Assembly: GCA_013138735.1 (NCBI GenBank)
Contig: WTCE01000094.1
Span: forward strand, 1 to 64,000
Length of the DNA: 64,000 nucleotides
Source: Crocinitomix sp.
GTDB lineage: Bacteria > Bacteroidota > Bacteroidia > Flavobacteriales_D > Crocinitomicaceae
Direction: 5' to 3'
The translations under genes were made by a program, and so were the position numbers. Below are positions 1 through 64,000 of the stretch, piece by piece; the stretch's first letter is position 1; every line of letters starts with the position of its first letter. The notes under the pieces are model-generated. The model worked only from the letters and a program-made list of their open reading frames with translations, had not been told where the DNA came from and searched no databases.

Positions 1-55
1 GTGACTTGCAAGATTCTTCATTTGGAAATTCATCCATAAAACTTAGTATATTCAT
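1..55 (-). CDS. IS1595-like transposase, N-terminal fragment at window edge
   Basis: The reverse strand reads an ATG at 55-53 followed by an open frame to the window edge, giving MNILSFMDEFPNEESC plus two more residues. This opening (hydrophobic start, then F-x-x-x-F-P-x-E-x-x-C) resembles the N-terminus of IS1595-family transposases of Bacteroidota, where the Cys precedes a zinc-ribbon region. Only 18 codons are visible, so neither integrity nor family can be confirmed. The IS end would have to lie between 56 and about 190, because the next gene ends at 192; I could not place a terminal inverted repeat. The adjacent RAYT remnant makes a mobile-element-rich context plausible. Confidence 0.5.
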   Translation of the reverse strand, partial: MNILSFMDEFPNEESCKS

Positions 56-191
56 TTTGTTTTTTCTTCAAAACTAGAGTGGCACAACGTAATCTATTTA
101 CGGTCTGGTAAAAGATGGGGGAATCAGTATTAATAATAAGCCGTTGTGATAATCTCTTCAAAACTTCGCCTAGTATCTGTTCAAATATATT

Positions 192-527
192 TCACTTTTT
201 CTTTTTACTCGGTTTCGGTTTTAATTGAGAAACATAATCAAAACTTTTTTGCAAGTACTCAGCCAATTCATCCGATTTAGCAAATAGTGCCTGTGGAACA
301 TGAACATATTCTTTCATGATTCGGCCGTGCTGTTCCATTAATTGGGTTTTGTAGATCTCCATAAAAGCTTCTCTATCGGCAGCTGATAAACGCAGTGCCA
401 TGTCACCTTCTTTCGACAGAAAAGAAAACATATGTCCGTTTATTGAAGTGTAGGGCGTGGTTTTACCCTTTCTCTCAATGGCAGGGTTGTTTTCTATTAA
501 TTGGTCGTATAGTGATACTGAGTCCAT
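192..527 (-). CDS. TfoX/Sxy N-terminal-domain-like protein
   Basis: A 111-residue protein. The block from about residue 20 to 60 (PYTSINGHMFSFLSKEGDMA, then LRLSAADREAFMEIY) matches the small alpha/beta fold of TfoX N-terminal-like proteins, which usually stand alone in Bacteroidota and have no settled function there. The tail is Lys-rich (KPKPSKKKK). The frame is open to a TTG at 569, but I chose the ATG at 525-527 because the family starts shortly before the x-LYxQLI helix and the upstream codons belong to a transposase remnant. No Shine-Dalgarno site is visible. Its start codon sits directly at the broken end of the RAYT fragment, so its native promoter may have been replaced. Family assignment is moderate; function is unknown. 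Confidence 0.6.
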   Translation of the reverse strand: MDSVSLYDQLIENNPAIERKGKTTPYTSINGHMFSFLSKEGDMALRLSAADREAFMEIYKTQLMEQHGRIMKEYVHVPQALFAKSDELAEYLQKSFDYVSQLKPKPSKKKK

Positions 528-697
528 AAGCAATAAGTATAAAAATTTAGTCCTTTGTTCTTGATGCAATAACGTAGCGAATCTAGAATTGCCTTCTTAT
601 GATTTTTTCTTGTGAATACATCTATCCAATCTACAACGGTTAAAGTGAGATAATAACTACTGTTTTTTTTGATTGTATGTTTTAGGCCTGTAAGCAT
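528..697 (-). pseudogene. Truncated REP-associated tyrosine transposase (RAYT)
   Basis: From an ATG at 695-697 the reverse strand encodes about 56 residues typical of the N-terminus of Bacteroidota RAYT (IS200/IS605-related, Y1) transposases: YYLTLTVVDWIDVFTRKN, then ILDSLRYCIKNKGLNFYTYC. In intact relatives this runs directly into an HUH motif of the type MxNHxHLI and, later, a catalytic Tyr. Here the similarity stops after YCL; the frame runs on into the TfoX-like gene and ends at 497 without HUH or Tyr. The fragment therefore lacks all catalytic residues and is a remnant. REP-like palindromes lie just upstream of its start, as expected for this family. The frame could also be opened from a TTG at 739. 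Confidence 0.7.
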
Positions 698-728
698 TCC
701 ATTGAAATTAGTAATAAAAAGTGAAAGT

Positions 729-809
729 CGCAGCAGCAAAGCTACTCCGAAGCTGATTGTTATGAATTTATCTAAAAACCCCAGGTTGCGAAGTAGCTTT
801 GCTGCTGCG
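729..809. repeat. REP-like inverted repeat next to RAYT remnant
   Basis: Two exact 18-base arms face each other: CGCAGCAGCAAAGCTACT at 729-746 and its reverse complement at 792-809, separated by 45 bases. RAYT genes are normally flanked by such pairs of repetitive extragenic palindromes, which the transposase recognises as hairpins. The placement upstream of the RAYT start supports a REP/BIME interpretation. Whether further genomic copies exist cannot be seen from this window. Confidence 0.6.
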
Positions 810-851
810 CTTTTATCCCCGTAATAACATTCATCTCGCAGTTCCCCAAGC

Positions 852-867
852 TGCGGAGTAGCTCAGC
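852..867 (+). repeat. Degenerate third copy of the REP arm
   Basis: TGCGGAGTAGCTCAGC at 852-867 matches TGCGAAGTAGCTTTGC at 787-802 in 13 of 16 positions. It is a likely decayed relative of the inverted-repeat arm next to the RAYT remnant. The rest of the gene-free stretch (698-995) is AT-rich and shows no open frame, RNA gene or clear promoter. Confidence 0.4.
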
Positions 868-995
868 CAACGGTATAAAACAAAATAGTAATTTCATGAA
901 TTAGATCTCAAATATTCCTTTTTACATGCTGTAAATAAACGGCCAATAAGAAAATTAAAATGCCGATTTTAAGCACTATTCTTACTATATACTTA

Positions 996-1514
996 TTACA
1001 AAGCAATTCGCTCTGCTTCCTCAACAGCACCAGGGATTGCTCCTAAACAAACGATTTTATGAATTGATTGAGAAAACAACTGCCATAAATCACTTTCAGT
1101 CGTGTCAATGAATAATTGCCAGCGTTGCGATATTCCGTCTTCTGTCGCATCACTTTTATAAATATCCATAATAGAAAGCACATTTACATCCGTCTCTTTG
1201 AGTTCGGGTAATAAAATAGGTTTTTCTAACTGTTGATAATAGGCAATGATTTTTTCAGAAAGCCGACCCATATTTGGGTTTTGAATAATGGAATTAATGG
1301 TTTTCACATCAGCTTCAAATTCAATTATAATTGAATGTTCATAGTCAATAACAAGATCTAGGTCTTCTTGGTTTTGAACAAGCTCAAGCCAATATGCTTT
1401 GTCCTCAGTAAATTTCAGCCCAATATTTTGGGGATAATGACATAAAGGAATATTCTTAGTGCTCAATAATTCGGCGTATTGTTTAACACTCAATGCCGTA
1501 AATAGAGATCCCAT
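996..1514 (-). CDS. Hypothetical protein, 172 aa
   Basis: An ATG-started frame (1512-1514) encoding a 172-residue acidic soluble protein without signal peptide, membrane segment or a motif I recognise. It is rich in Leu, Ile and Glu, and helical stretches are likely in the middle part (KTINSIIQNPNMGRLSEKII). The C-terminus ends in a hydrophobic, Ala-rich segment (CLGAIPGAVEEAERIAL). It stands alone between the mobile-element remnants and a small secreted-protein gene. I cannot assign a function. It is probably a real gene, because codon use is normal and the frame is long with no competing frame. Confidence 0.6.
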   Translation of the reverse strand: MGSLFTALSVKQYAELLSTKNIPLCHYPQNIGLKFTEDKAYWLELVQNQEDLDLVIDYEHSIIIEFEADVKTINSIIQNPNMGRLSEKIIAYYQQLEKPILLPELKETDVNVLSIMDIYKSDATEDGISQRWQLFIDTTESDLWQLFSQSIHKIVCLGAIPGAVEEAERIAL

Positions 1515-1592
1515 ATTTTAGTTTTAACAGTTGATTCAATAACCTAAATGATTTGTACCAATGGTTAAGCATCACTTTTTAATCTCACCGAG

Positions 1593-1640
1593 CTATCGCG
1601 CGAAATGCAATTCGACGAAGTCGATCCCTTCGCGTGATAG
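1593..1640. repeat. Nested palindromic extragenic element
   Basis: CTATCGCGCGAA at 1593-1604 pairs with TTCGCGTGATAG at 1629-1640 (12-base arms, one G-T wobble). Inside the loop TCGAC (1612-1616) pairs with GTCGA (1620-1624). The result is a hairpin within a hairpin lying between two same-strand genes. The inner CGAAGTCGA core recalls the TCGAAG motif in the elements at 33320 and 46549. There is no T-tract, so it looks like a REP-type element rather than a terminator. Confidence 0.5.
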
Positions 1641-1658
1641 ATACATGATGATAGAATA

Positions 1659-2069
1659 TTAATAATGTTTTAAACTATCTCTTTTTTCGGTATAAGGTTT
1701 CCCAACCTTTTTACCATATTTAACCAATTCATCTTCATTAAAACCTTCAAAAGTGATAACACCAGCTAGGTATAATTTTTTAATTAATGATTTTCTCGTA
1801 GTGTTCGGGTATTCAAAAATGATCGTATCCAAATTCTTAGCATTCAAAACTTCAAAATAAGCGGTTTCATAGGCCTCATTCCATTTAACATAAATAAGTT
1901 CCTTATCGTTTAAGTCCACAAAATAATACGAACCCTTCACTCCTGCATCTTTTTTTACTTTACACAATTCTTTACCGTCGACAGTAACAATAAAGTTTTT
2001 TATTTTAATGCTTTGCCCCAAAAGACCTATAGGAATGAGGAACAACATTAAGATTACTATATTTTTCAT
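1659..2069 (-). CDS. Small secreted hypothetical protein, 136 aa
   Basis: Starting at the ATG 2067-2069 the protein opens with a clean signal peptide (MKNIVILMLFLIPIGLLGQS), cleaved after about residue 18. The mature part of about 117 residues has alternating beta-type patterns (FIVTVDGKELCKVKKDAG, then YYFVDLNDKELIYVKW) and no membrane segment, so it is predicted to be periplasmic or exported. The frame is open to a start at 2123, but the extra 18 codons precede the signal peptide and are not expected to be translated. I do not recognise a family. It lies 80 bases downstream of the TraB-family gene on the same strand and may be co-transcribed with it. Confidence 0.6.
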   Translation of the reverse strand: MKNIVILMLFLIPIGLLGQSIKIKNFIVTVDGKELCKVKKDAGVKGSYYFVDLNDKELIYVKWNEAYETAYFEVLNAKNLDTIIFEYPNTTRKSLIKKLYLAGVITFEGFNEDELVKYGKKVGKPYTEKRDSLKHY

Positions 2070-2148
2070 ATTACTAATTTTAAAAGTTAATTCTCTCAAG
2101 TAATGACAAGTTAAGGTCAACAAAAAAAGCTATACTCAAATACCCACC

Positions 2149-5100
2149 TTAAAACAGCCCATCAAACAAACCACCATAATCATAAGAATCTAACGAGACA
2201 CGTTTACGGTGCTTTAGTTCAAATATTTCAAGCGTTCTTTTAATGGTTTCTTCCATTTCCTCATCATTCTTAATCGAGAGTCCTTTTTTGGTTTGATGAT
2301 CCTCAATACTCAAGTCTTTTTCATCTGTAGACATGAGGCCAACATAATCAATCATCCAGTTCTTTTTGTTTTCTTCTTTTCGTTTAAAGAAATAGATGGT
2401 GCCTTGTTCTTTGCCGTTATCAATTGTAACCGTTTTAACAAATGCTACAGTGTCTTCTTCTTCATCATAACCTGTATTATAGAGTAGGGCAAAGGCAATA
2501 TCTTGCTGCGTAATGGCAGGATCTAAATATTCTAAAAGTTCTTCATCATCTAAACGATTATAAACCCAAACACGGTATTTCTCATCTCGAGAAACTTCAT
2601 TGATTTTTGAAGTATCAACGTCTAATCCAAGTTTAGCATGAATGATCTCTGCTTCAACTTTAAATTTTTCATCTTCAATACGGTAAATATCTTCGAAATA
2701 GGCATCCGCATCTTTATCGCCACTTGCTTTAAAGCCACACATTAATGTATAGTAATCCAAAAACAAAGTGTGATAAGTTTCATATTGGTTAACACGACCA
2801 TAATTATAGCCATAACTATTATTATTCGAGCTCTCATTCTGGTTAGCTACTGTTCGCTTTAACTCAATTTTTGCATTTCTAAAAATCGCCGATTTTCTTG
2901 ACTTAAAATGATCAAAGGTGTAGATTTCTTGCAGATATCCGTCAGCCAAAAGTTCCATTACATGTGGGTGATAATCCGCATATTGCGCCATTTCGTACAT
3001 TTCTGGATAATAATCCTTTGACAGTTCTAATGAATCATATAAATAATCGAAAAATTTCAGTTTGCTTTCTTTTTCAGAAAAAGGAGGGTTGTCTAACAAC
3101 AATTTCTTTATCGCCGCATAGGCTTCTTCTGTTTCAGTGTAAGAGAAACATTTTAAAGCAACAAATTGTAAATCTGAATTGAAGTTATTGGAATCATACA
3201 CTTCATATAAAAATTCGTATGCCGGCTCAACTTCTAAATTGGCTAAAGTCAAAATTAAGTCTTCACGATATTCTTGTTCCGTTTCTTCCTCATATTCATA
3301 GGTATGATAAGCGTTAGCAATTCCCGCCACATCTTTTTCTTGAAAATCAACTGTATTAATCGATTTGATTGCGTTAATCTTATTCAAACTGTCTTCACCG
3401 TTCAGATGTTCAAAAAATAATTCGGCTTTGTCTTCAAATAAATCTCTACCTATTACGGTATCCTTTGGTTCAAAAGTATCGAAAAAGCGCTGTGCATATG
3501 GAGATGGGCCAGCGATTGTATCAATTAATGTTTGAAGCAGATATTGAACGCCATTATGCAATCTAAAATGTGTCATAATACCTTTTGCACTTCCTGTATC
3601 TGTTAAGGTATAGGATAAGGTGATATCTCCGTCAATTTCCTTTTCTATACGGTTAGATACTTTTAAGCCGTGTTCTTTTGTTAAAGATTTTGTTCTGTTT
3701 TCCCAAAAAGCTTCAACTGAATCAGCTCCGTAATAATCATGGAATTTTACATATCCCACATAAATGCCTTCACCTGTTTTAGGAAGTGTGTGATATTTTG
3801 ATCCTGAAGAGGATAAAAAACTGCGATCTTCTTCTTCTTCTTCCTGCCCATAACCATATCCACGGCCTGGCATTGATGGAAATTCTTTTTCTAGAATCGT
3901 TTCAACAGAGTAGTGGAGGCTGGTATCTTCATACACTTCATATTCGTCAGTTAAAATAAAATTATCAAATTCAAAAGAATCGAAAAAGGTAGTTGCGTTG
4001 GCATCCTTTGCAGTAGTGGTCATTAAATAATAGTAACCACCTTGCGTAATCAATTTCAATTTTAAGTCTTGCGTTTGGTTGGGATGATCCTCATCTGCCT
4101 TTAAATCTTGTAAAACGTAACTGAAACCAGACTCTGGATGAAAAGTAGTAGTTGCTATTTCATAACCCATTTCTTTTCCAAACGATTCACCCAAATAAGC
4201 CAAATCGAATGAATCCTCTTCAATAAAATCAAGATCGTTATACGTATAGCGCATAACTAAATAATAGTCATCCTTTTCGCTATCAAATGATTGATAAGTA
4301 GGTTCTATTTCGGTGTTTTCTAATCCGTCAATCATATCTTGACCGCTGACCATACCTTTCATCTTCCATTTTGCTCCACCATAAGTTGGTGTAACGTCAT
4401 TCCATTCGGAAGAATTTTTTCCCAACTGGATTTCGCTAAAAAAGCGCTTTGGATGACTTTTTTGGATGTATTCTCCAATCCCAAAACCTTTAAATACAAC
4501 AATTTCTGTAGGTGTGAAGAAGACATTATAGTTAACATAAGCGTTTTTACTTGTTAAGGTAAGCACGCGGTAGCCCATATGCCCGTTGACATTAATTTCT
4601 TCTTTTTTAATGAGTTCACCCGGCGTTGCGATATAAATTAAACTATCAAAAGTTGCTTTATAATACTCAGGGTCTTTACCAAAAATTCCGCCATAAGTGA
4701 ACATACGTACAATGCTAAAATATCCGCCGTTTATAGGTTCAGGACATAAATATTCCATTTTTCCGCGGCTGCTTGTTGGCATTTGATAAAGTGTTCCTGG
4801 CACAGATACTTGAATAAATCCATCTTCTGTAACATGTGGTTTAAAATCAATTGGGCGGTAGAGACTCTCCAATTTTTTTCTCGCTTTATGCGATTTTCCT
4901 GAAGATTTTGGATTCACTGCACGCACATTATATCCTAATTCTCTAAGCATTTCAATAGCACCTCCGTCACCTGGTAAATGCGCTGCACCAATTCCAATAA
5001 ATAAAGAGTTTTTAGAAATAATTGAGTCAATTCTGTCGACCATATTTCTATTTCGCTGTACGATAAAGTAATCGTGATAAACTGATGTAGGATTGTCGGC

Positions 5101-5766
5101 TTTACTTAAAGAATCGATTTGATTCAAATCACCACGGCGATAAGCTTCTTCTAAAAGCACGTATTTACGTTGACCGTCTGATTCTAAATAATTGTTACGA
5201 CTATTGTCTTCTTCTTTATCCTTGTCAGGCGTCATTGCCAAAATAGAGAGGTCGATCACTTCCTCTAGTGTCTCTAAACTATAAATTGGCTTATTGTTTT
5301 TTGCACCTGCTTGGAAAATAAACATATCTAGGAAAGTATTCTCTTGATAATCTTCATTCCCTGGATTAAAACGGTAAAGAATTTGATTCATTAAGCCATT
5401 CTTATTCTCCATTAATTTATAGGTGACGTCATTTTCAGGTTCGTCAATATCGAATGCCTTTTCATAAAAACCGTCGTACGAATAGTTTCCGCCAGAAAAA
5501 GCACCCATGTCTCTATAATCGTCCATCCAATGTGCTGGAGAAGATTCTAATGCAATTGCATCAGCCCGATTTAAGCATAAGTAAAAAGAGTCACTTACGT
5601 TAAACGCCAGTTTGTTTGAAACGTGCATTGTTCCGTATAAATAACTTGGTGTATTTAATCCGTTACCTGAAATTTCCCAAAGTAATCCTTGATAGGATTT
5701 TTGCTGGGAAATGCCAAAAAATGACGTGAAAATTAGCGTAATAATTAGAGAGGAGCGTAGTAGCAT
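2149..5766 (-). CDS. TraB/GumN family protein with very long C-terminal extension
   Basis: A 1205-residue secreted protein. A signal peptide (residues 1-20, ending near FFGISQQ) is followed by a TraB/GumN domain at about 28-285: the opening YLYGTMHVSNK with its conserved GT-H, and the closing block SLFIGIGAAHLPGDGGAIEM that ends the family fold. TraB/GumN proteins are thought to be metal-dependent peptidase- or chelatase-like (Tiki/PrgY relatives), but the bacterial role is unsettled. Ordinary GumN proteins are about 300 residues. Here about 900 more follow, with repeated beta-rich segments (300-750), an acidic Glu run near residue 645 and an alpha-helical, possibly HEAT-like stretch (780-1050). 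There is no T9SS sorting domain. The extension matches nothing I recognise. N-terminal family call good; whole-protein function unknown. Confidence 0.8.
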   Translation of the reverse strand: MLLRSSLIITLIFTSFFGISQQKSYQGLLWEISGNGLNTPSYLYGTMHVSNKLAFNVSDSFYLCLNRADAIALESSPAHWMDDYRDMGAFSGGNYSYDGFYEKAFDIDEPENDVTYKLMENKNGLMNQILYRFNPGNEDYQENTFLDMFIFQAGAKNNKPIYSLETLEEVIDLSILAMTPDKDKEEDNSRNNYLESDGQRKYVLLEEAYRRGDLNQIDSLSKADNPTSVYHDYFIVQRNRNMVDRIDSIISKNSLFIGIGAAHLPGDGGAIEMLRELGYNVRAVNPKSSGKSHKARKKLESLYRPIDFKPHVTEDGFIQVSVPGTLYQMPTSSRGKMEYLCPEPINGGYFSIVRMFTYGGIFGKDPEYYKATFDSLIYIATPGELIKKEEINVNGHMGYRVLTLTSKNAYVNYNVFFTPTEIVVFKGFGIGEYIQKSHPKRFFSEIQLGKNSSEWNDVTPTYGGAKWKMKGMVSGQDMIDGLENTEIEPTYQSFDSEKDDYYLVMRYTYNDLDFIEEDSFDLAYLGESFGKEMGYEIATTTFHPESGFSYVLQDLKADEDHPNQTQDLKLKLITQGGYYYLMTTTAKDANATTFFDSFEFDNFILTDEYEVYEDTSLHYSVETILEKEFPSMPGRGYGYGQEEEEEDRSFLSSSGSKYHTLPKTGEGIYVGYVKFHDYYGADSVEAFWENRTKSLTKEHGLKVSNRIEKEIDGDITLSYTLTDTGSAKGIMTHFRLHNGVQYLLQTLIDTIAGPSPYAQRFFDTFEPKDTVIGRDLFEDKAELFFEHLNGEDSLNKINAIKSINTVDFQEKDVAGIANAYHTYEYEEETEQEYREDLILTLANLEVEPAYEFLYEVYDSNNFNSDLQFVALKCFSYTETEEAYAAIKKLLLDNPPFSEKESKLKFFDYLYDSLELSKDYYPEMYEMAQYADYHPHVMELLADGYLQEIYTFDHFKSRKSAIFRNAKIELKRTVANQNESSNNNSYGYNYGRVNQYETYHTLFLDYYTLMCGFKASGDKDADAYFEDIYRIEDEKFKVEAEIIHAKLGLDVDTSKINEVSRDEKYRVWVYNRLDDEELLEYLDPAITQQDIAFALLYNTGYDEEEDTVAFVKTVTIDNGKEQGTIYFFKRKEENKKNWMIDYVGLMSTDEKDLSIEDHQTKKGLSIKNDEEMEETIKRTLEIFELKHRKRVSLDSYDYGGLFDGLF

Positions 5767-6039
5767 AAGTTTTTTGTTAATGAAGGTGTTAAAATACGAA
5801 TGATTTCTTGATTATAATGTTAACGATTCTTAAAGATTCGCATCTCTTTTAGGTTTAAGATGATAATTCTGATTAACCGAAAAGTTACATCTGAATTATA
5901 TGACCAGATAAGCTTAAGGGTTAATCGTTTGACAATTAAGTGAATACTTGCTTGTTTCTTTTGATGTTAGGTGAACAGGGTTTAAATTATCGCCGTAAAA
6001 AATAGCGATAGTTCAATAGTAATTCGATAAATGTTTAAG

Positions 6040-7290
6040 CTAAGATGAAGGATTGTTACGAGGCTTAAATGGCTTTTTCTTGTTTTTATGGAAAGGCTTC
6101 TTTTTACCCTTGAAATTATTGTTACTGCTTGACGGAGCCTTAGAATTCCAATCAGGCGCTTCTCCAAATGCTTTTGGTAATTCCAATTTTGGAACCTGCG
6201 CTTCAATCAATTTCTCAATTTTTCTAAGCTTATGGAAATCCTTAGGATTAACAAGCGTAAATGCTTCACCTTTAGAATTTGCACGGGCAGTTCTACCAAT
6301 TCTATGCACATAATCTTCAGCATCATGTGGCACATCATAGTTAATAACCATGTTAATCTCCTTGATGTCAATTCCACGCGACATTACATCAGTAGCAACC
6401 AAAATGCGTACATTCTTCGCTCTAAATTCGCGTAAAACTTCTTCGCGGGCACTTTGATCTAGGTTAGAAGAAATGGTTTTAGATTTGAATCCCATTTTTC
6501 TTAAATAGCGATTGATTTCAGAAACTCTCACCTTTGCAGATGTGAATACGATAATACTATCATACTCTGGGCGTTCATCTAAAATATACTTTAATGTCTG
6601 CTGCTTTTGATTGTCGTATGTTAAATAAACATGTTGTTTAACTCCAGCCGCAGGCTTAGATACCGCCAAAGTAATTTCTTTTGGATCGTTTAAGATTTTA
6701 CGCGCCAACATTTTTATTTTGCTCGGCATGGTCGCACTAAACATTAAAGTTTGGTGTTTCTTTGGCAAATAAGAGATAATCTTAGTTAAGTCATCAAAGA
6801 ATCCCATGTCTAGCATACGATCGGCTTCATCTAAAACTAAATGCTTTACATGTTTAAAATTGACGTATCCCATTTTTAAATGCGAGAGCAACTTGCCCGG
6901 CGTAGCAACAATAATATCTGTTCCTTCTTTTAATGCCGTTCGTTGCAGTTCCCAATCTTTTCCATCTCCACCGCCGTAAACAGCTTTAGAGCCTACGGAA
7001 AGGAAATATGCGAGTCCTTGGATTTCCTTTTCTATTTGCACAGCCAACTCACGAGTTGGTACAATAATTAAGGTATCTATATTTGTATCTTCTTTGCCAA
7101 CCAACTTATTTAAGATGGGGAGTACAAATGCAGCCGTTTTTCCAGTACCAGTTTGGGCACAGGCGATTAAGTCTTCATTTGCAAGTACAAAGGGTATTGC
7201 TTTTTCTTGGATTGGGGTTGCATTTTCAAACCCCATGTATGAAAGTGCTTCAAGAAGTTGCTCTTTCAATTCTAATTCGGTAAATTTCAT
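6040..7290 (-). CDS. DEAD-box ATP-dependent RNA helicase (RhlE/DeaD-like)
   Basis: Residues 1-375 form the two RecA-like lobes of a DEAD-box helicase. Visible motifs are a Q-motif (GFENATPIQEKAIP), motif I AQTGTGKT, motif Ia PTRELA, motif Ib TPGK, motif II DEAD, motif III SAT and motif VI HRIGRTAR. The enzyme unwinds short RNA duplexes in an ATP-dependent way and usually acts in ribosome assembly and mRNA turnover, often in the cold. The basic tail (GKKKPFHKNKKKPFKPRNN) is a typical low-complexity RNA-binding extension. I chose the ATG at 7288-7290 (416 residues) because family members start with MKFxEL; the open frame extends 15 codons further. It is divergent from msrA across a spacer of about 107 bases. 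RhlE-like by overall form; subfamily not certain. Confidence 0.93.
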   Translation of the reverse strand: MKFTELELKEQLLEALSYMGFENATPIQEKAIPFVLANEDLIACAQTGTGKTAAFVLPILNKLVGKEDTNIDTLIIVPTRELAVQIEKEIQGLAYFLSVGSKAVYGGGDGKDWELQRTALKEGTDIIVATPGKLLSHLKMGYVNFKHVKHLVLDEADRMLDMGFFDDLTKIISYLPKKHQTLMFSATMPSKIKMLARKILNDPKEITLAVSKPAAGVKQHVYLTYDNQKQQTLKYILDERPEYDSIIVFTSAKVRVSEINRYLRKMGFKSKTISSNLDQSAREEVLREFRAKNVRILVATDVMSRGIDIKEINMVINYDVPHDAEDYVHRIGRTARANSKGEAFTLVNPKDFHKLRKIEKLIEAQVPKLELPKAFGEAPDWNSKAPSSSNNNFKGKKKPFHKNKKKPFKPRNNPSS

Positions 7291-7397
7291 ATTCTGAGGT
7301 GAAGATAGATAATTTTTGTTAACCACAAAGTACATTTGAATTGAAGTACTGTAAGTTTTATGCCGATCTATCGACCAAATTAAAAATTAGACATAAA

Positions 7398-8051
7398 ATG
7401 ATTAAGAATATTTTAATAGCAACGTTCTCTCTTTTCACAATGGCATTGGTCTTAATATCTTGCCAATCAGCAACTGATTTAGGAGCTACAAGTGATGGTG
7501 AAAAGCAGAATTATGATAATATGCAAAGGGCTTATTTTGCCAGTGGCTGCTTTTGGTGTGTTGAGGCTATTTATGAAAGTGTTGAAGGAGTAGAGGAAGT
7601 GTATAACGGATATGCTGGTGGTCATACTGAAAACCCAACTTATGAAGCCTCAAACACAGGGAGTACTGGCCATGCAGAGGCCGTGGAAGTGATTTATGAT
7701 TCCACCAAAGTTTCATTCAAGCAATTGGTAGATGTTTATTTTGGGAGTCAGAATATTGAACAAGTGAATGGACAAGGAAATGATATTGGGAGTCAGTATC
7801 GCAGTATTGCATTTTACAGTAACATAGCTGAGAAGACGATAATTGATCAAAAAGTAGCTGCATTAACTGTGCAAGGTTTAAATGTGGCAAGTGAAATAAA
7901 ATCCTTTGAAAAATTTTGGATGGGAGAGGATTATCACCAAGATTATGAGCGTTTGCATCCAGACCAAGGATATATTTTAGCAGTTTCCGTACCTCGGTTG
8001 AATCGCTTTAAAAAGGCTTTTCCTGAATTATTGAAAAAGTCTGAGCATTAA
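7398..8051 (+). CDS. msrA: Peptide-methionine (S)-S-oxide reductase, lipoprotein
   Basis: A 217-residue MsrA, which reduces methionine-S-sulfoxide in oxidised proteins. The catalytic motif GCFWCVE lies at about residue 55, followed by GYAGGHTENPTYE, GSTGHAEAVEV and QYRS, all family hallmarks. The start at 7398 puts a lipoprotein signal in front (ALVLISC, lipid-modified Cys near residue 20), so the enzyme is expected to be membrane-anchored outside the cytoplasm and to repair envelope proteins. The usual HDPTQ segment is replaced by SQNIEQVNGQGND, a variation seen in part of the family. No fused MsrB domain is present. The frame is open 19 codons further upstream but the lipobox supports the inner start. 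Confidence 0.93.
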   Translation: MIKNILIATFSLFTMALVLISCQSATDLGATSDGEKQNYDNMQRAYFASGCFWCVEAIYESVEGVEEVYNGYAGGHTENPTYEASNTGSTGHAEAVEVIYDSTKVSFKQLVDVYFGSQNIEQVNGQGNDIGSQYRSIAFYSNIAEKTIIDQKVAALTVQGLNVASEIKSFEKFWMGEDYHQDYERLHPDQGYILAVSVPRLNRFKKAFPELLKKSEH

Positions 8052-8054
8052 TTG

Positions 8055-8083
8055 GAGTCTGGTCGGAAGACCGATTTTTACTC
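8055..8083 (+). terminator. Possible terminator after msrA
   Basis: Just after the msrA stop, GGTC-GGAA-GACC (8061-8072) forms a short GNRA-like hairpin followed by GATTTTT, and outer GAGT (8055-8058) can pair with ACTC (8080-8083). The stem is short, so this is a weak call. Confidence 0.3.
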
Positions 8084-8181
8084 TAATCTATTCAATTGTC
8101 GTAATTCCTATTGGCTAAATTTTGCGAATTAAAAAATTTTAACTTTTTTTGAGCTCTTTTTTACACAAAAAAATCTCAAAC

Positions 8182-9051
8182 ATGGTAAAATTATGTAAAT
8201 CAATTGCGGATGCTAAGTCATTTCAGAACTTTGTTACGTTTGCAATTATCGTGGCCGGTGTATTGGTCGGAATTGCTACTTATGCCGAGTTTTCCACAAA
8301 ACATGAGTCAATATTGGAGATCCTGAACTTGACTGTTCTTATTATCTTTATTATAGAGATTGTGGTGAAAATAGTTGCTGAGGGAAATAAGCCTTGGCGT
8401 TACTTTTTTGATGCCTGGAATGTTTTTGATTTTATAATTGTAGCAGCAGCATTTTTACCATTCGGCGGTAGTTCAGTTGCTATATTGAGATTGTTAAGGT
8501 TATTGCGTGTACTTAAGCTAATAAAGGCTTTACCAAAGCTGCAAATGTTAGTAGGCGCATTATTGAAGAGTATTCCTTCTATGGGATATGTATCCATTCT
8601 TTTATTGCTTTTATTTTATATCTATGCGGTGGCTGGAGTTTTCTTTTTTGGAGAGAATGATCCGACTCACTTTTCAGATTTACAAACTTCAATGTTGTCC
8701 TTATTCAGGGTAGTAACCTTGGAGGATTGGACAGATATCATGTATATTAATATGTATGGTTGTGCTAATTATGGTTATGATGGTTCAATGGAGATTTGCG
8801 TTAATTCTACTGCAAATGCTGCTGGTTCAGTTATCTTCTTCGTGTCATTCGTATTAATTGGAACAATGATTTTCTTGAATTTGTTTATTGGTGTAATCAT
8901 GAATGGGATGGATGAAGCAAAAGCAGATATGGCTTTAAGTGATAAAATTGCGAGTGGCGAAGCCAAAACAAACGTAGATGACTTAGAGAATAAACTCCAG
9001 GAAATGCAAGAGCTGCTGATCTTGTATAAAATGCAAAATAAGGACGCATAA
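8182..9051 (+). CDS. Single-domain voltage-gated cation channel (BacNav/Cav-like)
   Basis: A 289-residue six-helix channel subunit that should assemble as a tetramer in the inner membrane. S1-S3 occupy about 15-110. S4 follows with basic residues at every third position (LRLLRLLRVLKLIK), then S5, a pore loop and S6 (FFVSFVLIGTMIFLNLFIG). The C-terminus holds a likely coiled coil (DDLENKLQEMQELLILYKM), as in NaChBac relatives. The selectivity filter is TLEDWTD (residues 179-185, bases 8716-8736), not the TLESW of characterised sodium channels. Between filter and S6 there is a longer turret with two Cys (YGCANYGYDGSMEIC) that could form a disulfide. I chose ATG 8182; an upstream TTG at 8149 adds 11 unlikely residues. 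Channel identity is sure; ion preference is inference. Confidence 0.92.
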   Translation: MVKLCKSIADAKSFQNFVTFAIIVAGVLVGIATYAEFSTKHESILEILNLTVLIIFIIEIVVKIVAEGNKPWRYFFDAWNVFDFIIVAAAFLPFGGSSVAILRLLRLLRVLKLIKALPKLQMLVGALLKSIPSMGYVSILLLLLFYIYAVAGVFFFGENDPTHFSDLQTSMLSLFRVVTLEDWTDIMYINMYGCANYGYDGSMEICVNSTANAAGSVIFFVSFVLIGTMIFLNLFIGVIMNGMDEAKADMALSDKIASGEAKTNVDDLENKLQEMQELLILYKMQNKDA

Positions 9052-9058
9052 TTTTATA

Positions 9059-9084
9059 GGGGGACATAGAAGTCGCCCTTTTTT
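9059..9084 (+). terminator. Rho-independent terminator after the channel gene
   Basis: GGGGGAC (9059-9065) pairs with GTCGCCC (9072-9078) with one internal mismatch around a six-base loop, and is followed directly by six T (9079-9084). It sits eight bases after the channel stop codon and just before the MarR operator, so it separates the two transcription units. Confidence 0.55.
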
Positions 9085-9090
9085 AGTTAT

Positions 9091-9112
9091 AAAAGTTGTA
9101 TATACAACTTTT
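9091..9112. promoter_or_regulatory. Perfect 22-bp palindrome, likely MarR operator
   Basis: Bases 9091-9112 form a perfect palindrome with core AGTTGTATATACAACT, flanked symmetrically by AAA and TTT. It lies 16 bases before the ATG of a MarR-family gene. Palindromes with TTGTAnnnTACAA-like cores are typical MarR-family operators, and the position would let the regulator block its own promoter. Autoregulation is inferred from symmetry and position only. Confidence 0.7.
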
Positions 9113-9128
9113 GTTTTTATATTGCGAT

Positions 9129-9551
9129 ATGAATAAACATCCGCTTCTAGAGTCTTGCGACCCTAGGCAATGTATATCCTCCAGGATTTTGAAATGCAAC
9201 CGCATTATATCTAGTGTTTTTAGAAAACATTTATTGCCTTATAATATTACCAACAGCCAAATGAGCATTCTATTCATTTTGGCTAAGCGGGGAGAAGCAA
9301 GTCAACAAGAGTTGGCGACTATTTTATATTTAGAGAAATCTACGATTAGTCGCAATATGAAACGCTTATTTGAAGGCAAGCTAATTACTAAACAAAATCC
9401 TAAACAATTAGAAATAACTGCAGCAGGAAAAGATTTTTTAGAAGCTATTATTCCTGCCTGGGACAAAGCCATGGAAGAATCAAAAAACTTATTAGCCGAA
9501 CAAGGAGAGGCAGCATTAACCATTTTATTAAATCAACTAACCCACGCATAA
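9129..9551 (+). CDS. MarR-family transcriptional regulator
   Basis: A 140-residue winged-helix regulator. The N-terminal dimerisation helix (about 10-45) is followed by the helix-turn-helix region SQQELATILYLEKSTISRN at about 69-87 and the wing NPKQLEITAAGKDFLEAI. MarR proteins bind palindromic operators as dimers and release them on binding small aromatic ligands or on cysteine oxidation; Cys residues near the N-terminus (ESCDPRQCI) could have such a role, but this is not shown. I chose the ATG at 9129 over an upstream start at 9096, which lies inside the operator palindrome. It ends two bases before a membrane-protein gene, so the two form an operon and the membrane protein is the likely regulatory target. 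Confidence 0.88.
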   Translation: MNKHPLLESCDPRQCISSRILKCNRIISSVFRKHLLPYNITNSQMSILFILAKRGEASQQELATILYLEKSTISRNMKRLFEGKLITKQNPKQLEITAAGKDFLEAIIPAWDKAMEESKNLLAEQGEAALTILLNQLTHA

Positions 9552-9553
9552 AA

Positions 9554-10273
9554 ATGTTAACAGCAATAGGATATACAGGATTATACATATTTGTTATGGC
9601 AATGATCGGCTTAACTTATCGTAACGGACTTTTAAGAATGGGCTTGGAATTGCCAAAGGTTAAAAAGCGTTTGGTAATATTAATAGCAGCTTTTGGCATT
9701 TGGGCCATATACCTTTATTTAATTGGTGAATCTGGTTTATTATGGCATTTTGAAATGCCGCCTAGGTTTCTACTCATGATATTCCTGCCAATAGCCATTA
9801 TCACAGTTTTTATTTTTATCAAAAACCGGAAAAGCCCAATTTTTGAAGCGATTCCTAAACAAAAAATCCTTTATTTTCAAAGTTTCAGAATTGTAGTTGA
9901 ATTAGTGATTTTGGCGACTTATTTAGAAGGTGTTTTTCCAGTTGAAACAACCTTTGAAGGTTATAATTATGAAATAATCGTTGCTATACTGGCACCTATT
10001 GTGGCCTATGCCGTTTATTCAAAAAAGTGGTTGTCAGAAAATGTGGCGCTTGCATTTAACTATTTGGGTTTAGCCACCTTGGCAATCATTATTTTCATTG
10101 TCATCACCTCATTATATTTTCCAAGTGTTTGGGGTAATTCGGCTCCACGAATAGCAGAAGAGTTTTCTCATGTGCCGTATTTATTATTGCCTGGATTTTT
10201 AGCTCCTGCGGCAATTTTTGCGCATATTTTTTCGATTATGCAAATTCGGAAAACTAAGCAAGTCAAAGGATAG
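9554..10273 (+). CDS. Multi-pass membrane protein in the MarR operon
   Basis: A 239-residue integral membrane protein with about seven hydrophobic helices (for example YIFVMAMIGLTY at the start, VILIAAFGIWAIYLYLIG and LATLAIIIFIVITSLYF). No transporter, enzyme or redox motif is recognisable, and I do not name a family. It starts two bases after the MarR stop codon, so expression is almost certainly coupled. A MarR-controlled membrane protein suggests a role in sensing or handling a toxic or signalling compound; that is inference from context only. Confidence 0.65.
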   Translation: MLTAIGYTGLYIFVMAMIGLTYRNGLLRMGLELPKVKKRLVILIAAFGIWAIYLYLIGESGLLWHFEMPPRFLLMIFLPIAIITVFIFIKNRKSPIFEAIPKQKILYFQSFRIVVELVILATYLEGVFPVETTFEGYNYEIIVAILAPIVAYAVYSKKWLSENVALAFNYLGLATLAIIIFIVITSLYFPSVWGNSAPRIAEEFSHVPYLLLPGFLAPAAIFAHIFSIMQIRKTKQVKG

Positions 10274-10346
10274 TTCCTAAATGTTTTGCTGCAATTTTAG
10301 GATATAACCCGTCGAATAATAATTCATTCTTCTTAATTTTTAGTTT

Positions 10347-10362
10347 GACATATAAATATGTC
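10347..10362. promoter_or_regulatory. Inverted repeat upstream of the LprI-like gene
   Basis: GACATAT (10347-10353) and ATATGTC (10356-10362) are perfect arms with a two-base centre, 23 bases before the ATG at 10386. The first arm begins at the end of a TTTG that could be a -33 element. It may be an operator, but AT-rich symmetry can arise by chance. Confidence 0.3.
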
Positions 10363-10385
10363 TTCACCTTATATAAATTGCTGTC

Positions 10386-10904
10386 ATGAGATTATTTTTA
10401 GCGCTTTTAGCATTTACCTTCTCACAATGCACAATTACAACAGAAGATCAAATCAAAAGAGAAGTTATTTACAAGACTGATACAATTTATATAAGCGATA
10501 AAGATCTTGGAAATATAGCACCTTGGGAACTAGATTGTGGAGGTGGGAATCAATTGGAAATGAATATTTGTAGTAGGAGTAAACTATTGGTTGTAGATAG
10601 TGTTCTGAAGGTACGAAATAGCGAATTGCTTTTTGATTTAGATCAAGTAATTGAAAATTTAGAAAAGCAGCAATCCTTATCTGAAATGGATATCATTGAG
10701 TTATTGAACTATCGCAAACAAAAGAACTCTTTGATGGAAATTCATAAGTGCTTTAAAATAATGCGTGCAGAAGTAAGAGAGTTTGCTCGATCATATTATG
10801 ATGGTGGAACAATGATGCCTATGATGGTTAATTTATATGCCGTTCAAATGACAATTAATCAAATAGAAATTTTAAGAATACTCAAAGACGGTCCCAAAGG
10901 TTAA
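10386..10904 (+). CDS. Putative lipoprotein with LprI/DUF1311-like domain
   Basis: A 172-residue protein with a short lipoprotein signal (FTFSQC, Cys near residue 15). The mature region shows the spacing typical of the lysozyme-inhibitor LprI N-terminal (DUF1311) family: a first Cys in WELDCGGG, then QLEMNIC, an Asp-x-x-Leu helix, a conserved Cys in EIHKCF, a GG in YYDGGTMMP and a closing x-T-x-x-Q-I-E-I-L helix. Members are small disulfide-bonded envelope proteins, some of which inhibit lysozyme. The match is by pattern, not by a search, and the conserved aromatic residue before the third Cys is not clear. It stands alone between the MarR operon and a peptidase gene. Confidence 0.5.
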   Translation: MRLFLALLAFTFSQCTITTEDQIKREVIYKTDTIYISDKDLGNIAPWELDCGGGNQLEMNICSRSKLLVVDSVLKVRNSELLFDLDQVIENLEKQQSLSEMDIIELLNYRKQKNSLMEIHKCFKIMRAEVREFARSYYDGGTMMPMMVNLYAVQMTINQIEILRILKDGPKG

Positions 10905-10990
10905 ATTTTATTTGAATTCGAAAATTTCTAAGTCTGCACTTTTTTCAAACCGTATTAATAGCTATTTTGTTGGAAATTTAAAACACCTAA

Positions 10991-12112
10991 ATGAAAATTA
11001 GCTCAAACTTTGATAGTGGAAATATTGAAATTGTTTCGATAAATGATAATGGAGAAATTAATTTAAATATTCGAAAAGACACCAATTCCGAATACTTGCA
11101 ATGGTTTCATTTTAGGTTAACAGATGCATTAGATAAGGCCTGTAAAATTTCTATTCTAAATGCCAGCGAAACTTCTTATCCAGATGGTTGGGAGAATTAT
11201 CACGCCGTTGCATCTTACGATAATGTTGAATGGTTTAGAGTGCCGACGCGATACGAAGATGGCGTTTTGCATATTGATTATTTGCCTTCAAATAACAGTG
11301 TTTATTTCGCTTATTTTGAGCCGTATTCTTATAATAAACATCAGAATTTAATTCACAATTCGCAAGTATCAGACCTTTGTAGGGTAGATGTGATTGGTGA
11401 AACGTATGAAGGGCATGACATTGATATGCTTGTAATAGGAGATGAAGGAATCGGTAAAAAGGTTTGGGTTATTGCGCGTCAACATCCGGGTGAAAGTATG
11501 GCAGAATGGTTTGTTGAAGGAATGGTAGACCGTTTATTAGATGAAAGTGACCCCGTAGCGCGAAAATTGTTAGAAGGTGCTTGTTTTTATGTGATTCCAA
11601 ATATGAATATTGACGGTTCAATAGCTGGGAATTTAAGAGCGAATACGGCAGGAATGAATTTGAATCGTGAATGGGCCAATCCAAGTATCGAAAAAAGCCC
11701 TGAAGTTTTTCATTGCTTAAAAAAGATGGATGAAATTGGGGTTGACTTATTACTTGACGTGCATGGTGATGAAGCTATACCTTACAATTTTGTTGCTGCA
11801 TCTGAAGGGATTCCAAGCTATAGTTTAAGCTTGCAACAATTAGAGAAAAAATTTAAAGATCATTGGATGCATATCTGTCCTGATTTTCAAGATGAATATA
11901 ATTATGGTGCCGACGAACCAGGTACTTCAAATATGACGGTTTGTTCTAACGCTGTGGCAGAACTTTTCAGCTGCTTATCTTTCACCATTGAAATGCCTTT
12001 TAAAGATAATGATGATTTACCCGATCCAATGTATGGTTGGTCTTCTGAGCGATCAATGTTGTTAGGAGAGTCTATTTTAAATCCTGTATTGTTTGTGCTA
12101 AAGGATTTATAG
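10991..12112 (+). CDS. M14 zinc carboxypeptidase, cytosolic (CCP/AGBL-like) type
   Basis: A 373-residue protein without signal peptide. Residues 1-125 form the beta-sandwich N-domain characteristic of cytosolic carboxypeptidases. The M14 catalytic domain follows: zinc ligands in RQHPGES (His and Glu) and the later His in LLLDVHGDE, substrate-binding Arg and Asn-Arg in NLRANTAGMNLNREW, and the catalytic Glu in FTIEMPFKD. Eukaryotic relatives remove C-terminal glutamates from tubulin; bacterial members probably trim acidic peptides, with unknown targets. The gene is monocistronic and ends in a bidirectional terminator shared with the convergent lipoprotein gene. Confidence 0.88.
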   Translation: MKISSNFDSGNIEIVSINDNGEINLNIRKDTNSEYLQWFHFRLTDALDKACKISILNASETSYPDGWENYHAVASYDNVEWFRVPTRYEDGVLHIDYLPSNNSVYFAYFEPYSYNKHQNLIHNSQVSDLCRVDVIGETYEGHDIDMLVIGDEGIGKKVWVIARQHPGESMAEWFVEGMVDRLLDESDPVARKLLEGACFYVIPNMNIDGSIAGNLRANTAGMNLNREWANPSIEKSPEVFHCLKKMDEIGVDLLLDVHGDEAIPYNFVAASEGIPSYSLSLQQLEKKFKDHWMHICPDFQDEYNYGADEPGTSNMTVCSNAVAELFSCLSFTIEMPFKDNDDLPDPMYGWSSERSMLLGESILNPVLFVLKDL

Positions 12113-12124
12113 TCAAATCCTTTA
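12099..12124. terminator. Bidirectional terminator between convergent genes
   Basis: TAAAGGATTT (12099-12108) and AAATCCTTTA (12115-12124) form a perfect 10-bp stem with a six-base loop. It spans the stop codons of both convergent genes, so either transcript would fold it at its 3' end. No long T-run follows, but AT-rich sequence flanks both sides. Confidence 0.6.
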
Positions 12125-13084
12125 TTGACTTTCTAATTGAGTAAGGCTGATTTTTTTTCCGCCCCATTCAACTACTGTAAATCCTTTTCTTTCTGGACTT
12201 ATTGGCAATGTTTGTTCTATAATTTTTATTTCGCTCTCAATAGGGCAGTGTAGCATCATAATTCGGATTAATGTTTCTGGAGCGGGTTGAATATCGAGTA
12301 CAGCATGTTTCGTATAATGTTCTGTATCAAAATGAATGAGGTTTCGATCGTTTTGATTTAATATGGGCAGCCAAAAAATAATGAATTCATTGGCTTCACG
12401 CTCATTGAGTCCAATTTCAGCCAACTTTGCTTCTAAAAAGGGGATCGTTTCTTCACTATCTACAATAAAACCTGAATTAATTGTCTTTTGGTACGTGGTA
12501 ATTCCTTCCCAGTAAATACTGTAAAATGATCTTCCTGTCGAATCAATTAAAGTTCCATTAGGGTAAGCAAGCATTTTCCAATCGCCATTTGATTTAGGAT
12601 AAGTATGGATGATTTCACCCTCATAATCCAAGTGTACATCAAGAGTTATAGTATCTGTTGGGTAAAAATAAATAATGGGTTTTAATTCAAGATTTTGGCT
12701 TTGAAGAATGATATCCTTCAGTATAATTTGCTCCCCTTCTTGGACTTCAACGTTTACTTGTTTTACAGATTGATAACCAACGTGCTGTGCGAATAAGGTG
12801 TAGTTTCCAGTTGCTACATTCTTGATTTCAAAACTGCCATCTATATTTACTGAGGTTCCAATTTTGACTCCTTCTTTTTCTAAAAAAACAGTTGTGCCAA
12901 AAAGTGGTTCTCCATTATCATCAACTACTTTACCTTTTATGCTGGCACTTGAACTAGGTTCAACCACGCTAGAGTCAATAGTAATGATATTTGTTTCTTG
13001 CGTTTCGTCACACTCATGTTCGCGTTGAAAACCGCAAGAGGAAATGATTGGAAACAATAAAATGGCTAATAGAAGTGCTTTCAT
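12122..13084 (-). CDS. Lipoprotein with carboxypeptidase-regulatory-like domain
   Basis: From the ATG at 13082-13084 the protein (320 residues) opens with a lipoprotein signal (LLFPIISSC, Cys near residue 17). Residues about 48-125 form a CarbopepD_reg-like beta-sandwich (SIKGKVVDDNGEPLFGTTVF, then GYQSVKQVNVEVQEG), common in Bacteroidota surface proteins. The C-terminal half begins KPIIYFYPTDTITLDVHLDY and continues with TYPKSNGDW, SIYWEG and EFIIFWLPIL. This is a conserved domain of unknown function known from many bacteria. The upstream frame to 13156 is discarded because it precedes the signal peptide and would overlap the neighbouring gene. It is the last gene of the run downstream of the formate dehydrogenase genes, 49 bases after the previous stop. 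Confidence 0.72.
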   Translation of the reverse strand: MKALLLAILLFPIISSCGFQREHECDETQETNIITIDSSVVEPSSSASIKGKVVDDNGEPLFGTTVFLEKEGVKIGTSVNIDGSFEIKNVATGNYTLFAQHVGYQSVKQVNVEVQEGEQIILKDIILQSQNLELKPIIYFYPTDTITLDVHLDYEGEIIHTYPKSNGDWKMLAYPNGTLIDSTGRSFYSIYWEGITTYQKTINSGFIVDSEETIPFLEAKLAEIGLNEREANEFIIFWLPILNQNDRNLIHFDTEHYTKHAVLDIQPAPETLIRIMMLHCPIESEIKIIEQTLPISPERKGFTVVEWGGKKISLTQLESQ

Positions 13085-13133
13085 AGTATAAAGATGCCAA
13101 AACAATGCTTTATCCATAAAATATTCCAATAAA

Positions 13134-13802
13134 TTAATTGGACAATTCTTTTTCAATGAACGCTAACCTTAATGCGGCCTTGCGCATCATTAGGTCCTTG
13201 TTATTCAGGAACTCGTTTCTACGATCAGTATCATTTCCAAATGGATTGCACACGAGTTGCCCAATATTGCTGAATTGCCACATCTCATTTTTTTTCTGTG
13301 AAATGCGCATCTCAATTGCTCCATTTGACTGAATGCTACCCATATAATTTTTAGGTAATACACGTCCAAATAAACTCATTCCGTTTGACTCACTACGCAA
13401 AAAGAATTGACCAATTCCGTCTATTTTACCGGCATATACCTTTGGGAATGTTCGTTTTCCCATAAAAGGAAAAGCTCCGCCTGCGGGTTTCGCATTGATT
13501 TTACCATGTTTGTCTATTTGGCCTGAGAGTTTTGTTGGATGCCCGCTCACTATGTGGCTGTCATTGCGTGTTACATTAAATTGGAGATTTTCTCCTTTAA
13601 GCAAATCCATATTTCTATTCCACAATTGAGAAAATTCCGAATCTTCAAGTTCCAATAAGTCCAGTAGTAGGGCCAGTTGCGTTTTTCTTAATTTCAGAAT
13701 TTTCCTTATTCGCCTTGCTTTCCATAAGGTCCTCTTGCCATTTAGTTTTTTCAAAAACACTATGGTATTCTTAATTTCCGCTATGAATTGATTACAGGTC
13801 AT
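13134..13802 (-). CDS. Hypothetical protein, 222 aa
   Basis: A 222-residue protein without signal peptide. The N-terminal 55 residues are basic and helical (KKLNGKRTLWKARRIRKILK). The rest is beta-type with many Gly (SGQIDKHGKINAKPAGGAFP, MSLFGRVLPKNYMGSI). Its ATG (13800-13802) lies one base after the TAA of the 68-residue gene, so the two are translationally coupled. I do not recognise the family. Its place at the end of the formate dehydrogenase run hints at co-expression but not at function. Confidence 0.55.
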   Translation of the reverse strand: MTCNQFIAEIKNTIVFLKKLNGKRTLWKARRIRKILKLRKTQLALLLDLLELEDSEFSQLWNRNMDLLKGENLQFNVTRNDSHIVSGHPTKLSGQIDKHGKINAKPAGGAFPFMGKRTFPKVYAGKIDGIGQFFLRSESNGMSLFGRVLPKNYMGSIQSNGAIEMRISQKKNEMWQFSNIGQLVCNPFGNDTDRRNEFLNNKDLMMRKAALRLAFIEKELSN

Positions 13803-13803
13803 G

Positions 13804-14010
13804 TTAATTTTGACTACATGGAATTGTAGTTACGTCAGGTGTTGGCTCAATAATAAACCAACCTTTAGCTGCATCAGTAGCACCTTCTGGGCCGTCTAAA
13901 GAAGAATTTATAAACCCTTGGGTAAATCCAACAGTCGAGAATAGAATTGCGAGAAGAACTAATATAGACCTCACATTTGGTTTTTTATAAACACGTAAAA
14001 AACACTTCAA
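13804..14010 (-). CDS. Short secreted protein or stub, 68 aa
   Basis: A 68-residue frame with a signal peptide (about 13-30, SILVLLAILFSTVGFTQG) and a mature part of only about 37 residues (SSLDGPEGATDAAKGWFI, then PTPDVTTIP). The mature part resembles the opening of larger secreted Bacteroidota proteins that begin NxSFEGP...GW...TPD, so it could be the surviving N-terminus of a truncated gene. It starts 11 bases after the stop of the molybdenum-subunit gene and is followed one base later by the next gene. It could be a genuine small protein; I cannot decide. Confidence 0.4.
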   Translation of the reverse strand: MKCFLRVYKKPNVRSILVLLAILFSTVGFTQGFINSSLDGPEGATDAAKGWFIIEPTPDVTTIPCSQN

Positions 14011-14021
14011 CAGTTGGCTAG

Positions 14022-16745
14022 TTACACCAACTCCTTAAACTTGCCTTTACTTTTTCTAATCTTACAAGAAACAACTTTATACTCAGGACATAGCGCCTCG
14101 GTACAATGTTCGTCTGATGTAATAATATTTAGCATCACTTCTGGAAAGTGGAACGTAGAACTTAAAATTCCTGGTTTCATTTCGTCTGTAATATCCGCCT
14201 CAATATCAACCTTACCACGTGGAGATTCAACACAAACCATATCGCCTTGGGCAATTCCGTTTGCTGCTGCATCATCTGGGTGAATGAGCAAGACATCTTT
14301 CGTCAAAATATCGACATTACCCGTTCTTCGTGTCATAGCACCACAATTATAATGTTCTAATTCACGATTAGTTGTAATAATATATGGGAAATCTGCGCTG
14401 TGTTTAGCCGTTTCTCTCGACTCTACATAAGGGAAGAAAGAGAAAGCTCCTTTACCACGTTTGAATGATTCTGTATGTAATAATTGCGTATCAGTTCCAT
14501 CAGCAGCAACTGGCCATTGTTTTCCGTTATCGCCTAATTCATCCCAAACTACACCTTTAAAGAACGGCACAATTTGCGAAATTTCTTCTAACATTCCAGC
14601 AGCAGTATAATCTGCTTGTTCATAACCCATGCGGTTCATTACGTCAATAATAATTTGCCCATCAGGTTTTGTTCCTTCAATTGGCTCAACTACTTTTTGT
14701 ACACGTTGAATTCTTCTTTCGCCATTTGTAAATGTTCCTTCTTTTTCTAAGAACGAGGCACCTGGTAAAATAACAGTTGCATGTTTGGCAGTTTCAGTCA
14801 TGAAAAGTTCTTGAACAATTAATAGGTCCAAGCTGTCCATTGCTTTTTTAACTTTATTGGTATTCGGGTCGGTTTGAACAACGTCCTCACCAATAACCCA
14901 TAATGCTTTTAGATCACCAGCAATTGCAGCATCAAACATTTCTGGAATTTTTAATCCAATATGAGAAGGTACTTTGTCTGATCCGTAAAACAGTTTATAT
15001 TTTTCATGCATTGCAGGATCTGTTACATCCATATAACCCGCACCTTGGTGTGGTTGCGCGCCCATATCGGCTGCTCCTTGAACATTGTTTTGACCTCTCA
15101 AAGGATTCATTCCTGCTCCTGGTTTTCCAATGTTACCCGTAATCATTGCTAAATCAGCAATTAATTGAACTGTAAATGTTCCTTGATAATGTTCTGTTAC
15201 GCCTAAACCGTGGAATTCCATAGCTGCTTTTGATCCAGCATAGGCTAAACTCGCTTCTCTCACCAAGTTTTTATCAACTCCAGTAATGCCAGCCATTTCG
15301 TCCATGTCGATTTTCAAAATCTCATCACGCATCTCTTCATATCCTTCACATCTACTTTCAATAAAGGCTTTATTCTCTGCTCCTTCAGTTATAATGTAAT
15401 ACAACATCATATTCAACAAGGCTACATTGGTACCTGGTTTTAATTGCAGGTGATAGGTTGCATATTTTGCCAATTCAATTTTTCTAGGATCAACCACAAT
15501 GCTGGTGACACCTTTCATCATTTTTTGTTTGATCTTTGCTCCAGTTACGGGGTGAGCAGCTGTAGGGTTTGCACCAATTACAATGATACAATCTGTATGT
15601 TCTAAATCTTGAATTGAATTAGTTGCCGCTCCTGTACCAAAGGCACGTTGCATTCCTAATGCAGTAGGAGAGTGGCATACTCTTGCGCAACAATCAATAT
15701 TATTGGTGCCTACAATGGCACGCATTAATTTTTGCATTAAATAATTTTCTTCATTCGGTGTTCTTGCAGATGAGATTCCTGCAATGGCATCAGGTCCGCT
15801 ATCGCGAATAATGCGTTTGAATTCATCCGTAATATAATCGTAAGCTTCATCCCAAGATACTTCTTCGAATTCACCGTTACTTCTTTTTATCATTGGAGAA
15901 CGCAAGCGTTCGGCATGGTTATAAAATTTAAAGGCATAACGTCCTTTTAAGCACGTATGTCCGCCATTAGCTTGTGCATCAAAAGGAGCTTGAATGGATA
16001 AAATTTCTCCGTTTCTTGTAGAAACATCCAAATTACAACCAACACCACAATAGGTGCAAACTGTTCGTGTAACCTCTGCTGTTTTGACTGATTTTGATTG
16101 GAACACATCAGATATGGCACTTGTTGGACAAGCTTGTGCACATGCACCACAGCTCACACAATCAGAATCCATAAAGGTTTCATTCGCTCCTTTTACAATA
16201 TGACTGTCAAATCCTCTACCGGCCATACTTAATACAAATTCTCCTTGTACTTCATCACAAGCGCGCACACATCTGTAACAGTTAATACATTTCGAAAAAT
16301 CTGAAGTCATGTAGGGGTGAGACAAATCTTTTGTTTTATCCAAATGATTATCGCCTGCGTCATAACGCACTTCTCTAATCCCAACTTGGGCAGCAACATC
16401 TTGCAATTCACAATTGCCATTCACCTCGCATGTTAAACAGTCTAAAGGATGATCTGTTAAAACCAATTCAATAATGTTCTTCCGCAAACGCTGCACATTA
16501 TCCGATTCAGGATATATATATTGTCCTTCACCAATAGGTGTGTGGCAAGAAGCCATTGCTTTGCTTTTACCATCCTCTTCAAAAGCAACGTCTACACTAC
16601 AAACACGGCAAGAGCCAAAGGATTCAAGGTTCGGTGCGTCGCATAAGGTTGGTACTTTTTCGGAATGATGCCGCTTTAAAAAAGTTAAGATCGATTCTCC
16701 GTCTTCAATTTCGAAAGGGTTATTATTGATATAGGCTATTTTCAT
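14022..16745 (-). CDS. fdsA: NAD-dependent formate dehydrogenase, molybdenum (alpha) subunit
   Basis: A 907-residue FdsA/FdhA-type subunit that oxidises formate to CO2 at a bis-MGD molybdenum (or tungsten) centre. The N-terminus resembles NuoG: [2Fe-2S] ligands C35, C46, C49 and C67, a His/Cys [4Fe-4S] site (H99, C103, C106, C112) and two ferredoxin clusters (C153-C163 and C196-C206). The catalytic part begins with the CxxCxxxC site (C230, C233, C237, C265). The metal ligand is C357 in CCARVCHSPT, so this is a Cys rather than a selenocysteine enzyme. All cluster ligands are present, so the enzyme looks intact. The diaphorase subunit gene lies 48 bases upstream. No fdhD or cofactor gene is in the window. 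Confidence 0.92.
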   Translation of the reverse strand: MKIAYINNNPFEIEDGESILTFLKRHHSEKVPTLCDAPNLESFGSCRVCSVDVAFEEDGKSKAMASCHTPIGEGQYIYPESDNVQRLRKNIIELVLTDHPLDCLTCEVNGNCELQDVAAQVGIREVRYDAGDNHLDKTKDLSHPYMTSDFSKCINCYRCVRACDEVQGEFVLSMAGRGFDSHIVKGANETFMDSDCVSCGACAQACPTSAISDVFQSKSVKTAEVTRTVCTYCGVGCNLDVSTRNGEILSIQAPFDAQANGGHTCLKGRYAFKFYNHAERLRSPMIKRSNGEFEEVSWDEAYDYITDEFKRIIRDSGPDAIAGISSARTPNEENYLMQKLMRAIVGTNNIDCCARVCHSPTALGMQRAFGTGAATNSIQDLEHTDCIIVIGANPTAAHPVTGAKIKQKMMKGVTSIVVDPRKIELAKYATYHLQLKPGTNVALLNMMLYYIITEGAENKAFIESRCEGYEEMRDEILKIDMDEMAGITGVDKNLVREASLAYAGSKAAMEFHGLGVTEHYQGTFTVQLIADLAMITGNIGKPGAGMNPLRGQNNVQGAADMGAQPHQGAGYMDVTDPAMHEKYKLFYGSDKVPSHIGLKIPEMFDAAIAGDLKALWVIGEDVVQTDPNTNKVKKAMDSLDLLIVQELFMTETAKHATVILPGASFLEKEGTFTNGERRIQRVQKVVEPIEGTKPDGQIIIDVMNRMGYEQADYTAAGMLEEISQIVPFFKGVVWDELGDNGKQWPVAADGTDTQLLHTESFKRGKGAFSFFPYVESRETAKHSADFPYIITTNRELEHYNCGAMTRRTGNVDILTKDVLLIHPDDAAANGIAQGDMVCVESPRGKVDIEADITDEMKPGILSSTFHFPEVMLNIITSDEHCTEALCPEYKVVSCKIRKSKGKFKELV

Positions 16746-16793
16746 GCGTGCGTTATATTTGAGAATGGCTATTAATTCGGTTTGGATAATATT

Positions 16794-18449
16794 TTAATTG
16801 GCTTTGAAGTACGTTTTCAATTCAGCATCAAAGTACATTAATGCGTTTTGCACTGGCAATGGAATTCCTCCGCCGTGTGCGCATAATGAACCAACTTGTA
16901 ATGTATGTAATAAGTCATTTAAAAGGTCGCGATCAATTTTTGTTTCACCGTTGGCAGCATTTTTAAACATTTCATGCCCGCGCTTTGTTCCAAGGCGACA
17001 AGGGAAACATTTGCCACAACTTTCGAATGCCGCAAAATCAAATAAATGCTCAATAAACTTAACCATTGGAAAGGTTTCAGGGACACTAACAACTCCAGCG
17101 TGTCCTAATAAGAATCCTTCATTGGCAAATGATTCAAAATCGACAGTTAAAGCGTCAATTTTACTTGCAGGAACTAATCCGCCGAGTGGTCCACCAATTT
17201 GCATTGCTTTAACAGGTTCTTTGAAACCTCCACCTAAATCATTCACAACAGTTGAGAGTGGTGTACCCATTTCAACCTCATAAATACCTGGTTTATTAAA
17301 GAAGCTATCCAAACAAACGAGTTTCGTTCCGCTTGATTTGGCAGTACCAATATTTTTATAATGTTCACCACCATGTTCCAAAATATAATGGATGGCTGCT
17401 AAGGTTTCAACGTTGTTTACTATAGTCGGTTTATTGAATAGACCTTGCTGCGTTGGATAAGGAGGGCGCGTTCTCACTTCAGGACGTTGTCCTTCAATTG
17501 AATTGATTAAAGCCGTTTCCTCACCACAAATATAAGCACCTTGTGCTCTAATAATTTTAAAATTAAAGTTGAAGCCAGAACCTAAGATGTTTTCACCTAA
17601 AAGGTCGTTTGCTTTTAATTGGTTAATGGCTTCTTGAATAATATCGCTTGAATCTGGATACTCGGCACGGATATACAAAATACCATAATCGGCTCCTGTA
17701 ACAAATCCAGCCACCATCATTCCAAACAATACCGAATGTGGTTGTTTTTCCATTAAATAACGATCCGAATAGGCACCAGGATCTCCTTCATCAGCATTAC
17801 AAATAATAAATTTTTGATCTGATTCAACTCCTCTGCAAGACTCTAATTTAAAGCCCATAGGAAAACCTGCGCCACCTCTTCCTCTAATATTCGAAGTTTT
17901 AATTTCTTCTAATGCTTTGGTAGGATCGGCCTTCAATACGGTTTTAAGCAAATCATAGTAGGCATCAAAACCAACAAACGGAGTAGTTAGCACAGCTGTG
18001 CCACTGGCAATTGCTGAATAATCGTCTCCAGAAATGCCCTTGTCTTTTACAATTTCGGCAATATCTTCGTCTGTCTTTGCAGAATAGTTTTTTCCATTAA
18101 TATGGAAAGCGCCATTTTCGTGACAACGACCTAAACAAGTCATATGACCAATTTCGTCTGCCGCAAAATGTTTCTCAAGTGATGTTGAAACCGCGTCTTG
18201 TTTGCCACTACATAAACAAGCTGTACCATTACATACATATACTTTCTTGTTTTGATTTTCGGGCTTCATGAAGTCGTAAAAGGTAACCGCACCATACGTA
18301 GTTGATTTACCTACTAGAAATTCTTCAGCAATTCGATCTAAATCTTTTGCTGATGGCGTTCCTGTTTGGCTTGATGCAATTCCTAATTCTTCAAATAAGT
18401 TGGTTTCAAGTCCTTTTCTTCCGGACAATTCACTTAAGTTTTTCGACAT
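16794..18449 (-). CDS. Formate dehydrogenase diaphorase subunit, fused NuoE/NuoF type
   Basis: A 551-residue fusion. Residues 1-130 form a NuoE/FdsG-like thioredoxin fold with [2Fe-2S] ligands C73, C78, C105 and C109. Residues 160-550 are NuoF/FdsB-like: the NADH site GRGGAGFPMGFK (190-201), FMN-binding CNADEGDPGAY, GAYICGEETALI, and the [4Fe-4S] ligands C478, C481, C484 and C523. It passes electrons from the molybdenum subunit through FMN to NAD+. In classical Fds systems these domains are two proteins (FdsG and FdsB); here they are one. It is the first gene of the operon. The partner directly downstream makes formate dehydrogenase more likely than complex I or a hydrogenase. Confidence 0.9.
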   Translation of the reverse strand: MSKNLSELSGRKGLETNLFEELGIASSQTGTPSAKDLDRIAEEFLVGKSTTYGAVTFYDFMKPENQNKKVYVCNGTACLCSGKQDAVSTSLEKHFAADEIGHMTCLGRCHENGAFHINGKNYSAKTDEDIAEIVKDKGISGDDYSAIASGTAVLTTPFVGFDAYYDLLKTVLKADPTKALEEIKTSNIRGRGGAGFPMGFKLESCRGVESDQKFIICNADEGDPGAYSDRYLMEKQPHSVLFGMMVAGFVTGADYGILYIRAEYPDSSDIIQEAINQLKANDLLGENILGSGFNFNFKIIRAQGAYICGEETALINSIEGQRPEVRTRPPYPTQQGLFNKPTIVNNVETLAAIHYILEHGGEHYKNIGTAKSSGTKLVCLDSFFNKPGIYEVEMGTPLSTVVNDLGGGFKEPVKAMQIGGPLGGLVPASKIDALTVDFESFANEGFLLGHAGVVSVPETFPMVKFIEHLFDFAAFESCGKCFPCRLGTKRGHEMFKNAANGETKIDRDLLNDLLHTLQVGSLCAHGGGIPLPVQNALMYFDAELKTYFKAN

Positions 18450-18597
18450 ATATAGTGTTCTTTGCTCTAAATTTAATAAAAAAGATTATGAATCTATGTT
18501 ATCTCACGTGCAATTATTAAGGTTAAAATGTTAGAACATCTAATTGGTTTTTCACCGAATTGTTAAATTGCACAAAGTATTAGAAATTCTTAATTGC

Positions 18598-19626
18598 ATG
18601 AATCGGACTGAGATAGATACACTTATCAAGAAAAATAGTGGTCAGATAGCTTTAGTAGCAGGAGTTGTAGGCGTAATGCCGCACTTACTCGCTTTTCTTC
18701 CCGAATTGTCTGATGCTTTGTTAGATATCCTCATCCCTTTTTTGCTAATAGCGGGTCCTGTTGTTCATTTTAATGTTGGAGATTCCTATATTCTAATGGA
18801 ATTTAATCAATACTCAGGTTTGAGCTATAATTATATGTCAATTTTATTCTACGGCTTGATTTTATACGGATACTTTTTACATATAAATAAATCCAATAGC
18901 AATTCAAAAGTTTTATTATTTACGTTTTCTATCATCCTCATAAGTCATGTGGTTGGATTCTTATTTATAGTGCTTAATGTAATGCTGCCATCAAATTGGG
19001 AATATTATAATTGGATAAGCATTCTCCATATTGCTTCAACGATTACCTGGGCATACATGTCGTTTGTGATATGCAAATCATTACTTAATGTTGATCAGGA
19101 ACCGACTGAAATAAGAGCTGCAGAAAATGTATTAGACGAAGTAGACGCGGTATTACGTAAACCTGACCATGGGACTCGCGCCACTATAAACGAACGCTTA
19201 CTCCATTATATTATTGACATGTTGTTATATGCGACATTATGTACAACGGGTACTTTTTATTTTGTTGGAAATATTTTTATGTTCAATGGCTGGACGCTTG
19301 GAGATAATTCAGTGCTTCTTATGCTAATGTTAATCGGTCAATTTTTATATTATCCATTCTTTGAAGTGGTTTTGGGAACAACACCTGGTAAAATTTTAAC
19401 AGGGTCTATAGTTGTTAAAGAAGATGGAAGTAAGCTTAAATTAAAGGATGCTATGAATCGGACCTTGGTAAGAGTTGTTCCTTTCGAACCATTTTCATTT
19501 TTTAGTAATGGTTCTGGATGGCATGACAAATGGACGAAAACAAAGGTTGTGAAAGGCAAGTTTGAGGATGGCGAAAACAGGGGTGAACTTAATGAGTTTG
19601 ATGATTTCGACGATTCAAATATCTAA
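18598..19626 (+). CDS. RDD-family membrane protein (paralog 1)
   Basis: A 342-residue membrane protein. The N-terminal half has about four helices and opens MNRTEIDTLIKKNSGQIALV. The C-terminal half is an RDD domain (about 195-325): RLLHYIIDMLLYATLC, TTPGKILTGSIVVKEDGSKL, then MNRTLVRVVPFEPFSFF and WHDKWTKTKVV. The RDD name comes from conserved Arg and Asp residues; some relatives act as ion/proton exchangers, but no role is established for this group. A close paralog with the same architecture lies at 22850-23821. The start at 18598 is supported by the paralog, which begins with the same MNRTEID. It is divergent from the formate dehydrogenase operon. Confidence 0.8.
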   Translation: MNRTEIDTLIKKNSGQIALVAGVVGVMPHLLAFLPELSDALLDILIPFLLIAGPVVHFNVGDSYILMEFNQYSGLSYNYMSILFYGLILYGYFLHINKSNSNSKVLLFTFSIILISHVVGFLFIVLNVMLPSNWEYYNWISILHIASTITWAYMSFVICKSLLNVDQEPTEIRAAENVLDEVDAVLRKPDHGTRATINERLLHYIIDMLLYATLCTTGTFYFVGNIFMFNGWTLGDNSVLLMLMLIGQFLYYPFFEVVLGTTPGKILTGSIVVKEDGSKLKLKDAMNRTLVRVVPFEPFSFFSNGSGWHDKWTKTKVVKGKFEDGENRGELNEFDDFDDSNI

Positions 19627-19809
19627 CCTGAGCGGCGTGTGATAGGACGACCTTTAGTCCATAGGGTTATTTCAATATCTACACCCAAGGAAACACGTGG
19701 TAATTAACTGGTGCTATATATGCGCAGCTTGGTCGAAAATAGTTTTAGGTATTCGATAAATAAACAATTATATCCTATCTTGTATCTCTTAACTAATCAT
19801 AGATTAACC

Positions 19810-22297
19810 ATGAAAAATAGAATAGTATTATTCTTAAGTTTGATTCCAATGCTCGGATTTTCTCAATTCGGTAATAGACAAATCATCAAATCATTTTCCG
19901 TAGTAAATCAAATTAATCATGCTGTTGCGGGTGATATAGATGGGGATGGCTTTAATGATATTGTTTTAGCAGCAGGAAATTATGACGAAATTGTATGGTT
20001 TAGAAATGACGGAGAAGGAGGGTTTGGAGAACCAATCACTGTAACCGATCTTGTAGATAACGCTTTGTCCGTGACTATCTTTGATGTTGATTTAGACGGA
20101 GATTTGGACGTTATTGGATCTTCTTTTACTGACTCAAAAATATCTTGGTTTGCAAATGATGGAATTGGTGGCTTTGGTCCACGACAGGTTATTTCGGACA
20201 CAGATAGCCGGGTTCGTTGGATCACATCAGAAGATATAGATGGCGACGGAGACGAAGATTTGGTTGCAACGTCTTATACCGATAGTACCTTAATGTGGTT
20301 TAAGAATGATGGCGGTGGTACATATTGGGAAAAGACAATCATTCGAGATGACGCTCGCGAGTCGCGCTATGTTCAATTGGCAGATTTAAATGGGGACAAT
20401 ACAAATGATCTTTTATTTCTGTCCAATTATAATGATGTTTCATGGTTTCCGGCATTGGGAGATGGAACGTTTGGAGAAGAACAATTTATTGCTGTATCAG
20501 GCGGATACCCTGAATGGGCAGAAGCTGTGGATGTAGATGGAGATGGAGATATGGACGTCTTAACTGCAAGTAGTATTTACGAAGGGATTTGGATGTATCG
20601 GAATAATGGAGATGGTACTTTTACTGATGAAGAAATGATCGGCCCAGAAATAGTCTATCATCCTAGGTCTGTCATTGCGGTTGATTATGATGTTGATGGC
20701 GACATGGACCTTCTTGCTGGTGGTGATAACGAAATTGTACTTTTTGTAAATGACGGAACTGGACTTTTCAATGAAAAAATTATGATCGAAAATTTTGACA
20801 TGGATAAAGCCGTGCTAGTTTTGAGTGACCTTGACAATGATGGAGATCTAGACTTTATTGAGTCAGGAAAATGGTCTGGATATCTAGCTTGGTATGAAAA
20901 CTACCAGTTATACCCTTATAAAATTTCTGGAAATCTCTATTTCGACATTAATGACAATCATACGCGAGACGAAGATGATGTGCCATTTGGAGATTATGTT
21001 TCGGTTATTTCATCTCCCTTAAGCGACTTTACTTTTACGGATGAAGAAGGAGACTACAGTATGATCTTTAGTGATTCAATCGGTAGTTACACAATAGCGC
21101 CGAATGATTTTATCGAAAATTGGGAAGTAACGTCAGATTCTGCTTTTTATACCATTCATGTTAATGAAGACTTTACTGTACGCGAAAATTTAGATTTTGG
21201 ATTCACTCCGATTGATCCAATTGATGAAATCGAATGTGATTTGGTATTGGGCGGAAGTCCCCGTTGTGGATGGATGGATGGTGAATTATTGGGTGACTAT
21301 TGAAAACACAGGAACAACAATTCCGTCCGGAACGATTGTGTTGGAACTTGACCCCGCTATAGAGTTTGTTTCTTCTGAAATTGAACCAGAATCAATTGTT
21401 GGCAATAAAATTACTTGGGCCTACGAAGATTTAATGTTTTTTGAAACACTTACTATTCCTTTAGTCGTTCTTTTCCCTGTCCCGGATGATGTGGGCGAAA
21501 TTGTAACAAACACGGTAACCAGTATTATTGGTATACCAGGTGATGAAGAATTCACCTGAGTAAGTACCCACGAGGAGGAGATTTTATGTTCTTTTGATCC
21601 GAACGATAAAACGGCCATTCCTGCTGGAATTGATGAGGAAGGTTATATTCCAATGACTACAGAGTCACTCGATTATTTAATTCGTTTTCAAAATACGGGA
21701 AATGACACCGCATTTGTAGTTGAAATCGAAGATCAACTTTCAGAACACCTCGATTGGTCAAGTTTGGACATAAAATCATCTAGTCATGATATGACGACCC
21801 ATGTTAGCGAATTGGGCGTGATTCAATTTTTGTTTGCCGATATTTATCTGCCAGACAGTATTGTAGATGAGCTCAACAGCCATGGCTATGTAAAATATAG
21901 CATAAACCTAAAAGAGGACCTTGAGGAAGGTACAGTAATTGAAAATACAGCAGACATCTATTTCGATTTTAATGCGGCCGTAATAACAAATACAACTACA
22001 AATACCTTGGCTTTGTGGGCTTCGTTGAATGACTTGCCGTCAAATGAAAATCTGGTAACTTTCTTTCCAAATCCTACGCATTCAATTTTGACAATCTCTT
22101 ATCCTGAGTTGGATGATGCTTCTTCCTATCATATTTCTATTTTTAATTTATTGGGCGAAATGGTATACCGCTCGGTAGACATTTATCAAGAAACCTATTC
22201 ATTTAATATGGAGGGATTTGATCAGGGAGTTTATTTAATTTCTGTTCAAAATGCAAGAGGAGAGGATATCACAACGGGCAGAATCATTAAGCAATAA
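19810..22297 (+). pseudogene. Broken T9SS-exported FG-GAP/VCBS beta-propeller protein
   Basis: The intact form would be about 828 residues: signal peptide (MKNRIVLFLSLIPMLGFSQ), FG-GAP/VCBS repeats with many DxDGDxD calcium-type loops (about 35-380), a Cna-B/SdrD-like beta domain (about 385-475), DUF11-like domains and a T9SS type A sorting domain (FFPNPTHSILTISYPELDD to TGRIIKQ). The first frame ends at 21303 by a frameshift at the GGAT repeat 21268-21281. The rest continues in another frame but is interrupted by TGA at 21557-21559, where a Trp codon TGG is plausible (DEEFT-stop-VSTHEEE). Removing one 4-base unit restores CGWMVNYWVTIENTG across the first lesion. The protein cannot reach its sorting domain as the sequence stands. 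Sequencing error is possible but would need two independent errors. Confidence 0.8.
21268..21281 (+). repeat. GGAT tetranucleotide repeat causing a frameshift
   Basis: GGATGGATGGATGG is 3.5 copies of GGAT inside the T9SS gene. With 2.5 copies the reading frame joins cleanly from SPRCGWM to VNYWVTIENTG, so one extra unit explains the shift. Confidence 0.7.
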
Positions 22298-22312
22298 ACC
22301 CATATAAAACAC

Positions 22313-22339
22313 TTAGGAAACAGTCCATGACTGTCCTAA
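22313..22339 (+). terminator. Hairpin after the T9SS gene
   Basis: TTAGG-AA-ACAGTC (22313-22325), a CAT loop, and GACTGT-CCTAA (22329-22339) form an 11-bp stem with a two-base bulge. It lies 16 bases after the stop codon. No T-run follows, so termination is only probable. Confidence 0.4.
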
Positions 22340-22363
22340 CCTATGTATCATTCTGAAAAAGGT

Positions 22364-22371
22364 TAATTTTG
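22364..22371 (+). promoter_or_regulatory. Candidate -7 promoter element, TAATTTTG
   Basis: TAATTTTG matches the Bacteroidota -7 consensus TAnnTTTG and lies 24 bases before the ATG at 22396. A good -33 TTG at the right distance is not obvious, so the call is weak. Confidence 0.35.
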
Positions 22372-22395
22372 TTGTAGAATGCAATTGTGGAAACT

Positions 22396-22833
22396 ATGTT
22401 AGATAAACTCACCAACAGTGGTATTAAGTGCAATAATTATCTTTATTTCACTTTTTTTGGTGAACATTTTGACACTAAAGCGATCACTAAAGAATTAGGA
22501 ATTCTACCAACTTCTATTGGATTTAAAAAAGACAAAACACCAAAATCAACCTCATGGGATTATCGTTTGAATGCGACTGACGATTTAGACTTAGCGACAT
22601 ACCTAGAAAGGTTAATTGACCTTTTCGAACCAAAAATTGATGTTATTATTCGGTTAAAAAAGGAATTCAAATTAAATACCCGTTTACAATTTGTAATTGA
22701 TATTGATGTTAGTCCCGAATCATCCACTCCATACTTCGGACTAAATGACCGGACCATCAAGTTTTTGAATTCAACAGGAACGGATGTTGACTTTGATTTG
22801 TATAAAGTAGATCCACAGAGGTTATTAAAATAG
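22396..22833 (+). CDS. DUF4279 domain protein
   Basis: A 145-residue cytoplasmic protein that matches the DUF4279 pattern: an N-terminal strand followed by FDTKAITKELGILPTSIGFK, a central SWDYRL, an L-x-x-L-x-D-x-x-x-P helix (LERLIDLFEPKIDVIIRL) and the ending GTDVDFDLYKV. The family is widespread, and its function is unknown. GTG at 22387 is an alternative start three codons upstream. It lies 16 bases before the second RDD gene and probably forms an operon with it. Confidence 0.65.
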   Translation: MLDKLTNSGIKCNNYLYFTFFGEHFDTKAITKELGILPTSIGFKKDKTPKSTSWDYRLNATDDLDLATYLERLIDLFEPKIDVIIRLKKEFKLNTRLQFVIDIDVSPESSTPYFGLNDRTIKFLNSTGTDVDFDLYKVDPQRLLK

Positions 22834-22849
22834 TGCTAATTTTAAAACC

Positions 22850-23821
22850 ATGAATCGAACAGAAATAGATGCATTTATAAAGAAAAACATTGGCACAATA
22901 ACATTAATTGGCGGATTGTTAGGCATGATACCATTGCTCCTGATGTTTGCTTCCAGTATGTATGGTTCATTTGGGAATGTACAATTATGGTTCTCTATTG
23001 CGAAGCCATTCGTTAGTTTTGAGTTTTATTCGTTAGATTATATAGGCGATTTTTATTCTATTTATTCGCTGGGATATTTGTATTTCCCAATAATTTTTTA
23101 TGGTATAATGCTAGCTGGGTATTTTTCTTTAAAGAATGGATCTGCAACAGCTTACCGCTTAATTCGCTTTTCATTTGCTGTTATTTTTATTTCTCAGCTA
23201 ATTGGAATCTTGTGGATGATTTTGAACTTTTTTGATGGGGATTATTATTTCAGTATGAGTATCTATTGGATTTTGACTGTGATCTCTCAGATTGTATGGG
23301 CTTATATTGCTTTTACAATTCTACGGTCTAATATAAAACCAGTAGATGAGTTCAGTACTGTTTCTGTTGAGGTTGAAGTGTCCTATATTGAAGCAACAAA
23401 AGGTCAGCGCTTTTTACATCACTTAATTGATTCAATTCTCTATTTGGGGCTTTGTACGAGTATCGTTGCTTTCTTTGGGGATTCTTTTATTCAAGAATTG
23501 TATTATAACGGATGGTCAAGTCTCACTTATTTTGTCATAGCAATAATCGCTCGATTGCTTTATTACCCTATGTTTGAAACATTATTTGGTGCAACTCCAG
23601 GTAAGTTTTTAACAGGATCAAAAGTTGTTAAGAATGACGGAAGTCAACTTAAATTGGGGGATACTTTTAGCAGAACCTTTTCTCGGATGGTTCCTTTTGA
23701 ACCTTTTTCATTTTTGGGTAACAATGCTGGTTGGCATGACAAGTGGACCAAAACGAAGGTTGTAATAGATGACGAAAGCACAAGTATTGGAAGTGCTGAT
23801 GACGTGATAGATGACTTTTAA
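22850..23821 (+). CDS. RDD-family membrane protein (paralog 2)
   Basis: A 323-residue paralog of the protein at 18598-19626. It shares the opening MNRTEIDxxIKKN, four N-terminal helices, and an RDD domain with QRFLHHLIDSILYLGLC, GATPGKFLTGSKVVKNDGSQ, RTFSRMVPFEPFSFLGNN and WHDKWTKTKVV. The C-terminal tail is acidic and differs. The N-terminal helices are less conserved than the RDD part, as expected for an older duplication. It follows the DUF4279 gene by 16 bases and converges on dacB with an 11-base gap. Confidence 0.8.
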   Translation: MNRTEIDAFIKKNIGTITLIGGLLGMIPLLLMFASSMYGSFGNVQLWFSIAKPFVSFEFYSLDYIGDFYSIYSLGYLYFPIIFYGIMLAGYFSLKNGSATAYRLIRFSFAVIFISQLIGILWMILNFFDGDYYFSMSIYWILTVISQIVWAYIAFTILRSNIKPVDEFSTVSVEVEVSYIEATKGQRFLHHLIDSILYLGLCTSIVAFFGDSFIQELYYNGWSSLTYFVIAIIARLLYYPMFETLFGATPGKFLTGSKVVKNDGSQLKLGDTFSRTFSRMVPFEPFSFLGNNAGWHDKWTKTKVVIDDESTSIGSADDVIDDF

Positions 23822-23832
23822 TTCATTTAGCT

Positions 23833-25317
23833 TTAATAATTAGCCATTTTTATCATTAAAAATTCAAAGTATTTACGCACTTGAGAATTGCTACAGCTAT
23901 GGTTGTTAATAATCATGGCATATGCCAATTTTTTACCCGTCTTTGTATCAACATAACCTGCATAGGACTTACATCTAGTCATAGTCCCACTTTTGCCATA
24001 AACGCGGCCAGCGGCTGCAGTGCCTTTGCACATTCCACTCATTGTTCCACGTTTACCAGCCAAGGCTAAGCTTTCTTTGAATTTACTGGCAGATTTTGTT
24101 TTGTGCATATACGTTAAGAGCTTAGTTAAGAACTTGGCCGAAACTGCATTTGAGCGAGACAAGCCACTACCGTCGGTCATGAAAAGTCCGCCGCCAATTT
24201 TTGATTTCCAATAATTCATGCAAAACAAGGCACCGTTATGTGTGCTTCCATATCCTGACTTTTTATAGGATATTTCGCATAAAATATGCTCTGCAAATAG
24301 GTTCACACTTCTTTGGTTGACATTGTTCATGATTGAAGCAACGGTGGGAGAGGAGTGGGTATGTATCGTTTTTAGTTCAGGCTTTTTAAAAGGCGTATCT
24401 TTACTTAATTCACGAAAAGTAGTAGGCGCATATTTTGTTGGAATTCCAGATTCTGCCAAGGCTTGATTAAACTCAATGGCTGTTATGTACTCTGGGTCAG
24501 GGATGCTTGCTTTAACAATAAAACTTTCGCGCCCTTTCGGAATGGAACCTTGCACAAACCAATCTAAGGAATAAGGAGCGCCATAAACATAGGCGTTGTC
24601 TTTTTTAGAATTTGCGGCTTTAACCGTGTTTGAAATTGTCAATCCAGGCACGAATGGCTCTGTACAAATAATTCTAGTCGAATCACCAGCGTTTGCCCCA
24701 GTTTCAAATTCTATGCGGCACATATTATCAAAAATGGTTAATCCAGATGGTCCTGCACCGTAATAATTTCCTAAATCTCCCCAAACCCAGCCTGATGGCA
24801 CGCCATTATAGCTGTATTTTGAAGCATCAGCAATTACGCGCCCGTTAATTCCTAAAATGCCAAAACTTTTAATAAAGTCTGCCCATTCAAATAAGAAGTC
24901 ACGCGCATGACCAGCTTTATTGTAGTATTTAGAACCTAGTGTAGGATCACCGCCACCAATAATATACAAGTCTCCATTCAAAACACCCGAAATCGTATCA
25001 ATTTCGCCTGAATACATCAATTTAGTTTTATAGCGATAACCACGTCCTAAATACTGCGTTGCCGTAGCAGTGGTTACCAATTTCATGGTTGAAGCGCTTG
25101 GAATACTCATTTGCCCATTATAATCAGCTACAACCGTCCCCGTTGACATGTCCTTCACATAAAAACTAAAAGCTGCAGATTGCAAATCGTTCTTTTGCAT
25201 CATTATGTCAGCATAGTTTTGCACCGGGTTATTGGGTTTAACCGGGTCTTTACTTGCCTGAGCAAAGGAAAAACTGCACCCAACTAATAAAATAATGAAA
25301 ACGAATAATTTTTGCAT
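23833..25317 (-). CDS. dacB: D-alanyl-D-alanine carboxypeptidase/endopeptidase (PBP4, S13)
   Basis: A 494-residue secreted peptidoglycan hydrolase. It has a signal peptide (MQKLFVFIILLVGCSFSFAQ) and the catalytic SxxK site in SASTMKL at about residue 62. The S13 insert domain occupies roughly 85-300. The second motif block is DGSGLSRSN at about 382, and KSGT occurs in VYGKSGTMTRCKSYAGYV near 444. It cleaves D-Ala-D-Ala and D-Ala-mDAP cross-links in the periplasm. The sorting domain of T9SS cargo is absent, so a periplasmic location is expected. It is divergent from the polysaccharide cluster with only 53 bases between start codons. Confidence 0.92.
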   Translation of the reverse strand: MQKLFVFIILLVGCSFSFAQASKDPVKPNNPVQNYADIMMQKNDLQSAAFSFYVKDMSTGTVVADYNGQMSIPSASTMKLVTTATATQYLGRGYRYKTKLMYSGEIDTISGVLNGDLYIIGGGDPTLGSKYYNKAGHARDFLFEWADFIKSFGILGINGRVIADASKYSYNGVPSGWVWGDLGNYYGAGPSGLTIFDNMCRIEFETGANAGDSTRIICTEPFVPGLTISNTVKAANSKKDNAYVYGAPYSLDWFVQGSIPKGRESFIVKASIPDPEYITAIEFNQALAESGIPTKYAPTTFRELSKDTPFKKPELKTIHTHSSPTVASIMNNVNQRSVNLFAEHILCEISYKKSGYGSTHNGALFCMNYWKSKIGGGLFMTDGSGLSRSNAVSAKFLTKLLTYMHKTKSASKFKESLALAGKRGTMSGMCKGTAAAGRVYGKSGTMTRCKSYAGYVDTKTGKKLAYAMIINNHSCSNSQVRKYFEFLMIKMANY

Positions 25318-25323
25318 TTGATA

Positions 25324-25351
25324 TTGTTCTATTTTGATTCCGCTATATTTG
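25324..25351 (+). promoter_or_regulatory. Bacteroidota-type promoter of the polysaccharide cluster
   Basis: TTG (25324-25326), a 17-base spacer and TATATTTG (25344-25351) match the TTG-N17..23-TAnnTTTG consensus. It leaves a leader of roughly 15 bases before the TTG start of the asnB-like gene. It lies in the 53-base divergent spacer with dacB. Confidence 0.6.
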
Positions 25352-25370
25352 CGATTCTAAATTAATTACT

Positions 25371-27245
25371 TTGTGCGGTATAATTGGCATCTGGGCTAAA
25401 AATAATCAAGGAAAAGAGCAAATTGCTCAACTTCCGCTTGCCCTGTCAAGTCTTAAACACCGTGGTCCTAACAATCTAGCTTACAAATTGTATTCCAAAT
25501 GTGGTTTAGGTCATGCGCGGCTTTCAATTATTGATACGGATGAACGCTCTAATCAGCCTTTCTTATCTGAAGGCGGCAGATATGCACTTGTTTTTAACGG
25601 TGAAATTTATAATTATCTTGAACTAAAAAAGGACTTAGAAAAGGATGGCGTTGTTTTTAAAACGACATCAGATACTGAGGTTTTATTACAATTGTTGATT
25701 AAAAAGGGAAAAGCCGCCTTGCAAGAATTGAACGGTTTTTTTGCTTTTGCTTTTTACGATACACATGAAGAGGTATTATTGATTGCCCGAGACCAAATGG
25801 GAATTAAACCCCTTTATATTTATGAGGATGATATGGTACTCGTTTTATCATCAGAAGTATCCGCTTTTCAGCAACTCGATCTTAATTTAAAGGTGGACAA
25901 AGAAGCGTTGAACCACTATTTTGGATTAACGTATTTCACAGAAAAAAGAACCGTTTATAATGGTATGTCTAAGTTGTTTCCTGGTCAGTATTTAATACTC
26001 AAAGGAAATGAGAGAGAGACGGGGGATTATACTGAAAAAAATAATCAAAAAACGGATTTAGATTATGGAGCTGCAACATTAGAATTAAGAAAATTATTAA
26101 GTAAAAGTGTGTCTGATAGAATGGTTTCAGACGTACCTTTGGGGTCCTTTTTAAGTGGTGGCTTAGACTCCTCAATTATTGCTGCATTGGCTGCACAAAT
26201 TAATCCGAAATTGAAGACGTTTTCTATCGGGTTTGATCACGTCTACTTTGATGAGAGTAATTATGCAAGTGAAGTAGCTGAACATATTGGTAGTGATCAT
26301 ATTAGTGTTGTGTTAACTCAAGCAGATTTTAAATCAAATTTCAATTCATTTTTAAATACAATTGACGAACCATTTGCTGACTCATCTGCCTTTGCGGTCT
26401 ATTTACTTTCGAAGCGCGTAAAAGAGGATGTAACAGTTGCTTTAAGTGGGGACGGAGCAGATGAACTTTTTGGAGGTTATCGTAAGCATTTTGCGGATTA
26501 TAAAATTCGAAAAATGAGTGGCTCAAAAAAGGGTGCTGTAAAATTAGCAGCAGCAAGTTTAAAGCCTTTTCGAGCAAGCAGATCTGATCGTTTTGGAGAA
26601 CTAAATCGGAAAGTTCAAAAGCTGAAGAGTGGTTTAACAATGGATCACAAATCACGCTATTTTAAATGGTGTCAATTTATTGATCCAGAAGAACGACAAC
26701 AATTGCTTATTGCTGATTATCACAAAATAGAAAATCCGTATAATGAATTCGATTGGGAGGATTTGAATGCGGTTTTATTAGCAGATCAAAAACTTGTATT
26801 GCCCAATGACATGCTTAAAAAGGTAGATTTAATGAGCATGGCTAATAGTTTAGAAGTGCGAACGCCGTTTTTAGATGTAAATGTGGTTGATTTTTCCAAC
26901 AGTTTGCCCGCTCATTATAAAATTAACGCTAAAGGCGGTAAACAAATTTTAAAAGCCGCATTCGAAGACCTATTGCCTGCTTCTGTTCTGAATCGTTCCA
27001 AAAAAGGGTTTGAAATACCAATTAAAGAATGGCTGAATGATGAAATTCAAACCATTTTAAATGGGCCTCTTTTTACCGGCGAATTCATAAAAAATCAAGG
27101 TCTCTTTAAGCACGCATATATTCTAAAATTGCAGGCCGAATGGAGCCAACCAAATTTTGGAGATAAAATTTATATGGTTTGGGCACTCATTGTTTTTCAG
27201 CATTGGTGGGCTCGGAATACAGCAAATGCAATTAAAAATTGCTAG
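25371..27245 (+). CDS. asnB: Asparagine synthase (glutamine-hydrolysing) type amidotransferase
   Basis: A 624-residue AsnB-type enzyme. The N-terminal class II glutaminase begins MCGIIGIWAK with the catalytic Cys2, which fixes the start at the TTG 25371 because processing must expose this Cys. HARLSIID and FNGEIYNYLEL are glutaminase hallmarks. The synthetase domain has the PP-loop LSGGLDSS at about 261-268 and LSGDGADELFGGY near 362. It transfers glutamine-derived ammonia to an adenylated carboxylate. Such genes inside polysaccharide clusters may amidate uronic acids instead of making asparagine; the context suggests this, but the sequence alone does not decide. Confidence 0.85.
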   Translation: MCGIIGIWAKNNQGKEQIAQLPLALSSLKHRGPNNLAYKLYSKCGLGHARLSIIDTDERSNQPFLSEGGRYALVFNGEIYNYLELKKDLEKDGVVFKTTSDTEVLLQLLIKKGKAALQELNGFFAFAFYDTHEEVLLIARDQMGIKPLYIYEDDMVLVLSSEVSAFQQLDLNLKVDKEALNHYFGLTYFTEKRTVYNGMSKLFPGQYLILKGNERETGDYTEKNNQKTDLDYGAATLELRKLLSKSVSDRMVSDVPLGSFLSGGLDSSIIAALAAQINPKLKTFSIGFDHVYFDESNYASEVAEHIGSDHISVVLTQADFKSNFNSFLNTIDEPFADSSAFAVYLLSKRVKEDVTVALSGDGADELFGGYRKHFADYKIRKMSGSKKGAVKLAAASLKPFRASRSDRFGELNRKVQKLKSGLTMDHKSRYFKWCQFIDPEERQQLLIADYHKIENPYNEFDWEDLNAVLLADQKLVLPNDMLKKVDLMSMANSLEVRTPFLDVNVVDFSNSLPAHYKINAKGGKQILKAAFEDLLPASVLNRSKKGFEIPIKEWLNDEIQTILNGPLFTGEFIKNQGLFKHAYILKLQAEWSQPNFGDKIYMVWALIVFQHWWARNTANAIKNC

Positions 27246-27302
27246 TTTTGCCCCACCTAACGAGACTATGAAATATGCTACTTAAATAGGATAGACTCTT
27301 AA

Positions 27303-28487
27303 ATGATTAAAGTTTTACGGATAATAAACCGCTTCAATTTGGGCGGGCCAACTTACAATGCTACGTTCTTATCTGCTTTTTTGGGGGCTGATTTTGAGAC
27401 TAAATTGTGTGGCGGTCAGCATGAAGAACACGAAGGAGATTCTATGTTTATTCCATTACAATATGGTTTAGAACCACAGGTAATAGAAGTGTTAGAGCGT
27501 AAGGTCAATTTTTCAAACGACCGTAAAGCCTTAAAAGAAATCCGTCGACTTATTCGTGAATTCAATCCAGATGTGGTTCATACACATGCTTCAAAAGCAG
27601 GAGCATTAGGTCGGTATGCTGCTTACAAGGAGAAGGTTCCCGTTATTGTTCACACTTTTCATGGACATGTTTTTCATTCCTATTTTGGTCGCTTAAAAAC
27701 GGGGGTTTACAAAACTGTTGAACGCTATTTGGCTAAAAAGTCAGATGCGATTATTGCAATTTCGCCCATTCAAAAGGGCGAACTTGTGAATAAATATAAA
27801 ATTGCGAATGAAAGTAAGGTACGCGTCATTTCGCTCGGCTTTGATTTAGATCGCTTTCAAAGCAATCGGGCTACTAAAAGGACCGTTTTTCGCGAAGAAC
27901 ACAATGTAGCTTCAACAGACATTGCGATAGGAATTATAGGACGTTTGGCGCCAATTAAAAATCACATTGGCTTTATTCAATCCATTGATCAACTAGCGCA
28001 AGCGACAACAAAAAACATAGTCGTTTTTGTAGTTGGAGATGGGGAGTTGCGGAAAGAAATTGAGGAACAAGCAAGTGCAGTAGCTCAAAAAAATCAAAAT
28101 ATCCGATTCGTTTTTACCTCATGGATTAAAGATGTAGATAGGATTCTACCTGGATTTGATATTTTGGCCCTCAGTTCATTGAACGAAGGAACACCTGTAA
28201 GTTTGATAGAAGCACAAGCGGCAGGAGTTCCTGTTATTTCAACCGACGTAGGTGGTGTTAAAGACGTAATAAAGGAAAATATTACAGGGCTTGTTGTTGG
28301 ACAATTTGAAGTGGTTTCTTATGCAAAAGGATTGCTTGAATTGGTCGAAAATGAAGAAAAGCGTGAAAAAATGTCACAAAATGGTTGGAATCACGTAAGA
28401 GATAAGTTCCACTATAAGCGTCTTTGTAAAGATGTTGAAGAACTGTATGTGGAATTATTGAAAAAAAAGACAAAAAATGATGCGTGA
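27303..28487 (+). CDS. Glycosyltransferase family 4 (GT-B fold)
   Basis: A 394-residue cytoplasmic glycosyltransferase. The N-lobe has the loop NRFNLGGPTYNA and VVHTHASKAGALGRYAAY. The C-lobe shows GIIGRLAPIKN, FVVGDGELRKEIE and the nucleotide-sugar motif SLNEGTPVSLIEAQAAGVPVI with the E-x7-E pattern of GT4 retaining enzymes. It probably adds one sugar of the surface polysaccharide repeat unit; donor and acceptor cannot be read from the sequence. Its 3' end overlaps the export-protein frame by 11 bases if that gene starts at 28477. Confidence 0.88.
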   Translation: MIKVLRIINRFNLGGPTYNATFLSAFLGADFETKLCGGQHEEHEGDSMFIPLQYGLEPQVIEVLERKVNFSNDRKALKEIRRLIREFNPDVVHTHASKAGALGRYAAYKEKVPVIVHTFHGHVFHSYFGRLKTGVYKTVERYLAKKSDAIIAISPIQKGELVNKYKIANESKVRVISLGFDLDRFQSNRATKRTVFREEHNVASTDIAIGIIGRLAPIKNHIGFIQSIDQLAQATTKNIVVFVVGDGELRKEIEEQASAVAQKNQNIRFVFTSWIKDVDRILPGFDILALSSLNEGTPVSLIEAQAAGVPVISTDVGGVKDVIKENITGLVVGQFEVVSYAKGLLELVENEEKREKMSQNGWNHVRDKFHYKRLCKDVEELYVELLKKKTKNDA

Positions 28488-29262
28488 TAGGCGAATGAAA
28501 TTGGGCGTTTTGCTAGTGATGGCGGTAGTTTTACAAAGCTGCGGAATCAATAGTAATTTGATGCTTAAAACTGATAAGGAATACGTTTTTGCAGAAATTG
28601 ATAGCATGAATTCTTCCAAAGAAGAGTATCGATTAGATGTGAATGACATTTTGCAGTTTCGCTTTTTCACGAATAATGGGCAAAGAATTTTAGATATTTC
28701 TGCATCTTCCGAACCTGGGCAGCAAAATCAGCTTTTTAATCCGAATAACTCATTAAACTATGTTATTCAAAAAGACTCTATGGTAAATGTTCCGGCTTTA
28801 GGAGAAATAAGTCTTGTTGGAATGTCGATTCGAGAGGCAGAAATGTATTTAGAGGAATCTTATTCTGATTTATATGTCAATCCATTTGTGCAAATATCAG
28901 TTACCAATAAAAGAGTAATTGTTTTTCCAGGAAACGGAGGAGATGCCAGCGTTTTATATTTGGCCAATAATAATACCACACTTTTAGAAGCAATTGCATT
29001 GGCTGGAGGAATAACAGAAAGAGGAAGAGCGTCTAGAATAAAACTAATAAGAAAAGACGAAAAAGGGAAGCGCCAAGTTTATATGATTGACCTTTCGGTA
29101 ATTGAAGGGCTAGATTATACAGACATTTTAGTACAAGCAAATGATTATATATATGTAGAACCAGTGCCAGAAATTGGGCGCGAGCTACTAAAAGAAGTTA
29201 CACCAATTGTTTCGTTGATTTCGAGTGCGGCAATTGTAATCTCAGTTATATCTAAACTTTAA
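28477..29262 (+). CDS. Wza-like polysaccharide export lipoprotein
   Basis: A 261-residue polysaccharide biosynthesis/export protein. The lipoprotein signal (VMAVVLQSC) follows either an ATG at 28477 or, more likely, the ATG at 28495 (MKLGVLL). The export domain opens YRLDVNDILQFRFF, continues with VPALGEISLVGMSIREAE, and has a SLBB-like domain (VIVFPGNGGDASVLYLANNN). The C-terminus ends in a hydrophobic helix (VSLISSAAIVISVISKL) that may cross the outer membrane as in Wza. It forms the outer-membrane exit for capsule or exopolysaccharide and works with the Wzc-like protein encoded seven bases downstream. Confidence 0.88.
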   Translation: MMRDRRMKLGVLLVMAVVLQSCGINSNLMLKTDKEYVFAEIDSMNSSKEEYRLDVNDILQFRFFTNNGQRILDISASSEPGQQNQLFNPNNSLNYVIQKDSMVNVPALGEISLVGMSIREAEMYLEESYSDLYVNPFVQISVTNKRVIVFPGNGGDASVLYLANNNTTLLEAIALAGGITERGRASRIKLIRKDEKGKRQVYMIDLSVIEGLDYTDILVQANDYIYVEPVPEIGRELLKEVTPIVSLISSAAIVISVISKL

Positions 29263-29269
29263 AGGGCTT

Positions 29270-31651
29270 TTGAGCGAAAAAGAATCACATAGCAATCGGT
29301 TTACGATTAATAAGGAATTCGATCCAGACATTTTATGGGTGGTTATAAAAAAGTATTGGCTTGTTTTTCCAATTTTATTGCTTATTTCCTTATCAGCCGG
29401 ATATCTTTATTTGCGTTATACCAAGCCCGTTTATTCATCCAACGCAGTAGTTCAAAGAAGTTCACAAGATGAAGGGAAGCGAATTTTAGATATTGAAAGT
29501 TTTGAGAGTGAGGGAAGCTTGTCTGAAGATGTAGAGCTTTTAAAATCCACTTTTTTATTGGAGAAAGCTCTTAAAAATTTAAACCTGAATATTTCTTATT
29601 ATTCGGAAGGTGAAATATTAACAGAGGAAAAATACCTCATGTCGTCTTACCATGTCACCTTATTAGAGTTAAAAGATTCTTCATTAATCGGTCGACCAAT
29701 CGCAGTAACCGAAGCAGGAGAAGGATACGAATTATCTTTTCAATCAAATGGTGAATTAAAAACCTTTGCTGTTCAACCCAATGAACCTATAAACAACGAC
29801 TATTTTAATTTAATCTTTAAAATCAATAATAAAGTTCAGTTCAATAAAAGCATGGAAGGTAATTCCCTCTATTTTGTGATGAACAATTACGCTTCGTTAA
29901 CTAAGAGGCTTCATCCAGATTTGAAGGTTTATATTTTAAATGCCGAAGCTAAAACCCTTCAGATATCATTTGAAAGTAATAATTCAAGATTGGCAACAGA
30001 TGTTGTTTCTTCCGTGATTACAACCTTTTTTCAGTACGACTTAGATAAGAAAAGCCAAAGTTCTGCCAATATCCTGAATTTTATTAATAGCCAATTAGAT
30101 ACGGCCTTTATCCAGTTAAAAGAATCAGAAGTCCGTATCCAATCATTTAAAGACAGCAATCGTGTAAATGATCCGGCAATGTTTACCCAACGTATTTTAC
30201 AACGTACTGGCGAACTGCAAAGCCAACTTTTGACGATTGATTTAGATTATGAACTGATATCTGAAGTTGAACGAAAAGTTGATAATAGCGAGCGTATCGA
30301 GATTTATAAAATTATCCCGGCTATTTCTGGAACGAATTACGAGAAAATATTGACAACTGAGCTTACTACCCTGCATGATTTACTCGTATCAAAAGAAGAT
30401 GTTTCCTATAACGTAACGGGTAATAACGATATTGTTAAGAAATTGAATCGGAAAATTGAAACAAAATCTGAAAATATAAAACGAACGATATCCGCCATAA
30501 AAGAACAATTACGTTTTAAAAAGAGTAGTGTACAAGATCGGATTTATGGGCTAGAATCACAATTATATGGTGTGCCACAAAAGGAAATGGAGCTTTCACG
30601 TTTGAACAGAATGTTTAACCTAAACGAGAAGTACTACTCTTTACTGATTGAGAAGAAAACCCAGTATTCAATTTCTAAAGCAGGGTATACAACTGATAAT
30701 ATGGTTTTGCAGGCGCCATCATCCGCAGGTTTAGTTTCACCCAATGGAAAGTTAATTTATACGGGACTAATTGTCATGGCCGTTTTGTTAGGCTTCATTT
30801 ATTTATTGGTGCGTTATTTACGATTTAACGATATTCAAAGTCCCGAAGAATTAAAGAAAATCTTGCCATCAAAAGCCGGTTTCTTGGGGATTGTGCCAAA
30901 AGTGACAACTGATAATAAAAATTCGACATTAATTGTGCACAAGCAACCAAAGTCTGCATTAGCAGAAAGTTGTAGACACATTCGTTCGAATATGCAATTT
31001 ATTTTAAATGAAGGACAATCGAGTGTGGTTGCCGTATCATCATCAGTTTCTGGTGAAGGGAAAACTTTTGTGGCCCTAAATCTTGCCGGAATCTTCGCAT
31101 TATCAGGTAAAAAAGTATTGGTAATTGATTTAGATTTGAGAAAACCAAAAGTACACCATGGCTTTGGGGTTGAGAATACAGAAGGAATGAGTTCTGTATT
31201 TGCCAATAAAATTAATTGGAAAGAATGCGTTAGAAATAGTGAGATAGATGGCTTGTCGTTTATTACCGCTGGACCTATCCCGCCTAATCCATCTGAATTA
31301 ATTATCCGAGGAGACTTAGATAATCTTCTAGAAGAGTTTAAGGGCGAATATGATTTAATACTAATTGACAATCCGCCAGTAGGAGTAGTTTCAGACGGTG
31401 TTTTGATTATGAATAAAGCTGATTGTCCTATTTACGTTTTCCGTTCTAATTATTCGAAAAGAATTTTTACAGAGCGTGTAGGAGAATTATTGAATTCGAA
31501 TAAGGTTTCCAAACTCTTTGTTTTATTGAACGGTGTCGATTTAAAGCGGAATGGTTATGGCTACGGCTATGGCTACGGTTATGGAGAGTATTATGATGAT
31601 AATGAAGGCGGCCAGAAGAAAGGACTTTTTAAATGGTTTAAAAAGAAATGA
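29270..31651 (+). CDS. Wzc-like tyrosine kinase / chain-length regulator
   Basis: A 793-residue BY-kinase. A Wzz domain lies between helices at about 27-47 (WLVFPILLLISLSAGYLYLR) and 494-513, with a coiled-coil region (255-450) projecting into the periplasm. The cytoplasmic kinase domain has Walker A SGEGKT near 594, Walker A' LVIDLDLRKPK near 621 and Walker B LILIDNPPVG near 698. The tail carries a Tyr cluster (GYGYGYGYGYGEYYDD), the site of autophosphorylation in this family. It controls chain length and assembly of the export complex. The start is TTG at 29270; the next ATG would delete the first membrane helix. Confidence 0.9.
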   Translation: MSEKESHSNRFTINKEFDPDILWVVIKKYWLVFPILLLISLSAGYLYLRYTKPVYSSNAVVQRSSQDEGKRILDIESFESEGSLSEDVELLKSTFLLEKALKNLNLNISYYSEGEILTEEKYLMSSYHVTLLELKDSSLIGRPIAVTEAGEGYELSFQSNGELKTFAVQPNEPINNDYFNLIFKINNKVQFNKSMEGNSLYFVMNNYASLTKRLHPDLKVYILNAEAKTLQISFESNNSRLATDVVSSVITTFFQYDLDKKSQSSANILNFINSQLDTAFIQLKESEVRIQSFKDSNRVNDPAMFTQRILQRTGELQSQLLTIDLDYELISEVERKVDNSERIEIYKIIPAISGTNYEKILTTELTTLHDLLVSKEDVSYNVTGNNDIVKKLNRKIETKSENIKRTISAIKEQLRFKKSSVQDRIYGLESQLYGVPQKEMELSRLNRMFNLNEKYYSLLIEKKTQYSISKAGYTTDNMVLQAPSSAGLVSPNGKLIYTGLIVMAVLLGFIYLLVRYLRFNDIQSPEELKKILPSKAGFLGIVPKVTTDNKNSTLIVHKQPKSALAESCRHIRSNMQFILNEGQSSVVAVSSSVSGEGKTFVALNLAGIFALSGKKVLVIDLDLRKPKVHHGFGVENTEGMSSVFANKINWKECVRNSEIDGLSFITAGPIPPNPSELIIRGDLDNLLEEFKGEYDLILIDNPPVGVVSDGVLIMNKADCPIYVFRSNYSKRIFTERVGELLNSNKVSKLFVLLNGVDLKRNGYGYGYGYGYGEYYDDNEGGQKKGLFKWFKKK
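31553..31582 (+). repeat. GGYTAY hexanucleotide repeat in the kinase tail
   Basis: Five tandem copies of GGTTAT/GGCTAC-type hexamers encode alternating Gly-Tyr. Copy-number change would alter the number of tail tyrosines without breaking the frame. Confidence 0.7.
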
Positions 31652-32196
31652 CAATAGAGACATTTAACATTGAAGGGTTGCTGCTGTTTAGCCCTAAAGT
31701 ATTTGCAGATGATAGAGGTTATTTTTTTGAATCCTTTAATCAAGCTGGATTTGAAAAAGCAGTAGGCCATACTGTTGATTTTTGTCAGGACAATGAATCA
31801 TACTCACATAAAAACGTTTTAAGAGGCTTGCACTTTCAAAAGCCGCCATATGCTCAAGGTAAATTGGTTCGAGTAACTCGAGGCGCTGTATTGGATGTAG
31901 CTGTTGATTTACGCAAAGATTCAAAGACTTATGGTCAGCACGTAAAAGTTTTAGTGACAGCAGAAAATAAAAAACAATTTTGGGTGCCAGCAGGTTTTGC
32001 ACATGGTTTTATTACTTTGACAGATGACACTATATTCAACTATAAGTGCACTAATTATTACAATCAAGAAAGTGAAGGTGGATTGAATTGGAATGATCCC
32101 ACATTAAATATTGACTGGGAGAATGAAGGATTGCCCCTTTTGTCGGCAAAAGATGCTGTAGATATTGATTTCAATCAATTTATAACACCGTTTTAA
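31648..32196 (+). CDS. rfbC: dTDP-4-dehydrorhamnose 3,5-epimerase
   Basis: A 182-residue cupin. RGYFFESFNQ, the active-site His in VLRGLHFQKPPYAQGKLVRV, AVDLRKDSKTYG and VPAGFAHGF are the RfbC/RmlC hallmarks. It epimerises dTDP-4-keto-6-deoxyglucose at C3 and C5 on the way to dTDP-L-rhamnose. The ATG overlaps the end of the kinase gene by four bases (ATGA), so the two are coupled. The rest of the rhamnose pathway (rfbA, rfbB, rfbD) is not in the window. Confidence 0.93.
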   Translation: MTIETFNIEGLLLFSPKVFADDRGYFFESFNQAGFEKAVGHTVDFCQDNESYSHKNVLRGLHFQKPPYAQGKLVRVTRGAVLDVAVDLRKDSKTYGQHVKVLVTAENKKQFWVPAGFAHGFITLTDDTIFNYKCTNYYNQESEGGLNWNDPTLNIDWENEGLPLLSAKDAVDIDFNQFITPF

Positions 32197-32206
32197 AAGC
32201 CATAAT

Positions 32207-33307
32207 TTGGAAACGATTGACTCCATATTGCATATTCTAGGATTTTTTGGCGGCGCCTTTTTCTTGTCATTGGTTATCAATACATTTTTTTTACGGTTCT
32301 CTAGAACATTAGGAATTCGGAATAAAAATCAGCTCGAAATTAGATGGAGTAATATTTCTAAACCTTCACTTGGTGGGATAAGTTTTTACATTTCGTACTT
32401 AATGAGTTTTATGTTTTACGCCATTATATTTGGTGAGCAGGACGTTTTTCATAACGAGGCTTTATTGGGTTTTTTCTTTAGTATTTTTCTTGCTTTTTTA
32501 TTGGGATTGGCTGATGATGCCTATGATACAAAGCCTATATTAAAACTTTTAGCGCAAATATTATGTGGTGTTTTACTCGTGCTAACAGGAAATGAAATTC
32601 AATTGTTTCCTTGGCCAGTATTGAATGCGGGTATGACAATTTTCTGGGTTGTCGCCATAATGAATTCCATAAATATGTTGGACAATATGGACGGGATTGC
32701 TACAATAGGGTCCATCTTTATTATTCTAACAATGTTAGGCATTTCAATCCCGTTTTACTTTTTAAACAATGTTGACTTTTTCTTTCTCATTTCCATTTTA
32801 GGCTCCTTGGTAAGTTTCCTCATTTTTAACTGGAATCCTTCTAAAATGTTTATGGGCGACACAGGATCACAGTTCTTGGGGATGTTTTTGGCTTATTATT
32901 CCATTAAGTTATTGTGGAACAATGGAATTGAGGAAAACGAATATTCAATCTTTGCCAATTTGACTTTGGTCTTAGTTACCTTTTGTATTCCTATCCTAGA
33001 TACCACTTTTGTGACTATTAGACGTCTTTGGCGCGGTCAATCACCTCTTGTTGGAGGGAAAGATCATACTACGCATACATTGTTCTATAAAGGACTAAAT
33101 GATCGTCAGGTGGCATACGTCTTTCTGATTTTAGGATTTGTTTCGTGCTTATTGGCTTTGAATATTGCTAAGTTTATTCCAAAAGATTCATTGGTCTTGG
33201 TCTTGTTTTGGATCTTTTTCATTTTTCTATTGTTCATGGTTTTTAACTTAATCCCAAAGGATAAGGGCATCAATGGTGCTAAGGATAAAACGGGTGCTGA
33301 GGATTGA
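32207..33307 (+). CDS. WecA/MraY-family phospho-sugar transferase
   Basis: A 366-residue membrane enzyme with about eleven helices. Hallmarks are LGGISFYISYL near the N-terminus, the DD pair in GLADDAYDTKP, the NxxNMLDNMDG motif (MNSINMLDNMDGIAT), MFMGDTGSQFLG and the C-terminal HTTHTLFYKGLNDRQ with the family's His-x-x-H. It transfers a sugar-1-phosphate from UDP-sugar to undecaprenyl phosphate and so starts the lipid-linked repeat unit. The start is TTG at 32207; the next ATG would remove the first helices. It is the last gene of the cluster, and no flippase or polymerase follows. Confidence 0.88.
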   Translation: METIDSILHILGFFGGAFFLSLVINTFFLRFSRTLGIRNKNQLEIRWSNISKPSLGGISFYISYLMSFMFYAIIFGEQDVFHNEALLGFFFSIFLAFLLGLADDAYDTKPILKLLAQILCGVLLVLTGNEIQLFPWPVLNAGMTIFWVVAIMNSINMLDNMDGIATIGSIFIILTMLGISIPFYFLNNVDFFFLISILGSLVSFLIFNWNPSKMFMGDTGSQFLGMFLAYYSIKLLWNNGIEENEYSIFANLTLVLVTFCIPILDTTFVTIRRLWRGQSPLVGGKDHTTHTLFYKGLNDRQVAYVFLILGFVSCLLALNIAKFIPKDSLVLVLFWIFFIFLLFMVFNLIPKDKGINGAKDKTGAED

Positions 33308-33319
33308 TTCTAAAATTTC

Positions 33320-33480
33320 AATTATCAATGCGCTGCCCTGAGTTTATCGAAGGGTACAATTTTCAATGTGCAATTTTCAATGTTTTAATGGGCTAAGGCG
33401 ATTTGACAGGTTTTGATGATTGATGATTCAAAATCTAACAGCGCAGCGACCTAAGTATTGACTGCTCAGCGATCTATTAT
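33320..33480. repeat. Intergenic compound repeat, copy A
   Basis: Within the 331-base gene-free stretch 33308-33638, bases 33320-33361 match 46549-46590 at about 37 of 42 positions (AATTATCAATGCGCTGC, then GAG..TCGAAG and TACAATT). Further on, ATCTAACAGCG and AGCGATCTA recur in the same order in both places. CAATTTTCAATGT is repeated locally. The remainder of the gap is AT-rich and shows no RNA gene, but may hold the promoter of the next gene. It looks like a dispersed extragenic repeat. Confidence 0.55.
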
Positions 33481-33638
33481 CTTTTTCCCATAAACATGAT
33501 ATTCGCCGCAAAACTATCCCCTCAAAACAAAATCGAAAGGCTAAAGTGAAATTTTTATTTTTATCGTTTGCAACGAAAAAACCAAAATGCCTTGCGCTTT
33601 AGTTTTAAGGGTATGCCATAAGCTTAAATATAAAGTTT

Positions 33639-33875
33639 ATGGAAAATCAGAAGAAAAAAGCACTCAAAAAATTAGTAGCCACACTGAAATTACATCAAGA
33701 AATGCTTGGAAGTACTGATGGTTTGAGCGACTATTTGAAAGCCAACAATACAGCCGACTATGATTTAATGGTAGCGACTTTTAAATGTATAGAAGCAATA
33801 GAGCGCTTGTTAGTTGAATTACGCAATGAAGCCGATAAAAGTGATGCTTGGGATTATTTAGACGAGTATGATTAA
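33639..33875 (+). CDS. Small hypothetical protein, 78 aa
   Basis: A 78-residue soluble, helical, acidic protein (KKLVATLKLHQEMLGSTDGL, CIEAIERLLVELRNEAD). No motif or signal is visible. It stands alone on the + strand between the polysaccharide cluster and uvrA. The frame has normal codon use and starts with ATG, so I consider it probably real. I cannot assign a function. Confidence 0.5.
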   Translation: MENQKKKALKKLVATLKLHQEMLGSTDGLSDYLKANNTADYDLMVATFKCIEAIERLLVELRNEADKSDAWDYLDEYD

Positions 33876-34005
33876 AATTTCCAAGAATTTTTAGAATGTA
33901 GCGCATTGTTTTCACGCAGAATGATTTTCTGATGAAAAAATCGCATCAATATTGCCTAAGAATTCCTAACTTCATGTGCTCAAATTAGCATACATAATTT
34001 ATCAA

Positions 34006-36822
34006 ATGGCAGCACATCCATCTCAGGAAGATTTTATTGAAATTTACGGGGCAAGAGTCCATAATTTAAAGAACATAGATCTTAAGATACCGCGTAATAA
34101 GCTGGTGGTTTTCACTGGGTTGAGTGGGAGTGGGAAATCTTCATTGGCCTTTGATACAATTTTTGCTGAGGGGCAACGCCGTTACTTAGAAACTTTTTCA
34201 GCCTATGCGCGACAGTTTTTAGGTGGATTAGAACGTCCTGACGTTGATGAGATTTTAGGATTAAGTCCGGTGATATCAATTGAACAGAAAACGGTGAACA
34301 GAAGTCCTCGCTCAACAGTGGGGACTGTTACTGAAGTTTATGATTTTATGCGCCTTTTATTCGCACGAGTTGGAGAAGCTTATTCTTATAATACAGGTGA
34401 AAAGATGGTGAAATACACCGATCACCAAATCATAGACTTGATATTAGAGCGTTTTAATGAGCAAAAAATTATAGTATTAGCGCCAAAGGTTAAAGGGCGT
34501 AAAGGTCATTATCGAGAATTATTCGAACAAATTAATAAACTTGGATTTCAAAAAGTTAGAATTGACGGCGAAATCAAAGATATTACACCTGGCATGCGGG
34601 TTGATCGTTATAAAATTCATGATATAGAAATTGTAATTGATCGCATTGCAGTGACATCAGCCCACAGAAATAGGGTGGTAGAAGCAGTGAAAACCGGATT
34701 GAAGTATGGGCAAGATGTAATTTTTGTACAGAACCACGATACGGGCGAAACAACGCAATTTAGCCGCTTTTTAATGTGTCCTACAACAGGGATTTCATAT
34801 TCAGAACCAGAACCTAATTTATTTTCGTTTAACTCGCCTTATGGCGCTTGTAAAAAGTGCAACGGACTTGGAATTGTTTCAGAAATAGATCTGAATAAAG
34901 TTATTCCAGATCCCAAAAAATCAATTAAAGAGGGTGGAATTGAGCCTTTAGGTAAATTAAAAAAGAATTGGATTTCTAATAAGTTAGAAACGATACTAGA
35001 AGCATTTGGGCATAAAGTTTCGGAACCAATAGCCAAAATCCCAGAAGAGGTTATTAATAAGATCCTATATGGGTTTGAACAGGTTGTTAAGATTGATGAT
35101 GTCAACCAAAACTTTTCATTTGAAGGCATTGCGAATTTTTTAAGTCGCCATTATGAAGATGCGCCAACACCAGCCTCAAGGCGGTGGTTGGAAAATTTCA
35201 TGAATAAAATCACCTGTGATTCTTGTAAGGGGTCGCGCTTAAAGGAAGAAGCTGGTTATTTTAAAATTAACGAGAAAAATATTGGCGAATTAGCAAATTC
35301 TGACTTGACGCTATTACAAGAATGGTTTTTAGGTTTAACTGAGCATTTATCAGAAAAGCAAAAAACCATTGGCCGCGAAATACTCAAAGAAATTAACAAC
35401 CGTATTCGTTTTTTAATGGATGTTGGTTTACATTATTTAACGCTGAATCGTTCTTCAGCTAGTTTATCTGGTGGAGAGGCGCAACGGATTCGATTAGCCA
35501 CACAAATTGGCTCCGAACTGGTGAACGTCCTTTATATTTTAGATGAGCCGAGTATCGGATTGCATCAACGAGATAATGCACGACTTATAAAATCATTAAA
35601 GCGCTTGCGAGATGGGGGAAACTCCGTCATAGTAGTTGAGCACGATAAGGAAATGATGGAAGAATCAGACTTTATTGTGGATATTGGTCCCAAAGCTGGT
35701 GTGCACGGGGGACGAATTGTTGTAGCAAGTACATTGGAAGAAATTAAAGCCGGGCAAAGTACTACAGCGGCTTACTTAAAAGGAGAAATGCAAATAGAGA
35801 TTCCGAAAAAACGCCGTAAGGGAAACGGGAAGTTTTTAGAATTAATAGGCGCGACAGGTCATAATTTAAAGTCCGTTAATTTAAAAATACCTTTGGGTAA
35901 ACTCGTTTGCGTGACAGGTGTTTCAGGGAGCGGTAAATCATCCTTAATTAACCAAACATTATATCCTGTGCTTAACGCACATATTTATCGTGGCGTTAAA
36001 AAACCATTGCCATATAAAAGCATAAAAGGTTTAGAACATTTAGACAAGGTTATTGATATTGATCAGTCTCCAATTGGACGGACGCCACGTTCTAATCCGG
36101 CTACTTATACAGGATTGTTTACAGAAGTGAGAACGCTGTTTTCGAATATTAATGAGTCTAAAATTCGTGGGTATAAGCCAGGTCGTTTTAGTTTTAATGT
36201 TAAAGGTGGGAGATGTGAAACTTGCCGTGGCGGTGGATTGCGGGTGATTGAAATGAATTTTTTACCAGATGTTTACGTCGAATGTGAAGAATGCCAAGGG
36301 AAGCGTTATAATCGTGAAACGTTAGAAGTGCGTTACAAAGGTAAAAATATCAATGATGTTTTAGAGATGACAATAGAAGATGCCGCTGGTTTCTTTGAAA
36401 ATATTCCGAAAATTAAACGCAAGTTGGACACACTCAATTCTGTTGGTTTAGGTTATATACGTTTGGGTCAACCTTCTACAACCATTTCAGGTGGTGAGGC
36501 GCAACGGGTAAAATTAGCAACAGAACTTTCTAAAAAGGGGACTGGCAAAACCATTTACATATTGGATGAACCGTCAACTGGCTTGCATTTTGACGACATT
36601 AAAATGTTGTTGAATGTACTACAACGATTGACAGATGATGGAAATACTGTTTTAGTGATTGAGCATAACCTAGACATAGTTAAGGTGGCAGATCATATTA
36701 TTGACATTGGACCAGATGGTGGGAACAATGGCGGTGAAATTGTTGGGCAAGGAACACCCGAACAATTTGTGAAGAAATTCAAAACAGAGACTTCGCGTTA
36801 TTTGGTAAAAGAATTGAATTAA
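34006..36822 (+). CDS. uvrA: Excinuclease ABC subunit A
   Basis: A 938-residue UvrA, the damage-recognition ATPase of nucleotide excision repair. It has two ABC modules, with Walker [10 protein letters not shown] (38-46) and GVSGSGKSS near 640, and signatures [12 protein letters not shown] and [12 protein letters not shown]. Zinc modules are visible at [16 protein letters not shown] and [10 protein letters not shown]...CEECQGKRY. The first module keeps only one Cys in the leading pair (MCPTTG instead of CxxCG), a known variation in this phylum as far as I recall. ATG 34006 ([10 protein letters not shown]) is preferred over the upstream start at 33976. Length is normal. Confidence 0.96.
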
Positions 36823-36841
36823 TGGAGTGTTAAACGTCTAA

Positions 36842-37189
36842 ATGAAACAAGATTTTGACTTCTTTATAGCCACCATGCCAGGCACTAGGCTAGCAGACTA
36901 TTATTTAGGTTGCGTAGATAGTTCTGTTTTTATAGATTTTAACCTTACTTCTCAAAAGAAAATTCAATTGGTTCGAATTTCTTTTGATGGTTATGGTTGT
37001 TGCAACCTTCCAAAACATTCAAATTTATTGAATCAAGAAGATTCACAAATATTTATCGAAGAATTAAAAAAGCAGCCCTTAGATCAAGCAAAATTGGCGG
37101 TTTTGGTCAAAAAAATAATTGAGATCAATAGCGGAAATATTTGGTCTGATGCACTTGAAGAATACGGATTGATTGAAACAATAGGATAA
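36842..37189 (+). CDS. Hypothetical protein, 115 aa
   Basis: A 115-residue soluble protein starting 19 bases after the uvrA stop, so probably co-transcribed with it. It has a paired Cys (GYGCCNLP) and a helical C-terminal half (AKLAVLVKKIIEINSGNIWS). No family is recognised. Proximity to uvrA does not by itself imply a role in DNA repair, since the next gene is a membrane glycosyltransferase. Confidence 0.6.
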   Translation: MKQDFDFFIATMPGTRLADYYLGCVDSSVFIDFNLTSQKKIQLVRISFDGYGCCNLPKHSNLLNQEDSQIFIEELKKQPLDQAKLAVLVKKIIEINSGNIWSDALEEYGLIETIG

Positions 37190-37214
37190 TATCTAAGCAA
37201 CACAAGAGTTAAAA

Positions 37215-38621
37215 ATGTCAGATCGGAACATAATCATAGCCTTAATTTTATTGCAGCTTGTGCTATGTCTTCCCGTGATTGGTTTATTTCCGATTTCCTT
37301 AGATGAACCATTTTCCATTTATCATGCGCAATTTCCGGTTGACGAAATGTTGACGGAAGTTGCGCAAGGCAATAATTCTCCTTTGCATTTTATTGGTTTA
37401 CATTATTGGATTAAAATTTTTGGAATTAGCCCACTTTCAGTACGTTCTTTGTCCTTGTTGATTAGTTTAATTTCTATTGTTTTTCTTTACAAATTAGGAC
37501 GAAAATTGTGGAATAAAAAATACGCGGTAATACTCGTTGTTTTGTTTATTCTATCACGACTAGATCACCTTGTAGCAATGGAAGCAAGGATGTATGGTCT
37601 TTTTACACTCTTCTTTATTTTGATTATTTATGATTTTTATCGGCTATTATTTGAGGATAAAAAGGTGTTTATAACATTGGGGATTTGGAACGCACTTTTG
37701 CTTTATACGCATTACCTAGGCGGAGTGGTTATTTTGATGGAATGCCTTATTTTTATCGCTTATTTTTCTAAATGGAATCGGAATAAATGGATTCAAGTTG
37801 GATTAACGGCAGGTCTATCTGTGCTCTTGTTTATTCCCGGAATTCAAATTTTCCTAAATCGTGCGGCAGATTTTAACGCGAGTGGATCATGGGTGCCAGA
37901 AGCGGAGCTTTATGATTTGGTTGCCAATTTGATTAAACTCTTAAATAACCGTTTTACCTTGTTTGCTACAATTGCAATCGTAGCACTCTTGACCTATTTA
38001 TCTCGTGCAAATCTTAAATCAAATCAATTTAAAAAATGGCCGTTTTTTATGCTATGGTTTTTAGGGACATATTTGCTCATGTTTGCCATTTCATGGACCG
38101 TGCAGCCAATTTTCTTTATTAAATATTTGCAATTCTTATCCATTCCTTTGTTCATACTTATTGTAGGATGCGTTGCCCAAAATAACTTCACAGCTTCTAA
38201 AAAATATTTACCATTCCTTTTGTTAGTCCCTTTTATGGCGAGTTATCGCTTTGTTCCAGATGTTAATCGTGAAACAGATAAAATGATTGACTATATCAAA
38301 GAAATTAAGACTAGTAATACAGTTGTGCTTTATTGTCCAGAACACTACGAGTTAACATTGGCCTATCATTATGATTTGAGATCTTTTAGCGCTTATGAAA
38401 ACACAAGCAATCAAATGAAAGCAGCTGGTTTTCAATCCATTTATGAACCTGAAGATATAATATTGCAAACAGGTGTTGACCAAATCATTTATTTAGATTT
38501 AGATACAAAATTGCTTAATCCTGACAATGGAATTATTTCTAACCTAGATAATACTTTCAGATTTGTTGAATCTAAAACCTTTAAGGGCAACTTTACGGTA
38601 TATCGTTACCAAAATGAGTAA
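37215..38621 (+). CDS. GT-C membrane glycosyltransferase (GT39/ArnT-like)
   Basis: A 468-residue protein with about eleven membrane helices. The first periplasmic loop has the acidic motif FPISLDEPFSIYHA, typical of GT-C enzymes that use a polyprenyl-phosphate sugar, followed by NSPLHFIGLHYWIKIFG and the amphipathic LSVRSLSLL. It probably transfers a sugar from a lipid carrier to a protein or glycolipid outside the inner membrane. The target is unknown. It starts 25 bases after the 115-residue gene. Confidence 0.75.
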   Translation: MSDRNIIIALILLQLVLCLPVIGLFPISLDEPFSIYHAQFPVDEMLTEVAQGNNSPLHFIGLHYWIKIFGISPLSVRSLSLLISLISIVFLYKLGRKLWNKKYAVILVVLFILSRLDHLVAMEARMYGLFTLFFILIIYDFYRLLFEDKKVFITLGIWNALLLYTHYLGGVVILMECLIFIAYFSKWNRNKWIQVGLTAGLSVLLFIPGIQIFLNRAADFNASGSWVPEAELYDLVANLIKLLNNRFTLFATIAIVALLTYLSRANLKSNQFKKWPFFMLWFLGTYLLMFAISWTVQPIFFIKYLQFLSIPLFILIVGCVAQNNFTASKKYLPFLLLVPFMASYRFVPDVNRETDKMIDYIKEIKTSNTVVLYCPEHYELTLAYHYDLRSFSAYENTSNQMKAAGFQSIYEPEDIILQTGVDQIIYLDLDTKLLNPDNGIISNLDNTFRFVESKTFKGNFTVYRYQNE

Positions 38622-38644
38622 TGGATATTAACCTTAATTTAATA

Positions 38645-38672
38645 TTGCGACTAAAATTAATTCCTAGCTTTG
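38645..38672 (+). promoter_or_regulatory. Bacteroidota-type promoter before the DUF2520 gene
   Basis: TTG (38645-38647), a 17-base spacer and TAGCTTTG (38665-38672) match the Bacteroidota consensus. The element ends 15 bases before the ATG at 38688, giving a very short leader. Confidence 0.6.
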
Positions 38673-38687
38673 TACTTTAATTGATGG

Positions 38688-39455
38688 ATGAAAACGAAAA
38701 CAAGAGTCAACATTATTGGAGCTGGAAATGTGGCGACACATTTGAGTAAAGCGCTATTTGCCCGTGGTGTAGAAATTGTATCCGTCTTTTCACGCGATTT
38801 TATTAATGCCCGTGCATTGTCTCATCAATTTGGCGCAAAAGCCGTTGACAATGTGTGTGATGTGGCTGACAATGTGGATTTAAATATTGTTACGATAAAA
38901 GATGATGCCATTGCAGAAGTTGCATTAGAATTAAATAAATCAGTTCCAGTGGTTCATTCTTCTGGTTCGGCGCCCATAGCTGTTTTTCAAGGTTTTAATC
39001 ATTTCGGGGTTCTCTATCCTTTGCAAACTTTTTCAAAACAACGGGCTTTAGATATTACTGCAATTCCATTTTTGATTGAAGGAAATAGCATTGAATTTAC
39101 GGCCTGGATCATTAATTTTTGCGAATCTTTCTTGTCTGAAAATGTGCACCGTGCAGATTCTGAAATGCGCTCAGAAATTCATTTAGCAGCCGTGTTTGCC
39201 TGTAATTTCACTACACAACTTTTACAAGAGTCTGATTTAATATTACAACATTCAAACTTAGATTTGAGCGTACTGCATCCTTTGATTAAGGAAACAATGG
39301 AAAAAGTTTTGGAACTGGGGCCTGAAAAAGCCATGACTGGTCCTGCTAAACGAGGTGATATTGCAACAATAGAGAAACACGTGAACCAATTGGATGACGC
39401 TGATCTTAAAGTGCTTTATCAACTTTTATCTGATCGTATTACTGCTAACTCTTAA
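38688..39455 (+). CDS. Rossmann-fold, DUF2520 domain protein
   Basis: A 255-residue protein. The N-terminal NAD(P)-binding fold begins VNIIGAGNVATHLSKALFARG and continues VVHSSGSAPIAVFQG and FGVLYPLQTFSK. The C-terminal helical DUF2520 domain has EIHLAAVFACNFTTQLL and GPAKRGDIATIEKH. It resembles F420/ketopantoate-type reductases in form, but the substrate is unknown. Its 3' end overlaps the convergent T9SS gene by 11 bases. Confidence 0.82.
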   Translation: MKTKTRVNIIGAGNVATHLSKALFARGVEIVSVFSRDFINARALSHQFGAKAVDNVCDVADNVDLNIVTIKDDAIAEVALELNKSVPVVHSSGSAPIAVFQGFNHFGVLYPLQTFSKQRALDITAIPFLIEGNSIEFTAWIINFCESFLSENVHRADSEMRSEIHLAAVFACNFTTQLLQESDLILQHSNLDLSVLHPLIKETMEKVLELGPEKAMTGPAKRGDIATIEKHVNQLDDADLKVLYQLLSDRITANS

Positions 39456-40917
39456 TTAAGCGTTTCTTGTAGATACCGTCGGCAGTTTGAACAGTCAATA
39501 AATAAGTACCCGACTTAAGGTGACTCAAATCCAGTTGCTGACTATTTACTGTACCTTCTTGAATCAATTGCCCGTCAATACTATATACTGAATAAGTACC
39601 TTCATTAATCTCAGGTAAATTAATTACATCCTTAAAAGGATTAGGGTAAACCGTTAAGTCTATCGTTTCTACATAGCTAGGCAAGGCATTTGTAATATCA
39701 TCAAACTCCACCAAAAAATCGCCTTCACCATCAACTAAATCAGGATATACCCAGGTTGCATTTACTTTAACAATCAAAATGTTATTTCCACCAGTTGAAA
39801 AGTATTTTGTATCCGCTAAATAAACGGCTCCATTATCTCTTGTTCTATGAATAGCTTGCCCTTTGTCATCACCAGCTTCACCATAAGTCCGAGAAGCAAA
39901 ATGAGTGAATGAAGTATTCATTTTTGCCATGAAAATATCATATTTATCGTCGATAGAAGCATAGCCATAACTTTTAGTCTCTGCTATAAAAGCATAATCT
40001 TGATCACCACGAATAGCAATATCATTTACTACGTCAATTTTTAAACTTTCATTCACATAAATGGTGTCAACAACTTCAACTCCTATGTCGCTCATGCGGT
40101 ACATCCACATGTTTTGATCCTCAGCAGGGTAATTGTAGCCTCTAGCGCCGCCGAAACTATAAAAGCCACCAATTGCTTGCACGGCGTTAAAATGATCGTT
40201 GTATTCTTGGCCAATGGCTCTGTCCCAACCAAAACTTCCGTCAATATTGTATTTAGCTACATAGCCATCATAAGAGTCTACGCCACCATCCGAAATGCCG
40301 CCGCATAACACAATAGAATCACCATCTAAATCAATATCTGTAAAAAAGCTCTCTGCTCCGCCGTCTAAAGCTAGTTGCCATACCATAGTGCCAGCGGCAT
40401 CTGTTCTTACCATATAAGCACTGCGCTTACCGTCATTAAAACTGTAAGATTCGCCAGCCAATATAAAGCCACCATCAGGCAACTGAACTAAACCATAAGC
40501 TTTGTCCCAATTTGAACCGCCATAGTAATTTTCCCAAATTGGTAATCCTTCTGCATCAATACGTACTAAATAAAAATCGAATCCTCCTGCGCCGTAACTA
40601 TTTGTATAACCTGCAATGGCATAAGTTGAATCCATTGTGATTACTAAACTTTCACCCCATTCGGTAGCTGATCCGCCGTAATTATGCGACCATTCAAATT
40701 CGCCATCTTCGTCCAGTTTTAACAAATAAGCCTCACCATCATCTGCAAAACTGCTCGACGATCCAGTTACAACATAGCCTGTGTCATTGTCCTGTTTAAT
40801 ATCACGTCCAAAATCATAGCCAGAATTGCCATATGCTTTTAAAAATGAATTTCCTTGTCCAAAACTGGTCGTTAAACCAATAAAAATAAGAAAAGTTGTA
40901 TATTTTATAATTTGCAT
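39445..40917 (-). CDS. T9SS-exported beta-propeller protein
   Basis: A 490-residue secreted protein with a signal peptide (TTFLIFIGLTTSFGQG) and about seven repeats of the form GGxxWDxxYGxVQxxDGGFILAGE. These build a beta-propeller (about 25-390). A T9SS type A sorting domain follows (LTVYPNPFKDVINLPEI to KKRLIKS). It should be carried across the outer membrane and either attached to the surface or released. Binding target unknown. It is followed upstream on the same strand by a beta-barrel-type gene with a five-base gap, so co-expression is likely. Confidence 0.85.
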   Translation of the reverse strand: MQIIKYTTFLIFIGLTTSFGQGNSFLKAYGNSGYDFGRDIKQDNDTGYVVTGSSSSFADDGEAYLLKLDEDGEFEWSHNYGGSATEWGESLVITMDSTYAIAGYTNSYGAGGFDFYLVRIDAEGLPIWENYYGGSNWDKAYGLVQLPDGGFILAGESYSFNDGKRSAYMVRTDAAGTMVWQLALDGGAESFFTDIDLDGDSIVLCGGISDGGVDSYDGYVAKYNIDGSFGWDRAIGQEYNDHFNAVQAIGGFYSFGGARGYNYPAEDQNMWMYRMSDIGVEVVDTIYVNESLKIDVVNDIAIRGDQDYAFIAETKSYGYASIDDKYDIFMAKMNTSFTHFASRTYGEAGDDKGQAIHRTRDNGAVYLADTKYFSTGGNNILIVKVNATWVYPDLVDGEGDFLVEFDDITNALPSYVETIDLTVYPNPFKDVINLPEINEGTYSVYSIDGQLIQEGTVNSQQLDLSHLKSGTYLLTVQTADGIYKKRLIKS

Positions 40918-40922
40918 GCTAA

Positions 40923-42161
40923 TTAAAATTTAAAATGAGCTGAGAGGTTTATGCTTCTCCCAAAACCGTATTTTTTAGAAATATTCCCAATCATGTCGAA
41001 AGTGCCTAATCCGATATATACCTTGTCTTTCACCCAAAAGTTGGCGTCAATTCCCCATTGAAGGCCACCAAAACCACCATAAGATAAACGTGTTGATGCT
41101 GAGAAATTATCCGTAGGTGCATAATAAACACCGCCGAAAAGGTATGGGAAGTAATCTGATGTTAAAATGGCTTTGAATCCTAATATTGCTTGCAATTTTT
41201 TATCGCAATTGCGCATTGGCATTTTTTGAATTGCAAACTCGATTGGTAAAGTGCTAACAATCGAACCCTTTTCTTGATGTAAGCCCAGTGTATCAATAAA
41301 ATTGTATTCCTTGGATGGCGCATCTTCTGGTTGGTTAATAAAATCTTTAATATCAAAGCCAGTATAATTGCTCAAGGAATCAATGCTAAAATTGTTAGTT
41401 TGATTATTCCACGCAATTAAACCTAGGTTACTAATTTTCAGGTTGATGATTTGCGAATTTCCTTTCTTCGTTTCAAACATGAAATTGTAGTTCAAATCAA
41501 TAGCAAACCCATGACCTTGCATTGCGAAATAAGGAGAAGTTAAGTCTGTTCTAAACCCTGCACCTTGCAACATAACAGCAATACTATCATCTGCTGAGTA
41601 CATGTATGAATTACTCAAACGCGCTTGTGTTTGCTTAGAGCCTGACACGTAATTTATGCGAATACTTGAAAGTGTATTTTTATCAAAAACTCCAAATCCA
41701 ATTTTTTGGAAATGCATGTATTGTACATGGCTAAAACTAAAATCCAAAGTGTCTTCAATACGATCTGCATTACCATAGAAAATGGTATGAAATAAATCAG
41801 ATGATAAATTTGCAGAGACGAAGTGATTATCCGAAAAAGACGCCATAAAACCAAATTTTGGATTGCCTATTGGATTTATACTAGCGTTGTAGTGCTCGAT
41901 TGATTGCTCGGCCTCAGCTCCAAATGAATTGACACGTTTTAAGCCATTTGTGACCTGATCTTTAATATCAGTTGTAATGGCGCCGCCGAATAAAAATTTA
42001 TCCAATAAAGCATTGTTGAATGCGTTGCTCGAATAATAGTTGAAGGACGAGACGCGCGTTAAGCTTCCTTCCGTTAATGAGTCTTCATAAACAGGTGTTA
42101 ATTCTTGCGAATAGGCCGTAAATGATAGCGCCAAGGTTAAAGTTATAAATACTTTTTTCAT
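40923..42161 (-). CDS. Predicted outer-membrane beta-barrel protein (DUF5723-like)
   Basis: A 412-residue protein with signal peptide (MKKVFITLTLALSFTAYSQ). The body alternates short amphipathic strands (HFVSANLSSDLFHTIFY, KIGFGVFDKNTLSSIRINYV, AFAIDLNYNFMF-like segments). It ends in a strand-type sequence closing with Phe (RSINLSAHFKF), typical of an outer-membrane barrel. The layout recalls DUF5723 proteins of Bacteroidota, but that is by impression. The start codon overlaps the stop of the upstream lipoprotein gene by one base (TAATG). Confidence 0.6.
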   Translation of the reverse strand: MKKVFITLTLALSFTAYSQELTPVYEDSLTEGSLTRVSSFNYYSSNAFNNALLDKFLFGGAITTDIKDQVTNGLKRVNSFGAEAEQSIEHYNASINPIGNPKFGFMASFSDNHFVSANLSSDLFHTIFYGNADRIEDTLDFSFSHVQYMHFQKIGFGVFDKNTLSSIRINYVSGSKQTQARLSNSYMYSADDSIAVMLQGAGFRTDLTSPYFAMQGHGFAIDLNYNFMFETKKGNSQIINLKISNLGLIAWNNQTNNFSIDSLSNYTGFDIKDFINQPEDAPSKEYNFIDTLGLHQEKGSIVSTLPIEFAIQKMPMRNCDKKLQAILGFKAILTSDYFPYLFGGVYYAPTDNFSASTRLSYGGFGGLQWGIDANFWVKDKVYIGLGTFDMIGNISKKYGFGRSINLSAHFKF

Positions 42162-43726
42162 TATAAAGAAACGCTTATTTGTAGGTTTGAACGTAAATTA
42201 AAATCGAAGAACGTTTCTGGCGAAATTTTAATATTCTCAGTGCCGTCCGTCGAGAAAGAAACATATAATTTAAGACGTTTCATTTTTTCTAAATTTTCAA
42301 AAGTTGCCGCTGTAATTGGAAAACTAATTGAACCATCCTTTGGCACAGTTTCATAAGTGCCAGCATCAAAACTTCCTGATAAAATTCCTGAATTGCCAAC
42401 AATTGAATCAAGCACATTATTACTGGCGTCTAACAGATAAAAAGTGGCTATGGCACCAATAGGGAAACCGTTGCTATAATCTAAAATGACTTCAGCCTCT
42501 TCAGGTGTTATTTCTCCAGTATCCACCCAGTCTATATCAAAGGTATCGACTATAGTCAGTTCATTTGCGCCAAAACTCAGCGGGAATTCCCCGTCTAAAA
42601 ACAATTCCATTTTAGAATTTGGAAAAAACTCATCATTTCCTGCAGATATATTTCCAAAAGGATTAATGTCCATTTTGTAACCAACTTTAGCTGAATTAGG
42701 CAAATTCTCAATAAAATCAGTAATGTTAGAATTGACATTGTTTATTTCTAAGGGATACTCAGAAGGAACATAATCATATAAACCTCCAGAAGCTGGATCA
42801 ATATTCATTGTTGTGTTCTTGGCTGGAAAATCTAAGTCAACCGTTGTTCCAGTTCTTGTGTTTGTTCCTTCAAATAATGAAATTTTTGATTGAGCAACCA
42901 AATTAAAGCCATTCTTAACGGTAATCTTCATATCAATTGAATCGATATCAATAGATCCTGCTACAATCCTGTTTAACTGCGATAGACTAACCGTTGTAGT
43001 GTCTGAAAAAGTATATTGTCCAAAATAGCCGCGCGCATATTTTGGAACCATGTCAATGAATGAGAACCCAATAGTATTCGTATCAGAACTTGTAATGGTA
43101 TAGGTCTCTGTCTCTTCGTTAGATTGAACAATTGCCGTAATCCCAATTGTATTTACGCTCAAGCCATCATCTCCTGTAAGATTCATATTAAAGTCGGTCA
43201 TATCAGTCAATTCTGATGATTCAGTTTCTGTGATATGCCCCGCTTCAAAGAAATGAACACTTCCAAATGAGCCCAACGGACCAATCGCTTCAGGGATTAT
43301 CAATGCAACTTGCGCTCTTCCAGGCCAAACAGATGTGAGACGGGTTTCTATAAAGCCAGAACCTATAATTACTTCTTTTAATTCAATTGTACCCAAATTC
43401 AAGACTTGGTTGTACATTGTTGGTTGAATATATGCAGGAGAAATATCAAGAGACGGGATCCCAATTGCTGTTTTTTCAACTACAGTCGTGTCTGGCAGCT
43501 GAATCAATGTGTCCAATGAAAATTCAAATACTGGTTCATGAATCACCAGTGATAAATAACCTTCAGAATTTGTTTCAACGTGATCTTCTTCAACCATGTC
43601 GTTAATCGTCAAGTGACCGTGAGCGATTGGAGCAGCCCAATTAGTGCTCCATGTAGTTGCTTCCTTTTTACAAGAGACAAACACAACACTTACGGCAATG
43701 ATTGAAATGAATAATTTTTTATACAT
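42161..43726 (-). CDS. Large putative lipoprotein, 521 aa
   Basis: From ATG 43724-43726 the protein opens with a lipoprotein signal (AVSVVFVSCKKE; Cys near residue 19). The rest is beta-rich with a strongly acidic composition. Motifs such as NWAAPIAHGHLTINDM at the N-terminus and a C-terminal FDFNLRSNLQISVSL suggest a surface-exposed beta-sandwich protein. I do not recognise the family. It is translationally coupled (TAATG) to the predicted barrel protein downstream, so the two may form an envelope complex. An upstream TTG at 43729 adds one residue and is unlikely. Confidence 0.65.
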   Translation of the reverse strand: MYKKLFISIIAVSVVFVSCKKEATTWSTNWAAPIAHGHLTINDMVEEDHVETNSEGYLSLVIHEPVFEFSLDTLIQLPDTTVVEKTAIGIPSLDISPAYIQPTMYNQVLNLGTIELKEVIIGSGFIETRLTSVWPGRAQVALIIPEAIGPLGSFGSVHFFEAGHITETESSELTDMTDFNMNLTGDDGLSVNTIGITAIVQSNEETETYTITSSDTNTIGFSFIDMVPKYARGYFGQYTFSDTTTVSLSQLNRIVAGSIDIDSIDMKITVKNGFNLVAQSKISLFEGTNTRTGTTVDLDFPAKNTTMNIDPASGGLYDYVPSEYPLEINNVNSNITDFIENLPNSAKVGYKMDINPFGNISAGNDEFFPNSKMELFLDGEFPLSFGANELTIVDTFDIDWVDTGEITPEEAEVILDYSNGFPIGAIATFYLLDASNNVLDSIVGNSGILSGSFDAGTYETVPKDGSISFPITAATFENLEKMKRLKLYVSFSTDGTENIKISPETFFDFNLRSNLQISVSL

Positions 43727-43831
43727 CAATAAATGTGTTTCTTTAATTACGAAAATAACAATAAAATGGTTGGCTGAAACCCCTTTATTAATAATCCATT
43801 AACATCAATTGTTGAAAAGGCGCGCTTGCTG

Positions 43832-43863
43832 TTTGAGCAAATGGCGTAATACTTTTATCTTTG
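43832..43863 (+). promoter_or_regulatory. Bacteroidota-type promoter, TTTG-N20-TATCTTTG
   Basis: TTTG (43832-43835), 20 bases, then TATCTTTG (43856-43863), ending 21 bases before the ATG at 43885. Both boxes and the spacer fit the Bacteroidota housekeeping consensus. Confidence 0.65.
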
Positions 43864-43884
43864 TCGTATTAAAAAGGTGATTGA

Positions 43885-44352
43885 ATGGCAAAGTATAGAG
43901 ATTTAACGAAGGAAGAGCTCATTACATTTGAGAAAGAGTTTGTTGATTATTTAGTAGTAAACGGCATTGTGGCAAGCGATTGGGAGCGCATGAAATTGGA
44001 GAATAACGAAAAAGCTGAACAAATCGTCAGCCTTTTTAGTGATGTGATAATGGAGGGTGTTTTGCGAAAAATTAAATTTTTAGAAAGACGTACCAAAGCA
44101 TATGTGCAAGCCGTGCAATGTTTAAACGATAAAATGTTGATGGTTGCTGTAAGTTGCAAAGACAAATCATATAATATGTCTGACTTCAAAGAAGGAACGG
44201 CCAAAGAGGTAATTGTGGATTCTTTTGAAATGCATCAAGGCGAAAAGGCGTATCACAAAACACGCGAAGAAGTACTTTTTGAAATGGTTTCACAAGGATA
44301 TGACATTTCAGACGGTCAATTATTTAAATCATTGCTATTAGCAACAGTTTAA
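43885..44352 (+). CDS. Conserved hypothetical protein (DUF6495-like)
   Basis: A 155-residue soluble protein. The N-terminal part (YRDLTKEELITFEKEFVDYL, then GIVASDWERMKL) and FSDVIMEGVLRKIKFLERR resemble a Bacteroidota-restricted family (DUF6495, recalled, not searched). Function is unknown. It is the first gene of a three-gene unit with a flavoprotein (three-base gap) and a WYL regulator, and has the clearest promoter of the region in front of it. Confidence 0.55.
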   Translation: MAKYRDLTKEELITFEKEFVDYLVVNGIVASDWERMKLENNEKAEQIVSLFSDVIMEGVLRKIKFLERRTKAYVQAVQCLNDKMLMVAVSCKDKSYNMSDFKEGTAKEVIVDSFEMHQGEKAYHKTREEVLFEMVSQGYDISDGQLFKSLLLATV

Positions 44353-44355
44353 GAG

Positions 44356-45579
44356 ATGATGAAAGTAGCAGTGATTGGAGGAGGTGCAGCTGGTTTTTTT
44401 GCAGCTATTCATGCCAAGGAAAACTTTCCTCAGGCAGAAGTCACAATTTTTGAAAAATCTAAAAAATTATTAGCCAAGGTTAAAGTTTCTGGTGGTGGAA
44501 GGTGTAATGTTACCAATGGATGCACATCCATAACAGAACTTTCAAAAGCTTATCCGCGCGGTGAAAAAAAAATGCGGAAAGCATTCGGAGTTTTTAACAC
44601 TAAACATACCATGGAATGGTTTGAAAAACGTGGCATTGAACTTACGATTCAGGATGATAATTGCGTTTTTCCAGTCAGTCAAAATTCACAAACTATTATT
44701 GATTGCTTTTTAAATGAAACGCGGCGATTAGGTGTTGTGGTCAAAACTGAAAGTCCGGTTATTGGTTTAAAACCTTTGGAAACAGGAGAAATTCAATTGG
44801 ATTTTAGAGGTGATAATAGTGCTGTATTTGATAAAGTAATTGTGGCGACCGGTGGTTCTCCAAAAAGGCAAGGTTTAGATTGGTTAGCCGATTTAGGTCA
44901 TGAAATTGAGGAACCAGTACCATCACTTTTTACGTTTAATATGCCGCATGAAAATGTGAAAGAACTAATGGGAATAGTGGTGGAAAAAACAATCACTAAA
45001 ATACAAGGAACCAAGTTGAAATCAGACGGTCCGTTGTTAATTACACATTGGGGAATGAGCGGCCCTTCAATACTCAAATTGTCAGCTTTTGGAGCACGGA
45101 TATTGAGCGAAATGGATTATAAATTTAAAATTCAGGTGAACTGGGTTAATATTCAGAATATCAATTTAGTGGAGGAGGAGTTATTGAGGTTAGTAGATGA
45201 GCATGGTCAAAAACAAATTGCATCCATTCGTCCTTATTATATTCCAGATAGATTGTGGCGTTTTTTAATTGAAAAAGCAAAATTGGAACCCACTAAAAAG
45301 TGGAATGAATTGGGCAAAAAAGGCATCAATAAAATTGTAAACATTTTAACGAATGACATCTACGACGTGCAAGGGAAAACAACCTTTAAGGAAGAGTTTG
45401 TAACCTGCGGAGGGATTAGTTTAAATTCGATTGATTTTAAAACTATGGAAAGTAGGGTTTGCAAAAATTTATATTTTACGGGTGAATTAATGGATGTGGA
45501 TGGCATAACGGGAGGTTATAATTTCCAAGCTGCTTGGACTACAGCTTTTATTGCAGGTAAATTACAAGAATCACTTTAG
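44356..45579 (+). CDS. FAD-dependent oxidoreductase, HI0933/BaiN family
   Basis: A 407-residue flavoprotein. The dinucleotide-binding motif VAVIGGGAAGFFAAIHA lies at the N-terminus, followed by the family hallmark VSGGGRCNVTNGC, VIVATGGSPKRQGLDWL and a C-terminal FAD motif (GELMDVDGITGGYNFQAAWTTA). The family includes enzymes annotated as aminoacetone oxidase-like or bile-acid reductases; the physiological substrate is unknown here. Two consecutive ATG codons (44356 and 44359) are possible starts. Confidence 0.88.
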   Translation: MMKVAVIGGGAAGFFAAIHAKENFPQAEVTIFEKSKKLLAKVKVSGGGRCNVTNGCTSITELSKAYPRGEKKMRKAFGVFNTKHTMEWFEKRGIELTIQDDNCVFPVSQNSQTIIDCFLNETRRLGVVVKTESPVIGLKPLETGEIQLDFRGDNSAVFDKVIVATGGSPKRQGLDWLADLGHEIEEPVPSLFTFNMPHENVKELMGIVVEKTITKIQGTKLKSDGPLLITHWGMSGPSILKLSAFGARILSEMDYKFKIQVNWVNIQNINLVEEELLRLVDEHGQKQIASIRPYYIPDRLWRFLIEKAKLEPTKKWNELGKKGINKIVNILTNDIYDVQGKTTFKEEFVTCGGISLNSIDFKTMESRVCKNLYFTGELMDVDGITGGYNFQAAWTTAFIAGKLQESL

Positions 45580-45601
45580 AAGTTGTTTAAATTTCGAAAC
45601 T

Positions 45602-46546
45602 ATGAACAAGTTTGACCGCGTTGTTACGACATTGATGCTTTTACAGACTAAAAAAATCGTTCGTGCACATGAATTGTCTGATCGGTTTGAAGTGAGTTTA
45701 AGAACAATTTATCGCGATTTAAAAACCTTGGAAAATGCTGGGGTACCCATTCATGCCGAAGCAGGAGTAGGCTATTCATTAGTTGATGGTTATAGTTTGC
45801 CACCCGTGATGTTCACTGAAAATGAAGCCACTTCATTCATAATTGCCGAAAAATTAGTGGCTAAAATGACAGATGAGGCCACTGCCCAAGTATTTTCAGA
45901 GGCCGTGGATAAAATTAAAGCTGTTTTAAGATCTGACGAAAAGGAGAAGATCAATAAATTGGGAGATCACGTTCTTGTTTCTTCCCGCATTTCACGATTG
46001 CAAGAGAGCAACATGCAACGTATGCCGCAAATATTGAATAGTATAAATGGAAAAACGGTACTGGAGCTAGATTATGCGGCGGCTTATAATAATACCTTAA
46101 CAACACGGAAAATAGAGCCTTTAGGAATTCACTTTTATTCAGATCATTGGCATTTAATCGCTTATTGCAGGCTGCGGAAGGCTTATCGTGATTTTAGGAT
46201 AGACCGGATCCAAGACTTGCGTTTAACTGATTTAATATTTGAAGGTGATCATCCAAATCTAAAAGAGTACTTGAACGAAATTGCTGCGCAGCAGGACCTC
46301 ACAAAGGTTGTTATTCAATTCAAAGGAGGTTCGGAACGATATGGCAGAACTGAAAAATTTTATCATGGCTATGTGAGTCAAGAAGAGAATGACGCCGGAG
46401 TAAAAATGCAATTCTTAACGCCATCAATTAGTGGGACAGCGCATTGGCTGCTTATTTTTACGGATCAAATTGAAATAATTGAGCCCGCGTCGTTGAAGGA
46501 TGCTATACTTGAGTTGACAGAGAAGTTGGTTTTAAACTATCGGTGA
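45602..46546 (+). CDS. YafY-type HTH/WYL transcriptional regulator
   Basis: A 314-residue regulator. An N-terminal winged helix (VRAHELSDRFEVSLRTIYRD) is followed by the linker typical of YafY proteins (GYSLVDGYSLPPVMFTENEA) and a WYL domain near 170-205 with YSDHWHLIAYCRLRKAYRDF. WYL domains sense ligands, often nucleic acid-related. Small ligand-binding proteins (SRPBCC, VOC, DinB) commonly sit next to YafY genes, and here an SRPBCC gene follows. I chose ATG 45602, 22 bases after the flavoprotein stop, because MNKFDRV fits the family start. Confidence 0.88.
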   Translation: MNKFDRVVTTLMLLQTKKIVRAHELSDRFEVSLRTIYRDLKTLENAGVPIHAEAGVGYSLVDGYSLPPVMFTENEATSFIIAEKLVAKMTDEATAQVFSEAVDKIKAVLRSDEKEKINKLGDHVLVSSRISRLQESNMQRMPQILNSINGKTVLELDYAAAYNNTLTTRKIEPLGIHFYSDHWHLIAYCRLRKAYRDFRIDRIQDLRLTDLIFEGDHPNLKEYLNEIAAQQDLTKVVIQFKGGSERYGRTEKFYHGYVSQEENDAGVKMQFLTPSISGTAHWLLIFTDQIEIIEPASLKDAILELTEKLVLNYR

Positions 46547-46548
46547 TC

Positions 46549-46700
46549 AATTATCAATGCGCTGCGCTGAGCTCGTCGAAGTGTACAATTATCAATATTA
46601 AAATCTCAAACCTTAAATCCCAAAATCGAATATCTAACAGCGATCCGTCAGCTGACGGAGAGCGATCTAAGTACTAACAGCGTAGCAGTCTAAATACTAA
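46549..46700. repeat. Intergenic compound repeat, copy B
   Basis: Bases 46549-46590 match copy A (33320-33361), including the GCGCTGAGCTCGTCGAAG-type core. Later pieces ATCTAACAGCG and AGCGATCTAAGTACTAACAG correspond to copy A pieces in the same order. TAACGACTAGAGACTAACGAC is locally repeated near 46700. It fills most of the gap between the regulator and SRPBCC genes. Confidence 0.55.
46644..46659. repeat. Perfect 16-bp palindrome inside copy B
   Basis: TCCGTCAGCTGACGGA is its own reverse complement. It interrupts the AGCGATC region of copy B and is absent from copy A. It is GC-rich against an AT-rich background. Confidence 0.5.
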
Positions 46701-46783
46701 CGACTAGAGACTAACGACTAAACCTAAACCTGTTGACATACTGTTGTCACTTGGGGGGGTATCTTTACCAAAATTTAAGATTT

Positions 46784-47209
46784 ATGAAAACTTTAAGACA
46801 CGTTAGCTCTGTATTGTTAGCTACTGATAAACAAAAACTTTGGGATGTAATGACACAAGGAGATTGGACAGAGAAATATATGTTCAGTTGCCGTTTAATT
46901 TCCAATTATACGATTGGGTCAAATGTAGACTGGAAGGGAAGTTTTGACGGTCAAGATTATTTTTTAACAGGAATACTTTTAGAAATTGAACCCTTAAAAT
47001 TGTTCAAATATACTTTGATTGATCCTGAACAATTTGACGCGAGCGAACCGAATAATTTTGTAATTATCACATACGAAATTAAAGAACAAGGTGATAAATT
47101 ATTGTTGACGGTTGTGAATGAAACAAATGATGGAAATGCTGAAAGAATGAAAGAAATCGTAGGAGGTTGGGAAGGAATGATATTTCCTGCGATTGAAGCA
47201 TTGCTTTAA
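46784..47209 (+). CDS. SRPBCC/AHSA1-like ligand-binding protein
   Basis: A 141-residue helix-grip protein. RHVSSVLLATDKQKLWDVMTQ, DWKGSFDGQDYFLTGILLEI, FKYTLIDP and the C-terminal helix GGWEGMIFPAIEALL fit the AHSA1-type SRPBCC fold, which encloses a hydrophobic ligand. Ligand and function are unknown. It follows the WYL regulator on the same strand with repeat elements between, and converges with the ATP-grasp gene. A candidate -7 box TATCTTTA (46760-46767) lies 16 bases upstream, after a run of seven G. ATG 46784 is the natural start; an earlier start at 46733 is inside the promoter. Confidence 0.75.
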   Translation: MKTLRHVSSVLLATDKQKLWDVMTQGDWTEKYMFSCRLISNYTIGSNVDWKGSFDGQDYFLTGILLEIEPLKLFKYTLIDPEQFDASEPNNFVIITYEIKEQGDKLLLTVVNETNDGNAERMKEIVGGWEGMIFPAIEALL

Positions 47210-47213
47210 ACGC

Positions 47214-48113
47214 TTAACCAAAATAAACTTCTTGAATTGCTGCGGCCAATTTGTCTGCGGCTTTTTCATTTTTACGAAACCAAAGTTCTGGTTCAATCAA
47301 TTCTAACTCCATTAATGCCAATTGATCATTGTTGTCAATAATTAAGTCTACACGGGCGTAGAGCGGCATGATGTCGCAAGCAGCCACGGCTTGCTGAGAA
47401 AAAGCAATCTCAGCTTCGTTAGCTTTGTAATCGTGTATTGTACCGCCGTGGTCATCTTGAACGCGGTAATCTCCTTCTTTCGCCTGCTTTAAAATTGAAT
47501 GGCTATAGTTGCCATGAATCACAATATGTGAAACCTCACCGATTGTCATTATATTTTTTTGAAAAGGTTGTAATATAAAGTCCTCGGCTTGAATAAGATT
47601 GGCAAAAAGGGTTTCGTGTTCGGCATAATTTTCTGGATTTAAACGATAAGTATGTCGTGCACTTCCAGAAACTGTTGGTTTAATAACTGTTTCCGTCCAA
47701 CCTAATTTTTGGTGTAGTGAAGTCAATGTTTGAGTCGAACCGCGCTTAATATAATGACCGTCAACTATTGGTACGCCTTTATCTGCCAAATCTTGCATAT
47801 AATGTTTGTCCATATTCCACAATATTTGTGGTGCTGGATTAATTAATTGCGTGAGTTTAGTGACTTTGTTTAACCAAGGTTCAAATTCATTAAAGCGGTG
47901 AAAATAGTCCCAAGTGCTTCGAAATAGAATGGTTTTAGTGCTTGACCAATCAAAATTAGGATCGGCCCAATCTTTTTTAGTCACCTTTAAATTCAATTTT
48001 TGAAGTGCATCTTGCACCAATTGATCTTCTTTTAAAATTTGGTCAGTATACCAATCTGTTTCCCCAGGGCTAACATATTTCTTTTGCGTGAGGATAACTA
48101 TGTCGTAATTCAT
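47214..48113 (-). CDS. ATP-grasp (RimK-like) ligase
   Basis: A 299-residue ATP-grasp protein. ILFRSTWDYFHR, KHYMQDLADKGVPIVDGHYI, the nucleotide-binding TVIKPTVSGSARHT, ILQPFQKNIMTIGEVSHIVI and the metal-binding LMELELIEPELWF match a group of RimK-like enzymes of unknown substrate that includes ligases of amino-acid-type substrates. It should join a carboxylate to an amine at the cost of ATP. It converges with the SRPBCC gene with a four-base gap and is 33 bases downstream of the GNAT gene, so the pair may be an operon. Confidence 0.8.
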   Translation of the reverse strand: MNYDIVILTQKKYVSPGETDWYTDQILKEDQLVQDALQKLNLKVTKKDWADPNFDWSSTKTILFRSTWDYFHRFNEFEPWLNKVTKLTQLINPAPQILWNMDKHYMQDLADKGVPIVDGHYIKRGSTQTLTSLHQKLGWTETVIKPTVSGSARHTYRLNPENYAEHETLFANLIQAEDFILQPFQKNIMTIGEVSHIVIHGNYSHSILKQAKEGDYRVQDDHGGTIHDYKANEAEIAFSQQAVAACDIMPLYARVDLIIDNNDQLALMELELIEPELWFRKNEKAADKLAAAIQEVYFG

Positions 48114-48146
48114 TTAAAAAGCTTTTGAATGGCTAAGATCGAAAGA

Positions 48147-48656
48147 TTATTTGGAGATTCTAAAAAAAATAGAATCGATTATTCCTTCGCAAGGAGCGTC
48201 TTTCCAATATTTCATCCCAATTTTTTCCAGTACACGAACAGAGGCGGAGTTTGCTCTAGCTGTGCGGCCAATGATTTCTGTAATACCCAACTCCTTAAAA
48301 CCAAAAGCTATACAGGCTTCAGCAGCTTCTGTTGCATATCCTTTCCCCCAATGGTTTTGATGAAATCGGTAACCTAAATCTACCATACCGTCTGGAAGTT
48401 TTTTTAAGCCGCACCAACCTAAAATCTCATTGGTTTCTTTCAAGACAACCGTCCAACGGCCGAATCCATAATCCGTATATGCACTATAGTTTCGAATAAA
48501 TTTTCGGCTGGCTTCAACTGACTCAAAAGCAAGATCACCTGTATAGCGCATCACTTCAATGTTTTTATTGAGATGATAAAAGGCTTCAGCATCTGCAAGG
48601 TGAAACAGGCGTAATTGTAAGCGTTTTGTCTCAAATATTGGCTTAGGAGGCTTCAT
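48147..48656 (-). CDS. GNAT acetyltransferase (RimJ/RimL-like)
   Basis: A 169-residue GNAT protein. TKRLQLRLFHLADAEAFY opens the fold. WTVVLKETNEILGWCGL and the acetyl-CoA site HQNHWGKGYATEAAEACI are typical of RimJ/RimL-type enzymes, and ASVRVLEKIGMKY closes it. It acetylates an unknown amine, probably a protein N-terminus or small molecule. It is upstream of the ATP-grasp gene on the same strand. Confidence 0.88.
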   Translation of the reverse strand: MKPPKPIFETKRLQLRLFHLADAEAFYHLNKNIEVMRYTGDLAFESVEASRKFIRNYSAYTDYGFGRWTVVLKETNEILGWCGLKKLPDGMVDLGYRFHQNHWGKGYATEAAEACIAFGFKELGITEIIGRTARANSASVRVLEKIGMKYWKDAPCEGIIDSIFFRISK

Positions 48657-48799
48657 AACTAAGTGCTTTATTCAAAAGTAAACAAACTTGGAAATCTATA
48701 AGGGCTTGCCATGGGTGAAATTCAGCCGTATTTTAATAAAATCATAACAAATCTGCTAAAAATTAGTCCTTTTCGTTTAAAATTCCTATATTATTTCAT

Positions 48800-49171
48800 A
48801 TGATTTTAAAAGAAAAAGAGGAGCACCAAGCATTAATTCAAAAAACAATCAACTATTTGGAAATACACGGTTTTGAAAACATAAAGGCTGATATTGAAGG
48901 ATATGAGACTCCAAAATCGTTTACAATGAAAACGGAAGGGATTGAAATTACGCCGGACATTGTAGCAGAAAACAAAGGAAGAGTGCAATATATTGAGGTG
49001 GGTTTAAAATCAGAAGACAAGGAATTGTTGAAGACAAAATGGAAGTTTTTGAAGACCTGGGCTGAAATGAAGAATAGGACATTTAAAGTTATTGCACACA
49101 AGGGGAGTTACGGATTCTCGGATCAAATATTGGAAGAAATTCACTTGGATAAGTCAGCCTTGCGAATTTAA
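48800..49171 (+). CDS. Small protein with PD-(D/E)XK-like core
   Basis: A 123-residue soluble protein. After a helical N-terminus (LIQKTINYLEIHGFENIKA), the segment ITPDIVAENKGRVQYIEVGL-K has an Asp followed after about 12 residues by Glu and, three residues later, Lys. This resembles the PD-(D/E)XK nuclease core (TPD...IEVGLK), followed by KWKFLKTWAEM and an FKVIAHKG strand. The spacing E-x3-K is unusual. It is a stand-alone gene between operons. Nuclease activity is only a hypothesis. Confidence 0.5.
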   Translation: MILKEKEEHQALIQKTINYLEIHGFENIKADIEGYETPKSFTMKTEGIEITPDIVAENKGRVQYIEVGLKSEDKELLKTKWKFLKTWAEMKNRTFKVIAHKGSYGFSDQILEEIHLDKSALRI

Positions 49172-49250
49172 AAAGCTTTTTTACAAAGCTTCTTTGAGAT
49201 AAGCTGTTAAAATTTTATTGGTAGAATAAAACAACGAGTGAATTACTGCA

Positions 49251-49970
49251 CTAGGGCAACAAGTACTTTGATTTATTGATTAATACTGCTTGTGTGTTAT
49301 CATTACGCCGGTAAGTTTCAATTGTACGATAACCTTCAAACTCTTTGCGTTGAAAGTTTAATTCAAAAACGGGTAAGTGCTCTGGCGAGAAAATGGAACC
49401 AATAAAATTAGTTTCAGAAACGTTGAAATTGAAATAAATAGGAGAGGAGGTCCTATTCTTAAAACGGATGTCCTTATAACCAAAAACAACAGTTGCATCA
49501 GAGCCGAGTGGCGTGTAACGTCCGTCTTCTTTATACAAATCAAGCGTGTGATTATGTCTTTCGACAATTTCCATTCCACTAACAAGCGCCAAATGATAAA
49601 TCATACCAGATACCTGACATAATCCTCCGCCAATATCCTCTTTTAGACTATCGCCAATGATATTACGCCCCGTTTTATACCCTTTTTCTTTTGTCGGATC
49701 GCCAACAATATGCCAAAATGAAAAAACTTCCTTGGGTTGAATTACAATTTGCTGAATTTCTTTTATAGCCAATCCAATATTGAATACTTTGTTGGCTGCC
49801 AAAGGGTTGTAATAAATGGGTTGTTCAATTGAAACAATTTCAACACTTTTGAGCGGCAACTTAGCTGCGCGAGCAAAGGTTTTAACAATCCCTGATTTTC
49901 GATCAGCCCTATTGCGTTGTGCAATACGAATATTTCGTTTAATAGAAGCAGGAATAAATTTTCGAATCAC
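49251..49970 (-). CDS. VanW family protein
   Basis: A 239-residue protein matching the VanW domain from about residue 60: VFNIGLAIKEIQQIVIQPKE, FSFWHIVGDPTKEKGYKTGR, GGGLCQVSGMIYHLALVSGM, ERHNHTLDL and GSDATVVFGYKDIRFKN. VanW was named from a vancomycin-resistance cluster, but its role is unknown and most copies are unrelated to resistance. No signal peptide is evident. The start is GTG at 49968-49970, overlapping the stop of the upstream methyltransferase gene by four bases (GTGA). Confidence 0.85.
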   Translation of the reverse strand: MIRKFIPASIKRNIRIAQRNRADRKSGIVKTFARAAKLPLKSVEIVSIEQPIYYNPLAANKVFNIGLAIKEIQQIVIQPKEVFSFWHIVGDPTKEKGYKTGRNIIGDSLKEDIGGGLCQVSGMIYHLALVSGMEIVERHNHTLDLYKEDGRYTPLGSDATVVFGYKDIRFKNRTSSPIYFNFNVSETNFIGSIFSPEHLPVFELNFQRKEFEGYRTIETYRRNDNTQAVLINKSKYLLP

Positions 49971-50644
49971 AGTTTGTTTTTTTGCACAGCGTGGATAAGG
50001 TAAGAAGAATATTGCTTCAATGGACTTTTTGTAATTAGTTGATCCATTCCGAAGACCACTTTACGCAGTTTCTTAGGGAATTGATGCAGGGGCAAAAATA
50101 AAACACCTTTGCGTTTAAGTTCTTTCCAATTTTGTGAATTTACAAAGCCGCGCATTGCTTTTTTGCGAAAAGCGTTGCCGCCATGCCAATTAACAGCCTT
50201 ATACCGCGATAGTTTTCTTCGTTCGGCAGATGGATAGTCGAAAATAAAGACGCCGTCGGGTTTTAAAATCCGATTCACTTCCCGGAAAATAGCTTCTGTT
50301 TCTGTGGGCGTTAAGTGCATTAATACGTGAAAGCAAATAACGGTGTCAAATTGATGATTATCAAACGGTGTAGTGTCTGCATTGCCTAAAAAGTATTCAC
50401 CTTCTGGAAAATTTTCTTTTGCAATCTTGAGCATTTCGGCAGAAAAGTCAATACCAGTAGAGCAGTATTCCATAAATCGACCTGTTCCACAACCTAAATT
50501 CAAGGTGTTTTTAGAAAAAACGTGCCGATCTAGGAATATGCGCTCTTGCTTGTCGATAAAACTTCCATAGGTATTGGAAAACCGACTTGAATCATAGTTT
50601 TGGGCTATTTCATTATAATAGGTTTGAACATTCTCCTTAGACAT
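49967..50644 (-). CDS. Class I SAM-dependent methyltransferase
   Basis: A 225-residue methyltransferase. The N-terminal helix YYNEIAQNYDSSRF is followed by motif I (NLGCGTGRFMEY), YFLGNADTTPFDNHQFD and VICFHVLMHLTPTE, all of the UbiE/Methyltransf_11 type. The C-terminus includes a basic segment. The substrate is unknown. ATG 50644 (MSKENVQ) is preferred over 50665 because the family starts just before the YYxxxAxxYD helix. It is translationally coupled to the VanW gene, suggesting a shared pathway. Confidence 0.85.
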   Translation of the reverse strand: MSKENVQTYYNEIAQNYDSSRFSNTYGSFIDKQERIFLDRHVFSKNTLNLGCGTGRFMEYCSTGIDFSAEMLKIAKENFPEGEYFLGNADTTPFDNHQFDTVICFHVLMHLTPTETEAIFREVNRILKPDGVFIFDYPSAERRKLSRYKAVNWHGGNAFRKKAMRGFVNSQNWKELKRKGVLFLPLHQFPKKLRKVVFGMDQLITKSPLKQYSSYLIHAVQKNKL

Positions 50645-50783
50645 AGAGCGAATATATGCATTCAATTTCTCACCGTAAAACGTGTTTTATTATTTGACTT
50701 AATCGGATTATTAAGTGTTTATAACGAGAACCTTAGTGATTATTCCAATTCTTATCTATATTCAACGATTCTAAAACTTAAAA

Positions 50784-53126
50784 ATGAAAACTACACTATT
50801 ACAATTAGGAGTTTTAATACTTCTTTTTACTGCAAACAGTTCAACCGCACAATATTGGGATGAATTTATAAAAGTAACCGCGTCTGATGCCACAGCCAAT
50901 GATGAATTTGGATATAACGTAGATATACATGAAGATAGAGCAATTGTTGCATCTTATAAAAATGGTCATGCGGGCCCTCATTCAGGAGCCGTTTATATTT
51001 TTGAATTGGTAGATGGTGTGTGGGGAGAAATGGCAAAACTAACCGCATCTGACGCTGCTGCGGGAGATGAGTTTGGTCGAGGTGTTTCTATTGAAGGAGA
51101 CAGGGCAGCAGTGGGGGCATTTTATGATGACGACGCAGGATTTGGATCAGGTTCGGCATACGTATTTGAGTATTCAGGAGGTGTTTGGAGTGAAACAGCA
51201 AAAATTACGGCATCTGATGCTGCTGGTGCTGACATTTTTGGCTATTCACTTGCCTTAGATGGTGACCGATTGGCCGTAGGAGCTTATGGCGATAATGATT
51301 TAGGCACTAATGCTGGATCTGCTTATGTATTTGATTATAGTGGAGGTGTTTGGACAGAGGCGGACAAATTGCTTCCTTCAGATGGAGGAGCACACGATTA
51401 CTTCGCTAGTACGATTGATCTAGATGGTGACATAATTGTTGTTGGTGGTCTTTATAATGATTCAGAAGGAACGAATGCAGGTTCAGCTTATGTTTTTGAA
51501 AATTCAGGGGGCATTTGGTCGGAAACAGCTAAACTAGTTGCTTCGGATATAGGTGCAAATGACTATTTTGGAATTTCTTGTGCAATTGATGGTGAACGAA
51601 TAATTGTAGGATCATATTTTGGTGACGCTGGCGCGGTTGTAAGTTCAGGTGCCGCTTATATTTTCGAATTTACTGGAGTGGTTTGGGCTGAAACTGCAAA
51701 ATTGGTTGCTACAGACGCATCCGCAAATAATTATTTCGGTGCAATTGTAGCTATTGATGGTGATCGTGTTGCTATTACTAGTTATGGGGATGATGAAGCC
51801 GGTGCCGAGTCTGGTTCGGTATACGTATTTGAATTTGATGGTGCAGTTTGGACAGAAATTTCTAAACATACAGCATCAGATGCAAGCGCAGGAGATGGTT
51901 TTGGTTATTCTCTTGCGATTGACGGAGAAATGTTAGTCGTTGGGGCTGCTCTCGTTGATGGGATTGGTGTGAATTCTGGTGCGGCGTATTTTTTAGATCT
52001 ATGTCATCCTTTAACAATAGCGCCTTTTGATGCAATGTTTTGTGAAGGTGATTTATTGACACTTGATGCAACTTCTGGAAGTGGAGCTGAGATTACATGG
52101 GACGGCGGTGTAGTAAACGGCGTTGAATTTGATCCTGAAATAATTGGTGCAATAACATATACCGCAATAAGTGACGATCCTTACGATTGTCCATTACCAA
52201 TTCAAATTGAAATATTTGCTAACCCTATTTTAATGCCAACAATTGGTGGTGAATCTTATTGTGACGGTGATACAATTGTATTAGGGGTTGGTGGTGACGC
52301 TGATACGTATGAATGGACGCCACTTGATTTCACACCTCCAATTGGTGTTACAACTTATACTGTAACAGGAACCTATGATGAATCAGGATGCTCAACTTCT
52401 GAATCAATTGATGTAACAATGCATGCTATACCAGATGTAACTGCAAGTGTTGATTATGACGAAATTTGTATTGGGAATTCAATCATTTTCTCCGCAACTG
52501 GTGCAATGGATTATACTTGGGATCCTTTAGAGGTTGTTGGTGGCGAAGCTTATTTTCCAGAGACTGCAGGGACATTTACTTATACTGTTGTTGGGACAGA
52601 TGAGAATGGATGCTCAGATGAGGATGCAATTAGCGTGATTGTGGCCGACGAAATTGAAATCACTTATGTTGTCACAGAGGAAATGATTTTTGAAGATGGT
52701 GAAATTGACATTACTGTTACAGGCGGAGTTGCTCCATACAGTTTTGATTGGGATATTGATGGAACTGGTGACTTTGATGATGATGAAGATTTAACTGGGT
52801 TAGCTGATGCGCTTTACATAGTGAACGTTCTAGGTAGCACTGGTTGTTCAGCCGAAGCATGGATTGTACTAGGAACGCAAGCCGGAATTGGTGAAGGTGA
52901 AAAAGCATCATTGAGCGTATATCCGAATCCAGCGAGTGATTTTATAATGCTACAAACTTCTGGGCAATTTAATTATTCGTTTTATACAGTTAGTGGAGCT
53001 TTGATTCTGAATGGTGCTGCCTTGGATCAAGTATCATTATCGTTGAAGGATGTGCCTGCAGGAGTTTACTTTATTGTTGTGGATAATGGGGATGTTCTTG
53101 AGACGGTTAAGGTTGTTAAGGAGTAG
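50784..53126 (+). CDS. T9SS-exported FG-GAP propeller protein with Ig-like domains
   Basis: A 780-residue secreted protein. A signal peptide (LQLGVLILLFTANSSTAQ) is followed by seven FG-GAP-type repeats of about 55 residues (30-400), each like TASDAAAGDEFGRGVSIEGD...GSAYVFEYSGGVWSETAKL. They should form a seven-bladed, integrin-like propeller. Ig/PKD-like domains (410-620) and a SprB-type repeat (VTGGVAPYSFDW) follow. The protein ends in a T9SS type A sorting domain (LSVYPNPASDFIMLQ to VKVVKE). It is expected on the cell surface or in the matrix, possibly as an adhesin. The repeats are intact and diverged. Confidence 0.9.
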   Translation: MKTTLLQLGVLILLFTANSSTAQYWDEFIKVTASDATANDEFGYNVDIHEDRAIVASYKNGHAGPHSGAVYIFELVDGVWGEMAKLTASDAAAGDEFGRGVSIEGDRAAVGAFYDDDAGFGSGSAYVFEYSGGVWSETAKITASDAAGADIFGYSLALDGDRLAVGAYGDNDLGTNAGSAYVFDYSGGVWTEADKLLPSDGGAHDYFASTIDLDGDIIVVGGLYNDSEGTNAGSAYVFENSGGIWSETAKLVASDIGANDYFGISCAIDGERIIVGSYFGDAGAVVSSGAAYIFEFTGVVWAETAKLVATDASANNYFGAIVAIDGDRVAITSYGDDEAGAESGSVYVFEFDGAVWTEISKHTASDASAGDGFGYSLAIDGEMLVVGAALVDGIGVNSGAAYFLDLCHPLTIAPFDAMFCEGDLLTLDATSGSGAEITWDGGVVNGVEFDPEIIGAITYTAISDDPYDCPLPIQIEIFANPILMPTIGGESYCDGDTIVLGVGGDADTYEWTPLDFTPPIGVTTYTVTGTYDESGCSTSESIDVTMHAIPDVTASVDYDEICIGNSIIFSATGAMDYTWDPLEVVGGEAYFPETAGTFTYTVVGTDENGCSDEDAISVIVADEIEITYVVTEEMIFEDGEIDITVTGGVAPYSFDWDIDGTGDFDDDEDLTGLADALYIVNVLGSTGCSAEAWIVLGTQAGIGEGEKASLSVYPNPASDFIMLQTSGQFNYSFYTVSGALILNGAALDQVSLSLKDVPAGVYFIVVDNGDVLETVKVVKE

Positions 53127-53244
53127 TTTTTTTTAGGCAAGAGATTAGAGAACAAAGAGAAAAGATCAAAGACAAAAGTTTTTCGGCGGGAGTTGATAGG
53201 GTAAAGAGAAAGGGAGCGTTTAGTTTTACTGCCTCAGGATGATA
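53127..53244. repeat. Purine-rich low-complexity intergenic tract
   Basis: After the stop codon a T8 run leads into a purine-rich stretch (GAGATTAGAGAACAAAGAG and AAAGATCAAAGACAAAAG, about 53145-53180) of imperfect short repeats. It resembles the AGAGACTAACGAC-type repeats near 46.7 kb. The T run may serve as a terminator, but no stem precedes it. Confidence 0.35.
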
Positions 53245-54015
53245 TTATTTCATTAAAAATTTTGTCCTAGATGAAATTAATTGTTCGGAAAAAGCGTCTA
53301 ATTCCGCCTTGCTTGCAAATTGATTGAAGTGAGTGAAAAAATGAGTGCTCCATCCATCTCCGCTCTTGTCTGAGAATAATAATTGATACATTCCGGTTGT
53401 TCTTCTTTTATCGAAATATTTCCAAATATAAGTTGCGTCTATTTTATGCGCTTCTAATTTTAGTGAATCCCTGATGACATATTTTTCACGCTCTTCATCA
53501 GGAAGTTCGAAATAACTGTCAATGTTTGGGTGTAAAGCAGCAAATTCAGCGGTTTCTACAAATGGATCAGTATAAACGTTTGCGAATTTTTCCGTGTAAT
53601 AACCGCTGATGTCGAGCGAGTCCAATGGACTTTTCAGATTAAAAGGATCACCTGGACATTCGCGAAGTTCTTGACTTATAGCATCCGTTCTAACCAAAAG
53701 ACTAATCCTTTCTGGGACATCTGGATATCGGCTAAAGGCTATACCACCAGAAATACCCCCTGGATATTGTAAGTCATATACTATGAAATCGGACCCTTCG
53801 CCAACACTTAGGCTAAACCCTTTCGGTAAATGAAATTCAAAAGGGTCTAGTTTAAAATAATTTTGGTCATCCAAGGTTTTATATGGCAGGATGTAAGTTT
53901 TCTTAGGTCTTTCGTAATGTTGATCGGCAATTTGATCTTTTAAATTTTCACCCTTACATGAAACAATCAACAGTATAATAAAAGGAAGAAACCATATTTT
54001 TTGATTCTCAATCAT
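53245..54015 (-). CDS. Putative lipoprotein, 256 aa, linked to WG-repeat gene
   Basis: From ATG 54013-54015 the protein opens with a lipoprotein signal (FIILLIVSC; Cys near residue 21). The mature part has beta segments with many acidic residues and no recognised domain (FHLPKGFSLSVGEGSDFIVY, YIWKYFDKRRTTGMYQLLF). The start overlaps the end of the WG-repeat gene by four bases (ATGA), so they are translationally coupled. An upstream frame to 54048 lies inside the neighbour and is discarded. Function unknown; it is the last gene of the minus-strand run. Confidence 0.65.
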   Translation of the reverse strand: MIENQKIWFLPFIILLIVSCKGENLKDQIADQHYERPKKTYILPYKTLDDQNYFKLDPFEFHLPKGFSLSVGEGSDFIVYDLQYPGGISGGIAFSRYPDVPERISLLVRTDAISQELRECPGDPFNLKSPLDSLDISGYYTEKFANVYTDPFVETAEFAALHPNIDSYFELPDEEREKYVIRDSLKLEAHKIDATYIWKYFDKRRTTGMYQLLFSDKSGDGWSTHFFTHFNQFASKAELDAFSEQLISSRTKFLMK

Positions 54016-55415
54016 TGCTCGTTTCGTTTTGAAAGATAAAATTCCCAATAGATGTCTAGGTTTTCGTTATTCTCAAAACTCATATCCGGATCAATTTGAA
54101 AATTAGCAATTGCTTCAGTTTCAAACCACACTTTGTAATAACGGTCTAAAAAATCTGCAGCTAAATCAGTGACCATAAATCGCGCAATACAAATGTCCAA
54201 ATTATTCTTGTCTTGATATATTGTCTCGCCTTCAGTTGTCAAAAGATTTTTTTCCAATAACCATTTCAATAGAAAATAAAAGGGTTTTACTGCACCTTTT
54301 TTAGTAATCATAACACCATCATGTGCCCATTTCGCTTTATCCCATATTTCTTGTGCTTTTACCTTTTTACGAAATGCTGTTTCAAGCATTTCGTTTTGGA
54401 ATTTTTGTTTGTCCTCTTTTGATTCGTATTCTAAAATGGTTTCGCCTTCAGCGTTAATATAGTATTTTGACTGACCTTGATGTGCCAGCGTTAAGGGCCA
54501 AGTATTCGCCTTAGAGTAGGTATAGTCGTCTTCCCCAAATGGTTGAATGTAATCAAACGAGGGTGGAAGTATGAATTCTCCTTTAGTATTAATTAATCCC
54601 CATTGTTTCTTATCCAATGTAGCTGGCGCAACGCCATTTCTAAAGTCCAATGCATTTGCAAACTTTGGTTCAATAGCATATTCGCCGCTTGGATTTAAAT
54701 AACCGTATACGTTATTTTTTCGAGCTGGACAAAGTCCTTCATTAAATCCTCCCAACATATCATATATTGGATCAATCACTAAATCGCCATTTATATTAAT
54801 GATACCGCTCTTCTTTGAAACAGATATTACAGCCAATTGTTCCTTAAAACCGCCATAAGTTGAATCGTCAATTATGCATTTAAGAGTCTTCAATTTATTA
54901 CCTTTTTTATCTATAAAGGATTTTTTACTTCTGTTTTTCACAAGTGCGAATCCGTCATGAAATTCGGCAGCCGAATCGTATTTAAACGGAATTATTTCTT
55001 CTGCTTTTTTATTAATAAAACCATACTTGTTATTGATCCTAATGTTTGCAAGTCCTTCACTAAACCCCAAGGCAAATTGACTTTCGAATATTGGCGGAAT
55101 GACAATTTCTCCTTCTTTATTGATAAAACCGTCTTTCTCTTCTTTTTTAAATCGTGTAAAGGCTAGCCCTTCAGAAAAAGGTTGGCCGGAAATAATATTT
55201 ACGTCTTGTATAATCGTGTTTCCAAGTATATCAATGTATGAGAAAATTGATCGCGTTCTCTTTTTAATGAATAAATGGCGATAAGTCATTATTTCGTCGA
55301 CACCAATCAAACCTTCTGAGAAATGGTCTACATACTCGTACTTGGTAGGTGTGATGATTTTTCCATCCTTATCTATTAGACCATATTGATTGTTTTTCTT
55401 GTATGGATATAACAT
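54012..55415 (-). CDS. WG-repeat protein with extra C-terminal domain
   Basis: A 467-residue protein with at least seven WG repeats of the type YGLIDKDGKIITPTKYEYVD / FSEGLIGV (residues 1-320). Examples are KYGFINKKAEEIIPFKYDSA, VYGYLNPSGEYAIEPKF and WGLINTKGEFILPPSFDY. They begin directly at the N-terminus and no signal peptide is seen, so the protein is probably cytoplasmic. The C-terminal part (345-467) is helical: WDKAKWAHDGVMITK, FYFLLKWLLEKNLLTTEGE and FLDRYYKVWFE. I do not name its family. WG repeats are thought to bind proteins or ligands, but a function is not established. Confidence 0.82.
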   Translation of the reverse strand: MLYPYKKNNQYGLIDKDGKIITPTKYEYVDHFSEGLIGVDEIMTYRHLFIKKRTRSIFSYIDILGNTIIQDVNIISGQPFSEGLAFTRFKKEEKDGFINKEGEIVIPPIFESQFALGFSEGLANIRINNKYGFINKKAEEIIPFKYDSAAEFHDGFALVKNRSKKSFIDKKGNKLKTLKCIIDDSTYGGFKEQLAVISVSKKSGIININGDLVIDPIYDMLGGFNEGLCPARKNNVYGYLNPSGEYAIEPKFANALDFRNGVAPATLDKKQWGLINTKGEFILPPSFDYIQPFGEDDYTYSKANTWPLTLAHQGQSKYYINAEGETILEYESKEDKQKFQNEMLETAFRKKVKAQEIWDKAKWAHDGVMITKKGAVKPFYFLLKWLLEKNLLTTEGETIYQDKNNLDICIARFMVTDLAADFLDRYYKVWFETEAIANFQIDPDMSFENNENLDIYWEFYLSKRNEQ

Positions 55416-55490
55416 CTTAATTACCTCGGTTTATTTGTAGTGGTATTTATTCATTAAATATTTGATTCCAAAACCATATTGCGTATTGCA

Positions 55491-56705
55491 CTATTTTTTG
55501 TTTCTAGGCAGATTGCTAACAACACGTTTATGTAATTTGTCCGTTAAATTCAAGACAGATTCACGTCTGTTTTCATTAATTTGACCATAATTCGCAATAG
55601 AGTTTTTAGGATGAAAATTATAACGACTTCCGTTTTCCGTAATGTCAATTTTTCCTATTAAAGCATCCTTGTTTGTGAATATGGCGAATCCAGAGAGTAG
55701 CGAATTGATTCCACTTTCATTGTTGTCTTGATAGATCTCATGCCAATTGTTCTCGTTCAGAATGACTTCTTTTAATTCATTGATTTCTTTTTTCGTTAGC
55801 GGCATCCACATAGAATCAACACCAATATAATCGCTGCACGATTTACCTTCATAATTAATATTCACTTTATCGTTCTGTAGTGCGCTGAAATAAAGGATGT
55901 TGTAATTTTCAATATGATGCCAATTAACTCTTGAATCACCCCAATCATCTGGATGATATTGGGAAATGACATTCCCATTTAAATATTCAATGTATTTACT
56001 TGTGTCCAATGGGTTTCCAGTTGCATGCAATAATTCTGTACCAGTGAACAAGTTACCGCTATAAATCCCTTCTTTAATGCTATTGGGGTAAGTGATTTTC
56101 CAAAAACCAGTGCGACGTTTAAACTTGTCGTAACAATTTGTACCATCTTCATTTTCGCAAATTGGCGAATAGATGATATAGTTGGTGCGAATAGTGTCGA
56201 AATCGCGATCGCGCTTTTCTTCTGTGATATTTCTATAGATTATTTCAGCACTCCATACTGAATCGGATACTTTTTTCAAGGAAACGCTTCCCGTGTTTTG
56301 TATTTGGTCACTCATGTCAAGCCAACCCCATGTACTTGAATAATTACATCTGAATTGAAGCGACCCCAAGTCGTTTGAGTAGAATTTTGTCTCGTTTTTG
56401 ATGTCAGCTTCAAAATAAATTTCAGTAATAGTCCGGCAATCATCACAGTGCCCATAAATTGACGGACTAAACCTGTATGTGAATACCGCTTTATTCCCTT
56501 CTTCAATAAAAACCGTTAAATTCCCCGATAATTTTGCGTCCTGAAAAAAATAAACAGCAGAATCAGCTGGTGTCATTTCAAATTCTAATGCAGCATCTTC
56601 TTCATTCAGCTCCTCAATGGGATCCTCAACATGGATCTCTTGACCGCACGCAAAATGCATCAGAAAACAAAATGAAACCAGATATTTAGTGATGCTTTTG
56701 GTCAT
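55491..56705 (-). CDS. Putative lipoprotein, 404 aa
   Basis: A 404-residue protein with a lipoprotein signal (SFCFLMHFAC; Cys near residue 20). It has several Cys pairs (GHCDDCRTIT, ICENEDGTNC) and beta-rich segments (VFTYRFSPSIYG, LYFSALQNDKVNINYEGK). I do not recognise the family. The ATG lies directly after the TAA of the preceding gene with no gap, so translation is coupled. It lies 75 bases before the WG-repeat gene. Function unknown. Confidence 0.65.
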   Translation of the reverse strand: MTKSITKYLVSFCFLMHFACGQEIHVEDPIEELNEEDAALEFEMTPADSAVYFFQDAKLSGNLTVFIEEGNKAVFTYRFSPSIYGHCDDCRTITEIYFEADIKNETKFYSNDLGSLQFRCNYSSTWGWLDMSDQIQNTGSVSLKKVSDSVWSAEIIYRNITEEKRDRDFDTIRTNYIIYSPICENEDGTNCYDKFKRRTGFWKITYPNSIKEGIYSGNLFTGTELLHATGNPLDTSKYIEYLNGNVISQYHPDDWGDSRVNWHHIENYNILYFSALQNDKVNINYEGKSCSDYIGVDSMWMPLTKKEINELKEVILNENNWHEIYQDNNESGINSLLSGFAIFTNKDALIGKIDITENGSRYNFHPKNSIANYGQINENRRESVLNLTDKLHKRVVSNLPRNKK

Positions 56706-57173
56706 TTAGCAAGCATGTGAAACCCCTATTTTTTTTCCTTTCACCCCTTTACCGCGGTATCCAGGATATGAGATATATATCTTCGTAGCAAAATCAAACT
56801 CGGCCAAATAGTAAAAATTCATCCATTTATAATAATCAGTTATTGAGAATTCTGCTTGATCTCCCATGAATAAATTGTCCTTATAATTGGCATATTTTTC
56901 ATCACAAAAAAAAGAAAGTCTTGAATTACTGTCTAAATCATAATTGGCGCAAACTTCAATTACAATATATTGAATGAGCTTGGCATTATGCACTTCGGCA
57001 GAATCTATAACGATAAACAGGCGTTGAAGATGAGTTTCTAATTGATCCACTTTAACCACTTTATAGTCTACAGTATTATTTGTTGTTGAATCTTGTTGCG
57101 CTCGCAATACTGGACTCATTAAAAAAATGAATAGGAGTAGGGCAATTCGTTTTATGTAAAATGGATTAGACAC
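56706..57173 (-). CDS. Secreted hypothetical protein, 155 aa
   Basis: A 155-residue protein with signal peptide (ALLLFIFLMSPVLRAQ). The mature part contains strand-helix patterns (VDQLETHLQRLFIVIDSAEV) and a C-terminal basic segment (YRGKGVKGKKIGVSHAC) ending in Cys. No domain is recognised. It starts 20 bases after the small membrane-protein gene and abuts the next lipoprotein gene without a gap. Confidence 0.6.
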   Translation of the reverse strand: MSNPFYIKRIALLLFIFLMSPVLRAQQDSTTNNTVDYKVVKVDQLETHLQRLFIVIDSAEVHNAKLIQYIVIEVCANYDLDSNSRLSFFCDEKYANYKDNLFMGDQAEFSITDYYKWMNFYYLAEFDFATKIYISYPGYRGKGVKGKKIGVSHAC

Positions 57174-57193
57174 GGATTAAATATAAGGATAAA

Positions 57194-57616
57194 TCAATGC
57201 TTCAATCGATAATTGATTTCTCTGAGATTTCCTTTTAAAGTTAGTATGACAAAAAGCGAAAAAAGTATTTGACCTAGAATCATCCAATATTGTGATAGCC
57301 AATCACCCAAAGAAGGTGTGTTGACATAGAGTTCATTCCAATAAAATAAATTGTTGTGAATGACATCAATTACAATAATGAAAAGCGTTAAGTAGACACC
57401 TGTTTTCGGTTTAATAAAAAGAAGTAGTGCTGCTAAAGGGTCTAAAAAAGTGAGACTGTCCCAAAAAAGCGTAGAACCAAGGTTAGCGTTATACTTTTCA
57501 GATAGTAAACCATTTTCAACTGCCCACATTACATGAGTGGAAGTTCCCATAAGCATGCAAATGGCTTGAATTGTTAGGATTAATTTGGTGCTAAATTTTA
57601 GATGAGGGAATAACAT
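57194..57616 (-). CDS. Small four-helix membrane protein after the efflux genes
   Basis: A 140-residue protein with about four hydrophobic segments (LILTIQAICMLMGTSTHVMW, FLDPLAALLLFI, YLTLFIIVIDVIH and MILGQILFSLFVILTL). It starts two bases after the TolC-like gene stop codon, so it is almost certainly in the efflux operon. No family is recognised. A role as an accessory to the pump is possible but not shown. Confidence 0.6.
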   Translation of the reverse strand: MLFPHLKFSTKLILTIQAICMLMGTSTHVMWAVENGLLSEKYNANLGSTLFWDSLTFLDPLAALLLFIKPKTGVYLTLFIIVIDVIHNNLFYWNELYVNTPSLGDWLSQYWMILGQILFSLFVILTLKGNLREINYRLKH

Positions 57617-57618
57617 AT

Positions 57619-58959
57619 TTAATTCCCACCATCAAAATTCTCGGAAATTTTAAACTCTTGCGAAATTCCACCCGTTAGGCGCATAAGGTCATAATGGCTT
57701 TGCAGTAATTCGAAAAGACGGTCGTAATAATTCAAGAGAGCTTGTTCGTAGGCCAATTTAATGTCATTTAAATTAAAGACATTAATCAAACCTAAGTCAT
57801 ATTTTTCACGACCCAATTCCCATAATTTATTCGCGTGTTCCATTCGCTTTAAAGACATGCTTTCAACTTTGATTCTGGTTTGGTACAGTTCATAAAAACC
57901 TTTGAGTTGGTGGCTCAAGTTCATTGTCAACTGCTCAACTTGCATTCCTGCCATATCTAGTTGAATGGTAGCGATTTCGCTGTTTCGCTTTCTGTTCCAT
58001 CCTTGAAAAATATCATAACGGACATTTATATTTCCGTTATGTGTCCAAGCATTTGTGTTAGATGAAAAACCTTCATCTCCAAATAATCTAAAATAACCAA
58101 CAGATGGCGTGGTGCTCAAATTCATAGTCACAATAGGGTAGAAGGCACTTTTTTTCGCTCTAACGTTTAGTTCTTGTAATTCGTAATTAATGAATTGGTT
58201 TTTTAAGTTTTGATTGTTAGCGACCATGTTTCCTTTCAGCTCATCATAGGTCTTCGCTTGATTTGGAAAACCTAATGAATCTGTTAATGCATAACGTACG
58301 TCAACCTCCTCGGCCATTATTAAATTAAGGTTGCGTTGTGCATTTAAGTAGGATAATTCTTGCAATAAATAATTTGAAGAATCGGTTAAGACAAGATTTT
58401 CAAACTCTAATAAATCAAAACTTGTATTGATGCCCATGTCACTTTTTAGGCGATAGTATTCTAGTTTCTCTTTAGAGTAACCTAGCAAGCCTTTCATGAC
58501 ATTGAGCTTGCGTTCTTGCACAACAGCAGTGAAATAGGCCAAAATAACGTCATAAATAGTGTTTTCGATCACTACTACTGCATTTCCCTTTGTTTGGGCC
58601 TGCATTTGATCAAAACGTTCTTTATTGATACGGATTCCGAAACCATTAAAAATAGTCCAAGACATGTTTAATGAGGTCGCTAAATTGTCACTAAATAAAA
58701 CTCCAGGGAAAAAGGTTGCCGGATTGTTGGTATTGTCTTGTAATGAAGCCGTATTACCAACATTAATATAGAATGTAGGCACCATTCCAGCTTGTCCCCA
58801 AGAATTTTGAAGTTTGGAAACCTGGTAGTTATAATCTACCAATTTAATTTCGTAATTATTGGTTAGTGCCTTTTCAATCGCACCAAAAACAGTCAAGTCA
58901 TCTTGCGCAAAACCGAAGCTGGTAAAGAAAACACCTATGATTAATCCTAATTTCTTCAT
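57619..58959 (-). CDS. TolC-like outer-membrane efflux protein
   Basis: A 446-residue outer-membrane channel subunit. A signal peptide (LGLIIGVFFTSFGFAQ) is followed by two tandem long-helix/strand repeats of the OEP family: YNYQVSKLQNSWGQAGMVPTF opens the first and ELNVRAKKSAFYPIVTMNLS the second. FNVFNLNDIKLAYEQALLNY-type helices occur near the end. It should form the trimeric exit duct for the RND pump encoded upstream (four-base gap). Length is normal. Confidence 0.88.
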   Translation of the reverse strand: MKKLGLIIGVFFTSFGFAQDDLTVFGAIEKALTNNYEIKLVDYNYQVSKLQNSWGQAGMVPTFYINVGNTASLQDNTNNPATFFPGVLFSDNLATSLNMSWTIFNGFGIRINKERFDQMQAQTKGNAVVVIENTIYDVILAYFTAVVQERKLNVMKGLLGYSKEKLEYYRLKSDMGINTSFDLLEFENLVLTDSSNYLLQELSYLNAQRNLNLIMAEEVDVRYALTDSLGFPNQAKTYDELKGNMVANNQNLKNQFINYELQELNVRAKKSAFYPIVTMNLSTTPSVGYFRLFGDEGFSSNTNAWTHNGNINVRYDIFQGWNRKRNSEIATIQLDMAGMQVEQLTMNLSHQLKGFYELYQTRIKVESMSLKRMEHANKLWELGREKYDLGLINVFNLNDIKLAYEQALLNYYDRLFELLQSHYDLMRLTGGISQEFKISENFDGGN

Positions 58960-58963
58960 GTTC

Positions 58964-61900
58964 TTAATTTAATTCGCGTGCTTCTTGGTGCTTTTTATTG
59001 AGAAGGACAGGTTCAACTTCTCTCGCATCAATTAATGGTTCATTTCCCCAAATGCGTCGAATAATTTTTTCAAATATTTTTATTGGGAAAAACGCAATCA
59101 CGACAGCCCCGATTATGGTTAGCATTAAACCAATTATGAAACTCGTTATGGCTACTTCAGGCAATTCAAAAGCGCCTCTCATCATTGCAATTCCTTTATA
59201 AATAAAATAAAACAGCCCGAAAAACAAATAGAATGTTGCTAACAAGCGCAGTAAATTAGGGAATCCTTTACCTACAGCATTGAATTCGCGACTAATGAGC
59301 CCCTCGTCCTTTGGATTAACGGTTTGCACACTGGCATTCTCTTCAAGGTCTTGCAGTTGGTTCACTGGCTCTTGTCTATAATAAATAGCACTCCAGGCTC
59401 TTCGCATGTCATTGTGCACTAAAATTACCGCAGGGAAAAAGAAGAGGATGAAAAAGGTTCCGAAGATCAATCCAAAAGCAATTGAAACGGCCATTGGAAT
59501 TAAGAATTGCGCTTGAAAAGACGTTTCTAATATCAGCGGTAATAAACCAGCAACTGTTGTTACGGAAGTTAATAGAATAGGTCGGAAGCGTGATTTTGCT
59601 GCGCTAAATACAGCCTCTCGCGTTGGCATTCCGCTCAATAAATTACGATTATAGGTATCCAAAAACACAATAGAATCATTGATCAGGATTCCGATCAGGG
59701 CAATCATTCCAAAAGCACTTAAGATGGAAACTGGAAGTCCGATAATTGAATGTCCTAATATTCCACCGGCTACCCCAGCTGGAATCACTAATAAAATGAG
59801 CAAACCTTGCCAAACCGATTCGAAGTTAAGTGACATTATGATGATCATTATAATCAATAAAATCATCACGTTAGTTATCATAGAGGCGATAGCTTTTGAA
59901 CTACGCTCACCTTGCCCTCGTTGAATTATGTCCACAGCAGGGAATTCAGCTAAAATCTTAGGAATGACATTTTCCATAATGGTTGCATTAACATCTCCAA
60001 CCTTTTCAGGATCATCTACACTTCCATCTACAACAATTTCACGGCGGCCATCACGTCTTTTTAAACTTACAGGTCCACGTTGTATGTCATAGGTAACTAA
60101 TTCAGACAATAAAATTTGCTTGCCATCAGTGGTTTTAATGCGGATGTTATTCATGTCAAATTCATCCTGTCGATCACTTGCGGCATAGCGCACCCAAATC
60201 TTAACTTCATCTGTACCCACAATAACGCGTTGTGATTCTTGCCCAAACACACCTTGTCGAATTTGTTTAGTCACTTCGAAAATACCCAAGCCATAAAAAT
60301 CGGCTTCAGGCTTCATTTTTAGGTTGATTTCTTTACGACCCAACGGTTCATTATCTTTTACATTGCTTGTTAAAGGAATAGCCTTTATGTAGGTTTTAAA
60401 CCTTTCGGTAGCTTGTGAAATTTGATTGTCATCATTCCCGGATATTGAGAACTCAATGGCTTTACCAAAGGTATGAATGCCACTTCCTAAATAAAGATTG
60501 GCTGTCTTGGTATTTTCAATGGTATTTACTTTCCGTAATATACGCGCGTTTAAAGAATCAACAGGCGTCTTTTTTCCTTCCCCGTCAATTACCATATTAA
60601 TTGCACCCGTATGGAATCCAGCTTCACCAATACTTTGGCTAACTCCTAACATGATTGAGTATTCAGACAATAAAGTGTCACCAGTTGCTGTAGCCAACTC
60701 TTCATTTGCCTCTAAAACCATTCGCTCAGCTGTAATGAGCCATTCTTTGGTGATTTCTTTACCAGTTCCTTGCTCAAAAGCTATCTCTAGCGACACACGA
60801 TCTGGCTTGATTTCTGGGAAAAATGTAAAATTGATTAATCCCGTCATACCAAACATAATCACGGCAAACGTGAAGATTAGTGGCAGCATCACATAGGCGC
60901 GATAACGCGCCATGACAAAGTTTAACACATCTGCAAAGATCTTGTCACGCAAATAATCAGTTGCCCGTGTAATCCTATTTCTTATTTTATGACGTGGTGT
61001 TCCAACTTTAGTTTTTGATAAAACTTTTGAGCTGGCTAGGTGAACAGGCAAGATAATAAAGGCCTCGATTAATGAAAAACCAAGAGCAATAATTACGACA
61101 ATTGGCATTTCGCGCATCATCTCCATCTTTTCTACAAATAATAGAATAGAGAAGGCCGCCATAGTTGTTAGTACAGATGTGAAAACAGAAGGCATAACCT
61201 CCATAGTTCCATCTAAGGCTGCTTTATAAGGACTTTTTCCCTTTTCAAAATGCGCGTAAATATTTTCGGCAATTACAATCCCATCATCCACCAAAATCCC
61301 CACCACTAATATCATTCCGAATAAGGAAATCATATTCACGGTTAGTCCAATCATATTGGCGATAATAAACATGCCCATAAACGAGAATGGAATTCCAAAA
61401 GCCACCCATAATGAAAGACGTGTGCTTAGGAATAAGCCCAACATCAATAAAACAAGCACTAATCCAATGAATCCGTTTGAAGTCAATAAATTAATCCTGT
61501 CTTGAAGCGAAGCCGCAAATTCATACTCCATGCTTAGTTTAGCTGGATTACCGGCGTCATTGTACGTTTTGATATACTCCTTTACATAATCAGTAATGGC
61601 ACCCAAATCCTGTTCAGGCGTTTTTTTAACATCAATTGAAACGGCTGGCATTCCTTCCGCAAAAACTTCATAAGAGTTTTCTGAAAAGCCGAAACGGACA
61701 TCTGCTACATCACCAATGGTCACTTTTTGTCCATTTAAGGTACTGCGTAAAACTATTTCCTCAATTTCAACGGGATCAGTAGAGCGTTCTCTAGATCGAA
61801 TGATGAGTTCCTCTTGATTATTACGTAAAATACCTCCTGTTAAATCTTGATTATTGCGCTGTATTGCCATTGAAATTTCATCAATCAATACATTGTATTT

Positions 61901-62482
61901 GAGCAAATCATTTTCCCGAACGTTAATTACAATTTCGGGTTCTGGAAATCCGCGCAAATCAATAAGGGAAATAAGACCAGAGGCATAAAGATCATTCTCT
62001 ATTTTGTCGCCTTCTTTTTTCAATACCCACAGATCAGGACTACCCTTTAAACCCAAAGTTGCCACCATTTCTGACATGGGGTTAGACTTTAAGCGTGTTA
62101 CAATGGGTTTTTCGGCATCCTGAGGAAAGGAGTTAATGCTATTGACAGCGTTTTCTACATCCTTGTAAATTTCATCCATGTCCGCTCCTTCAAACCCTTG
62201 AACGGTAATAGAGGCGATATTTTCGGCAGAGGTAGAGTTAATTGATTCCACGCCGTCCAACCCGCGCAAAGCTTGTTCAATTTTAATGGTAACGCCTTCT
62301 TCCATTTCTTCTGGAGAAGCACCTGGATACATCACGCTAACGATTACGCGTTGTGGATCTAATTCAGGAAAAAATGAGCGATTGATTTTGTACAGACTAT
62401 AGGCACCAAATAAAATGGTCACTACAATGACAGCATTGGCCCAAATTGGTTTTTTGATGAAAAATTTTACTAAACTTCTCAT
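58964..62482 (-). CDS. RND efflux permease with C-terminal membrane extension
   Basis: A 1172-residue AcrB-like transporter of the inner membrane. It has a first helix (AVIVVTILFGAYSLYKINRS), porter-domain block SVMYPGASPEEMEEGVTIKIEQAL, and paired acidic residues in GMILVVGILVDDGIVIAENI for proton transfer. The second half repeats the fold (MIALIGILINDSIVFLDTYN). Canonical permeases have about 1030-1050 residues and 12 helices. Here about 120 residues follow with two or more further hydrophobic segments (FYLFFGLFYFIYKG, FIIGLMLTIIGAVVIAFF). Substrate unknown. It is encoded between adaptor (three-base gap) and outer-membrane channel, as in standard efflux operons. Confidence 0.9.
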   Translation of the reverse strand: MRSLVKFFIKKPIWANAVIVVTILFGAYSLYKINRSFFPELDPQRVIVSVMYPGASPEEMEEGVTIKIEQALRGLDGVESINSTSAENIASITVQGFEGADMDEIYKDVENAVNSINSFPQDAEKPIVTRLKSNPMSEMVATLGLKGSPDLWVLKKEGDKIENDLYASGLISLIDLRGFPEPEIVINVRENDLLKYNVLIDEISMAIQRNNQDLTGGILRNNQEELIIRSRERSTDPVEIEEIVLRSTLNGQKVTIGDVADVRFGFSENSYEVFAEGMPAVSIDVKKTPEQDLGAITDYVKEYIKTYNDAGNPAKLSMEYEFAASLQDRINLLTSNGFIGLVLVLLMLGLFLSTRLSLWVAFGIPFSFMGMFIIANMIGLTVNMISLFGMILVVGILVDDGIVIAENIYAHFEKGKSPYKAALDGTMEVMPSVFTSVLTTMAAFSILLFVEKMEMMREMPIVVIIALGFSLIEAFIILPVHLASSKVLSKTKVGTPRHKIRNRITRATDYLRDKIFADVLNFVMARYRAYVMLPLIFTFAVIMFGMTGLINFTFFPEIKPDRVSLEIAFEQGTGKEITKEWLITAERMVLEANEELATATGDTLLSEYSIMLGVSQSIGEAGFHTGAINMVIDGEGKKTPVDSLNARILRKVNTIENTKTANLYLGSGIHTFGKAIEFSISGNDDNQISQATERFKTYIKAIPLTSNVKDNEPLGRKEINLKMKPEADFYGLGIFEVTKQIRQGVFGQESQRVIVGTDEVKIWVRYAASDRQDEFDMNNIRIKTTDGKQILLSELVTYDIQRGPVSLKRRDGRREIVVDGSVDDPEKVGDVNATIMENVIPKILAEFPAVDIIQRGQGERSSKAIASMITNVMILLIIMIIIMSLNFESVWQGLLILLVIPAGVAGGILGHSIIGLPVSILSAFGMIALIGILINDSIVFLDTYNRNLLSGMPTREAVFSAAKSRFRPILLTSVTTVAGLLPLILETSFQAQFLIPMAVSIAFGLIFGTFFILFFFPAVILVHNDMRRAWSAIYYRQEPVNQLQDLEENASVQTVNPKDEGLISREFNAVGKGFPNLLRLLATFYLFFGLFYFIYKGIAMMRGAFELPEVAITSFIIGLMLTIIGAVVIAFFPIKIFEKIIRRIWGNEPLIDAREVEPVLLNKKHQEARELN

Positions 62483-62485
62483 GGC

Positions 62486-63613
62486 TTAATGGATCAAAAC
62501 TTTAAATTTAGAAGTATCCGTATAATTCAGAACTTCTTGCGTAATAACAATTGTATTGTTTTGCAAACCTTGCACAAATGCACCTTGATCGTTGGTGTTT
62601 AATACTTGCACAGCTTGTTTTGTTAAAACGGAATCTATTTTAGAATATGTATAAACGTAATTATTTTGGATAGCGTTATTTGGTAAGCGCACGCCTTTGT
62701 GAGTTTCGGCTCGGTTTAATTCAACCTCTACATATTCTCCTTCGGTAAATGTTGCGCCTTCAATACTTTTTGGTCGCACATAAACATCAATGGATTGGGT
62801 GTTTTTATTAATTACCTCTGAAATTCGAACCACTGCACCGCTTCCTTTTAAAACACCGCTGGTGGTGTAAATAGTTACTTCTGTTCCGATTGCTATTGCT
62901 GCCGATTGATTTGTTGGAATAGAGACAGGAATTTCAAAATTGCCAGTTTCCACCAAACGCATAATTTTTGTCCCCGGATTGACAACCGAATGATTTGTGG
63001 CATAAACATCTGTAACAACTCCGCTAAAAGGAGCATAAACTCTAAATTTGCGCAATTGTTCTTCTAAACTCTTAATTGCAAAATATTCCGTGAGTACATT
63101 TCTTGTAGAGATGAAAATTTTCTCTTTAGTACTTGACCAAGCTGGTAATTGCGGAAGTGTTGCATTCAACTTGATACTACCAACATAGTTTTCCCATTTC
63201 TTAAACTGGTCTGGGAAATCGATTTTAAGATCAGGTAGTATATTCGCAATAACATTAATGAATCCACTTTTTCTTGCACGTAAATTATAACGCGCCTCAG
63301 CGTCATTAATACTAAAGAGTAATTCTCCTTTTCGAAATTTAATGCCAGGTTTTAGATTTTGTTTGCCCTGAATGAGCTTTCCCTGCACTTCACAGGCCAC
63401 GTCCATTTCATTAAAAGAGGAAACGGTACCAAATCCAATAATCTTGAAATTCTCTTCAGAATTGCTTATGGTTGTGCCATTTAAAGTAGGGTAGAAGATA
63501 GGCTTCTTATCAACCTCTTCGGCTTTACTGGCACCAGCAAAATTAAGAGTGGTCACTACCAAAACGTTAATTGAAACGAAAATGGTGATTATAATTATGT
63601 GTCTGAGTTTCAT
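62486..63613 (-). CDS. RND periplasmic adaptor (membrane fusion) protein
   Basis: A 375-residue adaptor anchored by an N-terminal helix (IIIITIFVSINVLVVTTLNF). It has a split lipoyl domain (EVQGKLIQGKQNLKPGIKF and the matching YAPFSGVVTDVYATNHSVV), a shorter helical hairpin than usual (about 115-190), and beta-barrel segments (GTEVTIYTTSGVLKGSGAVV). It links the permease to the outer-membrane channel. It is the first gene of the efflux operon. A 6-2-6 inverted repeat lies 42 bases upstream of its start. Confidence 0.88.
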   Translation of the reverse strand: MKLRHIIIITIFVSINVLVVTTLNFAGASKAEEVDKKPIFYPTLNGTTISNSEENFKIIGFGTVSSFNEMDVACEVQGKLIQGKQNLKPGIKFRKGELLFSINDAEARYNLRARKSGFINVIANILPDLKIDFPDQFKKWENYVGSIKLNATLPQLPAWSSTKEKIFISTRNVLTEYFAIKSLEEQLRKFRVYAPFSGVVTDVYATNHSVVNPGTKIMRLVETGNFEIPVSIPTNQSAAIAIGTEVTIYTTSGVLKGSGAVVRISEVINKNTQSIDVYVRPKSIEGATFTEGEYVEVELNRAETHKGVRLPNNAIQNNYVYTYSKIDSVLTKQAVQVLNTNDQGAFVQGLQNNTIVITQEVLNYTDTSKFKVLIH

Positions 63614-63655
63614 TCTTTGATCTTAAAAGATGCACGAAGTTAAGCAAAACACAAG

Positions 63656-63669
63656 TAAGGTTGACCTTA
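63656..63669. promoter_or_regulatory. Inverted repeat upstream of the efflux operon
   Basis: TAAGGT-TG-ACCTTA has perfect six-base arms and lies 42 bases upstream of the adaptor start codon. It could be a repressor site, but no regulator gene is adjacent in the window. Confidence 0.3.
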
Positions 63670-63767
63670 TTGCAACTGAAAATGGATTAAAATCAATGAA
63701 ATATAAAAAAGCGTTATCAAATACTTGATTTGAATCAATGAAAACAAGTAATTAAATATATGACTGT

Positions 63768-64000
63768 CTAGTTATTCAACCAGCTAAGGAACTTTGCCCA
63801 TACACCCTTTGGAGGTTCGGCATTCTTCTCTTCGCGTTTTATCTTTTTGGTTTCGATTTTCTTTTGTTTGGTCTTGCTAACAACAACTGGCTCTTTTTGC
63901 TGACGTTCTTTCATTACCTCTTTGTAATGTCGCTTTTTCTTTTCTTTCTCAGCTTCACGTTTTTGGTTTAGTTCAACACGAACCAAGGCCTTTTCACGAT
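63768..64000 (-). CDS. Lys/Glu-rich protein, C-terminal fragment at window edge
   Basis: The frame is open to the right edge of the window, so only the last 77 or so residues are visible. They form a charged helical region (LNQKREAEKEKKKRHYKEVM, KQKKIETKKIKREEK) followed by PPKGVWAKFLSWLNN. No internal ATG is needed because the frame continues upstream. This could be the tail of a membrane or RNA-binding protein; nothing more can be said from the visible part. Confidence 0.5.
   Translation of the reverse strand, partial: REKALVRVELNQKREAEKEKKKRHYKEVMKERQQKEPVVVSKTKQKKIETKKIKREEKNAEPPKGVWAKFLSWLNN

Follow-up and report, generated by a model that had tools for sequence, protein, structure and literature searches.

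Two described channels stand closest to the one reported here, NavPp of Plesiocystis pacifica and CavMr of Meiothermus ruber, and the published tree places both in the ancestor-like group of bacterial sodium channels (BacNavs), called AnclNav (PMC7041947). The properties given below come from PMC7041947, PMC8002053, PMC10120453 and PMC10349818. The selectivity filter of NavPp is TLEDWTD (PMC7041947; repeated in PMC8002053). NavPp prefers Na+ (PCa/PNa 0.308 +/- 0.028, PK/PNa 0.16) and is blocked by external Ca2+, some of which permeates nonetheless; one of its S6 threonines is numbered 232 (PMC7041947). In addition, TLEDWTD equals the predicted ancestral BacNav filter, in which position 4 is Asp or Ser (PMC7041947). 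CavMr has the filter TLEGWVD and a PCa/PNa of 218, and its Ca2+ selectivity needs Gly4 and Val6 (PMC7041947). Furthermore, the loop after its filter bears a disulfide (PMC10120453).

Exchanges of filter residues have been described for both channels. According to PMC7041947, highly Ca2+-selective permeation in both CavMr and NavPp hinges on Gly, not Asp, at position 4, and NavPp-D4G reaches a PCa/PNa of 41.4. When TLEDWTD was put into CavMr, the product (CavMr-Pp) was weakly selective and Ca2+-preferring, with a PCa/PNa of 13.8. K+ was hardly told from Na+ by CavMr-Pp, CavMr-G4D and NavPp-T6V (PK/PNa 0.95, 1.20 and 0.99, respectively). The filters TLEDWSD and TLEDWAD make NavAb or NaChBac Ca2+-selective, whereas NavPp carrying them is not Ca2+-permeable and stays Ca2+-blocked. 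The same source records that no current was obtained from AnclNavs of Halomonas and Teredinibacter with NavPp-like filters. CavAb is an engineered NavAb with the filter TLDDWSD, and NavAb given the filter TLEDWSM is said to become about 100 times more permeable to Ca2+ relative to Na+ (PMC10120453). According to the same review, a channel with Asp at position 4 either selects calcium or conducts sodium and is blocked by calcium at millimolar levels. Divalent block is also described for NavAb mutants at another filter residue, with properties said to be unlike those of NavPp (PMC10349818).

The channel gene and its surroundings

The window is the whole stretch of 64,000 nucleotides that was analysed, from contig WTCE01000094.1 of Crocinitomix sp. 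(assembly GCA_013138735.1). The features in question are as follows.

8060..8076, + strand: terminator-like hairpin after msrA (consensus scan; weak)
8182..9051, + strand: channel gene, 289 aa when started at the ATG, or 300 aa from an alternative TTG at 8149; the stop codon ends at 9051
8215..8532, + strand: voltage-sensor domain S1-S4, residues 12-117 (Pfam Ion_trans 12-248; model helices)
8473..8532, + strand: S4, residues 98-117 (sequence; model helix 98-111)
8572..8649, + strand: S5 helix, residues 131-156 (model)
8680..8757, + strand: P1 helix (167-178), filter and P2 helix (183-192) (model)
8716..8736, + strand: selectivity filter TLEDWTD, residues 179-185 from ATG (sequence; the same as the NavPp filter)
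8761..8799, + strand: part of the post-filter loop from Cys194 to Cys206, probable disulfide (both-or-neither Cys pattern in 86 long-loop rows)
8818..8913, + strand: S6, residues 213-244; G227-T228 corresponds to the GT pair of locus L114, T228 standing opposite its T232 (model helix 213-257; alignment)
8959..9042, + strand: C-terminal helix, residues 260-287, possible coiled coil (model helix 260-287)

The protein matches Pfam Ion_trans (PF00520) in one stretch, residues 12-248, with an E value of 1.4e-51. Both this match and the model helices give a single six-helix (6TM) domain with one voltage sensor and one pore. The ATG at 8182 is likely the start, because 11 of the 12 relatives inspected have an ATG at the same place (in L056 it is one codon earlier) and 8 of the 12 have an in-frame stop within 13 codons 5' of it. 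Furthermore, the gene is under purifying selection, since its differences from a 90%-identical relative fall 27/9/135 on the three codon positions.

S4 carries a positive charge at every third position (R103, R106, R109, K112 and K115), and the three arginines are invariant across an 18-row alignment. In the same alignment T179, W183, T184 and D185 of the filter are invariant, and L180, E181 and D182 are at least 90% conserved. The protein has cysteines at residues 5, 194 and 206, the latter two in the long loop after the filter. Thus far the initial annotation, which described a bacterial voltage-gated-type channel with the filter TLEDWTD and two cysteines in the outer loop, agrees with the sequence, and its numbering of the two aspartates was correct (D182 and D185 from ATG, D193 and D196 from TTG).

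The AlphaFold2 model, a monomer built from 18 sequences, has the helices in the expected order at moderate confidence (mean pLDDT 75.3, pTM 0.45). Its best PDB matches in Foldseek were NavMs, a bacterial sodium channel, and then CavAb, NaChBac and NavAb, with TM-scores by query length of 0.45-0.58 among the best 50 matches listed. By analogy with BacNavs, the C-terminal helix is a possible coiled coil.

Transcription of the channel gene may start from a separate promoter, because a terminator-like hairpin follows msrA; the consensus scan behind this hairpin is weak, with 4 sites found against a mean of 2.3 (sd 1.5) in shuffled sequences. Among 67 loci, many with short flanks, no conserved neighbour partner was seen, since matches covering more than half of the neighbouring protein occurred in only a few of them (MsrA 3, DEAD-box helicase 5, M14 peptidase 2, MarR gene 1). 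A second channel of this kind was sought in the genome; besides the present one there are two PF00520 matches, and both bear the K+-channel signature TVGYG. Elsewhere in the window, a 1205-aa protein is encoded at 2149-5766 on the - strand; Pfam recognises a single domain in it, TraB/PrgY/GumN, at residues 28-282.

Relatives and phylogenetic position

The 67 loci were found by exact peptide patterns, including DIMYINMY just after the filter, and whole-protein searches without such patterns covered Bacteroidota and the class of the genome of L075; Gly4 variants showed up in these whole-protein searches. Altogether 135 homologues less five short ones (L007, L068, L094, L098 and L161) left 130, with the window and repeat copies included. 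These and NavAb gave 105 rows at 90% identity, of which 69 entered a maximum-likelihood tree. Exact TLEDWTD occurs in 70 of the 105 rows, window and NavAb counted, a number biased by the patterns, which favour TLEDWTD relatives. It is the commonest filter found; the filter is thus common rather than odd, and it is not new.

A match at E <= 1e-20 was present in 29 of 395 Bacteroidota genomes (own genome included), of which three carry TLESWSM and others have different filters again. Matches above 50% identity occurred in 7 of 59 genomes near that of the window, again including its own, with one gene split over two contigs. Because only 4 of 9 genomes of the genus carry the gene, some of these genomes being incomplete, its presence is patchy.

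Several other Bacteroidota channels were seen in passing. In Aquimarina, two copies seem to be present in some genomes: L036 and L040 lie in the same record, and L035 and L065, which share an accession prefix, are 78% and 57% identical to the window protein. Two single-domain channels with odd filters (TFDDWSE and SFEGWS) have long frames of 816 and 770 aa (L146, G654:C6; L147, G571:C38). The C-terminal part of L147 matches Castor_Poll_mid (4.3e-26) and Slo-like_RCK (6.5e-11), a BacNav-like channel joined to RCK-type domains. In addition, the divergent channels L145, L149, L150, L151, L155 and L158 have the filters TGEDWPE, TGDGWGD, TGDDWGN, TGDGWSD, TGDGWSE or ALGEFND.

To find the NavPp gene, 317 genomes of the class of the L075 genome were searched. 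Matches at E <= 1e-20 occurred in 33 of them; four weak or secondary matches, which have no locus, were left out of the reading. The loci contained 19 TLEDWTD genes, and in two of these the S6 threonine can bear the number 232: in L114 when counted from the single start available in range, and in L112 when counted from one of three possible ATGs. L114 is therefore the probable NavPp gene. The window protein shares 59% identity with L114 and 57% with L112, so its likeness to NavPp does not depend on the choice between them.

The tree contains NavAb, with NavPp represented by the probable L114 and with CavMr and NaChBac absent; filter columns were kept in its alignment, and several outer rows are on long branches. 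The window protein falls in a nine-row Bacteroidota clade, all with TLEDWTD (support 100/98), inside a 45-row clade (98/94) that includes L114, most TLEDWTD channels and many TLEGW channels. Five more rows, four with TLEDWTD and one with TLEGWTD, are placed immediately outside this clade, and the resulting 50-row group has weaker support (93/79). NavAb is outside, in an eight-row clade (100/98) with seven rows bearing TLESWSM, TLENWAD, TLEGWAD and TLEGWAE. Filter position 4 changed between D and G at least four times within the 50 rows, and seven changes are counted when A and N are included. CavMr-like Gly4 filters are scattered among Asp4 relatives (L119, L124 and L127; L121, L126 and L139; L120; L143).

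In this tree the window protein groups with the probable NavPp and apart from NavAb. This position, a TLESW-like filter with extra acids and a single 6TM domain with S4 charges place the channel in the AnclNav group. It shares with NavAb the Ion_trans fold and the pore helices. However, NavAb has the filter TLESWSM, a 14-residue loop without Cys, about 30% identity to the window protein and a separate clade; the TLESW filter, the short loop and the grouping with NavAb that mark canonical BacNavs are all lacking here.

Against L114, only 1 of 21 positions differs from the end of the P1 helix to the first loop Cys, and the Cys pair and the S6 GT pair are common to both. Identical residues number 64/106 in the voltage sensor, 32/40 in the linker and S5, 23/29 in P1-filter-P2 and 23/27 in S6, but 7/24 in the loop and 10/45 in the tail. 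The loop of the window protein is one residue shorter, its tail is different, and its host belongs to another class and phylum. L121, a TLEGWVD channel of the same class as L114, is 52% identical overall, with 59/106, 30/40, 17/29 and 22/27 for the same four regions. Since the counts for voltage sensor, S5 and S6 are nearly equal, the closeness to L114 over L121 lies mostly in the P region, and the rest of the scaffold separates them poorly.

Cysteine pair of the outer loop

Among the 86 rows with a loop of at least 27 residues, 72 have two Cys, 14 have none, and none has a single one. About 23 single-Cys rows would be expected under independence at the same frequency, kinship ignored. In the 19 short-loop rows, 16 have no Cys and three have one. 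Since the two loop cysteines come and go as a pair, the outer loop is probably braced by a disulfide between Cys194 and Cys206. The pair was gained or lost at least five times on the tree. It occurs with Asp4 in 32 of 39 rows and with Gly4 in 5 of 8 rows; being present with both alike, it is no marker of Ca2+ selectivity. Furthermore, a disulfide in the post-filter loop is already a known feature, noted for CavMr.

Ion selectivity

We consider it fairly probable that the channel is a homotetrameric voltage-gated cation channel of the NavPp type, Na+-preferring and Ca2+-blocked with modest Ca2+ permeation, because its filter is identical to that of NavPp and its P region nearly identical to that of L114. 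Four subunits would form one pore, and depolarisation would move the five-charge S4 so that the S6 gate opens. The rings of E181, D182 and D185 in the filter would attract cations; Na+ would pass best and some Ca2+ would pass, while external Ca2+ at millimolar levels would hinder gating and permeation, as measured for NavPp. The host genus, represented by uncultured Crocinitomix MAGs, we take to be marine. The host is thus presumably a marine flavobacterium, and this Na+-rich setting favours the Na+-preferring reading.

Some results count against a NavPp-type channel. Outside the P region the scaffold resembles L121 almost as much as L114, the Halomonas and Teredinibacter channels with NavPp-like filters gave no current, and the model is monomeric and of moderate confidence. 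In addition, selectivity is not set by the filter alone, since TLEDWTD gives a Ca2+ preference in CavMr.

The initial annotation had proposed a natural calcium-permeable channel, in which three acid rings would concentrate Ca2+ as in CavAb. A Ca2+-selective or Ca2+-preferring channel is possible, and in our estimate rather unlikely; it is less likely than a NavPp-like, Na+-preferring and Ca2+-blocked one. D4 and D7 do coincide with CavAb, as had been noted, and acids stand at positions 3, 4 and 7 in both. The roughly 100-fold rise in NavAb with TLEDWSM, the behaviour of CavMr with TLEDWTD and the calcium-selective option that the review leaves for Asp4 channels all point the same way. However, CavAb is artificial, is built on the NavAb scaffold and has Asp3 where the window protein has Glu3. 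Moreover, in giving TLESW-S/A as the filter of characterised sodium channels the initial annotation was incomplete, for NavPp with the very filter of the window protein prefers Na+, and Ca2+-type filters give no Ca2+ permeation in NavPp, unlike the CavAb case. CavMr, compared here by its published description, shares the AnclNav group and the disulfide-bearing loop, but it has Gly4 and Val6 where the window protein has Asp182 and Thr6, and in both CavMr and NavPp it is Gly4 that accompanies high selectivity for Ca2+. The triple-acid filter is thus weakened as a sign of a calcium channel. Calcium permeability in the weak sense survives, given that NavPp passes some Ca2+ and CavMr with TLEDWTD prefers it. 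That the flavobacterial all-TLEDWTD clade has a scaffold behaving like CavMr and not like NavPp, which would make the channel naturally Ca2+-preferring, we judge unlikely.

A weakly selective channel, open to Na+, K+ and Ca2+ without distinction, would recall CavMr-Pp, CavMr-G4D and NavPp-T6V; it seems quite improbable, since the filter is that of NavPp, which does discriminate against K+, and the P region is nearly that of L114. Finally, the patchy presence even within the genus might suggest a decayed or regulatory protein that does not work as a voltage-gated channel, but this can hardly be so with an intact frame, kept S4 charges, the above codon-position differences and a filter kept across phyla.

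Most likely, the channel adds an ordinary member to an already known family and is not a new calcium channel; the find is modest. Many TLEDWTD channels are present in Flavobacteriales and other lineages, and the find also warns that the acid count of a filter is a poor guide to selectivity. If the scaffold did behave like that of CavMr, selectivity in the AnclNav group would be set outside the seven filter residues. Furthermore, close relatives with Asp4 and Gly4 filters are natural pairs, which could test what sets Na+ against Ca2+ selectivity.
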